A program made the position numbers and the translations under genes. The notes under the pieces were generated by a model. That model was given only the letters and a program-made list of their open reading frames with translations. It had not been told where the DNA came from and searched no databases. Positions 1 through 59,651 of a stretch of 59,651 bases of DNA are shown here, piece by piece. Numbering within the stretch: the stretch's first letter is position 1; each line of letters begins with the position of its first letter. The DNA lies in the NCBI GenBank assembly GCA_007695295.1, contig REEB01000127.1:1-59651 (forward strand). Reading direction: 5' to 3'. This stretch comes from Puniceicoccaceae bacterium (GTDB lineage Bacteria > Verrucomicrobiota > Verrucomicrobiia > Opitutales > Opitutaceae).

Positions 1-1689
1 CGTCTTCAGGCCGACGGAACCCTTCGCGCCACCGTCACCTCCCTGGGCACGCCCGCATTCCAATGGGAGGGCGACCTCGCCGTCCACGATCTCAACCTCA
101 ACGAGGCGGACCGCGACGCCGAGGTCGCCCGGGCCACAGCCATCGCTTTCGAAAATCTCCGGCTCGACACCGCCGCCCCATCCGTCGCCATCGCCACACT
201 CCGCCTCACCGAGCCAGCCCTCTTTCTCTCCCTGCATCCGGAAGAAGGCCTCAACCTGCTCCGTCTGCTCCCCACTTCCGCCCAAGATCCCGAGACCGCC
301 CCCGAGGCTGCTCCCGGTTCGCCCCGTCCATTGGTCACCATCGACCGAGTCACCCTCGAGGAGATGCGCATCGACTTCGAAGACCAGTCCGTCTCTCCGC
401 GGACAACCCAACGCCTGACCGGGATCGAAGGCACCATCGAAGGACTTTCCTCCGAACAACTGGCCCGTGCCGATGTCGACCTGCGCGGCGGGCTCGACGG
501 GATCGAAGCCTTCACCATCCGGGGCCAGATCAACCCGCTCGCGGAAGATCTCTACTCCGACTTGGCGATCGAGGTCCGGGGCGTCGACCTCGTGCCGTTC
601 ACCCCCTACGCGGGCCGGTTCCTTGGTTTCGGCATCGATCAGGGACGGTTGCGCATGGAGATGAACTACCGCCTCTCCGCCCGGGATCTCGTGGGCGAGA
701 ACCACATTGTCCTCGATCGGTTTTATCTCGGTGATCCCATCGAAAGCCCCGATGCCCTCCGCCTGCCGGTTAAACTCGGCCTCGCCATCCTCCGCGACCG
801 CAACGAGCGCATCTTCCTCGACGTTCCCATCCGCGGCAATCTGGACGACCCCGAGTTCCGCTTCGGCCGAGTCATCGGCCAAGCCATCGGCAACATCATG
901 ACGCGGGCCGCCACCGCGCCGTTCTCCATCATCGGCGCCCTGTTCGGCCGCGGGGAGGAGCTTCAGTATCTCGAATTCGCTTCCGGATCGGCCGTGCTCA
1001 AAGAAGAAAGCCTCGAGAAAATCCGGGTCCTCGAAACCGCCCTCCACGACCGCCCCGGTCTCTCTCTTCGGATTGACTCACGGCCCCAGCCCGACCGCGA
1101 CCGGCCCGGCCTTGCCGCCGCCGAACTGGACCGACGTATCCAAGAACTGGAGACTCGCCTCGGCGGCGAGGCCCCGGACCGGATCGAAGACGGCGTCCTC
1201 TCCGCCGAGGCCGAAGCCCGCCTGCTCACCCTGCTCTACCGGGAGCACTTCCCCGACGAAACAACACCCCCGGCGGATAACGAAAACCGGCAGCCCGCGC
1301 CCGCACCCGACCCGACTCCGCGCGACGAAGATCCTCAAACCGATCGCCCGCTGCTCCAGCGGATCTGGCGCACGCTCACCGGAGCGGGGGCATCCGCCGA
1401 ACCCGCCCCCCCCCGCGATCACGCCCCGCCAGCCGTCGACGCCGACCGCGCAGCAGACGAGCCTCCCGAGCCCGCCATTGATCCCGTCCAACTGCGCAGC
1501 CGGCTGCTCACGGCCATCGAACTGGATGCCGACGCATTCAGCGACCTCGCCCAGGAACGCGCGGCCGAAGTTCGTCGCCAGCTCCTCGAGTCCGGCCGGC
1601 TCGCCCCCGAACGCATCCACCTCGGCATTGGCCAAAGCCCGCTGCCGGCCGATCCACCCGGGCCGCTCGTTCTCTTCGAACTCGAGTAG
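1..1689 (+). CDS. DUF748 (AsmA-like) envelope protein, 3' part
   Basis: The gene enters from the left edge already open; 562 codons are visible before the TAG stop, and no start is visible. The sequence alternates beta-strand-like stretches typical of DUF748/AsmA-like proteins, which are long periplasm-facing proteins tied to envelope or lipid-transport functions. Near residues 225-300 the family-like features appear: a region rich in 'LRLPVKLGLAILRDRNERIFLDVPI' type strands, cut here for length to its core LPVKLGLAILRDRN, then GRVIGQAIGNIMTRAATAPFS. This is followed by an OmpA-like EYLEF/FASGSAVL segment. The tail (about residues 420-480) is a proline- and acid-rich low-complexity linker. 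It converges on the acetyltransferase gene with a 68-base gap. The DUF748 call is good; the exact role is unknown. Confidence 0.82.
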   Translation, partial: RLQADGTLRATVTSLGTPAFQWEGDLAVHDLNLNEADRDAEVARATAIAFENLRLDTAAPSVAIATLRLTEPALFLSLHPEEGLNLLRLLPTSAQDPETAPEAAPGSPRPLVTIDRVTLEEMRIDFEDQSVSPRTTQRLTGIEGTIEGLSSEQLARADVDLRGGLDGIEAFTIRGQINPLAEDLYSDLAIEVRGVDLVPFTPYAGRFLGFGIDQGRLRMEMNYRLSARDLVGENHIVLDRFYLGDPIESPDALRLPVKLGLAILRDRNERIFLDVPIRGNLDDPEFRFGRVIGQAIGNIMTRAATAPFSIIGALFGRGEELQYLEFASGSAVLKEESLEKIRVLETALHDRPGLSLRIDSRPQPDRDRPGLAAAELDRRIQELETRLGGEAPDRIEDGVLSAEAEARLLTLLYREHFPDETTPPADNENRQPAPAPDPTPRDEDPQTDRPLLQRIWRTLTGAGASAEPAPPRDHAPPAVDADRAADEPPEPAIDPVQLRSRLLTAIELDADAFSDLAQERAAEVRRQLLESGRLAPERIHLGIGQSPLPADPPGPLVLFELE

Positions 1690-1757
1690 GACCCGGGCAA
1701 CACCTCCGGCTCCACGGGTTGATCGTAGTGGCAAACCGGTGACACCATTCCCGAAAC

Positions 1758-2516
1758 TCACTCCGGGCCGGTTGGCTTTGGGTCTCCATGGCCATGCCCG
1801 ACCCGTTCCGGCACTGCCATGACCGCGAGACGGTCAACCGGCCGAAAACCGAGGCGGGCGGCCAGCCCGAGGGAAGCCGCGTTACCCGTCCCCGCTCCCC
1901 AGACCGGACGCCGTCCCGTCGCCGCCATGAATCGCTCCAAGGCCAGAAAACAGGCGCTGGCATGTCCCCGGCGACGAAACGCAGGCGCCGTCTCCACACC
2001 CACATCCCACCACTTCTCGGTGACCGCCCCCGCACCGCAGAGGGAAATGATCTCTTCTCCATCCCGCCGCACCGCCACCGCGAGGGAGGCAACCAGCCAA
2101 AGACGCGCCCCGGGCTTCAACCGCTCGAGCAAAGCCGGGGTGGGCGGCGCTTCCACAGACACCGCCTCACCGTCATCCATCGGCCTGCCCATGCCGGCGA
2201 CCCGCTCGTGGATGACCGCATCGGTATAGTCCCATCCGGGCAGGCAAGCGCGCGCATGCCCGGCATCCGACTCTTGGACGACAAGTTCAAATGGCACCCG
2301 CCGACGGCGCACGGCCTCAAAAACCTCCGGGTCGGGTCGGCCTACGACGGCCCCCAGCGGCACCTGGGGATGGATGGCCAGGCCGCAGGCCGACCGTTCC
2401 GGATCGGCGAAAAACCGGCATCCCGGCGTCTGCAGGATCCAGCGCGCCTCCACCCACCGGGGCAAATCCGGGAGGGTTTGCGCCAAGGCAGCCGTTGTTG
2501 TCACCGGAGGGGTCAC
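1758..2516 (-). CDS. GNAT-family N-acetyltransferase
   Basis: A 252-residue protein. The C-terminal half carries a GNAT acetyl-CoA-binding pattern, VGVETAPAFRRRGHASACF, followed by GTGNAASLGLAARLGFRPV, the usual end of the fold. The N-terminal half has no motif I recognise and probably gives substrate specificity; the layout resembles the longer GNAT_acetyltran type. The substrate is unknown. The chosen start is a GTG that overlaps the TGA stop of the helicase gene upstream (GTGA, 4 bases), which suggests translational coupling. The frame stays open further upstream but only inside the helicase gene, where it looks like shadow sequence. Confidence 0.82.
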   Translation of the reverse strand: MTPPVTTTAALAQTLPDLPRWVEARWILQTPGCRFFADPERSACGLAIHPQVPLGAVVGRPDPEVFEAVRRRRVPFELVVQESDAGHARACLPGWDYTDAVIHERVAGMGRPMDDGEAVSVEAPPTPALLERLKPGARLWLVASLAVAVRRDGEEIISLCGAGAVTEKWWDVGVETAPAFRRRGHASACFLALERFMAATGRRPVWGAGTGNAASLGLAARLGFRPVDRLAVMAVPERVGHGHGDPKPTGPE

Positions 2517-5005
2517 AACAGGCGGCCGGACGCGGACGATTGCTGCGCCGCAGTCAGCGGCGGCAGTCCGGCCAGCGGATGATGCGCACCCTGGCGCTCG
2601 AGGTGTTCCGCCGCTTGCGCCTGCAGGGTGCGCCACCGTGCCCAAGGGTGCTCCGGGGCATGGACGATCTGCCGCAGCAGGCTGAGCCACTCCAAACGCG
2701 CCCGCTCGACATCACCGGGACGAAGCTGGCCGGCATAAAGCGACTCCCGGGCCGGCCCCTTCAGTCCTCCCCAAGCCGCCAACACCTCCGCGGTGCCGTC
2801 CCCATACTCCGGCGGCAGACCGTGGAGCAGGTAACCCTCGTAGGTCACACTACCGTAGGTTTCCCGGCAAACGATCCCAAGCCGGTCGGGCTTTTCAGCG
2901 AATTCGGTGAATCGCCGCCCCGCCCTCAGGTTGGCCAGATCGAGAACGAGTTCATCCACAGGATAAGCGAGATCCTCCAATGCCGCCGCCACCGCCAGGC
3001 CCTCGCCGGCATGAAACCGGCCGAAAAGTTCGCCGCGCCGGGTCGGCCGGCCCTCGCGATCGATCAAACCGAGACGCATCCAAGCCAGTGCGGGGCTGGC
3101 TCGAACCGACAGCTCACCGCGGCACCGCTCGAGGGCCGGACAGTGGGCGCAGGGCAAGGGCGGCGCCTCCCGCTCCGGTGCGCCCATCAACCCGTAACCA
3201 TGCGAATCCGGCCGCGCCGGGCGCACCGCTGAGGCAAAATCGAAGCGCACCCGGATTTCCCGCTCACCCGTATCCACGGAGTGGATGCGGGCGCCGGGCT
3301 GGAGCCGTTCCAACCCCGGAAGGACTTCGGCGAGCAGGCGCTCCCGCGTCCAGGTCCGCGGCAGGGGATCGCCGACCACTCCGCTGCCGGCCGTTGGTCG
3401 TGCCTCGCGCCAGCGTTTCCGCAGTCCCGCGGGAAGCACCCAGCGGTCCGCCGCCGGGTCGGGCCGCGTCGCCAGCATCACTTCGCGGCCAAAAAGAGGA
3501 GCACCTCCGTCCGCAGCCGTGAGCGGCCGCGGCACTCCCCAACCCAGACCATCGAGACCGGCCGGCCGGGCCAGGAGTGGCTCCCAGGCCTGCTTCCGCC
3601 ACACTCGTATCCGGTCCACGGCTACGGACCGCTCCTGCGAACGTGGCTCCCACGCTCCGGCTGAGTTGAGCATCTCCACCCGGCTGCTTCGGGCCAGCCG
3701 CGCCCGCTGGGCGTCCACCCAAAGTCCGCAATCACGCTCCCCATCGGCCAGTGAGGCTTCCACTCCGAGGTGCGGGGCCTGGCGCGCAAAGAGCCGCCCG
3801 GCCAAGCGCACGGCTGCCTCCCAAGACGACTCCCCGGCGACCTCCGCCGCTCCCATGGCGGTCAGAAAGGCCGACCATTCGAAACCCCGGCTGCGACGGA
3901 GCGTCAGCGGCCGGCCTTCCGCCATCCGCGGACGGTCCGGAGCGACGAGCACGAAGCCTCGCAAATCCAACCCCCGACGTCCCGCCCGTCCGAACATCTG
4001 CAGCAATTCATCCGCCCGGACCATCCTTCCGATGTTGGCATCGGTATACTCCCGGTCGGTCACGAGGACCGAACGCATCGAGAAGTTGATGCCCGCCGCC
4101 AATCCCATGGTCGCCACCACCACCCGGAGTTGGCCGGCTTTGGCCAAGGGTTCGACCAAGCCGGCCCGCTGGAGATAACTCATGCCGCTGTGATGGCAGG
4201 CGACCCGGGTCTTGAGCAGTTTGGACAACCGGTCCCCGGCGGCACGCTTCTGCTCGGGCGAAAGCACCAGGGGATCCCTCGCGGGCAGCGCTCCGGCTAG
4301 CTGCCGGGCGAGATCCTCCGCTGCCTTGCGGCGGGGCGCAAAGACCAAGATCGGCCCCAAACCTGCGGCCAGCGCCCGCCCCAGCAGCCGCGGCCAGAAA
4401 CCACGCACCCCCGCCGGCGCCCGCTCCGCCAACGCGTCCAAGTAAATCTCCTCAAGCGGCACCGGCCGCTCCTCTTCAACCACCAATTCGACGGGCCGGC
4501 CCAGACGTCCCAGCCACTCCGCCACCAAGCCGGGATTGGCCACGCTGCCGCTGAGCAGGAGCAGTCGCGTTTCCACCGGTGCCACCGCCAGGGCCAGTTC
4601 ATAGTTCACCCCTCGCACCACGTCGGCCATCATCTGGTACTCGTCCACGGCCAACAGGGCGGGTGCCGCTTGACGCCGCAGCAGCCGGTCCCGCTGGGTT
4701 TCCAGCGTCGCCACCACCACCGGGGCATCAAGGTCTTCGGCCAGATCACCGGTGCAGATCCCCACCCTCCAGCCGCGGCGGCGCCATTCCAGAAATTTGT
4801 CGTTGGCCAGCGCACGGGTCGGCACCGTGAAGACCGCCTGCCCCCGTAGTCCTCGCTCCACCGCTAATTCAAAGATGTGGGTCTTGCCCGCTCCGGTCGG
4901 GGCCTGGACGATCACGTCCCGTCCCGCACCGAGGGCTTGAGCCGCCCGCTGCTGCCAGAGATCCGGCAAAACCAGTGGAATATCCAATCCAGACCCCGTC
5001 TGCAC
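2513..5005 (-). CDS. Ski2-like DEAD/DEAH-box helicase
   Basis: About 830 residues, predicted superfamily 2 ATP-dependent helicase. Walker A APTGAGKT lies at residues 35-42, and motif II is DEYQ at 121-124 in place of the usual DEVH/DEAD. A motif III-like SGSV follows, and motif VI QMFGRAGRRG is at 336-345; these resemble Ski2/Mtr4/Hel308 helicases. A CAHCPALERC cluster near residue 635 could bind metal. The large C-terminal half matches nothing else I recognise. The start is uncertain: a GTG at 5005 is used here, but an in-frame TTG at 5041 would add 12 residues. It lies downstream of the oligopeptidase gene on the same strand and overlaps the acetyltransferase start. Nucleic-acid substrate and pathway are unknown. 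Confidence 0.85.
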   Translation of the reverse strand: MQTGSGLDIPLVLPDLWQQRAAQALGAGRDVIVQAPTGAGKTHIFELAVERGLRGQAVFTVPTRALANDKFLEWRRRGWRVGICTGDLAEDLDAPVVVATLETQRDRLLRRQAAPALLAVDEYQMMADVVRGVNYELALAVAPVETRLLLLSGSVANPGLVAEWLGRLGRPVELVVEEERPVPLEEIYLDALAERAPAGVRGFWPRLLGRALAAGLGPILVFAPRRKAAEDLARQLAGALPARDPLVLSPEQKRAAGDRLSKLLKTRVACHHSGMSYLQRAGLVEPLAKAGQLRVVVATMGLAAGINFSMRSVLVTDREYTDANIGRMVRADELLQMFGRAGRRGLDLRGFVLVAPDRPRMAEGRPLTLRRSRGFEWSAFLTAMGAAEVAGESSWEAAVRLAGRLFARQAPHLGVEASLADGERDCGLWVDAQRARLARSSRVEMLNSAGAWEPRSQERSVAVDRIRVWRKQAWEPLLARPAGLDGLGWGVPRPLTAADGGAPLFGREVMLATRPDPAADRWVLPAGLRKRWREARPTAGSGVVGDPLPRTWTRERLLAEVLPGLERLQPGARIHSVDTGEREIRVRFDFASAVRPARPDSHGYGLMGAPEREAPPLPCAHCPALERCRGELSVRASPALAWMRLGLIDREGRPTRRGELFGRFHAGEGLAVAAALEDLAYPVDELVLDLANLRAGRRFTEFAEKPDRLGIVCRETYGSVTYEGYLLHGLPPEYGDGTAEVLAAWGGLKGPARESLYAGQLRPGDVERARLEWLSLLRQIVHAPEHPWARWRTLQAQAAEHLERQGAHHPLAGLPPLTAAQQSSASGRLL

Positions 5006-5106
5006 AACTCCCCAACGTGCCCGGCTTCGCCCCCGATGCAAGTGGACAAAACCAACCCGGCCGGCACGGTGGGAGCGCTCCGGGGCGGACTCCCCCGCGA
5101 AAGGGA

Positions 5107-7236
5107 TTACTCGCCGCCGGCCCCGGTCATGAGGTGGCGCTGTAAAAAAGCGTAAGCCAGCGCCTGCATCCGGGCCTGTTGCCGGGGATCAGACGCACCC
5201 GCATGGCCGCCCTCGGTGTTTTCGTAGTAGTAAACGGGCTGCCCGGCCTCTTCGACGAGCGCCGCCATCTTGCGGGCATGGCCGGGATGGACGCGATCGT
5301 CCCTCGTGGAGGTGGTCAGCAGCAGCGGCGGATGGGCCGCATCGGGCCGGAAGGCATGGTAGGGGGAGTAGCGGCGGAGGAAGGCCCAGTCGGCCGGGTC
5401 GTCCGGATCGCCGTATTCCTCCATCCAACTCGCACCCGCCAGCAGCCGATGATACCGCCGCATGTCGAGCAGCGGCACCTGGGAAACGACTGCCCCGAAA
5501 AGCTCCGGACGCAGCACGTAGAGTGCGCCAACCAGCAGTCCACCTTGGCTGCCGCCCATGATGCCAATGCGCTCCGGCCGGGTGAGCCCGCGGCCGGTTA
5601 GATGCTCCGCCACCGCCGCGAAGTCTTCGAACTGGCGGTACCGGTTTTCCCGCCGCGCCGCCTGGTGCCATCCGGGGCCGAACTCGCCGCCGCCACGGAT
5701 GTTGGCGAGGACAAACCCTCCGCCCACCTCCAGCCAGCCCGCTCCCACCGTCGCCATGTAGCGGGGCAGGAGCGATATTTCGAAGCCACCGTAGCCGTAG
5801 ATCAACACCGGCAGCTCCCCGTCTTTCGCCCGCTCCTCCGGCCGCACCAGGAAATAGGGAATCATGGTTCCGTCCGCGGAAGTCGCCTGCTCCTGTGTCA
5901 CCACCAATCCACTACGATCGAAAAACTCCGGCAACGCCCGCAGCCGCTCGCGTTGACCGCCGGCGAGATCGCCCCTGGAGTAAGTGGTCGGTGTGAGCAG
6001 GTCGGTCTCGGTGAGGAAATACGCATCCGAGCGATCGCTGTCCTCGGCGGTGAACCTCAGGGTGCCGAGGCCGGCGGCGGTAAACGCCTCCCTGCGCCAG
6101 CCATTCGCTTCCTGGTGCAGCACTTCGATGCGGTTGCGGACGTTGTCCTGCAGGGTCAGCACGATCGCGTTTTTCGTGACCGCATACCGCTCCAGGGAAT
6201 GACGCTCGCCCGGTTGGTAGAGCAGCTCCGGCTCCGGCCTGCCCGCCAGCAATCCCTCCCGCGGCACCGCCACCAGGCTGCCGGCGGCCAGGCGCAGTCC
6301 GGCAGTCTCCCAGTCCGACCGCAGTTGCACGAGGACTCGATCCCGGAAGAATCCCACCGAAGCATCCTCGGGCAGCGGCAGGGCCTGCCAGGAACCCTCC
6401 TCCAGCAAGTGGTATTGGTTGGTGAAAAATCCGCTGGCGCGCACAATCAGATCCACCGGGAAACCCGGGTGCCGCGATGTGGCGGCAAAGAGGCCCAGAT
6501 CCGTCTCCCGCGCCTTCATCATGGTCTCGGCTTCCGCCAGCGAAGTACCGCGCTCCCAGCGTTTCACGATCAGCGGATACCCGGATGACGAAAGCGTGCC
6601 GGGACCGAAGTCCCAGGCCACGTACAAACTGTCGCGGTCCCGCCAGGCCACCGATCCCCGGGCGGCTTCGAGGACAAAGCCATCCTCGACAAAGCGGCCG
6701 CCGGGAAGGTCGAACTCCCGCAAAACCCGGGCATCGGCACCCCCGCGTGAAAGGCCCACCAGACAGCGGTCCCGGTCCGGCTCCAGCACGATGACGCCTT
6801 TCCAGACCCAGTTCTCGCCCTCCTCTTTTCCGAGCGCATCGATGTCGATGACCGTTTCCCACTCCGTCGTCTCCGACCGATAGGAGGCGAGCGTCGTCCG
6901 CCGCCAGACTCCGCGGGGGTTCTGCTCATCCTGCCAGAAGTTGTAGTAATGGTCGCCGATCCGCCGGACGTAGGGGATGCGGCGGTCGGACTGGTAGATG
7001 CTCAGGAACCGCTCGAATAGCGCTCGGTAAACCGGATCGGCGCCGAAATCCCCGAGGGTGGTCCGGTTCCGCGCCTCCACCCAGGCGAGCGCTTCTTCGC
7101 CGTCGATCTCCTCCAGCCAGAGCCTCGTATCCTCCGGCTCAGGAGCACCGGCCGCCATCATGGCGGAAGCGGCCCCCACCAGCAGGCATCCAGAAAGCAA
7201 ATACAGAAAACAACGGGTGCGACCACGGCTGTTCAT
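5107..7236 (-). CDS. Prolyl oligopeptidase family (S9) serine peptidase, exported
   Basis: About 709 residues. It starts with a signal peptide: a short Arg-rich n-region, the hydrophobic FLYLLSGCLLVGAASAM, then a processed-looking AGAPEPED. An N-terminal beta-propeller region is followed by an alpha/beta-hydrolase domain. The predicted triad, numbered from this start, is Ser563 in GGSQGG, Asp647 in TRDDRVHP and His678 in GGHAG, close to the spacing in porcine prolyl oligopeptidase. It should cleave short proline-containing peptides in the periplasm. A GTG at 7269 is in frame 33 bases upstream, but a GAGGAGG sequence sits too close to it; the ATG gives a cleaner signal peptide. The gene follows the HTH-hydrolase gene after about 42 bases. 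Confidence 0.9.
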   Translation of the reverse strand: MNSRGRTRCFLYLLSGCLLVGAASAMMAAGAPEPEDTRLWLEEIDGEEALAWVEARNRTTLGDFGADPVYRALFERFLSIYQSDRRIPYVRRIGDHYYNFWQDEQNPRGVWRRTTLASYRSETTEWETVIDIDALGKEEGENWVWKGVIVLEPDRDRCLVGLSRGGADARVLREFDLPGGRFVEDGFVLEAARGSVAWRDRDSLYVAWDFGPGTLSSSGYPLIVKRWERGTSLAEAETMMKARETDLGLFAATSRHPGFPVDLIVRASGFFTNQYHLLEEGSWQALPLPEDASVGFFRDRVLVQLRSDWETAGLRLAAGSLVAVPREGLLAGRPEPELLYQPGERHSLERYAVTKNAIVLTLQDNVRNRIEVLHQEANGWRREAFTAAGLGTLRFTAEDSDRSDAYFLTETDLLTPTTYSRGDLAGGQRERLRALPEFFDRSGLVVTQEQATSADGTMIPYFLVRPEERAKDGELPVLIYGYGGFEISLLPRYMATVGAGWLEVGGGFVLANIRGGGEFGPGWHQAARRENRYRQFEDFAAVAEHLTGRGLTRPERIGIMGGSQGGLLVGALYVLRPELFGAVVSQVPLLDMRRYHRLLAGASWMEEYGDPDDPADWAFLRRYSPYHAFRPDAAHPPLLLTTSTRDDRVHPGHARKMAALVEEAGQPVYYYENTEGGHAGASDPRQQARMQALAYAFLQRHLMTGAGGE

Positions 7237-7278
7237 GGGTCGATTGTCGGAAAACACAGAACCGATCACCCCTCCTCT

Positions 7279-8112
7279 TCAGGCGGAGGGGAAAAACGGG
7301 TTGTGCCGCCGTTCTTCACCGACCGTGGTCAGCGGACCATGGCCGGGCGCGATGAGAACGTCATCCGGCAACGTGAAGATCGCCTTCCGCGCCGTTTCCA
7401 AAGCGTCGGCATAGGACACCATCCCGCCGCCAACCGAGCCGGCGAAAACCGCATCGCCCACCACCGCCACTGTCCAGCCCGGGCCTTTGACCACATAGGT
7501 GATCCCGCCCTCGGCATGGCCGCGGGTCAGCCGCGTTTCGACTGGCAGCCCGCCAATGCGGAACGCCTTGCCCGGAGCCAACCGCCGGGCCCCGCCCGGA
7601 GCCTTGGGCTCACCCTCCCCCACCCAAACCGGAACATCGTGGGCTTTGAGCAGATCGGCCAGGCCTTCGATGTGATCGCCATGGGTGTGGGTCAGAAAAA
7701 CGGTTTCCAGCTTCAGGTCGTGTTGGTCGATCACTTCCAAAATCGGCCCGGCCTTGGTGCCTGCATCAAAGCAGGCCGCCGACCGGTTGGCCGGGTCCCA
7801 GACCAAGTAGGCATTCACGCTGTAGGCGCCAAAGGGCAGGTTGAGCATCGCAAAGCCCTCCGAGGGGGGCTGAGCGGTTGGTTGCCAATCGCCTGCCGCG
7901 AGCGCTTTCAGTCGGGCTGGGTCGAGGCCGAGGTGGGGAGCCACTTTTTCAAGCGCGGCATCATCGCGCTCGCCCTGGCGCAGGGCCCGCAGTGCTTCCC
8001 GCGAGATGCCAGCCCGATCGGCCAGATTTTCCGTGGAAAGGCCGAGACCGGTTTGGGCTTTGCCCAAAATGTCACTCACTTCGTCTTCCAGCGTTAGGTG
8101 CATGCCCTCCAT
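7279..8112 (-). CDS. HTH domain fused to metallo-beta-lactamase-fold hydrolase
   Basis: 277 residues. Residues about 10-72 look like an XRE-type helix-turn-helix (LSTENLADRAGISREALRAL). Residues about 85-277 form a glyoxalase II-like metallo-beta-lactamase fold with the full metal set: HTHGDH at 142-147, His199 in RGHAEGG, Asp220 in VVGDAVF and His258 in APGHGP. The enzyme half probably hydrolyses a thioester or similar; the substrate is unknown. The HTH could bind DNA or serve only as a structural module. A second ATG lies three codons downstream. It sits between recF and the oligopeptidase on the same strand. Confidence 0.87.
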   Translation of the reverse strand: MEGMHLTLEDEVSDILGKAQTGLGLSTENLADRAGISREALRALRQGERDDAALEKVAPHLGLDPARLKALAAGDWQPTAQPPSEGFAMLNLPFGAYSVNAYLVWDPANRSAACFDAGTKAGPILEVIDQHDLKLETVFLTHTHGDHIEGLADLLKAHDVPVWVGEGEPKAPGGARRLAPGKAFRIGGLPVETRLTRGHAEGGITYVVKGPGWTVAVVGDAVFAGSVGGGMVSYADALETARKAIFTLPDDVLIAPGHGPLTTVGEERRHNPFFPSA

Positions 8113-8169
8113 CCTGCGGAACCCGCCGATCGGTGCAACCCCAAGGGAGGGAAGCGGTTCCCCGACCGC

Positions 8170-9261
8170 TCAGCCGTTGGCGGGTTCAAAACGACCTTCA
8201 CGCACCTCAAAGAGTCGGTGGCCGGCGGGCAGACCGCCCTCGGGAAGCGCGGTGCCAGTCGCGAGGACCTGGGCCTCCCCGGGAAGATTTTCCCAAAAAA
8301 GCGCCCGGCGGCGCGGATCGAGTTCGCCGAGCACGTCGTCGGCCAAGATCAGCGGAATGATGCCGGTGGCTTCACGAAGGCAGGCCAGCTCCGCGAAGCG
8401 CAGGGCCACCACCAAACCGCGCTGCTGGCCCTCGGAAGCGATTTCATCCGCGGGCCGGCCGTCGATCTCGAACGCGAAATCATCGCGGTGCGGTCCCCGG
8501 CGGGTTGCCCGCAGGATGCGGTCGCGCTCGAAACTTTTCTCCAGCAGTTCACGGTAGGCCTCTTCCGTTTCCGCCGCCACGTCCGGCAGAAACCGCAGGC
8601 CGACCGGGCCGACGCCCGGGGAAAACCGTAGGTGCAGCGGCCCGAGAGACGCTTCAAGCCGGACCAGGCCCGCTTTCCGCTTCCGGGTCACCGCCAGAGC
8701 GGCCGGAATGAGCTGCGCCTCGAAGGCCGCCGCCACCGCATCCCCCGGCCGGGGGCGATCGCCCTTCAACCAAGCGTTTCTCTCCTGCAGGCAGCGGTGA
8801 TACCGCTGCAGGGCGGCGAGGTATCCGTGGTCGGCCGAAGAAAGCACGAGATCGAGAAACCGCCGCCGCAATGCCGGGCCGCCGCGCACCAGCAGAATGT
8901 CACCGGAGGCCAGTACCACCGTGGGAAACCGGCCCAGCATCTCCCCGAGCCGGCGCACCGGCTCCCCGTCGCAGGTGGCGGACCGCCCTCCCGGCCGTAT
9001 CCGGATTCCCACTTCAGTCCGCCCCAGCACTTCATGATCGAGTTCGAGACGAAGTGCCGCCTCCTTTTCGCCATGGCGGATGAGGGCGTCGGGCCCGCCG
9101 CCGCGGAAGGAGCGCAGGATGCTCGCATAGGCCAGTGCTTCGAGAAGATTGGTCTTCCCCTGCCCGTTGGGACCAAGAAAAAACACCCCGCACCCCTTGG
9201 GCCGCACCTCTTGCAGCGCGATGTTGCGGAAATTCTCCAATGCGATTGCCTGCAGCTTCAT
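8170..9261 (-). CDS. recF: DNA replication/repair protein RecF
   Basis: 363 residues, a normal RecF length. RecF is an SMC-like ATPase that works with RecO and RecR to load RecA at single-stranded gaps. The Walker A GPNGQGKT is at residues 30-37. The family-typical LSSADHGYL...YHRCLQERNAWLK block follows, and a signature-like SEGQQRGLVVALRFAE precedes Walker B LILADDVLGELD. In many bacteria recF lies next to dnaA/dnaN; here its neighbours are a cysteine desulfurase upstream (34-base gap) and the HTH-hydrolase downstream. ATG start supported by the conserved MKLQAIALENFRN opening. Confidence 0.95.
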   Translation of the reverse strand: MKLQAIALENFRNIALQEVRPKGCGVFFLGPNGQGKTNLLEALAYASILRSFRGGGPDALIRHGEKEAALRLELDHEVLGRTEVGIRIRPGGRSATCDGEPVRRLGEMLGRFPTVVLASGDILLVRGGPALRRRFLDLVLSSADHGYLAALQRYHRCLQERNAWLKGDRPRPGDAVAAAFEAQLIPAALAVTRKRKAGLVRLEASLGPLHLRFSPGVGPVGLRFLPDVAAETEEAYRELLEKSFERDRILRATRRGPHRDDFAFEIDGRPADEIASEGQQRGLVVALRFAELACLREATGIIPLILADDVLGELDPRRRALFWENLPGEAQVLATGTALPEGGLPAGHRLFEVREGRFEPANG

Positions 9262-9295
9262 GCGACCACACGGCTCCGGTTGCCTGATCGACGTG

Positions 9296-10468
9296 TCATG
9301 GATCGATCACTACTGTCCCGGCGGAGGCGCCCCCACTTTTCTCGGCGGCAAAGCGCCGATGCAGGTCGCCCAGCGCCCGGGCCAGGGCCGTCCACTCTTC
9401 GGCCGATGTTTCCCAGCCCCCGCTGACCCGGAGAGCACGGGCCGCCCGCAACGGATCGACGCCGAGGGCGGACAGGAGCAGCGAAGGACCCTCCTTGCCG
9501 GTGGCACAGGCCGAGCCGGTCGAAGCCTGGAATCCGAGGCGGTCGAGCGCGGCCAGCCAGCGACGGTTGGCCGGTCCCGGGAGGAGCAAAAAGCTCGTGT
9601 TCCAGAGCCGGGGGGCGCCCCCCCCGATGACCTGCACGCCGGGGACGGTCTCGCACACCGCAGCTTCGAAGGCATCGCGGGCGGCGACCCTCCGCTGGCG
9701 GTCCTTTCCATCCGCCAGCATTTGCTCCCGCGCTTCCCATGCCGCCAAAAACGCCGCCACCGCCGGGTAGTTTTCCGTGCCGGCCCGCCGGCCCGCTTCT
9801 TGGTCACCGCCCCGCAGCAGCCAGGGACCATCGGCTTCCTCTGGCACAAGCAACAGGCCGACCCCTTTGGGACCACCGCACTTGTGGGCGCAAGCCGAGA
9901 CGAAGTCCGCCCGGCCCAAGCCCGCCGCAGGCAGCCGCCCCAGCCATTGGGCCGCGTCACAGTGGTAAGGCACCCGGTGGCGGGCGCACACCTCCGCGAG
10001 CGAGGCCCAGTCGTTGAGCACCCCGCTTTCATTGTTGGCCGCCATGATCGAGACCAACCCGACCCCTCCGCGCCCGAGGCGTGCCTCCAGCCAGTCCGTG
10101 GCAACCCGCCCGGCCGCGTCGGCCGGCGCGGTTTCCACCGCCGGCAACTGCGCCCGGGCGTTTTCCGTCACGCAGGGATGCTCCGCCGGCCCCAGCACCA
10201 CGGTCTGGTCCGCTCCCAAGCGCCGCCCCATCAGCGCCATGACGGTGGCATTCGCCTCCGTCGCCCCCGAGGTGATAACCACCCGGGCAGGGGCTGCCCC
10301 AAGCAGGACGCCGATCCGCTCCCGGCACTGCTCGAGCAGCCGGTGCACCCGCCCGGCGGCGGCAAACGGACTGCCCGGGTTCTGCCAAGCCGTTTCCTGC
10401 GCCTCCAGGAACGCCGCGCGGGACGCGGGCAGCAGGGGAGCGGTGGCATTGTGGTCGAAGTAGGGCAT
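9296..10468 (-). CDS. Cysteine desulfurase (NifS/IscS-type, PLP enzyme)
   Basis: 390 residues from the ATG of MPYFDHNATAP, the conserved opening of the family; a longer frame extends 15 codons upstream without family similarity. The PLP-binding lysine is Lys196 in SACAHKCGGPKG, and the sulfur-accepting cysteine is Cys321 in ASTGSACATG. The RAGTEN motif near 228-232 is also present. The enzyme takes sulfur from cysteine for Fe-S clusters or thio-modified tRNA. No isc or suf partners are nearby, so which sulfur pathway it feeds cannot be told from context. It is transcribed away from the heptose isomerase gene. Confidence 0.93.
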   Translation of the reverse strand: MPYFDHNATAPLLPASRAAFLEAQETAWQNPGSPFAAAGRVHRLLEQCRERIGVLLGAAPARVVITSGATEANATVMALMGRRLGADQTVVLGPAEHPCVTENARAQLPAVETAPADAAGRVATDWLEARLGRGGVGLVSIMAANNESGVLNDWASLAEVCARHRVPYHCDAAQWLGRLPAAGLGRADFVSACAHKCGGPKGVGLLLVPEEADGPWLLRGGDQEAGRRAGTENYPAVAAFLAAWEAREQMLADGKDRQRRVAARDAFEAAVCETVPGVQVIGGGAPRLWNTSFLLLPGPANRRWLAALDRLGFQASTGSACATGKEGPSLLLSALGVDPLRAARALRVSGGWETSAEEWTALARALGDLHRRFAAEKSGGASAGTVVIDP

Positions 10469-10613
10469 GGAACGAAGACTCCACCAACGTGCCGCCGTGC
10501 CCGGGAAAATCAATCTGTGAAACTCCGTCCACCGGCACCACCGGCCCCAGCCGCCTCACTTTCCCATTGTCCCGCCGATGCCGCCGGCACACCCTTGCCA
10601 TCCGTTCATCATC

Positions 10614-11183
10614 ATGAAGCTGCCCGACGCCATCGACGCCACCATCGACGCCCTCCGCTCCCTCCTTTCCCTCCAAACGGAGATTCGCCAAGGCGAGGAG
10701 TTGATCCTCAGGGCCCTGCGCGGCGGTCATCGCCTCCTCCTCTGCGGCAACGGTGGCAGCGCGGCCGAAGCCCAGCACTTCGCCACCGAAATGGTCGGCC
10801 GCTTCCGCGGCCAGCGCCGCTCCTTCCCCGCAGTCGCCCTTTCCGCCGACGGGTCCCTCCTGAGCTGCATCGCCAACGATTTCGGATGGGATTCTGTATT
10901 TGTTCGTCAACTACAGGGTCAGGCCCGGCCGGGCGACCTGCTCGTGGTGCTCTCCAGCAGCGGTCAATCCTCCAATCTCGTCGCGGTGCTGGAGGAGGCC
11001 CGCCGCCTCGGCCTCCCCAGCCTGGCTCTCCTCGGGCGCGACGGCGGCCCCTGCCGGAACCTCGCCACGGCTGCAATCGTGGTCCCCGGCGATGAAACCG
11101 CCCCCATCCAGGAAGCCCAGCTCTTCCTCATCCATCACTTCTGCCGGCGGATTGAGGAGGCCTTTTCCGCACCGGACGCTTAG
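10614..11183 (+). CDS. gmhA: SIS-domain phosphoheptose isomerase (GmhA-like)
   Basis: 189 residues forming one SIS domain. The GmhA/DiaA-like core is CGNGGSAAEAQHFATEMVGRF at residues about 44-64, cut here to its key part NGGSAAEAQHFATE, followed by ALSADGSLLSCIANDFG and the VLSSSGQSSN phosphate-binding loop. GmhA converts sedoheptulose 7-phosphate to a heptose 7-phosphate for lipopolysaccharide core or other heptosylated glycans. The DnaA-interacting DiaA is a close relative and cannot be excluded. ATG at 10614 chosen because conservation begins there; an in-frame ATG 36 bases upstream lacks similarity. It is divergent from the desulfurase gene, with 145 bases between starts. Confidence 0.85.
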   Translation: MKLPDAIDATIDALRSLLSLQTEIRQGEELILRALRGGHRLLLCGNGGSAAEAQHFATEMVGRFRGQRRSFPAVALSADGSLLSCIANDFGWDSVFVRQLQGQARPGDLLVVLSSSGQSSNLVAVLEEARRLGLPSLALLGRDGGPCRNLATAAIVVPGDETAPIQEAQLFLIHHFCRRIEEAFSAPDA

Positions 11184-11281
11184 CCGCCGCGGAGCGGCGG
11201 CGATCCGGGCGCTTTCGAGCTTTCGCTTCACTTCAACATTGCGCACTTCCGGGACATGGCCTTTGTTCTTGGCCGAGACAA

Positions 11282-12142
11282 ATGAAGCTCAGCCAAGACA
11301 GGAAAGAGGCCTTCGCCACCCTGCTCGACGACCCCAGTGCCCTGGTGCGGGAAGCGTTGCTGCGGGAATTTCGCGCCCTCGAAGGCGACGGCGTGGCTTT
11401 TCTGCAGGAGCTGAAGACCGGCCAAAACCGGCTGCTCGCCCACCACGCCCGGCGCTTCCTCAGTGAACTGAAGTTTTCCGACCCCGTGGCCGAGCTGCGC
11501 GGGTTCATCCACTCCCTCAATTACGAGTTGGAGACGGGCGCCCTGCTCATCAGCCGGGTCGTCTATCCCGATCTCGACATCGGCCTGGCCTGCAAACAGC
11601 TCGACCAGATCGCCCTGCGCTGCAAGGAGTTGGCCGTGGAGCCGCTCTCGCCGCGCGAAAAGTGCATCCTCCTCAACCGCGTGCTCTTTCACGAGCTCGG
11701 TTTCCGCGGCAACTCCGAGCATTACCAGGATCCCGACAACAGCTTTCTCAACCAGGTCCTGCTCCGCCGCAAGGGCATCCCGCTCACCCTCAGCCTGGTC
11801 TACATCCTCGTCGCGCAGCGGCTCGGCCTGCACCTCGACCCGGTCGGCCTGCCCGGCCATTTCGTCGTCGGCTGTTTCCTGGAGGATGTTCCTTTCTACA
11901 TCGATCCGTATGACCGAGGCCTGCTCCGCACCCCGGAGGAAGTGGTCGACCTGTTGCAGAAGAGCAAAGTCACGCCACGGCTCAGCGATCTCGCGCCCAC
12001 CCCGATCCGCGAGGTCCTCTGCCGCTGCTGCCGCAACCTCGTTTCCCAATACCAGGCCGTCGGCAATCTGGATCTGGCACGGCTTTTCCGCGGCTTTGTG
12101 GAGGAGTTCAAGGCCAGCCACCAGAACCAGGCCCAGCCTTGA
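11282..12142 (+). CDS. SirB1-like transglutaminase-fold protein with TPR-like C-terminus
   Basis: 286 residues. The central region NYELETGALLISRVVYPDLD, followed by LNRVLFHELGFRGNSEHYQDPDNSFLNQVLLRRKGIPLTLS (key part FLNQVLLRRKGIP), matches the SirB1/transglutaminase_9 family. GLHLDPVGLPGHFVV and FYIDPYDRG carry the histidine and aspartate that fit the transglutaminase-like fold. The N-terminal 70 residues look like a HEAT-type helical repeat. Biochemical function is unsettled in this family. It lies between the isomerase and aroE on the same strand. Confidence 0.85.
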   Translation: MKLSQDRKEAFATLLDDPSALVREALLREFRALEGDGVAFLQELKTGQNRLLAHHARRFLSELKFSDPVAELRGFIHSLNYELETGALLISRVVYPDLDIGLACKQLDQIALRCKELAVEPLSPREKCILLNRVLFHELGFRGNSEHYQDPDNSFLNQVLLRRKGIPLTLSLVYILVAQRLGLHLDPVGLPGHFVVGCFLEDVPFYIDPYDRGLLRTPEEVVDLLQKSKVTPRLSDLAPTPIREVLCRCCRNLVSQYQAVGNLDLARLFRGFVEEFKASHQNQAQP

Positions 12143-12194
12143 GCCTGCCGCCGTCCCCTTTCCCCGCCCTCCGCCGCGCGGGCGCCTCCGGCCG

Positions 12195-13118
12195 ATGAAC
12201 CCGGAAGCCGTTCTCACCCTCGCCGACCTCCGGGATTGGTCGTTTTCAGGCACCGCCCTCGCCGTTCTCGGCCATCCCATCGCCCATTCGCTCAGCCCGC
12301 CGATGCACAACGCCGCCCTCGCGGCCATGGCGGCGTGCGAACCCCGCTTCGCTTCCTGGCGGTACTTCCGCTTCGACATCCCCCCGGAGCGGCTTGCCGA
12401 AGCCCTCCCCCGCTTCCACCAACTCCGCTTTCACGGCCTCAATCTCACCGTCCCCCACAAAACCATCGCCGTGCCTGAGGTCGCCAAGATCGATTCCTCC
12501 GCCGCCGGCATCGGGGCCGTCAACACTCTCCAGTGGGAGGAATCCGGATACACCGCCTTCAACACCGACGGCCACGGCCTCGAAACCGGCGTGCGCGAGG
12601 ACCTCGGCCGCGGTCTCGGCGACGGGCCGGTCATCCTCCTGGGAGCCGGCGGAGCCGCCCGGGCGGCCGCTCTCGAATGCCTTCGCCGCGGTTGCCCCCG
12701 GCTCGCCGTCGGCAACCGGAATCCCGAGCGCCTGGCCGCTTTGCTCCGCCTCCTCACCCCTGAGGCCGAAAGCCGGGGTGCACGCCTCGACGGCTTCGAG
12801 CTGACCCGCCCCCGGGCGGAGTCACTCCCGGCCGACGCCCTCGTCATCAACGCCACCTCCCTGGGCCTGCGCTCCTCCGATCCACCCCCGGCGGATCCGA
12901 CCTCGTTTCCCGGCGCTCCGCGCTTCTACGACATGATCTACAACCCCGCCGAAACCCCGCTGCTGGCCCGCGCCCGCACCCTCGGCCGGCCCGCCGCCAA
13001 CGGGCTTTCCATGCTTGTCCACCAAGGCGCCCGCGCTCTCGAAATCTGGAGCGGCGCGACCGTCCCCGCCGGGGAAATGCGCCGGGCAGCCGGTGCCGCC
13101 CTCGCCGCCGCCCCCTGA
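12195..13118 (+). CDS. aroE: Shikimate dehydrogenase
   Basis: 307 residues. AroE reduces 3-dehydroshikimate to shikimate with NADPH in aromatic amino-acid synthesis. The substrate-binding motif GHPIAHSLSPPMHN is at residues 26-39, the catalytic Lys89 lies in NLTVPHKT, and Asp125 lies in FNTDGHG. The nucleotide loop is GAGGAARA, and the end has NGLSMLVHQGA. The frame is open upstream into the preceding gene, but the family similarity begins just after the ATG at 12195. It ends 12 bases before the prepilin peptidase gene, so the two are probably cotranscribed. Confidence 0.94.
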   Translation: MNPEAVLTLADLRDWSFSGTALAVLGHPIAHSLSPPMHNAALAAMAACEPRFASWRYFRFDIPPERLAEALPRFHQLRFHGLNLTVPHKTIAVPEVAKIDSSAAGIGAVNTLQWEESGYTAFNTDGHGLETGVREDLGRGLGDGPVILLGAGGAARAAALECLRRGCPRLAVGNRNPERLAALLRLLTPEAESRGARLDGFELTRPRAESLPADALVINATSLGLRSSDPPPADPTSFPGAPRFYDMIYNPAETPLLARARTLGRPAANGLSMLVHQGARALEIWSGATVPAGEMRRAAGAALAAAP

Positions 13119-13130
13119 TCCGCCACCGCC

Positions 13131-14057
13131 ATGCTCGACGAACTCCGCTTTTTCAATGAACAGGTCCCCTGGGCCGCGGCCGCGGCCGCGTTCGTTTTCG
13201 GGGCCATCACCGGCAGTTTTCTCAACGTATGCATTTATCGGATACCAGCCGGTCGGTCGGTGATTACTCCCGGCTCCCGCTGCTCCTGTGGCCGCCCCAT
13301 CGCCTGGTACGACAACCTGCCCATCCTGAGCTGGTTCCTTTTGCGCGGCCAGGCCCGTTGCTGCGGGGCGCCTTTCAGCTTCCGCTACCCCTTCATTGAA
13401 GCCCTCACCGGGGCGCTCTTTCTGGCCTGCTGGCTGGTCTGGCCGCCCGGCCCGGCCCTCGTTGGCATGGTCTTCTGCTCCATCCTCGTCTGCGCCACAT
13501 TCATCGACCTCGACCACATGATCATCCCGGACCGTTTCACCATCGGGGCGGCCGTGGTCGGCGTGGGGCTGTCGTTGCTCGTGCCGGGGCTGCACCTTGC
13601 GGAAACCATCGGCGCTCCCTTCGACCAGCTCCGGTCCCTGCGCGAATCCATCCTCGGCTTGATGGTCGGCTCAGCGGTCGTGCTCTGGATCGGCCTCTTG
13701 GCGGAAGTCGTCCTCCGGCGCGAGGCGATGGGCTTCGGCGACGTGAAGTTTCTCGGCGCGATCGGTGCCTTCACGGGCTGGCAGGGGGCTTTGTTCGCGC
13801 TCTTCGGGGGGGCCGTGCTCGGCACCCTGGCCGTGGCCGTGGTCCTGTTTTACCGCGGGGTCACCGGCCGCAAACCCGCTCCCGCCCCGCCCCCCGGAGC
13901 TGAAAACGCCCCCGCTTCCGGAGCGGACGCCGAGCCGGCGCCGACCGGCCGCGAAACGCCTTTCGGCCCGATGCTGGCCGCTGGAGCCTTGGTTTATTTC
14001 CTCTTTCTCCGCGAGCCGGTCGACGCCTACTTTGCCCTCGTCGCGGAACTCTTCTGA
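13131..14057 (+). CDS. Prepilin peptidase / N-methyltransferase (type IV pilin or T2SS)
   Basis: 308 residues, an inner-membrane aspartic protease that cleaves and methylates type IV prepilins and pseudopilins. The N-terminal domain has GSFLNVCIYRIP and a cysteine set, CSCGRPIAWYDNLPILSW and RGQARCCGAPFSFRYP, expected for the zinc-binding methylase part. The catalytic aspartates are in FIDLDHMIIPD (Asp126/128 region) and MGFGDVKFLGAIGA (Asp203). Several hydrophobic membrane segments follow. A proline-rich loop at about 245-275 is longer than usual. No pilin or secretion genes occur in the window. Confidence 0.93.
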   Translation: MLDELRFFNEQVPWAAAAAAFVFGAITGSFLNVCIYRIPAGRSVITPGSRCSCGRPIAWYDNLPILSWFLLRGQARCCGAPFSFRYPFIEALTGALFLACWLVWPPGPALVGMVFCSILVCATFIDLDHMIIPDRFTIGAAVVGVGLSLLVPGLHLAETIGAPFDQLRSLRESILGLMVGSAVVLWIGLLAEVVLRREAMGFGDVKFLGAIGAFTGWQGALFALFGGAVLGTLAVAVVLFYRGVTGRKPAPAPPPGAENAPASGADAEPAPTGRETPFGPMLAAGALVYFLFLREPVDAYFALVAELF

Positions 14058-14085
14058 AGGCTGCCCCCGCGCAGCGGTGATTATC

Positions 14086-15375
14086 CTACACTCCGGTGTC
14101 CACGAGGGCGTAGTTGCGCTTGCCCCGGCGCAGCAGCAGGTAGCGGCCGAAAAGGAGGCGCTCCCCCGGGATGGGGGCGGCGGCATCCGCCACCCGCTCG
14201 TTGTTCACATACGCCCCACCGCCGGCGATGTCCTTCCGCGCCTGTCCTTTGGAGGGACACAAACCGGACTCCACCAGCAGGTCCACCAGCGGCGCCCCCT
14301 CCGCGCCGAAACGCTCCCGGGGCACCCGCAGCAGCGGCACCTCCGCAGCCACTTCCCGGAAGGAGGCCTCGGTGATGCCTTCGAGACTGCCGCCAAAAAG
14401 AAGCGCGCTGGCCCGCTCGGCGTCGGCCGCCGCCCCGGCGCCGTGCACCAGCGCCGTCACCTCCCGGGCGAGGGTCCGGTGGGCCTCCCGCCGGCCGGGG
14501 TCGGCGGCATGGGCGGCCTCGAGGGCGGAGATTTCCCCGGGTTCGAGAAAGGTGAAAAACTTCAGGAAACGGACCACGTCGCGATCGTCCACCGCCATGA
14601 AGTATTGGTAAAACCGGTACACACTGGTGAGCCCGGGATCCAGCCAGACGGAGCCGCCCCCGGTGCTCTTGCCAAATTTGGTCCCGTCCGCGTTGGTGAT
14701 GAGGGGAAAGGTCAGCCCATGCACCCGCCGCCCCGCTTTTTTCCGGCAGAGGTCGGCCCCCGCGGTGATGTTGCCCCACTGGTCGGCCCCGCCGATCTGC
14801 AGCTCGCAGTTTTCCTTTTCCGCCAAATGGTAAAAATCGTAGGCCTGCAGCAGCATGTAGCTGAACTCAGTGTAGCTGATGCCGGTTTCGCGGTCCTGCA
14901 TCCGCGCCCGCACGCTTTCCTTGGCCACCATCTGGTTGACGCTGAAGTGCTTGCCCACCTCGCGGAGAAACTCCAGGAAACCGACCCCTTCCATCCAAGA
15001 CGCATTGTCGAGCAGGCGGGCCGCATTGCTCGCCTTGGAGTCGAACTCGAGCAGGCGGGCAAGCTGGCGCTTGATCGAAGCCACGTTGGCGGCGAGGGTT
15101 TCGGCGTCGAGAAGCTGACGTTCGGATGCCCGGCCGGAAGGGTCGCCGATGCTTCCGGTCGCGCCCCCGGCCAGCGCGATCGGCCGGTGACCGGCGCGCT
15201 GAAAGCGCCGCAATCCCAGCAACGGGACCAGATTGCCGAGGTGCAGGCTCGATCCGGTGGGATCGAATCCGCAGTAGACCACCAGCGGCCCCGTGACCAG
15301 ACGGGCTTCGAGGTCGGCCGCATCGGTGGAGTCGTGGATCAGGCCACGCCAGCGCAGTTCTTCAAGCAGCGTCAT
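14086..15375 (-). CDS. tyrS: Tyrosyl-tRNA synthetase
   Basis: 429 residues, usual length for bacterial TyrRS. It has the class I HIGH-like HLGN at 45-48 and KFGKS at 233-237, with YCGFDPTGSSLH and the GGADQWGNI tyrosine/tRNA pocket between them. An S4 RNA-binding domain closes the protein (about residues 365-425; KGQARKDIAGGGAYVNNE). It charges tRNA-Tyr. It converges on the prepilin peptidase gene (28-base gap) and is divergent from the peroxiredoxin gene. A perfect inverted repeat sits 24 bases upstream of its start. Confidence 0.96.
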   Translation of the reverse strand: MTLLEELRWRGLIHDSTDAADLEARLVTGPLVVYCGFDPTGSSLHLGNLVPLLGLRRFQRAGHRPIALAGGATGSIGDPSGRASERQLLDAETLAANVASIKRQLARLLEFDSKASNAARLLDNASWMEGVGFLEFLREVGKHFSVNQMVAKESVRARMQDRETGISYTEFSYMLLQAYDFYHLAEKENCELQIGGADQWGNITAGADLCRKKAGRRVHGLTFPLITNADGTKFGKSTGGGSVWLDPGLTSVYRFYQYFMAVDDRDVVRFLKFFTFLEPGEISALEAAHAADPGRREAHRTLAREVTALVHGAGAAADAERASALLFGGSLEGITEASFREVAAEVPLLRVPRERFGAEGAPLVDLLVESGLCPSKGQARKDIAGGGAYVNNERVADAAAPIPGERLLFGRYLLLRRGKRNYALVDTGV

Positions 15376-15398
15376 GAGGCCGCGATGCTAGGTAGGGG

Positions 15399-15422
15399 CA
15401 TTTCACACCGACAAGTGAAATG
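15399..15422. promoter_or_regulatory. Perfect inverted repeat in the tyrS/peroxiredoxin intergenic region
   Basis: CATTTCAC is followed by 8 bases (ACCGACAA) and then GTGAAATG, an exact 8-base inverted repeat. It lies in the 183-base region between two divergent genes, 24 bases upstream of the tyrS start. Size and symmetry fit a dimeric repressor or activator site. As RNA on the tyrS transcript it would also be a hairpin. No protein partner can be named. Confidence 0.4.
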
Positions 15423-15558
15423 TCCGCCGAGCCCGGAAAATTTGATTTTGCCTTGTCCGCAAGCACTTTAGAACGTGATCTGTCAGGGCAGCTCCGCCAC
15501 CCGGCGGCCCTGCTTCCGTTCCACCCATCCACCACCACGTCACCGATTCCTTGCTTTC

Positions 15559-16035
15559 ATGGCACTCGCAACCGGCGCCATTGCGCCCCACTTCACGCTC
15601 AAAACCAAAACCGCGGACGGCCTCAAAGAGGTCTCCCTTGGCGACAGCATCGGCAAAAAGCCGGTCGTGCTGCTCTTCTTCCCGCTCGCCTTCACCAGCG
15701 GCTGTGAAAAGGAAATGTGCACCGTCCGCGACTCGCTGAAGGACTTCGAAAGCCTCGAGGCCACCGTGTACGGCATCAGCGTGGACAGTCCCTTCGCCCA
15801 AGAAGCCTTCGCCAAAGCCAACCAGCTCAACTTTTCGCTTTTGAGCGACTTCAACCGCGAGGCCGCCAAGGCCTACGATGTCGTTCTTCCCGAACTCGCG
15901 GGCCTGAAGAACGTCGCCATGCGCTCAGCCTTCGTCATCGACCGCTCCGGCACCATCGTTTTCAGCACCGCCAATCCCGACCCAAAGGTCCAGCCGGACT
16001 TCGATGCCATCAAGGCCGCCCTCAAGTCCGCCTGA
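15559..16035 (+). CDS. Peroxiredoxin (thiol peroxidase, AhpC/Bcp-like)
   Basis: 158 residues, a thioredoxin-fold peroxidase that reduces hydroperoxides. The active-site motif is FPLAFTSGC with the peroxidatic Cys49, and Cys54 follows in a C-x4-C arrangement as in Bcp/PrxQ proteins. The later SAFVIDRSGTIVFS strand is typical. The ATG at 15559 starts MALATGAIAPHFTL, where similarity begins. It is followed after 42 bases by aconitase on the same strand; pairing a peroxidase with an oxidant-sensitive Fe-S enzyme is suggestive but may be chance. Confidence 0.93.
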   Translation: MALATGAIAPHFTLKTKTADGLKEVSLGDSIGKKPVVLLFFPLAFTSGCEKEMCTVRDSLKDFESLEATVYGISVDSPFAQEAFAKANQLNFSLLSDFNREAAKAYDVVLPELAGLKNVAMRSAFVIDRSGTIVFSTANPDPKVQPDFDAIKAALKSA

Positions 16036-16077
16036 ATGAACCACCTCCCGGGGCCACCCGGCCTGAACCGCGCAGCC

Positions 16078-18936
<2,859 letters not shown>

Positions 18937-18977
18937 CCCATCTTGCAGGGCGGAGCGTGTTTCCCGGCCCTGTCTTC

Positions 18978-19490
18978 ATGTCCCCGCAAACCCCATCGGC
19001 CCATCTCGTCGATCCCTACTCCGACCCTGTGATCATCAAGCTCCAGGGCCGGGCCTCCCTATACAACAGTGGGGCGGTGAGGGATTTTCTCGGGGAAATG
19101 CTCTCGGAGGGGAAACGGAACTTCGTCATCGACTTCAGCGACTGCACCGGGATCGACAGCACCTTCCTCGGCGTCATCGCCGGCTGCGCCCTCGACCTGC
19201 GCCGTTCCTCCCCCCGTGGGTCCCTCGTCCTCTGTCGCCTCGGCGCCCGCAACCTCGAGCTCATCCACAACCTGGGCCTGCACCGCATCGCAACCGTCGA
19301 CAACGGCCACCACCTCCCTTCCGGGAGCCCGGGCCGCACCACCGCCCTCAACTCCAAAGTGCTCTCCGAGGTCGAGAATGCCCGCCTTTGTCTCGAGGCC
19401 CACGAAAAACTCGTCACGGCCGATGCGTCCAACAAAGGCAAGTTTCAGGATGTCATCGCCTTCCTGAAAAACCGCGTCGAGCAGCGCTGA
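18978..19490 (+). CDS. STAS-domain protein (anti-sigma-factor-antagonist-like)
   Basis: 170 residues. Residues about 15-115 form a STAS domain: VIIKLQGRASLYNSGAVRDF, then NFVIDFSDCTGIDSTFLGVIAG. In SpoIIAA-type proteins a Ser in the DSxxL context is phosphorylated by a kinase; here Ser61 sits in GIDSTFLGV. The last 50 residues (after a loop rich in Gly/Pro) are not typical STAS and end in a basic helix. The gene ends 3 bases before the SpoIIE-type phosphatase gene, so the pair should be cotranscribed. Start chosen at ATG; an in-frame GTG lies 21 bases upstream. Confidence 0.85.
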   Translation: MSPQTPSAHLVDPYSDPVIIKLQGRASLYNSGAVRDFLGEMLSEGKRNFVIDFSDCTGIDSTFLGVIAGCALDLRRSSPRGSLVLCRLGARNLELIHNLGLHRIATVDNGHHLPSGSPGRTTALNSKVLSEVENARLCLEAHEKLVTADASNKGKFQDVIAFLKNRVEQR

Positions 19491-19493
19491 GCG

Positions 19494-20978
19494 ATGATTC
19501 TCCTCCTGACCGGTCTTCTCCTCGGCGCCCTCTTCGGATTTCTGGCTCACCGGCGCATGCGCGAGCGCCTCATCCAGCTCGATGAGGACAAGCAGCGCAT
19601 CCTCCAGGAAAAGCAGCTGGTGGTGGATTTCATGCATGAGATGGTCGAAGCCCTCGGTGAAGGGCTTTCCCGCCAGGAGCTGTTTCAGCGCATCGTCCAC
19701 GCCGCCATCGTCAGCACCGGTGCCCTCAGTGCTGCCGTTTTCGAAAAAACGTCCGCCCAAAACCTGCACGGGATCGCCGTGGAAGGCCTTTTCCCGCCCC
19801 ACCGGCCTTTGCCCGAGGGCTCCAAGGTCAAGCTCACCACCCGGGCCAAATTCATCGAGCAAATCCTCAAATCCGAGGAATTCCCCGTCGGCGAAGGTGT
19901 CATCGGCAACGTCGCCCGCACCGGCAAAGCCGAGTGGGTGCCGGATGCCGAGCGCGACCCCCGCATCATCCAGCATGGCGACCCCGCCCTCACCGTCCGC
20001 TCCCTCATCGCCGCACCCATCCTTTTTCGCGAGCGCCTCATCGGAGTGCTCGCGGTCTGCAATCCGGCAGATGGCAACGCCTTCAGCGAAACCGACTTTT
20101 CCCTCGTCCAGTCCCTCGCCGAGCAGGCCGGCATGGCCATCCATAACAGCGAGTTCCTCAACCTCCAGATCGAGCGCCGCCAGATCGACATCGACCTCAG
20201 CCTCGCCCGCAGCATCCAACTCATGCTCGTGCCGCAGAAGTTCCCCGTTATCCCAGGGCTGGATATCGATGCCCGCTACCTCTCCGCCCAGAAAGTCGGC
20301 GGCGACCTCTTCGACTTTTTCCCCCTCTCCCCCACCCGGCTCGGCTTGGTCGTGGCGGATGTTTCCGGCAAGGGCATTTCCGCCTCCATTCTCATGTCGA
20401 TCTGCCGCACCCACTTGCGGCATTTCGCCCGCCAAGGCCGCAGCCCGGCCGAGGTCCTCATCGATGTCAACCGCGCCATGATCAATGACATGCGCCAGGA
20501 CATGTTCATCACCATGATTTACGCCGTCGTCGATGTGGAGACGGATACGGTCGAGTTCGCCCGCGCCGGTCACGAACTGCCCCTTTGCTGCCGGCTGGAA
20601 GGCGACCGCGGCGTTTACACCTGCGACTTTCTCCCCTCAGAAGGAATGCCCGTCGGCCTTGTCGACGCCGAACTGTTCGAGGAAGCCATTGAATCCAGCA
20701 CCATCTCCATCGCCCCCGGCGACGTCTTCGTCCTCTACACGGACGGCGTCACCGAGGCCGCCAACAGCGAAGACAAGGAGTTTTCCGGCTCCCGCCTGGC
20801 CGATGTCGTGCGCACGCTGCGCAACCGTCCTTCCCGCGAACTCAACGCCGGCATCCTCGCCAGCATCGAACGCTTCTCCGGCTCCGACCAATACCGCGAC
20901 GACCTCACCTTGGTCACCATCCGGCGCGTCCCGGCCGACACCCCGGCCCAGCCCACCGCCGCCCGCGCCGCCGGCTGA
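19494..20978 (+). CDS. GAF-domain PP2C/SpoIIE-type serine phosphatase, membrane-anchored
   Basis: 494 residues. Residues 1-18 are a hydrophobic anchor followed by basic residues. A GAF domain spans about 45-220 (VGEGVIGNVARTG, ALTVRSLIAAPILFRERLIGVLAV). The C-terminal SpoIIE/PP2C domain (about 235-480) has the metal-binding aspartates in GGDLFDF, VADVSGKGISAS, YTDGVTEA and YRDDLTLV. It presumably dephosphorylates the adjacent STAS protein in a partner-switching pathway, with the GAF domain sensing a signal. No HPK-type anti-sigma kinase is encoded nearby. Confidence 0.92.
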   Translation: MILLLTGLLLGALFGFLAHRRMRERLIQLDEDKQRILQEKQLVVDFMHEMVEALGEGLSRQELFQRIVHAAIVSTGALSAAVFEKTSAQNLHGIAVEGLFPPHRPLPEGSKVKLTTRAKFIEQILKSEEFPVGEGVIGNVARTGKAEWVPDAERDPRIIQHGDPALTVRSLIAAPILFRERLIGVLAVCNPADGNAFSETDFSLVQSLAEQAGMAIHNSEFLNLQIERRQIDIDLSLARSIQLMLVPQKFPVIPGLDIDARYLSAQKVGGDLFDFFPLSPTRLGLVVADVSGKGISASILMSICRTHLRHFARQGRSPAEVLIDVNRAMINDMRQDMFITMIYAVVDVETDTVEFARAGHELPLCCRLEGDRGVYTCDFLPSEGMPVGLVDAELFEEAIESSTISIAPGDVFVLYTDGVTEAANSEDKEFSGSRLADVVRTLRNRPSRELNAGILASIERFSGSDQYRDDLTLVTIRRVPADTPAQPTAARAAG

Positions 20979-21022
20979 GCCGCCTCCCCGATAGTCCGGT
21001 CGGCCCATTCACCCGCCGCCAA

Positions 21023-21040
21023 CCCCGGGATCGCCCGGGG
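21023..21040. terminator. GC-rich hairpin after the phosphatase gene
   Basis: CCCCGGG-ATCG-CCCGGGG is a perfect 7-base stem with a 4-base loop, 45 bases after the phosphatase stop and 55 bases before the protease start. It lacks a run of T, so it would be at most a weak intrinsic terminator or an attenuating structure. Confidence 0.35.
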
Positions 21041-21095
21041 ATGCTTGACTCCGACCCGCCCCCATCTTGGGTGCCTTTTGTTGCAAATCATCGTC

Positions 21096-24000
21096 ATGAC
21101 CGAATCCCGTCTCTCCCGCTGGATCTTCCTCACCCTGTTCAGCCTGCTCGGCCAACCCGCCCTTCACGCCGTCGACCTTGATGAAGCCTGGCAGACCCTC
21201 ATCCCCAAACGCGAAACCGGCGCCCTCGAGTTTCTCCAGCAGCACCCCGAGGCCGACGGCCGCGGCATCGTCGTCGCCGTCCTCGACACCGGCGTCGACC
21301 CCGCCGCCGCCGGCCTTCAGACCACCAGCGACGGCAAACGCAAACTCGTCGATGTCATCGATGCCTCGGGAGCCGGAGATGTCCGGACCACCGCCACCGC
21401 CACCCCCGACGAGGAGGGCCGGCTGACGGGTCTCTCCGGCCGCACGCTTCTGCTCCCCGATGATCTCGTCAATCCGGAGGACACTTTCCGCCTCGGCCTC
21501 AAATACGGGGAGGACCTCTTCACCAGCGGCCTCTGGAGCCGCATTCTCGAGCACCGCAAGGAGCGCCTCCAAGCCGAAATCGAACGCCAACAGGCCGAGC
21601 GCCTCCGGGCTCTGGCCCGGCAGCGCGCCGCCGGAGAACGCGCCTTCGAGGACAAAGCCGAAGCCGACCTCACCCTCGCTGAACGCGACCGCCTCGCCCG
21701 CGAACGCTTGCTCGAGGCTTGGGAGAAACGCCTCCTCGAGGGAGATCCCGGGCCGCTCATCGACTGCGTTCTCTGGCACGACGGCGAGCATTGGCGCGCA
21801 CTCATTGACACCCGGGGCGACGGCGACCTTCGCAACCAGCCCGCCCTCCGCCCCTTCGGCGTGGCCGGCGAGTTCGGCGTCTTCGACGAAAGGGTGCCCA
21901 GCTCCTATGCCATCCAAGTCTATGAGGATGGCGATCTCCTCTCCATCGTCACCGCCGATGGCTCCCACGGCACCCATGTCGCCGCCATCATCGCCGCCCA
22001 CCACCCGGAGCAACCCCAGCGCAACGGCCTCGCCCCGGGCGCCCGCATCCTTTCCATCAAAATCGGCGACAGCCGCCGCGGCGGAGGCTCCGACATGACC
22101 GGGGAGATGCGGGCCGCCGCCCTCGCCGCCCGCCATGGGGTCGACATCCTCAATGCCTCTTGGGGCGGAGCGACGAGCTTTCAGGACGGCTCCGGTCTCG
22201 CGGACCAGTTCGTCGATCGCCTCGCGGAGGAGTTTGGCGTCATTTCGTTCCTCTCCGTCGGCAACCACGGCCCGGCTCTCTCAACCCTCGGCTCCCCCGG
22301 CGGTGAATCGAAGCGCACCATCGGCGTCGGCGGCGTCATTTCCCCGGCGATGGGCCGCTACCTCTACAGCCACCGCCACCTCTTCCCCGACGCCGCTTTT
22401 GGGTTCACCGGGCGCGGGCCGACCAAGACGGGCGACCTCGGCGTCAACCTGGTCGCCCCCGGAGCCGCCATCGCTTCCACCGCCCGCGACAGCCTCAATG
22501 AGAGCAGCCTCATGCAGGGTACGTCCATGTCCTCGCCGTCCGCCGCGGGCGTCGGCGCCCTTCTTCTCAGCGCGGCTCGCCAGCGCGGTCTCGAAACCAC
22601 GCCGGCCCGGGTCCGCGCCCTTTTCATGAATGCCGCCCGGCCCATGGACGGGATCGAGGTCTTTGCCCAGGGCGCCGGCCTGATTCAGATCGGCCCCGCC
22701 CTTGAGCTGCTCGAGACGGCGGCCGGCATCGCCGCTTTCGATGCGTTCTACGATATTGAGTGCGGGATCAACCCCCATGCCTCCGGCCCCGGCATCTACT
22801 TCCGGGAGCCGCCCGAGCCCGGTCCTTTCGAGACCCGCATCGGAATTACCCCCGCCTTTCTCGACCGCGTCCCGGCCGAGGAGCAGGCCGCCTTCAGCGT
22901 CGATCTCACTCTCCGCTCGACCGTCGACTGGATCCGCCCTCCCGAATACATCCACCTCACCAATCGCAGGGTCTTCATCCGCCCGGAAATCGAGCCTCCC
23001 CCCGCTCCTGAGAACGGCTCCGCGGTCCACTTCGGGGAAATCCACGCCTTTGTCGCGGACCATGAAAACCTCGGCCCGCTCTTCCGCATCCCCGTCACCC
23101 TTATCCAACCACGGCGCGTCGGGAGGGCCGACCGCTTCCAAACCTCCTGGACCACCGAACTCCAGCCGGGCGCAGTCGCCCGCGAGTTCATCCTGCCGCC
23201 CGAGGGTGCCAGTCACCTCCAATTGCGCATCATCCGCCATGGCGATGACCTCAACCGCCGCAGTTTTCACGCCACCGTCCTCTCCCTGCAGACCCACCGC
23301 GCCTACACCGCCACCCGCTCCAGCTCCTGGATACACCTCGCCCCCTCCGAGCCGGAAGAGCAATGGGTCGAGATCGTGCCCGGCCGCACCGCGGAAATAG
23401 CCCTCCACCAGCCATGGAACACCGAAGGCACCAATCAGCTCAGCGTCGAGATCCGCTTCGCCGGGGTCCATACCTCCGATCCACTTGTCGCCATCCCGCC
23501 CAACTCCCGCTTCGCCACCCTCCACCTGCCGCCGTCGCTCACTTCGCTCGAAGCCCGCGCCACCGCCCGCGTCGAAGAGGCCGCTTTTGTTCTCGCTCCC
23601 GCCAAGCATGAGATCGTACCCCTCGACGAGCGCTCCACCCTGCCGCCCGGTCCCGACCGCGAGGACGATCTTCCCCGGTTTGCGCTCCGCCAGAAGTTCG
23701 AGCTGGATCTCAACGCCGCCGGCACCTACCGGCTCTATTGGAGCCACCCCTTCACCACCCGTTCCCATCATGCCGGCGGCTTGGTCCACGTCTTTCACGA
23801 GTCGGGTCGCCGTATCGCCATCGTCAGCCCCTGGGGCCGCCCTTCAATCGAGCTGCCCAAGGGCAAGATTCACTTCCACCGCGACCTCAAGGCGGTCGAC
23901 CGCGCCCAACTCGAGCGCGACCAGCACCACCCGCTCATTCTCACCCGCCGGCTGCCGTCCCCCATTGCGCTCCATGTGCACTCCCGGCCCGAGCAGGCCC

Positions 24001-25148
24001 TCGAGGGAGACAACAGCCCCACCGTCAACCTTCGCCCCCGCCCCGACCAGCAACTCAACAACGCCCAACACCGCCCCCATCGTTCCATCAAACTAACCCC
24101 CGCGCCCCAGTTTTTTCTCGGCAGCGTTTCCCTCGCCACCGAAGGCCACACCTGGTTCTCGTCCAACCTTATGTATCACCCGCCGGTGGCCGCTCCGGAG
24201 CAACGTCCCAGCCGCAGCCCTTCCACCGATCCTTCCGAACCTCCCGACCGCGATCTCCGCGACCGGGTCTTCCGCCAGCGCCTCGATTGGGCCCGCGGTC
24301 AACTCACCGCCCGGCCGGCCGCCCGCATCAAAGCCCGCGATACCCTCATCGCCGAGCTGCTTGAGGAGCGGCCCGACGATCCGGACGCCCTCCTTCTCGC
24401 CATCCAGGTCGAGGCCCACCGCGCTGGCCTCCTCCCGCCCCTCCAGCGCGGCCCCGCTTCTCCGTCCTCCGATGCCTCGTCCGACGAGAACGGTGCCTCC
24501 GATAACGACGAGTCCGGCGAGAAGGAAGAGGCCGACCCGGAAAACGATCTCGATACCGGCGAAACGGAGATCGCCGAGACCGATGCCGAGACCGATGCCG
24601 ATACCGAACAGCCCTCCGAAACTCCGGAAAAGCCCAAAGCGGAGATCGCCGCCGACCTTGAAAAACGGCTGACCGACCTCGCGGAAAACCTCCATCCCGA
24701 CCGCGTGGCCGCCTTCTTCGGCGCCCCCGAGCCGACCGAAGACCTCGAGCCGGCAGAACGCCGTCGACTCGACCGGGAACGCACCGAGCACACCGCCGAT
24801 CGCAACCGGCTTTTCCAAATCCACCTGACGCGCTCCCGCATCGCGCTCGCCATCGAGGAGACCGAGCCCGCGCGCAGCGCCCTTCGCGAAGCCCGCCGCT
24901 GGACCGCCAACCAAGACCGCCCGCCCGCCGACTGGCGCCGCCAGCAGTTGAACCTACTCCAGGCGGAAGGTCACCTCGGGCTCGCCCTCGACGTGCTCGA
25001 AAGCCACCTGCTGGAAGACAATCCGCTCAGCCACCCACTCCGCCAACGCCGCCTCGACCTGCTCGAAAGCCTTGGCTGGAGCAAGGCCGCCGCGCACGAA
25101 CGCCTTCTCCTGGCTGTCGAACGCAACGCCGGCGATCCGGTTTTCTGA
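21096..25148 (+). CDS. Secreted subtilisin-like protease of the tripeptidyl-peptidase II type
   Basis: 1350 residues. A signal peptide (basic MTESRLSR, then FLTLFSLLGQPALHA) leads into a sequence very like eukaryotic TPP II: PKRETGALEFL, then DGRGIVVAVLDTGVDP and VDVIDASGAGDV. The predicted catalytic residues are Asp64, His291 (DGSHGTHVA), oxyanion Asn390 (SVGNHGP) and Ser477 (GTSMSSPSAAG). The roughly 225-residue gap between Asp and His, filled by a charged helical segment at 140-215, is the TPP II hallmark. A beta-rich C-terminal region and an acidic low-complexity linker near residues 1125-1190 follow. It likely trims tripeptides from oligopeptides outside the cytoplasm. ATG at 21096 chosen for the signal peptide. 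Confidence 0.9.
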   Translation: MTESRLSRWIFLTLFSLLGQPALHAVDLDEAWQTLIPKRETGALEFLQQHPEADGRGIVVAVLDTGVDPAAAGLQTTSDGKRKLVDVIDASGAGDVRTTATATPDEEGRLTGLSGRTLLLPDDLVNPEDTFRLGLKYGEDLFTSGLWSRILEHRKERLQAEIERQQAERLRALARQRAAGERAFEDKAEADLTLAERDRLARERLLEAWEKRLLEGDPGPLIDCVLWHDGEHWRALIDTRGDGDLRNQPALRPFGVAGEFGVFDERVPSSYAIQVYEDGDLLSIVTADGSHGTHVAAIIAAHHPEQPQRNGLAPGARILSIKIGDSRRGGGSDMTGEMRAAALAARHGVDILNASWGGATSFQDGSGLADQFVDRLAEEFGVISFLSVGNHGPALSTLGSPGGESKRTIGVGGVISPAMGRYLYSHRHLFPDAAFGFTGRGPTKTGDLGVNLVAPGAAIASTARDSLNESSLMQGTSMSSPSAAGVGALLLSAARQRGLETTPARVRALFMNAARPMDGIEVFAQGAGLIQIGPALELLETAAGIAAFDAFYDIECGINPHASGPGIYFREPPEPGPFETRIGITPAFLDRVPAEEQAAFSVDLTLRSTVDWIRPPEYIHLTNRRVFIRPEIEPPPAPENGSAVHFGEIHAFVADHENLGPLFRIPVTLIQPRRVGRADRFQTSWTTELQPGAVAREFILPPEGASHLQLRIIRHGDDLNRRSFHATVLSLQTHRAYTATRSSSWIHLAPSEPEEQWVEIVPGRTAEIALHQPWNTEGTNQLSVEIRFAGVHTSDPLVAIPPNSRFATLHLPPSLTSLEARATARVEEAAFVLAPAKHEIVPLDERSTLPPGPDREDDLPRFALRQKFELDLNAAGTYRLYWSHPFTTRSHHAGGLVHVFHESGRRIAIVSPWGRPSIELPKGKIHFHRDLKAVDRAQLERDQHHPLILTRRLPSPIALHVHSRPEQALEGDNSPTVNLRPRPDQQLNNAQHRPHRSIKLTPAPQFFLGSVSLATEGHTWFSSNLMYHPPVAAPEQRPSRSPSTDPSEPPDRDLRDRVFRQRLDWARGQLTARPAARIKARDTLIAELLEERPDDPDALLLAIQVEAHRAGLLPPLQRGPASPSSDASSDENGASDNDESGEKEEADPENDLDTGETEIAETDAETDADTEQPSETPEKPKAEIAADLEKRLTDLAENLHPDRVAAFFGAPEPTEDLEPAERRRLDRERTEHTADRNRLFQIHLTRSRIALAIEETEPARSALREARRWTANQDRPPADWRRQQLNLLQAEGHLGLALDVLESHLLEDNPLSHPLRQRRLDLLESLGWSKAAAHERLLLAVERNAGDPVF
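24576..24609 (+). repeat. 12-base tandem repeat inside the TPP II-like gene
   Basis: GAGACCGATGCC is present twice in direct tandem, followed by a diverged partial third copy (GATACCGAA). It encodes ETDAETDADTE within the acidic linker. Such in-frame repeats can change copy number without breaking the reading frame. Confidence 0.7.
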
Positions 25149-25589
25149 GCCAAGCTCATCAGCGGGTGCCGCGATCGATCTCCTCCCGCATCCGGCCTGC
25201 CGATTTTGCGTCCGCCCCCAACTCCTTCGCACGATCCGGGGGAAGTCGTGTCAGGCTCCACCGAACCCTGTAACAGACTCCGAGAGACCTCAGGTCGCCC
25301 CGCAGCGGATCCGCCGGAGTCGTTTCGCTGGGATCTGGATATTTCGAATGCGCCAACGGCGTAAAAAGCATCGCGTCCCTTCAGGCCGCAGACTCCTTCC
25401 AATCCGGCTTCCCAGTCCTTCGGACTGGGCTCTGGAATTGCGCACCTTTGGTGCTGCGAGATGACCAAACTCCGAGGAACGACGGAGTCGTGTCGTCCCC
25501 ATCCCTGCAATCAGCGAGACCGGTGGTCTCTACTCCCCACCCCGTCCGGCCCCAAGGACCACACGGCGACGCCGCTCAAACCACCAGCC
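25149..25589. repeat. Gene-free stretch with a cluster of small palindromes
   Basis: No convincing gene lies in these 441 bases between two convergent genes. At least four short hairpins are packed into 25411-25530: CCCAGTCCTTCGGACTGGG at 25411-25429, GCACCTTTGGTGC at 25442-25454, ACTCCG/CGGAGT at 25469-25488 (8-base loop), and GAGACCGGTGGTCTC at 25516-25530. Base use here is less GC-biased than in the genes. The arrangement resembles degenerate dispersed palindromic repeats, possibly a relic of a mobile repeat. The first 200 bases show nothing I can name. Confidence 0.55.
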
Positions 25590-26489
25590 TCAGGGCAGCA
25601 TGACCCGCGTTCCGACCGGCAGATCCTCCTGGCCATCCACCACCCGGCAGATTGCGATCCGCTCCCTCACTTGGGTGACTTCGAGCGTCGCGATCTGCTC
25701 AATGATCACATCAAGCAGTTCACCTGTGCCCGGATCGCGCAACTCATCCACTTCACCGGCCACAAACCGCTGCCCCACCCGCACGTTTTCCCGTTCACCC
25801 CGATTGAGGTAGATCTGCCCGCCCCGCGCTGCGACGACATCCGCCGTCCACGGCATCGTGTCGAGCTGTTCGAGAAGGAAGTCCACCGCCTGTTCGATCG
25901 CGGCTTCTACCGCAGTCGCAAGATTGTTGTCCTTAAAACCGCCGACGCTGGCACGGACATTGCCCCGCGCCACCCCGATGCGCATGCCGCCCCGCTCCGA
26001 GCTGCCTTCCATCCGCTTGGATGCCTTCACTTGGCCGGTGGTCGTATCCACGATATACATGACCGCGTTGATCTCCGCCCGCGCCCGGCTGCCCCCGACC
26101 GCGATTCCCCGGATGGCGATGCCTCCGTCCCCACCGGAAACCGTCTGCAGATGTGTGATTTCGCCCCGCACCAACAACTGGGCCGGCGTCAACTGGCCGG
26201 TGGCCGGAGCCCGGCTGCCCCCGGCCGTGCGACCCGAGGCCGCCAAGTCCTGCTCTGCCATCGCCGCTCCGCGCAACTCGGTTTCTCCCAACACGATGAA
26301 ACGGCCGGTTTGGTGCAGCGCATCCGTCAGAACCGCCCCGAAAGACTGGGGTAGGTTGATTTGCCCGGTCCAACCCGAGCGGTTGTCAAAATCATAAACG
26401 CCGATGGTGTATTTCAACGGGGCGACTTCGGCGGAGGCGAGCAGGGCGGAGACAGAAAGAAGAGCAAGAATACGGACGGGCAAGGTCAT
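25590..26489 (-). CDS. CsgG/HfaB-like exported protein
   Basis: 299 residues with a signal peptide (MTLPVRILALLSVSALLASAE). The body matches the CsgG family by pattern: KYTIGVYDFDNRSGW, GAVLTDALHQTGRFIVLGETEL, PAQLLVRGEITHL and INAVMYIVDTTTGQVKASKRMEG. CsgG itself forms the outer-membrane pore for curli. This protein has no lipobox cysteine after the signal peptide and no curli genes nearby, so a curli role is unlikely. It is probably an outer-membrane-associated or periplasmic homologue of unknown function. It is preceded by a strong inverted repeat at 26547-26571. Confidence 0.82.
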   Translation of the reverse strand: MTLPVRILALLSVSALLASAEVAPLKYTIGVYDFDNRSGWTGQINLPQSFGAVLTDALHQTGRFIVLGETELRGAAMAEQDLAASGRTAGGSRAPATGQLTPAQLLVRGEITHLQTVSGGDGGIAIRGIAVGGSRARAEINAVMYIVDTTTGQVKASKRMEGSSERGGMRIGVARGNVRASVGGFKDNNLATAVEAAIEQAVDFLLEQLDTMPWTADVVAARGGQIYLNRGERENVRVGQRFVAGEVDELRDPGTGELLDVIIEQIATLEVTQVRERIAICRVVDGQEDLPVGTRVMLP

Positions 26490-26546
26490 GGCAGTGCAGG
26501 GTTGGGGTGAATGTGCGAGCCGTCCAATCCCAAAGGCTTTTCAATC

Positions 26547-26571
26547 CCATGGCAATGGCATTATGCCATGG
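26547..26571. promoter_or_regulatory. Inverted repeat upstream of the CsgG-like gene
   Basis: CCATGGCA and TGCCATGG flank a 9-base loop, a perfect 8-base inverted repeat 58 bases upstream of the gene start. On the minus strand the loop contains CATAAT, a plausible -10 hexamer, though the matching -35 (CTTCAG, 17-base spacer) is poor. An operator overlapping a promoter is one reading; a transcript hairpin is another. Confidence 0.35.
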
Positions 26572-26741
26572 CACCGGAGTGTCTGAAGTTGACCGGAACA
26601 CCCCAAACCAACCCTTGCCGACCCACTGTTCCCATTTGGCCGAACCTGCCGCCAACCATTGGGCCGTCGCCAAAACCCAACTACTTTCGAAAACCCTCGG
26701 CCGGAGAAAATGGCCCTGCCACCCCTCGAGGCTTCCCTGCC

Positions 26742-27383
26742 TCAGTCTCGCTCCGGTGCTGCTCCGTTGATGCTCGAAACCGAGATGAACTCCGCCTGCA
26801 GCTCCAGCATCCCGCTGAGGGCGCGGTTGATGGCTCTTCGGGTCGGCAGGATTTCTTTTCGCGCCTGCAGGATGATCCGGTTAGCCTCCGCGTAGTCGTT
26901 CTCATCGACCCGGTCCAGAACCCGTTCAGCTTCCGCGGACAACCAGCCTGTCAATTGACTCAAAGCCTGATCCATCTGGGCGTCGGCGTAGACGAGGCGC
27001 TCAAAGAGCGCTCGCAGTTCAGCCGCTTCGTCCCGCGAAAGCACCCGGTGAAACCACTTGTCGAGATAGTTTTCGTAGAGCGCCCAGATCTTGTGGCAAT
27101 GGCCGCGGGCCTCCTGGGCACGCTGCCAGATCCGGCCTCCCTCCAACGACAAGAGCACCTCCCGCTCCTCGGAGCAGTTGACGTTCTCGGCAAAACAAAG
27201 GTTGAGGAAACGAACCAGCTCCGCTTCGCAGACGCCGTAGATTTTCGATAACTCACCCAGAACGACGACGAGTTTGTCCGCCGCCGCTTCCGGCTGCCGC
27301 ACCAGTTTGTCCTTCACCGACTGGATGATGCCAAGCCGGTCCGCCAAATCAAAGAGTGCTTTCGGATCGAAAGGCAGTGGCAT
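26742..27383 (-). CDS. Uncharacterised mostly helical protein
   Basis: 213 residues with no signal peptide or membrane segment. I do not recognise the family. It looks largely alpha-helical, with many charged residues and a cysteine pair in CFAENVNCSEER near 65-75. The segment YADAQMDQALSQLTGWLSAEAERVL, of which the core is DQALSQLTGWLSAEAE, and the following LQARKEILPTRRAINRALSGML could form a helical bundle. It lies upstream of the CsgG-like gene on the same strand, with 252 bases between them, so a functional link is possible but not shown. Codon use matches neighbouring genes, supporting that it is real. Confidence 0.72.
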   Translation of the reverse strand: MPLPFDPKALFDLADRLGIIQSVKDKLVRQPEAAADKLVVVLGELSKIYGVCEAELVRFLNLCFAENVNCSEEREVLLSLEGGRIWQRAQEARGHCHKIWALYENYLDKWFHRVLSRDEAAELRALFERLVYADAQMDQALSQLTGWLSAEAERVLDRVDENDYAEANRIILQARKEILPTRRAINRALSGMLELQAEFISVSSINGAAPERD

Positions 27384-27498
27384 GGATGAAGGCTATGGAC
27401 GGCGCCGTTCGCCGCGTCAATGGCTGAGGCAGGCGACCCCGCAGATCCCGGCGACGTGGCTTGCAACGCCTCCCTCTGCCGCGGGACGTTCCGCGCAC

Positions 27499-28872
27499 TC
27501 AGTCCGCCCCGGCCACCGAGCGGAGGATGGAAGCGGAGACTTCGATGCCCTTGGCCATGACTCCGAGATGAAAGCTCTCGTTGGGGGCATGAAGATTGTC
27601 CTCCGGGAGAAAGAGCCCGATCATGAGCGAGTCGAGGCCCAGTTCACGCTTGAAATCGGCGATGATGGGCACACTGCCGCCTTCCCTCAGGAACAGAGGG
27701 GGCTTGCCGAATTGCCGCGCCACCGCGCGCTCTGCGGTCGCAAAGGCCCGCGCCAGCGTCGGGGGTTGGTCCGCCGGGGTGTTCGACCGTCCCGGCGGTA
27801 CGACCAGGTAAGGAGCTCCCCGGTGACCAAAACGCAGCCGCAACTCCACTTCCGGAGGACACCGCTCCCGCAGGGTTTTCTCCAGCAATTCCACGATCAC
27901 GATGGGATCCTGGTCCGGCACCAGGCGGCAACTGAACTTTGCTCCCGCCCGCGACGGGATCACCGTCTTGCTCCCTTCGCCTTGGTAGCCACCAAAGATG
28001 CCGTTGAACTCCAGCGTCGGTTGAAACCGCACCAGCTCAAAGGGGGAATAGCCGTCGTTCTTGAAAAACCCGTTCACCCCGAGAAAGGCACGGTAGGTCT
28101 CCTTGCTCACCCCAAGTCGCGACAACTCCTCTCGCTCCCAGTCTTCCACCCCAAGGACGGCATCGTAAAACCCGGGCACGTTCACCCGGCCGTCCGGCCC
28201 ATGAAGGCCGGCGCACAGCTCCGCAAGCGCCTGGATGGGATTGTAAACCGCGCCTCCATGGACCCCGGAATGCAGGTCCGAGCGTGGCCCGATGACTTCG
28301 ATCTCCCCGGCCACGATCCCGCGGAGACCGGTGGTGATGACGATCTGCTCGGCGTTGGGGCTGCCCGTGTCGGAGAGGAGGACGAAATCCGCGGCGAGTT
28401 CACGCCGGCGCTCCTGCAGAAAGGGAAGAAAACTGGGGCTGCCGATTTCTTCCTCGCCTTCGACCAGAAAGGTGATCCGCAGCGGAAGGTCGGGGTTCTC
28501 CCGCAACACCTTCACCGCCGCCGCCAAGTGCACCATGAGGGGTCCTTTGTTGTCCGCCGCACCCCGCCCGTACATCCGCCCGTCGCGCACCGCGGGCTCG
28601 AAGGGCGCGGTCTGCCAAAGATTCAGGGGATCGGGCGGCTGGACGTCGTAATGGCCGTAGATGATGACATGCGGCCAGGTCGGATCGCCGTCGCGTTTGG
28701 CGAGCACGATAGGATGCAGGGGCGTCGGGACCACCTCGACCGTGAAACCGGAGTCGGCCAGGAGCGAGGCGATGAAATCGCGAGCCCCTTCCATCCCGGA
28801 CTGAAAAGCGGGATCGGCGGAAACGCTCGGGAAACGGGTGAAAGCAGCGAGTTTTTCGACAGGATCAAACAT
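27499..28872 (-). CDS. M20-family metallopeptidase (dipeptidase-like)
   Basis: 457 residues, a cytoplasmic di-zinc peptidase by family. Ligand and catalytic positions are visible: His74 and Asp76 in YGHYDVQPP, Asp107 in GRGAADNKG, the glutamates at 140-142 in VEGEEEIGS, Asp168 in LLSDTG, and the final His in LHAPNE near the C-terminus. The dimerisation domain lies between about 190 and 330. These enzymes cleave dipeptides or small oligopeptides such as carnosine-type substrates. No signal peptide. It follows the M48 lipoprotein gene by 24 bases, so the two peptidases are likely cotranscribed. Confidence 0.93.
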   Translation of the reverse strand: MFDPVEKLAAFTRFPSVSADPAFQSGMEGARDFIASLLADSGFTVEVVPTPLHPIVLAKRDGDPTWPHVIIYGHYDVQPPDPLNLWQTAPFEPAVRDGRMYGRGAADNKGPLMVHLAAAVKVLRENPDLPLRITFLVEGEEEIGSPSFLPFLQERRRELAADFVLLSDTGSPNAEQIVITTGLRGIVAGEIEVIGPRSDLHSGVHGGAVYNPIQALAELCAGLHGPDGRVNVPGFYDAVLGVEDWEREELSRLGVSKETYRAFLGVNGFFKNDGYSPFELVRFQPTLEFNGIFGGYQGEGSKTVIPSRAGAKFSCRLVPDQDPIVIVELLEKTLRERCPPEVELRLRFGHRGAPYLVVPPGRSNTPADQPPTLARAFATAERAVARQFGKPPLFLREGGSVPIIADFKRELGLDSLMIGLFLPEDNLHAPNESFHLGVMAKGIEVSASILRSVAGAD

Positions 28873-28896
28873 AAAAACGGTGGACCTCCGGAAAGC

Positions 28897-29700
28897 TCAG
28901 GAACGGTTCTCTTCGTAAATGGCCAAAGCCCGCGGCATCAGCATCTGGAGCCGCGCGATCCGGGTTTCGTCAGACGGGTGGGTGGAAAGAAATTCCGGCG
29001 GCCGGCTCGCTCCCTTGGCACGTTCCGCCATTTTCTCCCAGAAGGTGATCGCGGCCCGCGGATCGTACCCGGCGCGAGCCATGTAGATCAGCCCGATCTC
29101 ATCGGCTTCGCTTTCCGCCCGGCGCGAATAGGGCAGGATCACCCCCACCGTCGTGCCCACCCCGTAGGCCGCCATGGCCAGGGCCCGCGTCTGCTGGTCC
29201 TGTCCGCTGAGGGCGGCGTCCAAGGCCACCCCGACCGCCGTGAGGGCGAAGATCTGTGACATGCGTTCGCCACCGTGACGGGCGGTCACGTGGGCCACTT
29301 CATGGCCCATCACGACCGCGAGTTCGTCATCGGTCTCGGCCAGGTCGAGCAGTCCGGTGAAAACCCCGACCTTGCCACCAGGGAGCGCGAAAGCATTCAC
29401 GGCTTCATTCTCAAACAAAACAAACTCCCACTCCGCTCCCGGCAGGTCGTCGCCCACCGCCTCGGCTATGCGGTGGCCGATCCGCTGCACCCGTTCGATC
29501 TTGGCGCGGTCGGTGGCGAGGCGTTCCTGCTGTTTGATTTGGTCGAACGCGGATACCCCCATCGCCATTTCTTGGCTGGCGGGGATCAGGCTGAGCGAGC
29601 GGCGCCCGGTTTCGGGGACGGTGTAACAGGCGGCAACAAAGAGAAAAACAACCAGCCACAACAGTACCGGCCGGAGGCGATGTTTCGACACAGGCTTCAT
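28897..29700 (-). CDS. M48-family zinc metalloprotease lipoprotein
   Basis: 267 residues. The N-terminus is a lipoprotein signal: a basic start, PVLLWLVVFLFVAAC with the lipobox cysteine at 25. The zinc motif is HEVAH at 133-137, with the third ligand Glu196 in ESEADEIG. The layout fits LoiP/YcaL-like periplasmic proteases that act in outer-membrane protein quality control. A longer frame continues 29 codons upstream without a signal peptide and is rejected. Neighbours are the Rsm22-like gene upstream (55-base gap) and the M20 peptidase downstream. Confidence 0.92.
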   Translation of the reverse strand: MKPVSKHRLRPVLLWLVVFLFVAACYTVPETGRRSLSLIPASQEMAMGVSAFDQIKQQERLATDRAKIERVQRIGHRIAEAVGDDLPGAEWEFVLFENEAVNAFALPGGKVGVFTGLLDLAETDDELAVVMGHEVAHVTARHGGERMSQIFALTAVGVALDAALSGQDQQTRALAMAAYGVGTTVGVILPYSRRAESEADEIGLIYMARAGYDPRAAITFWEKMAERAKGASRPPEFLSTHPSDETRIARLQMLMPRALAIYEENRS

Positions 29701-29755
29701 GCCGCCATTCAAAGCCGTCCTCCCCTCTTTGACGAACCCAAAACCGCACCCGTTT

Positions 29756-30811
29756 TCATTCCCCGCGACCCACGTCCTCCACCCCATCGGCCTCCGCGGA
29801 GTCCTCGTCCCGCAGTGCCGGCTGCATCCGTTTCACCCTCCCGTCCGCCTCCAGCTCCCAGTGGTAGAGGGCCGGGCCCGACGGTTTGCGGAGCTGGCGC
29901 CAGCTCCGGCGGTCCGACCTTTGCTGCAACTCGCGCTCCGCCACCCCATCCTCGGCGCAGGCCAGCATCCGCGCATAGCCTTTGAACAGCGAGGGGCGCC
30001 CCAGGATGCGCACCCCGCCGCGGGCGGGGTCATGGTCCGGATCCGGTCTCCGCCGATCCAGCACCAGAAACGAAAAGGGCAGGGCGCGCAGATCCACGCC
30101 CATCTCCCGGGCAAAAACACCCCACTCCGGGCGGGTGAAGGCCTCCGTTGGCGGTCGTGCGAAGTGGTGGCACCAGTGCCGCTCCATCCCTTCATGGCAG
30201 AGTCCGCAGGCCGCCTCATGGGTGCACGGCGCCACCACCCGGAATCGTTCCCGCAAGCGCTCACGCCAGCCAATCAGGCGACGGCTCAATTCATGAGACC
30301 CACCCTCCACCCAGACCACGGCGGTGGCTTCCGCCAGCAATGGCTCCAGGGCCGCCTCTCCCGATCGGTCCAATTCTCCGAGCACGTGGCTCAGCAGAAC
30401 CACCGGCCGCTCCATTGCCTCCCCCGCCGGCAACCCGCTCTCCACCACCAGCCCGGGATTGGCTGCCCGGATCCGCTCCTCTGCAAAAGCCACCGCCGCC
30501 GCGGAATGATCCCAAACCCAGAGCCGCGTGCACGCCGGCCGCCCCAAACCGCCGAGAAACCGCCGTGCCGCCACCCCGGTGCCACAGCCCCAGTCCACCA
30601 CCGGACCCACCGGCGGCGCCCAGCCCCGCAGCCGCAATTCCCGCAGGACCGCATCCCATTTCCACCCGATCCGCTCACCCAGCGTGTGGTCGTAGTCCTC
30701 CAAGAGTTTCACCGTATCCCAGTAGACCCCCGGCACCGTGCCTTGCAGAAATCCGGCCCGAATCCGCCGCAGCGCCGGCCAGTCGATCGCTTCGGATGCG
30801 AACACCTCCAT
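29756..30811 (-). CDS. Rsm22-like SAM-dependent methyltransferase with four-cysteine motif
   Basis: 351 residues. A SAM-binding motif DWGCGTG is at 73-79 and WVWDHS follows. The hallmark is C-x5-C-x2-C-x8-C at Cys196, 202, 205 and 214 (CTHEAACGLC then HWCHHFARPP). This matches the Rsm22/METTL17 family, known for mitochondrial small-subunit ribosome assembly; the human relative has been reported to bind an Fe-S cluster. The bacterial role is presumably ribosome assembly or rRNA modification, which is inference. Start at ATG 30811 (MEVFASEAIDW). It is divergent from the histidine kinase gene, 226 bases apart. Confidence 0.83.
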   Translation of the reverse strand: MEVFASEAIDWPALRRIRAGFLQGTVPGVYWDTVKLLEDYDHTLGERIGWKWDAVLRELRLRGWAPPVGPVVDWGCGTGVAARRFLGGLGRPACTRLWVWDHSAAAVAFAEERIRAANPGLVVESGLPAGEAMERPVVLLSHVLGELDRSGEAALEPLLAEATAVVWVEGGSHELSRRLIGWRERLRERFRVVAPCTHEAACGLCHEGMERHWCHHFARPPTEAFTRPEWGVFAREMGVDLRALPFSFLVLDRRRPDPDHDPARGGVRILGRPSLFKGYARMLACAEDGVAERELQQRSDRRSWRQLRKPSGPALYHWELEADGRVKRMQPALRDEDSAEADGVEDVGRGE

Positions 30812-31037
30812 CGTCCCAATCCTGCCGCCGGCGTCGCGGCTGCCAATCCTGAATCCACCGCCCTTCCCGATCCCGCCACCGGTGACTCGCTGGCGCACGT
30901 CGAGTCTGCTTTTACAGGATTTTGAATCTTTTGCGTTCGCCCTCCACTGACCTCCCGGCTAACAGTGTTCGCTCCTCTTCTTCGAAAGGAGCCGCCCCGA
31001 CCTTTCCCGCTCCTCCACCAAAATTTTTTCGACCACG

Positions 31038-33377
31038 ATGGAGATCACCGACGCCCGCTTCCTGCTCATCAACCAAGGCCCCGACTCCACCGCCAACGCC
31101 CGCCTGCTCGCCACCCTGCAGGCCACCGGCCTCCGCTTCCACGCCCATCAGGCTCATGCCCCCGGGGAAATTCAAGCCCTCCTCCACGAGGTCACTTTTG
31201 ACGCCGTCCTCATCGACTACAAACACCCCCGTCTTCCCTGGTGCGAGGTGCTGTCCTGGCTGCACGAAAACGCCTCCCCCACACCGCTGGTCGTTCGCGG
31301 CACTCCCGAAAACCTGACCGCCGCCCTCGCCGCCATGAAAAGCGGCCTCGAGGATCTGGTCGATCCCCACCGCCCCGACCACGCCGCCTGCGCCCTGCTC
31401 GCCGCAGTCCTCAAGAACCGTCTCGCCCGGGCCGTCCGGGAACAGGGTGCACCACACCACTCCGCCTGGAATGACCACTGGCTCCTGCACCCCGGCCGCT
31501 CCGCCTGCTACCGCCTTCACCACCGCAACGGCCATCCCGTCCTCCCCGCCCAGTCGGGCCTCCACTCATTCGCGGGCCTCAAGCCGGACGCAGATTGGAT
31601 CCACTGGGATGAACGTATCCACGAAAGCGACCGCTCCTCCATTGCCGAACGCCGCGCCGCCGCCCTGCGGCAGGGCCGTGGCTGGTTCCTCGAATACCGG
31701 CTCGCCCCCCTCAAGGGCGGCACCCTGCGGGTCGTCGACTGGGCCTGTGCCGGCCGCTGCACCGAAACCGGCGAACCCCGGTGGTGGGGCGTCGTCGTTG
31801 AAGTCTCCCACTTCCGTGGCATCGAGGAGAAACTCCGGCTCCAGAAGGCCGCCCTCGAGGAAGCCGCCAATTCCATCGTCATCACCGACCGCGAGGGCAC
31901 CATTCTCTGGGGCAATGAAAGCTTCCTCAAGGCCAGCGGGTATGCCCCCGAGGAGATCCTCGGCCAGAATCACCGGCTGATCAAATCCGGCAAGCAGCCC
32001 CGCTCCTATTACCACCACCTCTGGGAAACGATCAGCCGCGGTGAGATCTGGCAGGGCGAACTCATCAACCGCCGCAAGGACGGCGCCCTCTACACCATCG
32101 AGCAGACCATCACCCCGGTCAAAAACCGCCACGGCGAGGTCACCCACTTCATCGGCATCGGCCAGGACATCACCGACAAAAAAAACCTCCAGGCCCAGCT
32201 CCTCCGCGTCCAGCGCATCGAGGGCATCGGCAACCTCGCCAGCGGCATCGCCCACGACCTCAACAATCTCCTCACCCCCGTTCTCCTCTCCACCCAGTAC
32301 CTGCGCGACCAGCTCCAGGACCCCACCTCCGTCCGCTTTCTCAACATGATCGAAAGCAGCGCCGAGCGCGCCGCCGGGGTCATTCGCCAGGTCCTCGCCT
32401 TCTCCCGCGGAATCCGCGGGGAACGCATTATGGTCAACCCCCGCCACCTCATCAAGGAGATGGAGAAAATGCTCCGCGAAACCTTCCCCCGCTCCATTCG
32501 CCTCGACTCCGAAGTCGATGACGAAATGTCCTCCATCTACAGCGACGTCAACCAGCTCCACCAGGTCATCCTCAACCTCTGCCACAACGCCCGCGAGCAG
32601 ATGCCCCGCGGAGGCCGCCTCACCCTCGCCTGCCACCAGGTGGAAATCGACCGCACCCTCGCCAGCCAGCACCCCGGCGCCCGGCCCGGACCTTACATTT
32701 GTATCAGAATAACAGATACTGGGCCGGGGATCACGGATGATGTCGGCGCCCGCATGTACGATCCGTTTTTCACCACCAAGCCCCCCGGGGAAGGTTCCGG
32801 CCTCGGACTTTCCACCGCCCTCGGCATCGTGCGCGCCCACGGTGGCTTCATCCACTCGGAAAACCAGCCCGACGGCGGGGCCAGTTTTGCCATCCACCTG
32901 CCGGTCCACCATGCCGACGCCGCCAGCGATCTCCCTCCCGGCGAACTCCCCCCCTCCGGTGAAGGACGGCTCGTGCTCGTGGCCGACGACGAGCCCGAAG
33001 TGCTCGAAATCACCTGCCAGATCCTGGAGCAAAACGGCTACCGCACGCTTCCCGCCCAAGACGGCCCCGAGGCCCTCGCCCTCCTTGCCCGCAATCTCGG
33101 CGAGGTCGATATCGCCGTCACTGATCTCATGATGCCGATCATGGAAGGCTCCGTCCTCATCTGCTCCCTGCAGAAGATGAAACCCGGCCTTCGCATCGCC
33201 GCCTGTTCCGGCCGCGGCACCCGCGACGAGGAACGCGAGGCGCGCGATCTCGGGGTCAGGGTCTTCATCCCCAAACCCTACACCGCCCCCACTCTCCTCC
33301 ACGCCGTCGCCCGCCTCTGGCGCGATGAAGGGGACCCGTCGCTCGACCGGGCCCTGCTCGCCTCCAACGGTCGCTGA
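31038..33377 (+). CDS. Hybrid sensor histidine kinase with N-terminal receiver-like domain
   Basis: 779 residues, no membrane segment. Order: receiver-like domain at about 5-120 (Asp60 in VLIDYKHP kept, but the acidic pair near the start is missing), a divergent PAS-like region at about 140-265, a PAS domain at about 270-390, HisKA with His406 in SGIAHDLNN, a HATPase domain at about 490-625 (DTGPGI, GEGSGLGLST), and a C-terminal receiver with Asp696 in VTDLMMPIMEG. Soluble, so it probably senses an internal signal or is recruited to the membrane. Its kinase core resembles the kinase at 52.4 kb. No dedicated DNA-binding response regulator is nearby. Confidence 0.92.
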   Translation: MEITDARFLLINQGPDSTANARLLATLQATGLRFHAHQAHAPGEIQALLHEVTFDAVLIDYKHPRLPWCEVLSWLHENASPTPLVVRGTPENLTAALAAMKSGLEDLVDPHRPDHAACALLAAVLKNRLARAVREQGAPHHSAWNDHWLLHPGRSACYRLHHRNGHPVLPAQSGLHSFAGLKPDADWIHWDERIHESDRSSIAERRAAALRQGRGWFLEYRLAPLKGGTLRVVDWACAGRCTETGEPRWWGVVVEVSHFRGIEEKLRLQKAALEEAANSIVITDREGTILWGNESFLKASGYAPEEILGQNHRLIKSGKQPRSYYHHLWETISRGEIWQGELINRRKDGALYTIEQTITPVKNRHGEVTHFIGIGQDITDKKNLQAQLLRVQRIEGIGNLASGIAHDLNNLLTPVLLSTQYLRDQLQDPTSVRFLNMIESSAERAAGVIRQVLAFSRGIRGERIMVNPRHLIKEMEKMLRETFPRSIRLDSEVDDEMSSIYSDVNQLHQVILNLCHNAREQMPRGGRLTLACHQVEIDRTLASQHPGARPGPYICIRITDTGPGITDDVGARMYDPFFTTKPPGEGSGLGLSTALGIVRAHGGFIHSENQPDGGASFAIHLPVHHADAASDLPPGELPPSGEGRLVLVADDEPEVLEITCQILEQNGYRTLPAQDGPEALALLARNLGEVDIAVTDLMMPIMEGSVLICSLQKMKPGLRIAACSGRGTRDEEREARDLGVRVFIPKPYTAPTLLHAVARLWRDEGDPSLDRALLASNGR

Positions 33378-33390
33378 TTCCAAGGACCAA

Positions 33391-33409
33391 CCGGCCGGCC
33401 GGCCGGCCG
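33391..33409. repeat. CCGG tandem tract
   Basis: CCGG is repeated four times, ending in CCG, in the 222-base gap between the kinase gene and the acetyltransferase gene. It is self-complementary. It may be nothing more than GC-rich drift. The remainder of this gap shows no gene. Confidence 0.6.
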
Positions 33410-33599
33410 CGCCACCGGCCGACATCGGACCGGGTGATTGCAGCAGGGACGGTCGATGGCCCTTCCTCTCTGCAGGGGCGGCGACCAAACCCGCTTGCCT
33501 GCGCCGACCGCCGCCAAACGGCCGCCGCCCTCCCATCGCGCTCGCCATTCACATATGCGCTGGCACTATCCGAGGCCAGCCTCCGCCCTTCGCCACCGC

Positions 33600-34055
33600 A
33601 TGACGTTCACCACCCGGACAGTGCTGCCACGGGATTATGGTTTCCTCTGGGAACTGCGCGTCACCTCCATGCGCGACCACATCATCGAGGCCTTCGGCAC
33701 CTGGGACGAGGACTTGGTCCGCAGCCGCTTCGACGAAACCTTCGACCCTCCTCTGATGAGGATTCTGCAGCTCGGCGGCCACGACGCCGGTGTCATCAAG
33801 GTCGAGGACCGCCCGCACGAACGCTTCCTCGCCCGGATTGAAATTCTTCCGGCTTTTCAGTCCCGTGGACTTGGCACGGCCGTGATTCGTGATCTCTTGG
33901 CCCGGCCGCCACCCAAACCGGTGCTGCTGCATGTTTTCACCACCAGTCCCGCCCGGCGCTTCTATGAGCGCCTCGGCTTCACCATCATCTCCACCACCCC
34001 CTTCCACCACGTCATGAAAGCCCCACCCCGCGCTTCACCCGGCCTCCCGCAATGA
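33600..34055 (+). CDS. Small GNAT-family acetyltransferase
   Basis: 151 residues. The acetyl-CoA-binding motif is IEILPAFQSRGLGTAVIRDLL near the middle (key part FQSRGLGTAV), followed by TSPARRFYERLGFTIIS, the standard C-terminal part of the fold. Substrate unknown. ATG at 33600 is preferred because the GNAT fold begins just after it. Its TGA stop overlaps the ATG of the FAD oxidoreductase (ATGA, 4 bases), so the two are translated as a unit. Confidence 0.87.
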   Translation: MTFTTRTVLPRDYGFLWELRVTSMRDHIIEAFGTWDEDLVRSRFDETFDPPLMRILQLGGHDAGVIKVEDRPHERFLARIEILPAFQSRGLGTAVIRDLLARPPPKPVLLHVFTTSPARRFYERLGFTIISTTPFHHVMKAPPRASPGLPQ

Positions 34056-35299
34056 AAGAACCGGTGGTCGTCATCGGCGCCGGTCTCGCCGGTCTGCGCT
34101 GCGCCCTCCGTCTCGCCGAAGCCGGTCGGCCGACTGTCGTTTTGGAGGCGGCGGATCGACCCGGAGGCCGTGTCCGCACCGATGGCCGCGACGGCTTTTT
34201 GCTCGACCACGGCTTCCAAGTTTTTCTCACCGCCTACCCGGAAGCGAAAGGAGTCATTGACCTGCCCTCCCTCGCGGCGGGCGCCTTTCTGCCCGGCGCA
34301 CGCGTCCGGCGGGGCGGCGCCTGGCACGATGTGCATGATCCGCTCCGCCGGCCCTCGAAGCTCCCGGCCAGCCTTGCCTCCCCCGTCGGCACCCTCGCAG
34401 ACAAGCTTCGCATCCTCCACCTGCGGCACACCCTCCTCGGCCCCGCACCCGATCAACCGACTGAAGAGGACGACATCTCCACCCTCGATTTCCTGCGCGA
34501 CCGCGGTTTCACCGCTTCCATGCTGGAGGGGTTTTTCCGGCCGTTCATGGGAGGTGTTTTTCTAGATCCGGAGCTGCGGACGCCGGCCCGGATCTTCCGC
34601 TTCGTTTTCGCCATGTTCGCCCGCGGACTCGCCGTGCTCCCCGCCCGGGGCATGGGCGAAATCCCCGCCCAGATCGCACGTTCCCTGCCCCGGGACACGC
34701 TCCGCACATCCGAGCCGGTGGAGGCGATCGAAGCCGACGGTCGGGTCCGCCTCGCCTCCGGCGAATGCATCCGGGGCCGCACCGTGGTCATCGCCACCGA
34801 TGCCGGAAGCGCCGCCCGCCTCGTGCCCGACCTGCCCACCCCCGGGCATCATCCGACCACGACGTTTTACTTCGCCGCGCCCCGGGAAACCGCCGCCGAA
34901 CCGCTTCTACATCTCGACGGCGAGGGCCGCGGACCGGCCACCGTCATCGCCCCGGTCAGCGCCGCCCAAGGCAGCTATGCCCCGCGGGATCGCTCCCTCT
35001 TCGCCCTCTCGGTTATCGGCCCGCAAGCCACGGCGCCGGCCTCCCGCCTTCTGCCCGAGCTGCGGAGCCAGTTGGAAGCCTGGTTTGGCCCCGGCGCCGG
35101 GCCGTGGGATTTTTTGCAGGCCTGTGCGATTCCCCGGGCCCTCCCGGCGGAAACCCCGGGCACGCCCCGTCCTCCGGGCATGCTGCGGCTGCGGACCGGA
35201 TTGTATGCCTGTGGGGACTACATGTGCCAAGGATCGATCAACGGCGCCCTCCGCTCCGGCCGGCTCGCCGCCGAGGCCATCCTTCGCGATTTCCCTTGA
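34052..35299 (+). CDS. FAD-dependent amine-oxidase/phytoene-desaturase-like oxidoreductase
   Basis: 415 residues. The Rossmann motif [20 protein letters not shown] at the N-terminus binds FAD (Gly9, Gly11, Gly14), followed by the flavin motif [13 protein letters not shown] and [14 protein letters not shown]. The C-terminal [21 protein letters not shown] is the second FAD-contact block. The pattern fits the protoporphyrinogen oxidase / carotenoid desaturase / amine oxidase superfamily, but no substrate can be assigned. No carotenoid or heme genes lie next to it. Start overlaps the stop of the acetyltransferase gene. Confidence 0.9.
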
Positions 35300-35355
35300 A
35301 CCGGCAGCCCTGCATAGGGAAAACCCAACCGTTTACCATTTACCGTTCACCGCCC

Positions 35356-36303
<948 letters not shown>

Positions 36304-36306
<3 letters not shown>

Positions 36307-36340
36307 GGCGCCCCCTCCGGCGCACCGCGCCAACGCCTCA
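36304..36340. terminator. Inverted repeat spanning the convergent cysK and cysD stops
   Basis: TGAGGCG and CGCCTCA form a perfect 7-base inverted repeat whose ends contain the TGA of cysK and, on the other strand, the TGA of cysD. Within the 23-base loop, GGCGC and GCGCC can pair further. It could be a two-way terminator, although no T-run follows on either side. Confidence 0.35.
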
Positions 36341-37243
36341 GAAGTAACCCGCTTTCTTGCGGTCTTCCATCGCGGTCTCGGAACGCTTGTCGTCGGACCG
36401 GGATCCACGCTCCGTCACGCGGGCCGCGGCCACTTCCCGGATGATGTCCTCCAGGGTCGCCGCGGTCGATTCAACCGCTCCGGTGCAGGTCATGTCGCCC
36501 ACGGTGCGGAAGCGCACGATCCGGTTCTCGATCGTTTCTTTCGCACCCACCGTAATGAAATCCGAATACGCGAGCAGCGTCCCGTTGCGCTCCACCACTT
36601 CCCGCTCATGGGAATAATAGATCGAGGGAATGCGCAGCTTTTCGCGGGCAATGTACTGCCAGACATCCATCTCCGTCCAGTTGCTCAGCGGGAAGACGCG
36701 GAAATGCTCGCCGTGCTGCTTGCGCCCGTTGAAGAGGTTCCAGAGTTCGGGACGCTGGTTCTTCGGATCCCACTGGCCGAACTCGTCGCGGTGGGAAAAG
36801 AACCGCTCCTTGGCCCGGGCTTTTTCCTCGTCGCGCCGGGCCCCGCCGATGGCGGCGTCAAACTGCAGCTCCTCGATCGCATCCAGCAGGGTGACCGTCT
36901 GGAGTGCGTTGCGGCTGGCGTTGGGGCCTTTTTCCTCCGCCGCCCGGCCCTGGTCGATGCTGTCCTGCACCAACCGCACGATCAGGCGCGCACCGGTCTC
37001 CGCGGCCAGCCAGTCCCGGAACTCGATGGCTTCGGAAAAGTTATGCCCGGTGTCGATGTGCATGAGCGGAAAGGGGATCCGCGCCGGGTGAAAGGCTTTC
37101 TGGGCCAGGCGCACGAGCACGATCGAGTCTTTGCCGCCAGAAAACAGCAGCACGGGTTTCTCAAACTGGGCCGCCACTTCCCGCATGATGAAGATGGCTT
37201 CGTGTTCGAGGTGTTCGAGGTGGGTGAGTTGATAATCGCTCAT
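36338..37243 (-). CDS. cysD: Sulfate adenylyltransferase subunit 2 (CysD)
   Basis: 301 residues, standard CysD length. The PP-loop SGGKDS is at 35-40, followed by HIDTGHNFSEAIEFRD and the characteristic AIGGARRDEEKARAKERFFS. CysD transfers AMP to sulfate to form APS, in a complex with the GTPase CysN. No cysN is in the window, although the two are usually adjacent. Its ATG overlaps the cysC stop (ATGA), so it is the last gene of a coupled array that begins with an ABC transporter. Confidence 0.96.
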   Translation of the reverse strand: MSDYQLTHLEHLEHEAIFIMREVAAQFEKPVLLFSGGKDSIVLVRLAQKAFHPARIPFPLMHIDTGHNFSEAIEFRDWLAAETGARLIVRLVQDSIDQGRAAEEKGPNASRNALQTVTLLDAIEELQFDAAIGGARRDEEKARAKERFFSHRDEFGQWDPKNQRPELWNLFNGRKQHGEHFRVFPLSNWTEMDVWQYIAREKLRIPSIYYSHEREVVERNGTLLAYSDFITVGAKETIENRIVRFRTVGDMTCTGAVESTAATLEDIIREVAAARVTERGSRSDDKRSETAMEDRKKAGYF

Positions 37244-37872
37244 GTTGGATCGAAAGGGGAGGCGGTGTCGCGGCCAAGCAGCGGCCGGACATGGCGGTAG
37301 AGTTCATCCAGGCAGTCCTCGAGGGAACGCCGTTCGGTGTCGAGGGTGAGATCGGCGCGGGCGGGGATTTCAAAAGCGGAATCCTTGCCGGTGAACTGGT
37401 CCACCCCGCCCGCCCGGGCTTTGGCGTAGAGGCCTTTCACATCCCGCCGGGCGCATTCCTCAAAGGAGCAGGCCACATAGATCTCGGTCAACCGCTCCGG
37501 CCCGATGATCTCCCTCAGGATGCGCCGCAGCTCTTCCCGCGGGGTGATGAAGGAGCAGAGCACCACCACGCCGGCCTGCAGCAGGAGGCGCGACACCTCC
37601 GCCGCCCGCCGGATGTTTTCCCTCCGGTCCTCCTCGGAAAATCCGAGGCCCCGGTTGAGCCCGGTGCGCAGGTTGTCCCCGTCCAGCACCAGGGTCAGGA
37701 GGCCCTCCTGGTGGAGACGGCGCTCGAGGGCGGCGGCCAGGGTCGTCTTGCCGGAGCCGGAGAGGCCATAAAACCAAATCACCCGCCCGCGTTGGCCGAG
37801 AAGGCGCTCGCGGGCGGCACGGTCCAGCAACCGGTCGTCGACCGGGAAAATGTTTTCCGGGTTTCCGCTCAC
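37240..37872 (-). CDS. cysC: Adenylylsulfate kinase (CysC)
   Basis: 210 residues. CysC phosphorylates APS to PAPS with ATP. The P-loop GLSGSGKTT is at 36-44 and DGDNLRTGLN at 64-73, followed by EENIRRAAEV-type sequence and DVKGLYAKARAG. Position 110 is Thr in SFITPREELR, where many CysC proteins have a Ser that is transiently phosphorylated. It is a stand-alone kinase, not fused to CysN. The GTG start overlaps the TGA of the TPR gene by 4 bases; a longer frame upstream lies inside that gene and is not similar. Confidence 0.93.
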   Translation of the reverse strand: MSGNPENIFPVDDRLLDRAARERLLGQRGRVIWFYGLSGSGKTTLAAALERRLHQEGLLTLVLDGDNLRTGLNRGLGFSEEDRRENIRRAAEVSRLLLQAGVVVLCSFITPREELRRILREIIGPERLTEIYVACSFEECARRDVKGLYAKARAGGVDQFTGKDSAFEIPARADLTLDTERRSLEDCLDELYRHVRPLLGRDTASPFDPT

Positions 37873-38684
37873 GGAACCAGCATCTCCGGCACACCCGGCC
37901 GCGCGCGCGCCGGCGGTTGGTACCGCTCTCCGGGAGGGATGCCGAGGTGGTCTTCGAGGTCGCGGATGCGCCCGAGCACGACCGGGGCCATGGCCGCATC
38001 GTTGTCCGGCGGCAGCCTCGGGTAAAGCTCCACCAACCATTCGTAGGCCTCCCGGTGGCGGTCGAGCCGCCGGAGCAGTTCGGCATAAATCCGGGCCGCA
38101 TAAAAGGGGGCGTCGGGTTGCAGGGCGGCCTGGCGGTAATACTCGACCGCCAACTCGAGGTCTTCGATCCGGCGCTGGGCGATGTTGGCCTTGTCGATGT
38201 AGATGCTCGGGTTGTCGGGATGAAACTCGAGCGCGTTGTCGAGCAAGGCAAAGGCGATCCCGCTCTGCTCGCGCTCAATCTCCCGGCGGACATCACGGGG
38301 CACGTTCTCAATCCCGCCGAGATCGTCGTAGCGCCAATTCGGCATGTCGTAGGCGATCATGCGCGCGCCGTTGAGCCAGAAATAAAGCGGCCGGGGATCG
38401 ACTGCGGTGGTGAGGTGGATGAGCGCGGTGGTGGCGGGCCGGTCATAGCGCTCCCAGTGGTGGTTTGCGCGCAGCCAGATGAAGTTCGCCACCATGGCGC
38501 GGAAGCCACCCAGCAGGGCCACCGTCACCCCCTGCCCGAGCGCACCCTCGATCCGGTCGAGGTTGAGCGCCGGCTCACGCTCCCGGAGCTGATGCCAGGC
38601 CGGGGCTTCGATCGGGCGGGTCAGGAGCCCCGCCAGCACCAGCATTCCCAAAATCACCCCTATCGTCTGCAGCTTAGATCTCAC
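37869..38684 (-). CDS. Membrane-anchored TPR-like protein
   Basis: 271 residues starting with GTG. Residues about 7-22 (IGVILGMLVLAGLL) are a single membrane anchor or uncleaved signal. The rest is helical with TPR-like units near 150-240 (LEFHPDNPSIYIDKANIAQ; YYRQAALQPDAPFYAARIYAELL). Sequence like GFRAMVANFIWLRANHHWERYDRPATTALIHLTTAVDPRP between about 58 and 100 is conserved-looking, but I do not know its function. The start overlaps the ABC permease stop by 11 bases, so it probably works with that exporter. Confidence 0.82.
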   Translation of the reverse strand: MRSKLQTIGVILGMLVLAGLLTRPIEAPAWHQLREREPALNLDRIEGALGQGVTVALLGGFRAMVANFIWLRANHHWERYDRPATTALIHLTTAVDPRPLYFWLNGARMIAYDMPNWRYDDLGGIENVPRDVRREIEREQSGIAFALLDNALEFHPDNPSIYIDKANIAQRRIEDLELAVEYYRQAALQPDAPFYAARIYAELLRRLDRHREAYEWLVELYPRLPPDNDAAMAPVVLGRIRDLEDHLGIPPGERYQPPARARPGVPEMLVP

Positions 38685-39510
38685 GCTTGCGGAAACTGTA
38701 AATGGCGACGGCGTTGAAAACGAGGATGTAGACGAGCCCGTAAAGGGCCACCCGCAGCGCCAGTTCTCCCGGCAGGCGCTCCCCGAGAGCGATCTGGTCC
38801 CCGAGGTTGAAGAGCTGGAAGTTGGGGAAAATCAGCCCCAGCAGGCCCACCGCCAGTTTCACCGGCAGCACCCCGAGCGCCTCCCAGGCATCCCTCGCCA
38901 GGTATTGCAGGTGGCAGATGATGAGGATGAAAAACGACATCACCACGCTGTAGAGGTTGGTGTTCGAGAAGCTCGCGATCACCATCGTAATGGCGGCCAG
39001 GATACCGAATTTCAGCCACTGCAGGAAAACGAAGATGAAGATGTCGCCGTAGGCGACGAGCCGGCCGTCGGCAAAGGCATCCGGGATCTCCCGCGTCAAT
39101 TCCCCCTCCCGCCAGTAGAGGACCCCCGCCAACGACACCGCCATGATCGCGCAGAAAAACAGCAGCACCAGGAAGACGCCGAAAAACTTGCCGAAGATGA
39201 ATTCGGAGCGGAAGACCGGCTTGGCCAGGATGGTGAGGGCGGTGCGGTTTTCGATCTCGCTGAAGAAGAGCTGCGCGGTGGCCACGATCGCCAAAATCGA
39301 GCCGAAAAAGGTGATCGCACCGAAGCCGAAGTCGGTGATGAATTTCAACTCCCCGGAGCCGAAGTTGAAGTCCCGGAAAAAGGTCGAGCTGAGGATCATC
39401 CCCAGCGAGATCAGGACCAGGAAACTGAAGAGTTTCTGGCGGACGGCCTCCAGAAGAGTATTGCGGGCGATGATGCTCACCCGCTCGGGCGAAAAACGGA
39501 TCGTTTTCAT
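38674..39510 (-). CDS. ABC-2 type transporter permease
   Basis: 278 residues with about six hydrophobic segments, beginning after a basic N-terminus (SPERVSIIARNTLLEAVRQKLF, core ARNTLLEAVRQKLF), the typical opening of ABC-2 permeases. FFSEIENRTALTILAKPVFRSEFIFGKF, core ENRTALTILAKPV, is the family's coupling-helix region. It should pair with the ATPase encoded just upstream; its ATG overlaps the ATPase stop (ATGA). The cargo is unknown. Confidence 0.9.
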   Translation of the reverse strand: MKTIRFSPERVSIIARNTLLEAVRQKLFSFLVLISLGMILSSTFFRDFNFGSGELKFITDFGFGAITFFGSILAIVATAQLFFSEIENRTALTILAKPVFRSEFIFGKFFGVFLVLLFFCAIMAVSLAGVLYWREGELTREIPDAFADGRLVAYGDIFIFVFLQWLKFGILAAITMVIASFSNTNLYSVVMSFFILIICHLQYLARDAWEALGVLPVKLAVGLLGLIFPNFQLFNLGDQIALGERLPGELALRVALYGLVYILVFNAVAIYSFRKREI

Positions 39511-40442
39511 GATGCCTCCGGCTTGCCGGCGTCGCTGCGGGCAATGTTTTCATCCACTTGGCGGGAGCTGCCCTGCTCTTTGCGGTAGCCGATGTGTTCG
39601 AGAAATATCCGGTCCAGGGTGGTCCGGGGTGTTTCGATGCCCACGAGCCGGGCGCCTTTCGCCTCCAGCCAAGCCCCCAGCTCTTTCTCCAGGCCGGCCG
39701 GCAGGTTCTCCACCATGACGGCGTTGCGGTGCCGCTCGCTGACGAGGCTTTTCAGATCGCCTTCCAGCACCAGGCGGCCGCGGTTGAGGATGGCGATCTC
39801 ATCACAAATCCCCTCGACCTGGGCGAGCAGGTGGGAGCAGAGCAGGATGGTCTTGCCCGCGTCCTTGAGCTTGAGGATGAGTTCGGAGATCTCCGCCGAA
39901 CCCACCGGGTCGACCCCGGCGGTCGGCTCGTCGAGCAGGATCAGTCGCGGGTCGTGGACCAAGGCCTGGGCCAGGCCGACCCGCTGCAACATGCCTTTGG
40001 AGTAGGTGCCCACGCGGCGGCGGGCGGCATCCTTCAAGCCCACCCACTCGAGCACCTCGGCGACCCGGTCCTCGAGGCGGTCCTTCGGCACTTGGCAGAT
40101 CCGGCCGTAGAAGCGGACCAACTCCTCGCCGTTGAGGTAGCGGTAGAAATAAGGCGCCTCCGGGAGGTAGCCCACGTCCATCCGCGAGCGCACGTTGTTG
40201 CTCGGGATGCCGAAAATCTCGCAGCTGCCGAAGGTCGGCTCGAGCAGACCCAGAATGACCTTGATGGTGGTGCTCTTGCCCGACCCATTGGGCCCAAGCA
40301 GACCAAAGACTTGGTTTTCCTTCACCGTCAGGTCGAGGTTGTCCACCGCCCGCAGCTTGAGGCCGCGCAGGGTGAGCGCGAAGTCCTTCGTCAATCCCTC
40401 GATGCGGATCGCGGGGGGTTTACTGGATGGAGAAGTCGCCAT
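39507..40442 (-). CDS. ABC transporter ATP-binding protein
   Basis: 311 residues. Walker A GPNGSGKST at 50-58, a TYSKGMLQRVGLAQAL signature, Walker B LILLDEPTAGVDP and switch His in CSHLL. It has the CcmA/DrrA-like layout of exporter ATPases, with a C-terminal extension of about 80 residues. A longer frame upstream belongs to shadow sequence; the ATG at 40442 starts 14 residues before AIRIEGLTKDF-type similarity. Its start lies inside the end of the acylphosphatase gene (23-base overlap). Confidence 0.94.
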   Translation of the reverse strand: MATSPSSKPPAIRIEGLTKDFALTLRGLKLRAVDNLDLTVKENQVFGLLGPNGSGKSTTIKVILGLLEPTFGSCEIFGIPSNNVRSRMDVGYLPEAPYFYRYLNGEELVRFYGRICQVPKDRLEDRVAEVLEWVGLKDAARRRVGTYSKGMLQRVGLAQALVHDPRLILLDEPTAGVDPVGSAEISELILKLKDAGKTILLCSHLLAQVEGICDEIAILNRGRLVLEGDLKSLVSERHRNAVMVENLPAGLEKELGAWLEAKGARLVGIETPRTTLDRIFLEHIGYRKEQGSSRQVDENIARSDAGKPEAS

Positions 40443-40704
40443 GTTGTCGGGCTCCCGTTTCGGAGCTGGTTTCAAGATCGCGGATGTAGCCTTCCATGCG
40501 CTCGCGGACCGTTTCGATGAAATCCTGAACCTCTTCCTCCAATCCCTCCGCCACCAAGAGGACCCGGCCATCGCTGAGGTTCTTGACCAACCCGGTGACC
40601 TCGAACTCTTTGGCGGTCTGGTAGGCTTGGTAGCGAAAGCCCACTCCCTGGACATGACCGGAGAAGTGGACTGTGGCGCGATAGACTGGAGCGGGCGTGG
40701 CCAT
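40420..40704 (-). CDS. Acylphosphatase
   Basis: 94 residues, the usual small-domain size. Motif GHVQGVGFRYQA with the phosphate-binding Arg24, and catalytic Asn42 in GLVKNLSDGRV. It hydrolyses acyl phosphates; the physiological role is unclear in most bacteria. ATG at 40704 starts just before the fold; the longer upstream frame adds 20 residues without similarity. It is the first gene of the coupled array leading to the ABC exporter. Confidence 0.93.
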   Translation of the reverse strand: MATPAPVYRATVHFSGHVQGVGFRYQAYQTAKEFEVTGLVKNLSDGRVLLVAEGLEEEVQDFIETVRERMEGYIRDLETSSETGARQHGDFSIQ

Positions 40705-40834
40705 GAAACTGCAGGCAAAGGAGTAAGCCTTTGATGGAAAACGCAACACCCCCTTGGGGCGCAAGTCGATTTCGACACGTGAAATTGTAGCCGAGCGGCG
40801 GTCGGCGGCCTCGGGGCGTCGATGCAGCCGCCGC

Positions 40835-41221
40835 TCAATCGGGCGGGAGCAGGAGGCGGTCCATCAAACGGCGTTCGCGCTTGGTGGGCCTGCCTTCTCC
40901 GCGCGGCCGCTGCAGCACCGCTTGGATGCGGTTCTCACGCACCACGTCGTAAGCCTCCGGCGGCGTCAGGTCATCCATGAACTCCGCCACCCGCTGCGGC
41001 CCCACCCGGGATGCCGGCAGCCCCAACACCCGCACTTTGCGTTCCACCAGGTGAACCCGCGCCAGGATTTCCTCCCCACCCCGCACCATCCGGGAAGGCT
41101 TCACGGGCTGTCCTTCGATCCGCACATGACCCGCCTTGCAGGCCTCCAGCGCCAGGCCGCGGGTCTTGAACAACCGCACCGCCCAAAGCCACTTGTCGAT
41201 TCGCATGGTGGGTTCACTCAT
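40835..41221 (-). CDS. S4-domain RNA-binding protein (Hsp15-like)
   Basis: 128 residues. The S4 domain occupies about 5-60 (MRIDKWLWAVRLFKTRGLA, then GHVRIEGQPVKPSRMVRGGEEI). The C-terminal tail is basic (RGEGRPTKRERRLMDRLLLP). This matches Hsp15/HslR, which binds stalled large ribosomal subunits carrying peptidyl-tRNA. Two ATGs are possible, at 41221 and 41206; the first is used. It is divergent from pyrE, with 144 bases between. Confidence 0.9.
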   Translation of the reverse strand: MSEPTMRIDKWLWAVRLFKTRGLALEACKAGHVRIEGQPVKPSRMVRGGEEILARVHLVERKVRVLGLPASRVGPQRVAEFMDDLTPPEAYDVVRENRIQAVLQRPRGEGRPTKRERRLMDRLLLPPD

Positions 41222-41365
41222 CGTTGCTGCCCCAAAATCTGCCCCGACCCCGCGGAGGGTGCAAGCCGCCTCCGGGGCCGGCGACGGAAGCATCCCCCGC
41301 CGCCGGCAAACCGGACCCGCCACCTGTTCCTTGACCCCCGCGGTCCGCTGGCACCAAATCCCCCC

Positions 41366-41935
41366 ATGGCCGACACCGACGCCGAAGTCCTTTCTCTCTT
41401 CGAACAAACCGGCGCCCTCCTCTCGGGGCACTTCATACTCCGCTCCGGACTGCGCAGCCCGAGGTTTTTCCAATGCGCCCGGGTTTGCGAGGATCTGGCC
41501 GCGGTTGAGCGTCTGGCCACTTTGCTCCTCGCCCGGCTTTCCGGGATCCGCTTTCGTTCCGTGCTCGCCCCGGCCATGGGCGGCCTCGTCATCGGCCAGG
41601 AGGTCGCCCGCCAAGCGGGTGTGCGCTACCGCTTCGCGGAGAAAGAAGAGGGCCGGCTGGTCCTGCGCCGCGGCTTCAAACTGCAGCCGGGCGAGGAGGT
41701 GCTGATCGTCGAGGATGTCATTACCCGCGGGGGGCGTGTCGATGAATGCGCCGCTCTCATCAAGCAAGCCGGCGGCACGGTCGCCGGAGTCGCGGTCCTC
41801 GTCGACCGCAGCGGCGGCCAGGCCCGTTTTGCCTTTCCGCTCCTCCCGCTGTTGGAGATGAATTTCCCCACCTACCCGCCCGACCAGCTCCCCCCGGAGC
41901 TGGCGGCCATCCCCGCGGTCAAGCCGGGGAGCTGA
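41366..41935 (+). CDS. pyrE: Orotate phosphoribosyltransferase
   Basis: 189 residues. PyrE joins orotate to PRPP to give OMP in pyrimidine synthesis. The PRPP-binding motif is VLIVEDVITRGGRV near residue 112-125, and GHFILRSGLRSPRFF near the start is the usual N-terminal block. APAMGGLVIGQEVARQAGVRYRFAEKE also fits (core APAMGGLVIG). Start ATG of MADTDAEVLSLF. Its last 17 bases overlap the end of recQ, which runs the other way. Confidence 0.94.
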   Translation: MADTDAEVLSLFEQTGALLSGHFILRSGLRSPRFFQCARVCEDLAAVERLATLLLARLSGIRFRSVLAPAMGGLVIGQEVARQAGVRYRFAEKEEGRLVLRRGFKLQPGEEVLIVEDVITRGGRVDECAALIKQAGGTVAGVAVLVDRSGGQARFAFPLLPLLEMNFPTYPPDQLPPELAAIPAVKPGS

Positions 41936-43886
41936 ATCCACCGGGCCCGCACCCCGCTTGGCCAAGCTCCTCCGCCGCCGCCGCCAGCACGGTGGCGAAA
42001 CGCCGCTGCGCCAAGCAGCCGAAACGTTGGTCCCGGGTCAGCTTGGCCCGGCTGGCGGCGGGCGAGGCGATGCCGCAGAGAAATCGCGCCAACTGCCGGG
42101 GCGTGGCCAGGGCTTCATGCTCTTCGCCGCACAAGGTGCGCAGCAGCTCCCGCTCCTCCGCACCGAGCGCATCCGCCGGCCGGTCCGGCATCGCGGGCAC
42201 AGCCTCACCCAGGCAGCGGTCGCAATGACCGCAGGGTCCGCCGAGATCCTCGCCGAAATAAGCCAGCACTTGGCGGGTGACACAGTCCCGCGCCGCCGCC
42301 AGCGTCTCCACTTGACGAATACGCCCGAGGTCGCGCCGCTCGGCCTGCTCGAAGCGCTCCTGCAGAGCCGCCGCCACCGCACCGCTCTCCGCCGGCTTCT
42401 TCAGAAACCGATAGCCGTGCCGCAGGCCGGACACTTTCAGCACCAGCTCCCCTCTCTCCTCCAGGAAATTCAGCGCCGCCACCAGGCGCTCCCGCGGCTC
42501 CCCCAGTGCGGCCGCCGTTTCCGCCAGATCGATCGAAAACCAAGTCCGCCCTTTCTTCGCCCGCGAAAACAGCCGCTTCAGAAAGGCCGCCCGCTCGGCA
42601 TCGAAACCGGCCAGGATCTCCGCCGAACCGCGCCGCGGTTGGAAGGAGTACTCATTATAGCGCGGACCGGTCGAGGCCAGCACCCCGTCCAGCTCCAGGT
42701 AGGTCAGCAGGGTGGAAACCACCAGAGTGCGGATGTCCCAGCGCATGGAAAGCTCGTGAAGGGAAACATCGAAGGTCTCGGGAAGCGCGAGCAGTTCCTC
42801 GACCAGCCCGCGCACCGCTTCCGGGTCCGGCGTGTCGCCGAAACTGAAGTTCTCCAATGTATTGAGATCCTCGCTACAGAAGAAAAGCTCGCAGTCCGAG
42901 GGTTTTCCGTCCCGCCCGGCCCGGCCGATTTCCTGCATGTAGTTTTCCAGCGATTTCGGCGGGTTGTAGTGGCAGACGGCGCGAATGTCCGCCTTGTCGA
43001 TGCCCATGCCGAAGGCGATCGTCGCCACCACCACGCCGTCCTTGCCTTTCATGAAGGCATCCTGGATGGCGTGGCGCTCCTCCGCGGGCAGCCCGGCATG
43101 GTAGGCGCGCGCCGCGATCCCGCATTCACTCAACCGCGCCGCCATCTGCTCCGCCGTCTTCTGCAGCGTCACATAGACGATCGCCGCTCCCGGCGGCCCG
43201 GCCCGCAGGCGCTCCACCAGGCGCCGCTCGCGCTCCCGGGGCTCGACCGGAGTCACCCGGAGGGTGAGGTTGGGACGGTGAAAGCCGGTGTTCACATAGG
43301 CTTCCCGCTCGATCCCGAAGCTCTTCCGAATGTCCTCCGCCACCGGCGGGGTGGCGGTGGCGGTCAGGGCCAGCACCCGGCCCACCCGCAACTCCGCGGC
43401 CAGGCGCGCCAGTTTCATGTAGTCGGGGCGGAAGTTGTGCCCCCACTCCGAGATGCAGTGGGCTTCGTCGATCACCATCAGGCCGATCGCGGTCCGCCGC
43501 AGCCGCTGGAGAAACCGCTCGCTCGCGAAGCGCTCCGGCGCCACGTAAAGGAGTTTCAGCCGGCCTTCCCTCAGATCGCTCCACACTTGCCGCGCCTCCT
43601 CCCCGGACTGGCTCGAATCCAGCCGCGCCGCCCGCACCCCGCGTGAGAGCAGGTAGTCGATTTGATCCTTCATCAGCGCGATCAAGGGCGAGACCACCAG
43701 GGTCATGCCCTCGAGCACCAGCGCCGGCAGTTGATAACACAGGCTTTTCCCCCCGCCGGTTGGAAACACCGCCAGCGCCGACCGCCCGGCCAGCAGATGG
43801 CCGATCACATCCTCCTGGCCCGGGCGGAAGGCGTCGAAACCAAAGACGTTGGCAAGGATGGATCCGGGATCTGGCTTTCCTTCCAT
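41919..43886 (-). CDS. recQ: RecQ-family ATP-dependent DNA helicase
   Basis: 655 residues. Walker A PTGGGKS near 42-48, motif II DEAH at 140-143 and motif VI QEIGRAGRDG confirm RecQ. The zinc motif is present as C-x16-C-x2-C-x2-C (DCVTRQVLAYFGEDLGGPC then GHCDRC), but it sits near residue 565, after about 190 residues of helical/winged-helix-like sequence, whereas E. coli RecQ has it directly after the helicase core at about 380. This is a variant RecQ architecture seen in other bacteria. No clear HRDC domain. It unwinds DNA in recombination repair. Confidence 0.93.
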   Translation of the reverse strand: MEGKPDPGSILANVFGFDAFRPGQEDVIGHLLAGRSALAVFPTGGGKSLCYQLPALVLEGMTLVVSPLIALMKDQIDYLLSRGVRAARLDSSQSGEEARQVWSDLREGRLKLLYVAPERFASERFLQRLRRTAIGLMVIDEAHCISEWGHNFRPDYMKLARLAAELRVGRVLALTATATPPVAEDIRKSFGIEREAYVNTGFHRPNLTLRVTPVEPRERERRLVERLRAGPPGAAIVYVTLQKTAEQMAARLSECGIAARAYHAGLPAEERHAIQDAFMKGKDGVVVATIAFGMGIDKADIRAVCHYNPPKSLENYMQEIGRAGRDGKPSDCELFFCSEDLNTLENFSFGDTPDPEAVRGLVEELLALPETFDVSLHELSMRWDIRTLVVSTLLTYLELDGVLASTGPRYNEYSFQPRRGSAEILAGFDAERAAFLKRLFSRAKKGRTWFSIDLAETAAALGEPRERLVAALNFLEERGELVLKVSGLRHGYRFLKKPAESGAVAAALQERFEQAERRDLGRIRQVETLAAARDCVTRQVLAYFGEDLGGPCGHCDRCLGEAVPAMPDRPADALGAEERELLRTLCGEEHEALATPRQLARFLCGIASPAASRAKLTRDQRFGCLAQRRFATVLAAAAEELGQAGCGPGGFSSPA

Positions 43887-43977
43887 TCTGTTTCGTTAAC
43901 GCATCACGGCGGAAATCCAAACCGTATTTTTCACCAAACCACTCCGGCCGCTTTGCCGACCGCCCTTTCCGACCCGT

Positions 43978-45837
43978 TCAGCCTTGCTCCGGCTCGTCCG
44001 CATCCATCGCGGGATCACGAGGACCCGCCAGCAGGTAGCCGAAGACAAAGGTGAAAAGCGAGCCCACGGGGGCAAACCAGGGCCAGGCAATGGTTCGCCG
44101 CACTTCCTCGCCGGTCACCGGGTGCAGCTCGATGAAGTAAGCCTGGTGCGCCAGCAGCACCATCAGCGCCACCCCGCAGACCAGCCCGAGCGTCCGCCAT
44201 AGCGGCAAGGCTTTCCAATGCCAGGCCACCCACCCCGCCAGCACCACCAGGCCTCCCACCCAGCAGGCCTGCACCGCCCAGTCATGCTGGTTGAAGGGGC
44301 TGACCGCAAGGACCGCAAACACGCCCAGCGGCGCCGCAAAGAGAAATCCGGTCCCGTCGATCCGCAGTCGCCGCGCGAAGAAGCCGAGGAAAAAGCCGGC
44401 CATCAGTCCGCCCGAAACAAAGCCCGCCAACCCCAGCGCCAACCCCAGCAGATGGGGGAAAAAGTCCGCCGCACGGTGCATCGCGATCGCCAGCACACTC
44501 AACACCACGCCCCAGAAGAGGACGAGCAGGCGCGAGACCAAGACGGTTCTCCGGTCCTCCTCCGTATCCACTTTATCGCTACGATCGCCTCCGGCCCCGG
44601 CCGAGAGCGGATCGCCCTTGGCCGGCGGCAACATGCCCCGCAACCTCAGGTAACGCTCGCGCAGCGGCAGGTAAAAGGCATGTAGGCTCGTCTGCGAAAG
44701 TGCCGCCAGGATCGAGTCGAGGCTCGAAATGGCCGCGGCAAAGATACCCGCGATGATCAACCCCGTCAGCCCGGTCGGGATGACCGAGAGGATGAAGATC
44801 GGGAAGATCCGGTCGCCCCGTTCCTCAAAGGCCGCCAACGCTTCCCCTTCGAGCGGGTTTTTTCCGTAATAATACCACAGCCCCACTCCCACGAGGGAAA
44901 CCAGCACCGTGATCACGATCCCGAAGTAGCTCGCCAGCACCGCCTTGCGCGCCTCCCGCTGGTTTTTGCAGCAGAAGAGCCGTTGCGCCATCAGTTGGTC
45001 GGTCCCGTAAGCCCCGATCCCTCCCCAGGTGGCTGCGATCGCCGCCGTCCAAACCGTGAATTCCATCGTGAGGCTGAAGTCGAAGTCCCAAAGCTCGAAT
45101 TTGCCCTCCTCCCAGCCGGCCTTCAGGATCGTGAAGAGCCCGGCGTCGAGGTGCGCCACGATCGTGCCCAGCGCCACCAAAGCCCCGACCACGAAGACGA
45201 TGAAGAGAATCACATCCGTCCAGATGACCGTCGCCATCCCGCCCATCAGGGTCCAGGCCACGGAGACAATACCGATGATGAGAATCGCCCAGACCAATAC
45301 CGGGATCCCCGTCGCCCCGGCCAGGTCGCCGAGCGGTGCATGCAGCACGAGGGCGAGAATGAGTGCGGTCAGGTAAACGCGGGAGGACTGCGCCAACATC
45401 CCTCCGAGCGAAAAGAGCGCCGTGGTCATGCCGCGGACATTCCGCCCCAGCATGTGTCCCATGTAGTCGTAGGGGCTGTAGATCTCCCGGCGGTAGTACG
45501 CGGGCACGAGCACGAAGGCCACCACCAGCCGGGCGAAGAGCCCGCCGATCAAGCCGAGCTGCAGGTAGGTGAAATTGCCCCCGGGCTGGAAGACGATGAA
45601 GGGCACGCTCACGAAGGTGATCGCGCTGATCTCGGTCGCGATGCTCGAGCCCGCGACTGCGTACCAGGGCAGTTTGCGCCCCGCGAGGAAGAAGTCCTTG
45701 ATCGTCTGTTGCTTGCCCGCCAGCGCCCCGCCGATCACGGTCGTCACCACCAGGTAACCGAAAACGACCAGCCAGTCGATCCAGGTGAAGTGGCCGCTCA
45801 GTCCGCCAGAGGTTTCCGCTAGCATGGGTATGATCAT
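43978..45837 (-). CDS. Sodium:solute symporter family protein
   Basis: 619 residues with some 13-14 hydrophobic segments. SSS-family blocks include the FFLAGRKLPWYAVAGSSIATEISAITFVSVPF region (core AGRKLPWYAVAGSSIATEI) and SVIPTGLTGLIIAGIFAAAISSLDSILAALSQ (core GLIIAGIFAAAISSLDS), the sodium-site helix. A charged cytoplasmic loop lies near 450-480. Its ATG overlaps the anmK stop (ATGA), the strongest clue to its job: import of an anhydro-sugar or related peptidoglycan product. The substrate is not shown by sequence; sialic acid or other sugars are alternatives. Confidence 0.92.
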   Translation of the reverse strand: MIIPMLAETSGGLSGHFTWIDWLVVFGYLVVTTVIGGALAGKQQTIKDFFLAGRKLPWYAVAGSSIATEISAITFVSVPFIVFQPGGNFTYLQLGLIGGLFARLVVAFVLVPAYYRREIYSPYDYMGHMLGRNVRGMTTALFSLGGMLAQSSRVYLTALILALVLHAPLGDLAGATGIPVLVWAILIIGIVSVAWTLMGGMATVIWTDVILFIVFVVGALVALGTIVAHLDAGLFTILKAGWEEGKFELWDFDFSLTMEFTVWTAAIAATWGGIGAYGTDQLMAQRLFCCKNQREARKAVLASYFGIVITVLVSLVGVGLWYYYGKNPLEGEALAAFEERGDRIFPIFILSVIPTGLTGLIIAGIFAAAISSLDSILAALSQTSLHAFYLPLRERYLRLRGMLPPAKGDPLSAGAGGDRSDKVDTEEDRRTVLVSRLLVLFWGVVLSVLAIAMHRAADFFPHLLGLALGLAGFVSGGLMAGFFLGFFARRLRIDGTGFLFAAPLGVFAVLAVSPFNQHDWAVQACWVGGLVVLAGWVAWHWKALPLWRTLGLVCGVALMVLLAHQAYFIELHPVTGEEVRRTIAWPWFAPVGSLFTFVFGYLLAGPRDPAMDADEPEQG

Positions 45838-46970
45838 GGGGCGGATCCCGCGGCCGCCGGCGCCAAGCCTTGGCGCTCCCAGCCCGGCGGCAGGTGGATC
45901 GCACCGCCCACACAGGGGAGCCGGGCGCCGGTGACGGCGGCGTCGGTGGTGGGCCGGCCGCACAGCACCTGCAAACCGAGCCAAGCGAAGCAGAGCGCTT
46001 CCTTGAAATCCACGACTTCGCGGTCCGGGATCACAAGCGTCACCGCCAGTGGTTCCAGCGCTTGCCGCAGGCACCCGACCACAAACTCATTGTGGGCGCC
46101 GCCGCCCGTGACCATGAGCCGGCCGCCGCGCAGCGGCGCCGCATCGGCCGCCACCCGCTGAGCCAAATGCAGGCCGTAGGTGTGGAGCAGATCCTCCACC
46201 CGAGCGTTTTCCGCCTTGAGCAACGGAAAGACGTGGCGCTCCGCCCACTCCCCGCCGAGAGACTTCGGCGGCCGCCGCCGGAAATACTCCGCCTCCTCAA
46301 GTCTCTCCAACAACCGCGGCAGTGGCCGGCCGGCCGCCGCCAACCGGCCGCCCGCATCAAACCCTGCATCCGGATCATGGATACGAAACAGCCGGTCAAG
46401 GACGGTGTTGGCCGGAGCCACATCCCAGGCCCGGCCGCCGGCACTGATGTTGGCGATGCCTCCGAGATTGAGAAATCCATCCACCCCGGGAAAGAGCGCG
46501 CGCTCCGCCAGCGGCACCAGCGGCGCACCCTCCCCGCCCAGCGCGACATCCTTGCCGCGAAAGCAATCCACCAGCGGGCAGCTCAACTCCGAGACCATCC
46601 ACTCCCCGTCGCCGAGCTGAAAGGTCAATCCCACTCCCGGCTCGTGAAACAGCGTCTGCCCATGGCTGGCCACGAACTCCGGGGACTCGCCGAGGCGGCC
46701 GGCAAACGCCCGCACCACCGCACCCAACATCCGGCCGAAGGCCGCCCCCGCCTCCGCCAGCTCCCGCGCCGTCCCCCCGGGCAATCGCTCCAGTCGGCGG
46801 CGCCATCCCTCGGGAAAGGGCGCCACTTCCGCGGCCTCGATCCGGTAGTCCCAGCCCCCGGCCCCAGCCTCGGTGAAGCGGCAGAACGCCAAATCGATCC
46901 CATCCATCGAGGAACCGGTCATCACGCCGATGCCGGTCGCGGATGCAGGGGGATGGCTCTGCCAGAGCAT
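45834..46970 (-). CDS. anmK: Anhydro-N-acetylmuramic acid kinase
   Basis: 378 residues. AnmK opens the 1,6-anhydro ring of anhydroMurNAc and phosphorylates it to MurNAc-6-phosphate in peptidoglycan recycling. The ATP-binding opening GVMTGSSMDGIDLA is at about 15-28, SHGQTLFHEP near 115-124, and FLNLGGIANIS and DVAPANTVLD follow. VTGGGAHNEFVV near the C-terminus is also typical. It lies 11 bases after the glycan hydrolase gene and overlaps the symporter start. MurQ, the next enzyme, is not in the window. Confidence 0.95.
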   Translation of the reverse strand: MLWQSHPPASATGIGVMTGSSMDGIDLAFCRFTEAGAGGWDYRIEAAEVAPFPEGWRRRLERLPGGTARELAEAGAAFGRMLGAVVRAFAGRLGESPEFVASHGQTLFHEPGVGLTFQLGDGEWMVSELSCPLVDCFRGKDVALGGEGAPLVPLAERALFPGVDGFLNLGGIANISAGGRAWDVAPANTVLDRLFRIHDPDAGFDAGGRLAAAGRPLPRLLERLEEAEYFRRRPPKSLGGEWAERHVFPLLKAENARVEDLLHTYGLHLAQRVAADAAPLRGGRLMVTGGGAHNEFVVGCLRQALEPLAVTLVIPDREVVDFKEALCFAWLGLQVLCGRPTTDAAVTGARLPCVGGAIHLPPGWERQGLAPAAAGSAP

Positions 46971-46981
46971 GACCGCTCCTG

Positions 46982-48472
46982 TCAGGCGCCCGGTGTCAAC
47001 CGCAGCACCGGTCCTTCAATCCCGAGGCGGTTGACCGCGGAGATGCGCACTTCCAGCACCCGGGCCCCGCGTGCCAGCTCGAGCCGCCCGCCACGACGCT
47101 CCGCAGCCGGAACCAGCCGCGTCTCCCATCCATTGGTTCGGCGGATCTGCACCACCCAGAGCTTGAGCGAGCCACTCCCCGGCGATTCCCAGATCACGCC
47201 CCGCCCTTCGAAGCGACCTTCCGGCCGCTCCGGCCGGCCCCGGCCCAGCCACGGTGTCGCCGGCACCAGGGCCGGCTCCGCATAGACCTCCCGCCGGAGC
47301 AACTCCGCGAGACCGCCGCGTGGTTCCATGAGGGCGCGGGCACTGAAATGGATGTTGCCGGTCGCACCCTCAAAGGCCCGGGTGAGCTGGACTTGGCGCA
47401 CGATCTCCGACGGCGGCCAACCATCGGCCCCGCCGGTCACCCGGCTGGTGAAATTGCCCACCCAGAGGTGGCGGTTCTGCCGGTTGTGGCTCGCCCACCA
47501 CTCCTGCAGCCGCGGATAGGACTGCGGGGCCTGGTCGATCGGCCAATAGAGCTGCGGGGCGAGGTAATCCATCCATCCCTCCTGCCACCACTTCCGCGCA
47601 TCCGCATAGAGCACGGCAAATTGGTCCAATCCCTGGATGCCCTCGGGGTTGTTGGGGCGCCAGATGCCAAAGGGGCTCACCCCCACCCGCACCCCCGGGG
47701 CCGTCTCCCTCACCAGTTGGTAAAATTCCCGCACAAAGGTATTCACGTTTTCCCTACGCCAGTCGTCGCGCTCCAGCCGGCCGCCCCCGGCCCGGTAGCG
47801 CTCCCAGGAACGGTCGTCGGGAAAAGGCCTCCCGTTGTCGTAGGAGGGATAGGGATAAAAATAGTCGTCGATGTGGATGCCGTCCACGTCGTAGCGGGTC
47901 AGCAGGTCCTTGACGACCCCAAGGACGTAGCTGCGGGTGTCCGGTTCCCCGGGATCCATCCAGAGGTATCTGCCGTAGGTGCGGACGAGGTCCGGCCGCC
48001 GTCGGCTGATGTGGTTGGCCGGCAACTCGGAGCGGGCCGAGGGATGCTTCACCCGGTAGGGATTGAACCAGGCGTGCAACTCCAACCCGCGCTCCCGGCA
48101 GGCCCGGAGGGCGAATTCCAGCGGATCATAAAACGGCTCGGGCGCCCGCCCCACCGCTCCCGTAAGATACTCCGACCATGGCTCAGTCGGTGAGGCGTAG
48201 AGGGCATCCCCCATCGGCCGCACCTGCAGCACGACCGCGTTGAGGTTCAGCTCCACCGCCCGGTCCAGGATCGCGAGCAACTCCGCCTGTTGCTCGGCGG
48301 TGGAGAGCTCCTTCGACGAGGGCCAGTCGATGTTGGCCACCGTGGCGATCCAGACGCCGCGGAACTCACGCGGCACCGGCGGCGGCTCCACGGCGCCATC
48401 CATCGGACGACAGGCTCCCATTAATAGCACCATTGCACAGATCAGACAGCTTGAGAACGTTCGCTTCGACAT
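46982..48472 (-). CDS. YddW/DigH-like glycosyl hydrolase lipoprotein
   Basis: 496 residues. A lipoprotein signal is present (MSKRTFSSCLICAMVLLMGAC, lipobox Cys21). The body matches the glycosyl-hydrolase-like 10 (YddW) family: EFRGVWIATVANIDWPS, NLNAVVLQVRPMGDALY, GLELHAWFNPYRV, DVDGIHIDDYFYPYP, VGVSPFGIW and YLAPQLYWPID. E. coli DigH of this family cleaves glycan strands stripped of peptides. A C-terminal Fn3-like segment follows. ATG at 48472 gives the signal; the longer frame upstream lacks one. Divergent from the epimerase gene, 85 bases apart. Confidence 0.9.
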   Translation of the reverse strand: MSKRTFSSCLICAMVLLMGACRPMDGAVEPPPVPREFRGVWIATVANIDWPSSKELSTAEQQAELLAILDRAVELNLNAVVLQVRPMGDALYASPTEPWSEYLTGAVGRAPEPFYDPLEFALRACRERGLELHAWFNPYRVKHPSARSELPANHISRRRPDLVRTYGRYLWMDPGEPDTRSYVLGVVKDLLTRYDVDGIHIDDYFYPYPSYDNGRPFPDDRSWERYRAGGGRLERDDWRRENVNTFVREFYQLVRETAPGVRVGVSPFGIWRPNNPEGIQGLDQFAVLYADARKWWQEGWMDYLAPQLYWPIDQAPQSYPRLQEWWASHNRQNRHLWVGNFTSRVTGGADGWPPSEIVRQVQLTRAFEGATGNIHFSARALMEPRGGLAELLRREVYAEPALVPATPWLGRGRPERPEGRFEGRGVIWESPGSGSLKLWVVQIRRTNGWETRLVPAAERRGGRLELARGARVLEVRISAVNRLGIEGPVLRLTPGA

Positions 48473-48557
48473 GGTCGGGGTGGGAATGACCGTGGGTGGA
48501 GTTCCGGCTTGTGGCCAGTCTGTTTTTATCGTTTTTGTTAAGAACCGCTTTCCGCTC

Positions 48558-49586
48558 ATGAAATTGGTTGCCCGTGCCCTCACCCTGCCCCCGCGCCGGG
48601 TTTTCCGCATCGACCGCTCGGCCTATGGGTCCGCGGACAATGTCCTCCTTTCCCTGGAGGCCGATGGAGGGGTCGGCTGGGGCGAGGCTGCCCCGCGCGG
48701 CTACTATGGCACCAGCACCGAAGAGGTCATTCGCCAGCTCAGCGACCTTTCGCGCAACGGCCTGCCTCCGCCTCCTTCCGGCCCACAGGATCTGCCGCAT
48801 CTCTGGGAGGAATGGCGCCGGCTGCTGCCCTCGTCACCCTCGGCTTGGTGCGCGCTCGACCTCGCCTGCTGGGACTGGCTCGCCAAAAAGAAGGGCCTGT
48901 CCGTCCACGAGCTGGTCCATGGGCGGCCGCCAGAGCCGGTGCTTTCGTCGTTCACGCTCGGGATCAGCGACCTCGGGGAGCTGCCCGAAAAACTCGCCGA
49001 AGTCGACGGCCTGCCCGTCCTCAAATTGAAGGTCGACCGTACCGGCGATCTCGATCTGGTGCGAATGACCGCCGCCGCCTGCCCCGCCGCGCGCCTGCGG
49101 GTGGACGCCAACGCCTCCTGGACGCCGTCCCTGCTGGAACGGTCCATCCCGGACCTCGCCCGGCTCAACGTCCACCTCCTCGAGCAACCCCTTCCCCCCG
49201 ACAAGGACGAACCCCTGGCCGCCTTCCGCGGCCGCTGCCCGTTCGAGTTTTTCGCCGACGAGAGCACTCCGGACCTCGACGGCCTCGGCGACGCCCTCGC
49301 CCGCTACGACGGGGTCAATTTCAAGCTGACCAAGGTCGGCGGCCTCACCCCCGTGCTTCGGCTGGCCGCGGCCGCCCGTGCGGCCGGCTTGAAGACCATG
49401 GTGGGCTGCATGCTCGAATCCGAGCTCCTCATCGCGGCCGGCCTCGTCGCCGCCGCCGGCACCGATTATGCCGATCTCGATGGCGCCTGGCTCCTCAAGC
49501 CCGGCCCGTTCCGCGGCCTGTCCTACCAAGACGGATACATTCGTCCCGCAGCCGGCCCCGGCTTCGGGCTCACCACCCAGGCTTGA
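48558..49586 (+). CDS. Dipeptide epimerase (L-Ala-D/L-Glu epimerase-like, enolase superfamily)
   Basis: 342 residues. The fold and residues fit muconate-lactonizing-type enolases: KxK at Lys156/Lys158 (LKLKVDR), metal ligands Asp183 (RVDANASW), Glu209 (LLEQPLPP) and Asp234 (FADESTP), and the second base Lys256 in NFKLTKVGG. ACWDWLAKKKGLSVHELV in the capping region also matches. L-Ala-D/L-Glu epimerases recycle the murein dipeptide. The neighbouring peptidoglycan genes support this specificity, though other dipeptides are possible. Start ATG of MKLVARALTLPPRRVF. Confidence 0.88.
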   Translation: MKLVARALTLPPRRVFRIDRSAYGSADNVLLSLEADGGVGWGEAAPRGYYGTSTEEVIRQLSDLSRNGLPPPPSGPQDLPHLWEEWRRLLPSSPSAWCALDLACWDWLAKKKGLSVHELVHGRPPEPVLSSFTLGISDLGELPEKLAEVDGLPVLKLKVDRTGDLDLVRMTAAACPAARLRVDANASWTPSLLERSIPDLARLNVHLLEQPLPPDKDEPLAAFRGRCPFEFFADESTPDLDGLGDALARYDGVNFKLTKVGGLTPVLRLAAAARAAGLKTMVGCMLESELLIAAGLVAAAGTDYADLDGAWLLKPGPFRGLSYQDGYIRPAAGPGFGLTTQA

Positions 49587-49667
49587 TCCGAATTGGGCGG
49601 CGGGCCGGCGGCACCGAAGCCGGGAGCAGGCCACTGGTGCCTCCGCCCCGTCCATCCCTTCCGTGAA

Positions 49668-50585
49668 TCAGAGCGCATCCAGCACCCGCCGGGCGATCCC
49701 GGGCAATAGCCCCTCGTCCCGGGCCCGGTGCTTGGTGAAAACCGTGAGCACGAAGCGACGGCCGTCGGCCAGTTCGAAAACCGCGGCGTCATGGCGGGCG
49801 CGGCTTGTGTAGCCGGCCTTCGACCAGAGCAGGGCGTCGTGCGGCAGCGCTTCCCCGATGTAACCGCTGACCTGGCTGTCCGCCCGGCCTTCCGGGGTGG
49901 CGAGATCCCGCCGGAGCAGGGCCATCATGGCTTCGGAGCGTTCGGGCGTCACCGCCGCGCCAGTGGCGATTTCCACCAAAATGCGGGCGGTTTCATCACT
50001 CGTCATCCAATTGCGGTGGATGGGTTGGTGCACCCGGAAGGACTGCATCTCCCGCCCGTAGGGACCTTCCCACCATGGCTTGCGGTTGGCATTGAGGCGG
50101 GTGTAGCCGAGCCCTGCGAAGTAACGGTTGATGGCATTGCGGCGGTGCAGCCACTCCTCCAGCTCCTCCGGCGGCAATTCCGGCCCGCTGGTCGTACCGG
50201 TGAGCAGATCGACAATGTAGTGGGTCGGTTCGTTGCCCGAGCGCACGATCATGTCGCGGAGGGCACGATCGACTTCGTCGGTCGCTTCCATCTTCCCCTC
50301 CTCCATCCAGTGGTGGGCCGCCTGCAGGTAGCAGAGCTTGACCACGCTGGCGGGAAAAACCTGCTCCATGCCGCGATGGCTGCCAAATCGCCACGGGGCA
50401 TCCTCTCCAAGCCGGACGAGAGTGAGGGCAATCTGCTCCGGGCCGAAAGGCGGATTATCAAGGGTGGCCACCGTCTCCTCCACCACCCGGTCCACGATCC
50501 TCTGAAGTCCCGGATCGCGGACAAAGCCGGGCATGGCGGAGAGGCAGGGAGCAAGCAGGAAGAGAGATGCAATCCGGGTCCACAT
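49668..50585 (-). CDS. Class A beta-lactamase-fold serine hydrolase, exported
   Basis: 305 residues with a signal peptide (MWTRIASLFLLAPCLSAM). The active-site SxxK is Ser80-Val-Val-Lys83 in FPASVVKL. The second motif is SGN (116-118) where class A enzymes have SDN, and the third is KAG in LLWSKAGYTSRARHD where KTG is usual. Deviations from the canonical motifs and the wall-related neighbours argue for a peptidase or esterase role, not antibiotic resistance. A GTG at 50645 that overlaps the dacB stop (GTGA) is an alternative start; the ATG gives the better signal peptide and is preceded by GGGTGG. Confidence 0.82.
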   Translation of the reverse strand: MWTRIASLFLLAPCLSAMPGFVRDPGLQRIVDRVVEETVATLDNPPFGPEQIALTLVRLGEDAPWRFGSHRGMEQVFPASVVKLCYLQAAHHWMEEGKMEATDEVDRALRDMIVRSGNEPTHYIVDLLTGTTSGPELPPEELEEWLHRRNAINRYFAGLGYTRLNANRKPWWEGPYGREMQSFRVHQPIHRNWMTSDETARILVEIATGAAVTPERSEAMMALLRRDLATPEGRADSQVSGYIGEALPHDALLWSKAGYTSRARHDAAVFELADGRRFVLTVFTKHRARDEGLLPGIARRVLDAL

Positions 50586-50641
50586 GCGGTCCACCCTAGC
50601 CGGGGCCGGCCGGCGGGCAACCGGTTTGGCGGCTGTTGCCT

Positions 50642-52207
50642 TCACGGTCCGCCGGGCGCATGGTGCAGGCGGCGCACCACTTCATCAACGGCCTCGCGGG
50701 CGGTCGGCGATCCGGTCTCGGCGGGCAAGTAGTTGTTCAACAGGATCGCGAAGACAACCGGGCCCCGCTCCGCTGTATCCAAATAACCCGACAGAGCGGA
50801 AACCCCGCGCAGAGTGCCGGTCTTGGCCACGACCCGGCCTTCGAGCGGCCCGCCCGCAAACCGCCGGCGGAGCGTGCCATCGCGCCCGCCCACCGGCAGC
50901 GCATCTCGAAAGGCCGACGCCTCCCGATGATCCTCCATCGCCCGGAGCAGTTGGACGAGGGCGGCGGGAGTCACCAGGTTGGCCCGGCCCAGACCGGCGC
51001 CATCCTGGAGGTGGAGGGAATTGTCCGGCACCCCCAGCCGCCCGGCAAATTGCCGCACCGCGACGAGCCCGGCCGCCTGGTCATCGATCTCCGGAGTTCC
51101 TTCCCCGCCGCTCCGGGCCGCCCGGCCCAGATGCAGCAGCAGGAGCTGTGCATGAAGGTTCTGTGAGGATTTCTGCACCGCCCGCACCAGCTCCCGCAAC
51201 GGCGGCGATGCCACCTCCGCGAGAATCTGCTCCGGCAAGGGTCCGTCATCCGCTTCTGCGGTCCGCACCACCCCCTCGACGTCCACGCCTGCCTCCCGCA
51301 GGGCCGCCGACAACCGCTCCGCGGCCACGCGCTCCGGTTCCGCCAACGGAAAGGTCAGCACCACCGGCGCACTGTCGGCCGGCACCCGGCCACGAAGAAC
51401 CACTTCCCCGGACCCCGTCCCGCGTGTCCAGAAAAGTCGGAATGGCGTGGAGGGTTCGACGGTCGCTGCACGCACCGTCACTCCAGGGCCTCCCGGCGGC
51501 ACCGCCGTCCGCACAATCGGCGGATCACCCGGAGCGTCCCCCGGAGCAATCTCCAAGGGCATCACGTTGCCGGCCACGGTCAAGGCCGAGACCGGAGCGC
51601 CGTAAGCGTAGAGCGAATCCTCCCATGTCCAGCCACCCCCGGCCGCCGGAGCCTCGAACCAACGGCCGTCCCCGACCACGTCCCCCGTCACCCGCCGCAC
51701 TCCCGCCGCGGTCAGGCGCTCCGCCAGTTCTTCCACCGTGCTCCCTGCGGCCCAGATCGACCCTCCGCCTAAGACGGGGTCGCCGCCGCCGACCATGAAA
51801 AGATCCCCCGTCACCGTGCCATCGACATCCGGAGGGTCCATGGCCCGCAGGGATGTGCTGAACTGGAAAGCCCCGCCCAAACGGTCGAGGGCGGCCGCGA
51901 CCGTGAAGTGCTTCACATTAGAGGCCGGCTGAAACAGCCGCTCCGCATCCCTTTCATAAAGCACCATGCCGGTAGCCGCTTCCACCGCCTGGATGCCCCA
52001 GCGTGCCCGCTCAAACACCGGCAAATCGAGGTAACCATCGAGCTCGCGGCGCCAGTCGCTCGCCGTCTCACCCACCGGCCCCGGAGTCACCGAGGGCGCC
52101 CGCCGCTCGCTGGCCACCGCTCCACAACCGGCCGCCGCCAGCACCAGGCCCGCCCAACCCAGCAAGAAGGCCGCCGCCACCGCCCGACGTTTCGTTGACC
52201 CTGCCAT
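50642..52207 (-). CDS. dacB: PBP4-type D-alanyl-D-alanine carboxypeptidase/endopeptidase
   Basis: 521 residues. The N-terminus has a signal with a possible lipobox (LVLAAAGC, Cys28). Motifs of class C penicillin-binding proteins: Ser96 in PASNVKHFTVAAALD (core PASNVK), SSQN near residue 347, and KTG in VAKTGTLRGVSALSGY. The large insert domain between the first two motifs is present (VGGGDPVLGG, YAYGAPVSALTVAGN). It cuts D-Ala-D-Ala ends and crosslinks in the periplasm. It is divergent from the kinase at 52.4 kb. Confidence 0.92.
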   Translation of the reverse strand: MAGSTKRRAVAAAFLLGWAGLVLAAAGCGAVASERRAPSVTPGPVGETASDWRRELDGYLDLPVFERARWGIQAVEAATGMVLYERDAERLFQPASNVKHFTVAAALDRLGGAFQFSTSLRAMDPPDVDGTVTGDLFMVGGGDPVLGGGSIWAAGSTVEELAERLTAAGVRRVTGDVVGDGRWFEAPAAGGGWTWEDSLYAYGAPVSALTVAGNVMPLEIAPGDAPGDPPIVRTAVPPGGPGVTVRAATVEPSTPFRLFWTRGTGSGEVVLRGRVPADSAPVVLTFPLAEPERVAAERLSAALREAGVDVEGVVRTAEADDGPLPEQILAEVASPPLRELVRAVQKSSQNLHAQLLLLHLGRAARSGGEGTPEIDDQAAGLVAVRQFAGRLGVPDNSLHLQDGAGLGRANLVTPAALVQLLRAMEDHREASAFRDALPVGGRDGTLRRRFAGGPLEGRVVAKTGTLRGVSALSGYLDTAERGPVVFAILLNNYLPAETGSPTAREAVDEVVRRLHHAPGGP

Positions 52208-52226
52208 GGCTCCCCTTCATGGAGCC
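52208..52226. promoter_or_regulatory. Small inverted repeat just upstream of dacB
   Basis: GGCTCC, a 7-base loop, then GGAGCC lie immediately 5' of the dacB ATG. In the mRNA this 6-base stem would abut the start codon, and GGAGCC is also the closest thing to a ribosome-binding sequence there. It could hinder initiation or be chance. Confidence 0.25.
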
Positions 52227-52406
52227 TCCCATCCATCCTGGCCAGCCGCGAAAGCATAAACACCGCTGCTGCCCGCGGTTTCGGTCGGATGGGAATTGAG
52301 AATTGCAATCGCCATCCGCATTGGGAAGGATGATCACCAGACTGGTTGCGGGGCGGGCCGATGGCAGCCCTCTGCAAGCCAAATAACGCCCCCCGCATCC
52401 CCAACT

Positions 52407-54785
52407 ATGGCCCGCAAGGAATCACCTTCCGCCGAAAACCTGGCTTCAGGCATGGAGGCGGACGCCGAAAAACCCGATCCCTCCCGACCCCAGCCACTGC
52501 ACATCCTGCTCGTCGAAGACAACGAGGATGACGCTTTGCTGATCAAGCACCACCTTTCCAAGGCCGGCTACACCCTCACCCTCAAGCGCGTCGAAACGCC
52601 CGCCGACCTGACCGCCGCCCTCGATGAAGGGGGCTTTGATCTCATCCTTTCCGACTACTCGATGCCGGCCTTCGAAGCGCCCGAGGTCCTCGAAATCATC
52701 ATGTCCCGCCGCGACAGCCCGCCCTGTATCGTGATTTCCGGGACGGTCGGCGAGGTCACCGCGGTGGAGACGATCAAACTTGGAGCCCATGATTACATCC
52801 TCAAGGACAACTTGGTCCGGCTCGTGCCCTCGGTGCAGCGCACCCTTCGGGAAGCCGAAGGCCGGCGGCGCCGCATCGCCGCCGAAACCGCCCTCCGTGA
52901 AAGCGAGGAACGCTTCCGGCAGCTCGCCGACAATGTCAGCGAAGTATTCTGGATGTTCGACGCCGACCTCGGGCGCGTCCTGTATGTCAACCCCGCCTTC
53001 ACCACCGTCTGGGGGCGGCCCGCCGACGAGTTGCACCGTCATCCCGCCCTCTTCATCGAATCCATCCACGAGATGGATCGCGCCCGCGTCGAGGCCGGCT
53101 TTCGCAAACTCGCCCAGGGAGGCACTTTCACCGACGAGTTCCGCATCCTCACCCCGCAGGCCGAGCAACGCTGGATCTGGAGCCGCGGCTTCGCCATCAC
53201 CGATCCGGACGGCCGCATCCGCCGGATTGCCGGCATCGCTCTCGACATCACCCAGCATCGCCTCGCCCGCGAGCGCATCGAGCAGCAGGCCGCCCTGCTC
53301 GATATTGCCCAGGATGCCATCATGGTCCTCGATCTCGAAGACAAGGTCGTCTTCTGGAATCGCGCCGCCGAGACCATTTATGGATGGCCCCGTGCCACCA
53401 TTCTCGGGCAGCCCGTCACCACGCTCCTCAGCCAGCAGCCCGACGCCCATCGCGAAGCCCGCCGCTCCGTCCTGCGGAAAGGCGAATGGACCGGAGAGCT
53501 GCCGCAACTCAGCCGCGACGGCAGGGAGTTCACCGTCAACGCCCGCTGGACGCTCGTCCGCGACGAGGCTGGCGAGGCCAAGACGATTTTCGTCATTCAC
53601 ACCGACATCACCGAGCGGAAAAAAATGGAGGCCCAGATGCTGCGCAACCAGCGCCTCGAAAGCATCGGCACCCTCGCCGGCGGCATCGCCCACGACCTCA
53701 ACAACGTCCTCTCCCCCATCATCATGTCGACCGGGATCCTGCGCACCCGCATCCAGGAGCCCGACCTCATCAAAATTCTCGACACCCTCGAAGTCAGCGC
53801 CCAGCGCGGCGCCTCCATGGTGCGGCAGGTGCTATCCTTCGCCCGCGGGGTGGACAGCAAACGCGCCATCGTCAATCCCATCCATTTGCTCGAGGATATC
53901 CGCAAAATCTCCAGCGAGACCTTTCTCAAGAGCATTGATGTGACCCTCGAGGTTCAGCCCGGCATCCACTGCCTCACCGGGGATCCCACCCAAATCCACC
54001 AAGTCCTGCTCAATCTCTGCGTCAATGCCCGCGACGCCATGCCCCAGGGCGGGCGGCTCCGCCTGCGCGCCCGTAATGCGCAGGTCGACCCGGCCTTTGC
54101 CGCCACCAACCCCGGCGCCAAGCCCGGACCCCATGTCCTCATCGAGGTTCAGGACACCGGGTCCGGCATCGAGCCCAAGGTACTCGACCACATTTTCGAT
54201 CCCTTTTACACCACCAAGGAGCTGGGCAAGGGCACCGGCCTCGGTCTTTCCACCGTCCTCGCCATTGTTCGCAGCCACGAGGGTTTCATCACCGTGGAAA
54301 GCGAACTCGACCGGGGCACCACTTTCGCCATCTACCTGCCCGCACAGCCCGACCAGCACGCCGTCGCCAAAGAGACTTCGGCCGAGCTCGAACTCAGGGG
54401 CCATGGCGAGACCGTCCTCATCGTCGACGACGAATCCGCCATCCTCGAAATCAGCCGGCAGACACTGGAAACGTTTAACTTCCGCGCCCTGACCGCCCAG
54501 GATGGCGCCAACGCCGTCGCCGTCTATGCGGAAAAGGCGGCCTCCATCGATGTTGTCCTCACCGATATGATGATGCCGATCATGGACGGCGTTGCCACCA
54601 TCCACGCCCTCCTGAAGATCAACCCCAAAGCGCGCATCATCGCCGCCAGCGGAGTCACCGGCAAAGACCACCAAGCCAAGATGGCGGTCCTGGGCATCAA
54701 GTATTTCCTCCCCAAACCCTACACCGCCCAGCAGATGCTCAAGGCGATCAAGGACATCCTCGCCGACCCTTCCCCCTTCCTCTGA
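52407..54785 (+). CDS. Hybrid histidine kinase: receiver, two PAS, kinase, receiver
   Basis: 792 residues, soluble. Order: full receiver domain at about 30-150 (acidic pair in LLVEDNEDD, phosphoacceptor Asp83 in LILSDYSMP, Lys133), PAS at about 165-285, PAS at about 292-405, HisKA with His429 in GGIAHDLNN, HATPase at about 520-645 (DTGSGIEP, GKGTGLGLST), and a C-terminal receiver with Asp720 in VLTDMMMPIMDG. Two receivers suggest a phosphorelay node. ATG at 52407 begins MARKESPSAEN. It is divergent from dacB with a 199-base gap, and converges on phoU. Confidence 0.93.
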   Translation: MARKESPSAENLASGMEADAEKPDPSRPQPLHILLVEDNEDDALLIKHHLSKAGYTLTLKRVETPADLTAALDEGGFDLILSDYSMPAFEAPEVLEIIMSRRDSPPCIVISGTVGEVTAVETIKLGAHDYILKDNLVRLVPSVQRTLREAEGRRRRIAAETALRESEERFRQLADNVSEVFWMFDADLGRVLYVNPAFTTVWGRPADELHRHPALFIESIHEMDRARVEAGFRKLAQGGTFTDEFRILTPQAEQRWIWSRGFAITDPDGRIRRIAGIALDITQHRLARERIEQQAALLDIAQDAIMVLDLEDKVVFWNRAAETIYGWPRATILGQPVTTLLSQQPDAHREARRSVLRKGEWTGELPQLSRDGREFTVNARWTLVRDEAGEAKTIFVIHTDITERKKMEAQMLRNQRLESIGTLAGGIAHDLNNVLSPIIMSTGILRTRIQEPDLIKILDTLEVSAQRGASMVRQVLSFARGVDSKRAIVNPIHLLEDIRKISSETFLKSIDVTLEVQPGIHCLTGDPTQIHQVLLNLCVNARDAMPQGGRLRLRARNAQVDPAFAATNPGAKPGPHVLIEVQDTGSGIEPKVLDHIFDPFYTTKELGKGTGLGLSTVLAIVRSHEGFITVESELDRGTTFAIYLPAQPDQHAVAKETSAELELRGHGETVLIVDDESAILEISRQTLETFNFRALTAQDGANAVAVYAEKAASIDVVLTDMMMPIMDGVATIHALLKINPKARIIAASGVTGKDHQAKMAVLGIKYFLPKPYTAQQMLKAIKDILADPSPFL

Positions 54786-54786
54786 G

Positions 54787-54803
54787 ACCGCCGCCCCGGC
54801 GGT
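54787..54803. terminator. Short hairpin between the kinase gene and phoU
   Basis: ACCGCC-GCCCC-GGCGGT is a 6-base stem starting right after the kinase stop, in the 59-base gap between two convergent genes. No T-run follows, so terminator function is uncertain. Confidence 0.3.
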
Positions 54804-54844
54804 AGGGATGGCAATGGCGATTCCGGGCCTCCCCCGCTTCGGCC

Positions 54845-55519
54845 TCAGCTCTTCGGCTTCTTCACTTCGGGGGTGTGGCGCACGTCTTCGCCCCGGATCA
54901 GGAAAATCACTTCCTCGGCCAGGTTGGTCGCATGGTCCGCGATCCGTTCGAAGGATTTGGAAATGAACATCAACTCCAACGCCCGGTTGATCGTGGCACG
55001 GTCCTCGATCATGAATCCGGCCAGCTCGCGGTGGAGCTGGCGGTTGATGTCATCCACTTCGCGGTCGCGGTGACAGATCTGCACCGCGAGGGCGTCATCC
55101 CGGTGCAGGAAAGCCTCGATCGCGTCGCGCAACATGCCCACCGCCAAGTCCGACATCCGCGGAAGATCCACGTAAGGCTTGAGCGGAGGCTCGCTGGAGA
55201 GGCGTTTGACCCGCTTCGCGATGCTGGTACACTCATCCCCCACCCGTTCCAAGTCGTTGGACGCTTTCATGCCGATGATCAGGAGGCGCAGTTCACTGGC
55301 CACCGCACTCCGCAGGCCGATGAACCGGATCGCTTCACTGTCGATTCGCTTGTCCAGTTCATCGATTTCATCGTCGCGTGCGATCACCCGGGCCGCCAGT
55401 TCGGCATCGTTTTGGACCAGCGCCTCGGTCACGTCGATGACCTGGCGGATGGCCTTTTCTCCGAGAAGGATCAGGTCCGAACGGAGGGACTCCAGTTCTT
55501 GATCGAAAAAGCGTTTCAT
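54845..55519 (-). CDS. phoU: Phosphate-signalling protein PhoU
   Basis: 224 residues, two repeated three-helix bundles typical of PhoU. The metal-site repeats are visible: MKASNDLERVGDECTSIAKRV near 83-103 (core NDLERVGDE) and FISKSFERIADHATNLAEEV near 187-206 (core SFERIADHATN). PhoU links the Pst phosphate transporter to the PhoR sensor and restrains phosphate uptake. No pst or phoBR genes are in the window. It lies 24 bases upstream of the SNF2 gene's stop side, so both run on the minus strand with phoU downstream. Confidence 0.94.
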   Translation of the reverse strand: MKRFFDQELESLRSDLILLGEKAIRQVIDVTEALVQNDAELAARVIARDDEIDELDKRIDSEAIRFIGLRSAVASELRLLIIGMKASNDLERVGDECTSIAKRVKRLSSEPPLKPYVDLPRMSDLAVGMLRDAIEAFLHRDDALAVQICHRDREVDDINRQLHRELAGFMIEDRATINRALELMFISKSFERIADHATNLAEEVIFLIRGEDVRHTPEVKKPKS

Positions 55520-55543
55520 GGGTGGGGGCGGGCGGGGGGCGTT

Positions 55544-58054
55544 TCAGGTGGCCTCGTTCTCGGCCTCGGATTCTCCGTTCCCCTGCAGACCAATCAGATC
55601 AGCCAGGGTGGCGAAAGGCGAGCGGTCTTCACCGGATGCCTGCGCACTCTCAACCAACTCGCGGAAGAGGTGCTGTTTTTCGGCTTGAAGCGCCTGGATG
55701 CGCTCTTCGACCGTGCCGGCGGCGATCATGCGGTAAACAAAGACCGTGCGGCGCTGGCCGATGCGGTGGACGCGGTCGATCGCCTGCGCTTCCACCGCCG
55801 GATTCCACCAGGGGTCGAGCAGAAAGACATAGTCGGCCGCATGCAGGGTGATGCCGGTGCCGGCCGCCCGCAGGCTCACCAGCATCGCGGCCGGCTCGGG
55901 ACAGGTCTGAAAGGCGTTCACGGGGGCCTGCCGGTCCACCGTGGCCCCGGTCAGGCTGAAGCGGGGCAGCCCCGGGCAGGCCGCTTCCAAGGCCATTTCC
56001 ACCCGCTTCAAAAGGCGCACGAACTGGCTGAAGATGACCACTTTGTGCCCGCCCTCGACCACTTCGACGAGTTTTTCCACCAGGAGGTTGAGCTTGCCGC
56101 TCTCTTCCAGGGCACAGGAGCGCCACGGCAGCAGGTCAGGGTCGCAGGCGACTTGGCGCAGCCGCGTGAGCAGTGAGAGCAAACCGAAGGCCCGCTCCCG
56201 CATCGCCGTCCGCAGGTCCGGCCCCAGGCGGGTGAGGCCTTCGTTGCAGATGCGCACATACTCCTGCTTCTGCGTCTCCGTCAGGGGGCAGAGGAGATTC
56301 GTTTCGACTTTGGGCGGAAGCTCGGAGGCGACCGCCTTTTTCGTGCGGCGGAGGATGAAGGGCGCCAACTGCACTTTGAGACGCTGGATGAAGGCCGGCC
56401 CATCCTGCTGGGCCGCGGCTTCGAAACCAGCGCGGGATCCGAGCAGTCCCGGCAACAGAAATGAAAACAACGACCAGAGATCGAGCGGACGGTTTTCCAC
56501 CGGGGTGCCGGTCAGCACCAGCCGGTGGCGGGCCCTCAACAAGCGGCAGGCCTGGCTGACTTTCGCCTCGGGGTTTTTGATAAACTGGCCTTCGTCCAAT
56601 ACCACGTAGCCGAAGCTGACCTCCGCCAGCGCGGCAATCGTCCGGCGCACCTGGGCATAGCTCGCGATCCACAACACCGTCCGTCCCGGCCGGGGCAGCT
56701 CCGAACCACCGCGCAGCACCTGCGTCTCCAAATCCGGAAAGTGCCGGCCTGCTTCCTCCTCCCAGACCGGGACCACGCTGGCCGGGCAGACCACCAGGGA
56801 TGGTTTGTCCGCCACCGGCCTCCAGGTCAGCAGGGAGAGGGTCTGCAGGGTTTTGCCCAGGCCCATCTCGTCGGCCAGCAGTCCGTGACACCCGTTTTCA
56901 AAGAGATGCGCCAGCCAGAGCACGCCGGTCCGTTGGTAGGGCCGGAGGACTTCCGGCAGTTCCTCGTCCCCTTCCGGCGGACCTTGCAACAGCCGGTTTT
57001 TCCATTCCTCCACCGCGGTTGACAACTGCAGGCCGAGCCCGGAGGTCTGAAAGAGCGAAAAGAGCAGATAAGCCGGTGGGCTCGAGTTGGCGGTCTGGTC
57101 GATCGCCTGCCGCCAGCGGGTCAACGCCTGCAAATGATCGGGTTTGAGCGAGACCAGCCCGGTGTCGGGCAACAGCAGGGGCCGGTCCCCCATGCTGCGC
57201 AGGCGGCGCACTTCTTCCGGCGAGAGCAGTTTTTCGCCGCTGCGAAAGATCCACTCCACATCGAGGTGATGGCGGTTCGTCGGCCGCACTTTCACTTCCA
57301 CCTCCACCGGCCGCACACCGCGGGTCAAACGCTCCATGGAGCCATCGCCGCCCGCCCCGAATCGCTTCCGCCAAGCCGGCCAGGTCTCGCGCATGAAAAC
57401 CGGAACTTGCGAAAGATCCTCCAGGAGGTAACCGCCCAGTTCGGGATTGAAGCGGAACCGCGCCTTGCGGGCCTGCGCGGCCAATGTGATGAGCTGCATC
57501 CGCTCTTGGGCGGAAGTGCCGCCCTGCCGGCCGTCGAGGGCGGGCTCCCGCTCTCCGGCCCCGTTTTCCCAAAAGGCCTCGCATAGCACGCCGTCCTCCA
57601 CCGCCCGCAGGCAGACCCGCAGCGTACGGGCCGGGTGCTTGGGCTCCGCCGGCACATGGGTGCCGTTTTTACCCTCCAATGCAGGCGGCTCGGCCTCGGC
57701 GACCGGCTCCCCGGAGAGAAAATCGATCGAGTCCGCCACCAGTTCCTCGATCTCGTGCAGTCCGGCGATCGCGAGTTGGTTCCCGATCGAGCGGTCCGGC
57801 GAGGAACTGCGCACCTGCAGGCGGCTGTTCGACCACTCGATCACAACGTATTCCTCCTTGGCGTCGAGCTTGGCATGGACCACCGCATCCCCCGCACTCA
57901 ATTCCACTTCGCGAATAATGCCTTCGCGGTAGGCGCCACGGCCCGCATTGAGATCCTTTTCCGGGAAATAGGGATCCCAGGGCAGTTCAAGTTTCTCGAA
58001 CCAGAACTCGAGGGCGGAGGGGGAATAGAGCCGTTTTGGACCGCGTGCCGGCAT
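55544..58054 (-). CDS. SNF2-family DEAD/DEAH helicase
   Basis: 836 residues. The SNF2 ATPase core has Walker A DEMGLGKT at 395-402, the DEGQ Walker B at 487-490, VLTGTPVENRPLDLWSLFSFLLPG (core TGTPVENRPLDLWS), and motif VI IDRVHRIGQRR near residue 785. The N-terminal 370 residues are the family's variable region; I see no cysteine pattern of a SWIM zinc finger there. It probably translocates on double-stranded DNA or displaces bound proteins. Its stop lies 24 bases upstream of the phoU start on the same strand. Confidence 0.93.
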   Translation of the reverse strand: MPARGPKRLYSPSALEFWFEKLELPWDPYFPEKDLNAGRGAYREGIIREVELSAGDAVVHAKLDAKEEYVVIEWSNSRLQVRSSSPDRSIGNQLAIAGLHEIEELVADSIDFLSGEPVAEAEPPALEGKNGTHVPAEPKHPARTLRVCLRAVEDGVLCEAFWENGAGEREPALDGRQGGTSAQERMQLITLAAQARKARFRFNPELGGYLLEDLSQVPVFMRETWPAWRKRFGAGGDGSMERLTRGVRPVEVEVKVRPTNRHHLDVEWIFRSGEKLLSPEEVRRLRSMGDRPLLLPDTGLVSLKPDHLQALTRWRQAIDQTANSSPPAYLLFSLFQTSGLGLQLSTAVEEWKNRLLQGPPEGDEELPEVLRPYQRTGVLWLAHLFENGCHGLLADEMGLGKTLQTLSLLTWRPVADKPSLVVCPASVVPVWEEEAGRHFPDLETQVLRGGSELPRPGRTVLWIASYAQVRRTIAALAEVSFGYVVLDEGQFIKNPEAKVSQACRLLRARHRLVLTGTPVENRPLDLWSLFSFLLPGLLGSRAGFEAAAQQDGPAFIQRLKVQLAPFILRRTKKAVASELPPKVETNLLCPLTETQKQEYVRICNEGLTRLGPDLRTAMRERAFGLLSLLTRLRQVACDPDLLPWRSCALEESGKLNLLVEKLVEVVEGGHKVVIFSQFVRLLKRVEMALEAACPGLPRFSLTGATVDRQAPVNAFQTCPEPAAMLVSLRAAGTGITLHAADYVFLLDPWWNPAVEAQAIDRVHRIGQRRTVFVYRMIAAGTVEERIQALQAEKQHLFRELVESAQASGEDRSPFATLADLIGLQGNGESEAENEAT

Positions 58055-58200
58055 AAAAAACCTCTAGCGTTGCGCCCCGCACTGACCCGGGCAACTCCTT
58101 TTACCAGAAATCAGCTGGCACGGGCTCCACATCTCCGACCTCCGGATCCGCTGGCCGAGGCCATCCAAGCAACCTTTCCACCGACACCCGGGCCGACCGT

Positions 58201-59184
58201 TCAGCGATAGAGGATCCTCGGAACAAGATTCACCTGCCGCGCCGTTCCATTGTCCCCATCCAAGCGCCGCCCGATCCGCACCGCCACTTCTTCGACAAAC
58301 TCCTCCCAGGGGATCGCAATCGTCGTCAGCCCCAGCTCCTCAGCCACCGGGGCATTGTCGAAGCCAATCACCCGCAGGCCGGCCCGGCCCTGACCGGCCG
58401 CCGCCTCCCAGAGGGCCTGGGCCAGCCGGTCGTTGACGCAAAAGATTCCGTCCGGTGCCGCTTCCAGCACTTTGCCCGCCACCCGCAGGCCGGCTTCACG
58501 CTCCCAGGAGCGCGCATGCACCACCACCGCCCCCGGCAGCACCTGCAGAAATCCTTCCACCCGCCGCTCACTTCGGGGATCCCCCCGCGGGCCCGCCAAC
58601 ACCGCCACCCGCCCGCAGCGCCACTGCCGCGCCAGCACTTCCGCCGCACTCCGCCCACCCGACCGGTCCTCCACCCCCACGCTGTCGATGAACCGCGCCG
58701 CCAGGCCTTCCGGCGGCATCCGGTTCAGCAACAGTCCGAAGCCCCCCGTCCGCACCAGTCGCCCCAAGGTCTCCGGACACTCCCAGAGCACCGGGTAAGT
58801 CCGCGCCTCCAGCCGCGCACGGTCCCGCGTCAGGCGCACTTGAAAAACCGTCCCCCGCCGCTCCAGCTACGCCGTCAACCGCCCCAGCCGGTGGGCCCCG
58901 ACACATCCCCCCCGCATCGCCCGCTCGTTGAAGATCAGGTCCGCCTTCACCGGCGTCCGCGCCGCCCCGGAGACATAACTCCCGGAGCCCACCGTCCGCG
59001 TCAGCAACCCCATCCGCTCCAAATCCGCCGCCAGCCGGTGCGCGGTCTGGTAACTCACCCCGAACTGCTTCGCCAAGGCCCGGTTCGAATAAAACCGATC
59101 CCCCGGCCGCAGGTAGCCTTCTTCAATCCGCGAAACCAACTGCTGGCGAAGCTGCAAATAACGGGCGCTGATGGGTCGTGGCAT
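58201..59184 (-). pseudogene. GntR/LacI-type transcriptional regulator interrupted by an in-frame TAG
   Basis: One frame of about 327 codons broken by a TAG at 58867-58869. Upstream of it (about 105 codons) is a GntR winged helix: RYLQLRQQLVSRIEEGYLRPGDRF, core IEEGYLRPGDRF, then SNRALAKQFGVSYQTAHRLAADL and GSGSYVSG. Downstream, without any frame shift, the sequence continues as LERRGTVFQVRL and a LacI-type ligand-binding domain (GIFCVNDRLAQALWEAAAGQ; LRVIGFDNAP). The layout fits regulators with a GntR head and a sugar-binding LacI tail. A single base change from GAG (Glu) or CAG (Gln) would explain it. The DNA-binding part may still be made alone, or the tail may restart at a later codon. 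A sequencing error is possible. Confidence 0.8.
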
Positions 59185-59219
59185 GGGAGGCGGGCAAGTG
59201 AGACCGTTTCGTAGTCATA

Positions 59220-59239
59220 TCACTTTGAGGAAAAAGTGA
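59220..59239. promoter_or_regulatory. Palindromic operator candidate between regulator and dehydrogenase
   Basis: TCACTTT-GAGGAA-AAAGTGA is a perfect 7-base inverted repeat with a 6-base spacer, 36 bases from the regulator start and 48 bases from the dehydrogenase start. TTGAGG within it could be a -35 for the dehydrogenase, with TTTATT 16 bases on as a weak -10. A binding site for the divergent GntR-type regulator is the natural reading, which is inference. Confidence 0.5.
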
Positions 59240-59287
59240 ACTCCTTTTTATTGCCCTCGCCCACCCCGGGAGCAAAGACTCCGCCCC

Positions 59288-59651
59288 ATGGGTCAACTCG
59301 GGGGCAAAGCCATCGTCGTCATCGGCGGCACCACCGGCCTCGGCCTCTCGGCCGCCCGGCGCTTTGTCGCCGAGGGTGCCCGCGTCGTGGTCACCGGCCG
59401 CAATCCCGACAGCGCCCGGGAGGCCGCCGGGCTGCTCGGCCCGGCTGGCCTCGCCCTCAACCAAGACGCCCGCGATCCCGCCTCCGCTCCCGCCGCCATT
59501 GACCGTTGCCGCGAGGCCTTCGGCGGCTTTGACGGGATCTACCATGTCGCCGGCGGCAGCGGGCGCCGCATGGGAGACGGTCCCCTCCACGAACTCACCG
59601 ATGAGGGCTGGTCCGCCACCCTCGACCTCAATCTCACCTCCCTCGTCTGGT
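59288..59651 (+). CDS. Short-chain dehydrogenase/reductase, 5' part
   Basis: The first 121 codons are visible before the window ends. The nucleotide-binding motif is GGTTGLGLSAARRF near residues 14-27, in the place of the usual TGxxxGxG, followed by VVVTGRNPDSARE. The segment GGFDGIYHVAGGSGRR holds the NNAG-equivalent (HVAGG), and LDLNLTSLVW is the start of the helix with the structural Asn. The catalytic Ser-Tyr-Lys lies beyond the window. It is divergent from the interrupted regulator, which may have controlled it. Substrate unknown; sugar or polyol oxidation would fit a GntR/LacI partner. Confidence 0.9.
   Translation, partial: MGQLGGKAIVVIGGTTGLGLSAARRFVAEGARVVVTGRNPDSAREAAGLLGPAGLALNQDARDPASAPAAIDRCREAFGGFDGIYHVAGGSGRRMGDGPLHELTDEGWSATLDLNLTSLVW

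Follow-up and report, generated by a model that had tools for sequence, protein, structure and literature searches.

Some bacteria possess the enzymes of peptidoglycan recycling but no clear AmpG, which raises the question of how muropeptides enter such cells. The locus analyzed here raises it for one particular transporter. In a 59,651-nucleotide stretch of DNA from Puniceicoccaceae bacterium (contig REEB01000127.1 of assembly GCA_007695295.1), referred to below as the window, the gene of an SSS-family sodium:solute symporter overlaps that of AnmK, the anhydro-N-acetylmuramic acid kinase. Could this symporter bring anhydroMurNAc or a related product into the cytoplasm, as an earlier note on the sequence had suggested?

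Organization of the locus

The six genes named in the earlier note were found at the coordinates claimed for them, and their families were confirmed by profile matches and by reading of the sequence. On the minus strand, the gene for a PBP4-type D-Ala-D-Ala carboxypeptidase/endopeptidase (Peptidase_S13; 50642-52207; PF02113, E 8e-94) was assigned to PBP4 (DacB) with 251.7 bits in TIGR00666 against a cut-off of 107.8. The adjoining minus-strand gene (49668-50645) encodes a serine hydrolase of the class A beta-lactamase (Beta-lactamase2) fold (PF13354, E 1e-17), in whose translation SxxK-like PASVVK and KAG motifs were seen; its GTG start lies on the PBP4 stop in a GTGA overlap read at the junction. 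The MR_MLE (enolase superfamily) epimerase/racemase is encoded on the plus strand (ORF 48240-49586, likely start inferred at 48558; PF13378, E 1e-26, and PF02746).

The remaining three genes lie on the minus strand. The DigH-like gene (ORF 46982-48610, likely start inferred at 48472) encodes a predicted lipoprotein with a GHL10 glycosyl hydrolase domain (PF02638, E 6e-62, 210 bits) and the lipobox LMGAC in its translation. After a gap of 11 bases it is followed by anmK (45834-46970), whose product is of the Bacteroidota type (PF03702, E 9e-55; PDB 3cqy, E 2e-34), and anmK in turn overlaps by 4 bases the gene for the 619-aa symporter of the LeuT fold (43978-45837; PF00474, E 5e-21). The claimed overlap of the symporter start with the anmK stop was exact: ATGA was read at 45837-45834. 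With two SSS genes among roughly 3,900 genes, a number estimated from the 4.6 Mb assembly, the chance of an SSS gene standing directly downstream of anmK is ~0.0005. Next on this strand, 91 bases 3' of the symporter gene, is a RecQ gene.

The locus thus comprises three units: the PBP4 and serine hydrolase genes, the epimerase gene alone, and the DigH-AnmK-SSS unit, of which the DigH-like gene is the first. A single operon of all six genes was ruled out, since the epimerase gene lies between the other two units on the plus strand. Promoter and terminator scans gave no signals above chance. All six genes are present, but only the digH-like gene, anmK and the symporter gene form the relevant unit. 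The description of the MR_MLE protein as a dipeptide epimerase was retained only at the level of the family. Its top NCBIfam model was the N-acetyl-D-Glu racemase DgcA (224.6 bits, cut-off 400), which outscored the L-Ala-D/L-Glu epimerase model PRK15129 (135.8 bits, cut-off 343); no model reached its cut-off, and the assignment as a dipeptide epimerase is tentative.

Identity and origin of AnmK

The kinase scored 186.7 bits with PF03702 (cut-off 24), and Asp183 and Glu324, which we take to be the active-site Asp and Glu, were invariant. The best of the NCBIfam equivalog models, which cover separate subgroups, gave 296.6 of the 436 bits needed, and the protein carries DVAPAN where most have D-x-GPGN. 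Its Bacteroidota relatives share 46-47% identity.

Phylogenetic analysis of 93 AnmK sequences placed the window AnmK with Bacteroidota and Chlorobiota (support 100/100), beside a Bacteroidia sequence, and the AnmK proteins of the family relatives among Pseudomonadota. A single clade of the window and relatives' AnmK was rejected by the AU test on a smaller tree (p-AU 4.8e-7). The window branch is long, and its exact sister is less sure than its split from the relatives' AnmK. As judged by these phylogenies, the two anmK genes are of separate origin, and the occurrence of two separately acquired anmK genes beside digH supports a working link between anmK and digH.

The recycling cluster in related genomes

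Few genomes of the phylum carry AnmK. A survey of 195 genomes gave 10 matches, and 388 genomes gave 20, 8 of them weak. Nine further genomes of the same family carry it. All six of the related AnmK loci that were read contain a DigH-like gene (45-51% identity to that of the window) and an epimerase homologue (31-37%) within 18-19 kb, and two of the six also have PBP4. Scattered through these clusters are also MurQ, an AmpG-family MFS, NagZ, an AmiD-like amidase and NamZ, although not every genome has all of them. In one genome (G010, L012:14466-15773), NamZ, an exo-N-acetylmuramidase, lies within the AnmK-DigH-AmpG cluster.

An AmpG-family MFS (164-204 bits) was found in all nine AnmK-bearing family relatives, and in six of the nine it lies within ~5 kb of anmK. 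Like the window, the AnmK-DigH-MurQ-AmpG clusters (G010, G170, G182 and others) hold the epimerase, DigH-like and AnmK genes in one neighbourhood; they differ in having MurQ and usually the AmpG-family MFS in place, an AnmK of other origin, and no SSS gene beside anmK. Its recurrent gene content marks the epimerase/DigH/AnmK neighbourhood as a recycling cluster of the family, and the symporter of the window occupies the position that in most relatives belongs to the MFS. The view of the locus as one of peptidoglycan turnover and salvage was thereby borne out, since six related genomes group the same gene set, each with some of MurQ, NagZ, NamZ, amidase and the AmpG-family MFS.

Recycling genes elsewhere in the genome

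The earlier note had proposed a search of the genome for ampG, nagZ and murQ. The assembly comprises 4.6 Mb in 278 contigs and is 98.6% complete, so that a missed ampG is possible. It holds one AnmK, one MurQ (contig C138, 302.7 bits, above the curated cut-off) and a NagZ-like GH3 enzyme on contig C266, beside a regulator of the ROK type. On that contig (L174:5227-8286) the regulator is NagC/Mlc-like, and flagellar-looking genes are also near. MurQ and a NagZ-like enzyme were thus located, but for AmpG the search returned a single MFS gene, on contig C41, which the genome scan put at 87.6 bits and a direct scan at 91.5, tied with the RhtX/FptX siderophore transporter model (91.0 bits). Compared with AmpG of the relatives' clusters it gave only 34 bits, and on these scores it is a doubtful AmpG-like protein, which may or may not import muropeptides. 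It stands in a row on one strand (L054:8472-13903) with an AGE-type N-acylglucosamine 2-epimerase, a DUF5009 membrane protein and an Amidase_3; this four-gene row has the look of another salvage locus in the genome, for amino sugars or cell-wall material. The whole genome has only two SSS genes, and the one outside the window lies among esterase and glycosidase genes that, judged by eye, resemble a locus for pectin use.

The symporter and its binding sites

The symporter belongs to the SSS family by PF00474 (75.6 bits, cut-off 22.8), with TIGR00813 at 123.9 bits, below its cut-off of 184; it also matches PutP and SMCT1. It gave no match to MFS models and hence is not an AmpG as defined by TIGR00901. 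Its predicted model, of moderate quality (pLDDT 72.5), adopts the LeuT fold. The solved structure nearest to this model was the sialic acid symporter SiaT of Proteus mirabilis (5NVA; Z 36.4, rmsd 2.6 over 467), which ranked ahead of the choline transporter CHT1 and of NIS (Z 30); SMCT1 gave Z 28.9.

SiaT (5NVA/5NV9) transports sialic acid, an acidic N-acetyl amino sugar, and shares 22-30% identity with the window protein. When its sodium-site positions (PMC5931594) were transferred, the Na2 site was found to be kept, Ser342 and Ser343 corresponding to Ser371 and Ser372, whereas Ser345 of the Na3 site is Asp. Ser60 and Thr63 correspond to Ser71 and Thr74, which are common to nearly all SSS rows compared and so constitute weak evidence. 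Thr58 of SiaT is Glu in the window protein, and the carboxylate-binding Arg135 is not clearly kept: two of three alignments set it against A149, and the third against R153, which lies one helical turn away and is invariant in the clade of the window symporter. A SiaT-like specificity read from binding residues was dropped, as the alignments disagree on Arg135 and Gln82. With Thr58 replaced by Glu and the position of Arg135 disputed between alignments, the substrate is not readable from these residues.

Recurrence of the anmK-SSS pairing

Sampling of 195 genomes from the phylum and 100 from the family did not turn up the clade of the window symporter beside anmK, and no SSS gene adjoined anmK at 80 AnmK loci from other species (mostly Bacteroidota and Pseudomonadota). 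The nearest relatives of the symporter (37-44% identity over the full length, 42-51% over the matched core) have as neighbours an Hpt protein, an N-acetylglutamate synthase-like gene, a xylose-isomerase-like TIM barrel or an FAD oxidoreductase; the five closest all lie among unrelated genes, not cell-wall genes. AnmK was absent from both genomes with close SSS relatives that were scanned for it (G004 and G066). The former also encodes a protein of 650 aa in which a BadF/BadG-type kinase domain is fused with a MurQ-like SIS domain (L150:396-2348).

One other pair was found. In G147, a distant member of the phylum, the stop of anmK and the start of an SSS gene likewise overlap exactly as ATGA (L018:6698-9471); the two symporters share only 24% identity, and the two AnmK proteins belong to different subgroups. 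Further pairs were not found in the order of that genome, where AnmK occurred once in 137 genomes. Assuming ~10 SSS genes per 4,000, the chance of two adjacent pairs is ~0.0004 for the phylum's 12 clear AnmK loci and ~0.02 for all 92 loci. The distant genome has an AmpG-family MFS elsewhere, and no clear MurQ was found in it, so its pair is only partial support and may serve another end. That MFS gene is close to an oligopeptide-type ABC permease gene (L196:5235-8826), and by their proximity the two could form a joint muropeptide/peptide uptake locus. Comparison of anmK neighbourhoods, as the earlier note had advised, therefore gave no recurrent linkage for the window clade but a single other pair with a different SSS protein.

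Discussion

In the proposed scheme, periplasmic amidases and peptidases would remove the stem peptides, and the DigH-like lipoprotein, with lytic transglycosylases whose presence we infer, would shorten the denuded glycan. E. coli DigH acts on denuded glycan strands (PMC12288456). The symporter, driven by the sodium gradient, would import the anhydroMurNAc-containing product, either the monosaccharide or GlcNAc-anhydroMurNAc, into the cytoplasm. There it would be converted to GlcNAc-6-phosphate by NagZ, by an AnmK whose translation is coupled to that of the symporter, and by MurQ. An AmpG-family MFS permease fills the same cluster position in related genomes. The enzyme part of this reading is very probably correct. 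As a whole, a salvage locus with a digH-like, anmK and SSS unit whose symporter imports an anhydroMurNAc-type sugar is put at a little under an even chance. The direction of transport is inferred, as is the substrate, and our confidence that the latter is a peptidoglycan sugar falls just short of one half.

The proposed role is that of AmpG (E. coli; Tanf_08365 of T. forsythia), namely inner-membrane import of GlcNAc-anhydroMurNAc products ahead of NagZ, AnmK and MurQ, but AmpG belongs to the MFS and the window transporter is an unrelated LeuT-fold protein. Non-AmpG import in genomes without AmpG is known from Agrobacterium, and in Rhizobiales the YejBEF-YepA system took over from AmpG (PMC9790009); unlike a sodium symporter, it is an ABC transporter. 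Free cell-wall amino sugars are imported by MurT of Tannerella forsythia, which is clustered with kinase and etherase genes much as the symporter is with anmK, and by the MurP PTS of E. coli, through which anhydroMurNAc entry is possible; T. forsythia takes up MurNAc via MurT and disaccharides via AmpG (PMC7670621). That work assigns MurT to a novel family conserved among Bacteroidetes, and it describes neither MurT nor MurP, a PTS, as an SSS protein.

The idea of a sodium-driven importer was strengthened, indirectly, by the ATGA overlap, the empty AmpG-family slot, the presence of MurQ and a NagZ-like enzyme, and the pair in the distant genome, and the symporter is a good candidate for this role; the reading of the earlier note is thus supported in part. 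The idea is also favoured by the recurrence of the cluster in six related genomes, by the presence of anmK genes of two different origins beside digH, by the small number of SSS genes, the only other one lying in the pectin-like locus, by the sialic acid symporter as the structure nearest to the predicted model, and by the precedent of AmpG replaced by another transporter class. Against it count the SSS relatives away from cell-wall genes, the lack of an adjacent SSS gene at the 80 loci, the Glu in place of Thr58 and the unclear match to Arg135, the weak AmpG-like MFS beside Amidase_3, the AmpG-family MFS and lack of a clear MurQ in the distant genome, and the gaps of an assembly of 278 contigs. 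The earlier note had held that an intact AmpG system elsewhere, combined with a symporter clade that carries an unrelated solute and is not conserved beside anmK, would refute its idea; the lack of conservation was observed, but no clear intact AmpG was found.

The main rival holds that the SSS gene is a passenger or carries an unrelated solute, muropeptides entering via the AmpG-like MFS of contig C41 or, for example, a YejBEF-type ABC system. The unrelated neighbours of the SSS relatives, the company of AGE-type epimerase, DUF5009 and Amidase_3 that the MFS keeps, and the replacement of AmpG in Rhizobiales all fit this account, but the MFS scores equally as a siderophore transporter and is remote from the relatives' AmpG, a passenger gene would not be expected to overlap anmK, and the genome has only two SSS genes; we consider this account rather unlikely. 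Were the symporter to be paired with the peptidases and the MR_MLE racemase instead of AnmK, it could import stem-peptide products such as L-Ala, D-Glu, small peptides or N-acyl forms. Amino-acid and carboxylate carriers do occur in the SSS family, as the PutP and SMCT1 matches recall, R153 is invariant in the clade, and the racemase and peptidases adjoin the unit. The symporter gene nevertheless overlaps anmK and not the peptide genes, and the racemase is on the other strand, which makes this account improbable.

A different kinase substrate, another 1,6-anhydro sugar such as levoglucosan that the symporter would import, is very improbable. Levoglucosan kinases share the fold family and match the window kinase at E 1e-23, and the DVAPAN motif and the scores below the NCBIfam AnmK cut-offs would agree with it, but AnmK entries match far better (2e-34), both Asp183 and Glu324 are kept, and the Bacteroidota AnmK relatives, the linkage to DigH and the MurQ of the genome point to a true AnmK.

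In the open-access literature searched, we found no report of an SSS transporter linked to AnmK and one replacement of AmpG, an ABC system. It is a somewhat doubtful proposal that the symporter of the window represents the first case of sodium-coupled import of a peptidoglycan-derived sugar (anhydroMurNAc or GlcNAc-anhydroMurNAc), that it replaced AmpG in this lineage, and that anmK became coupled to SSS genes repeatedly, each time to a very different one. If this is true, the entry of muropeptide sugars would have a further class of transporter, a sodium-driven one coupled to AnmK.
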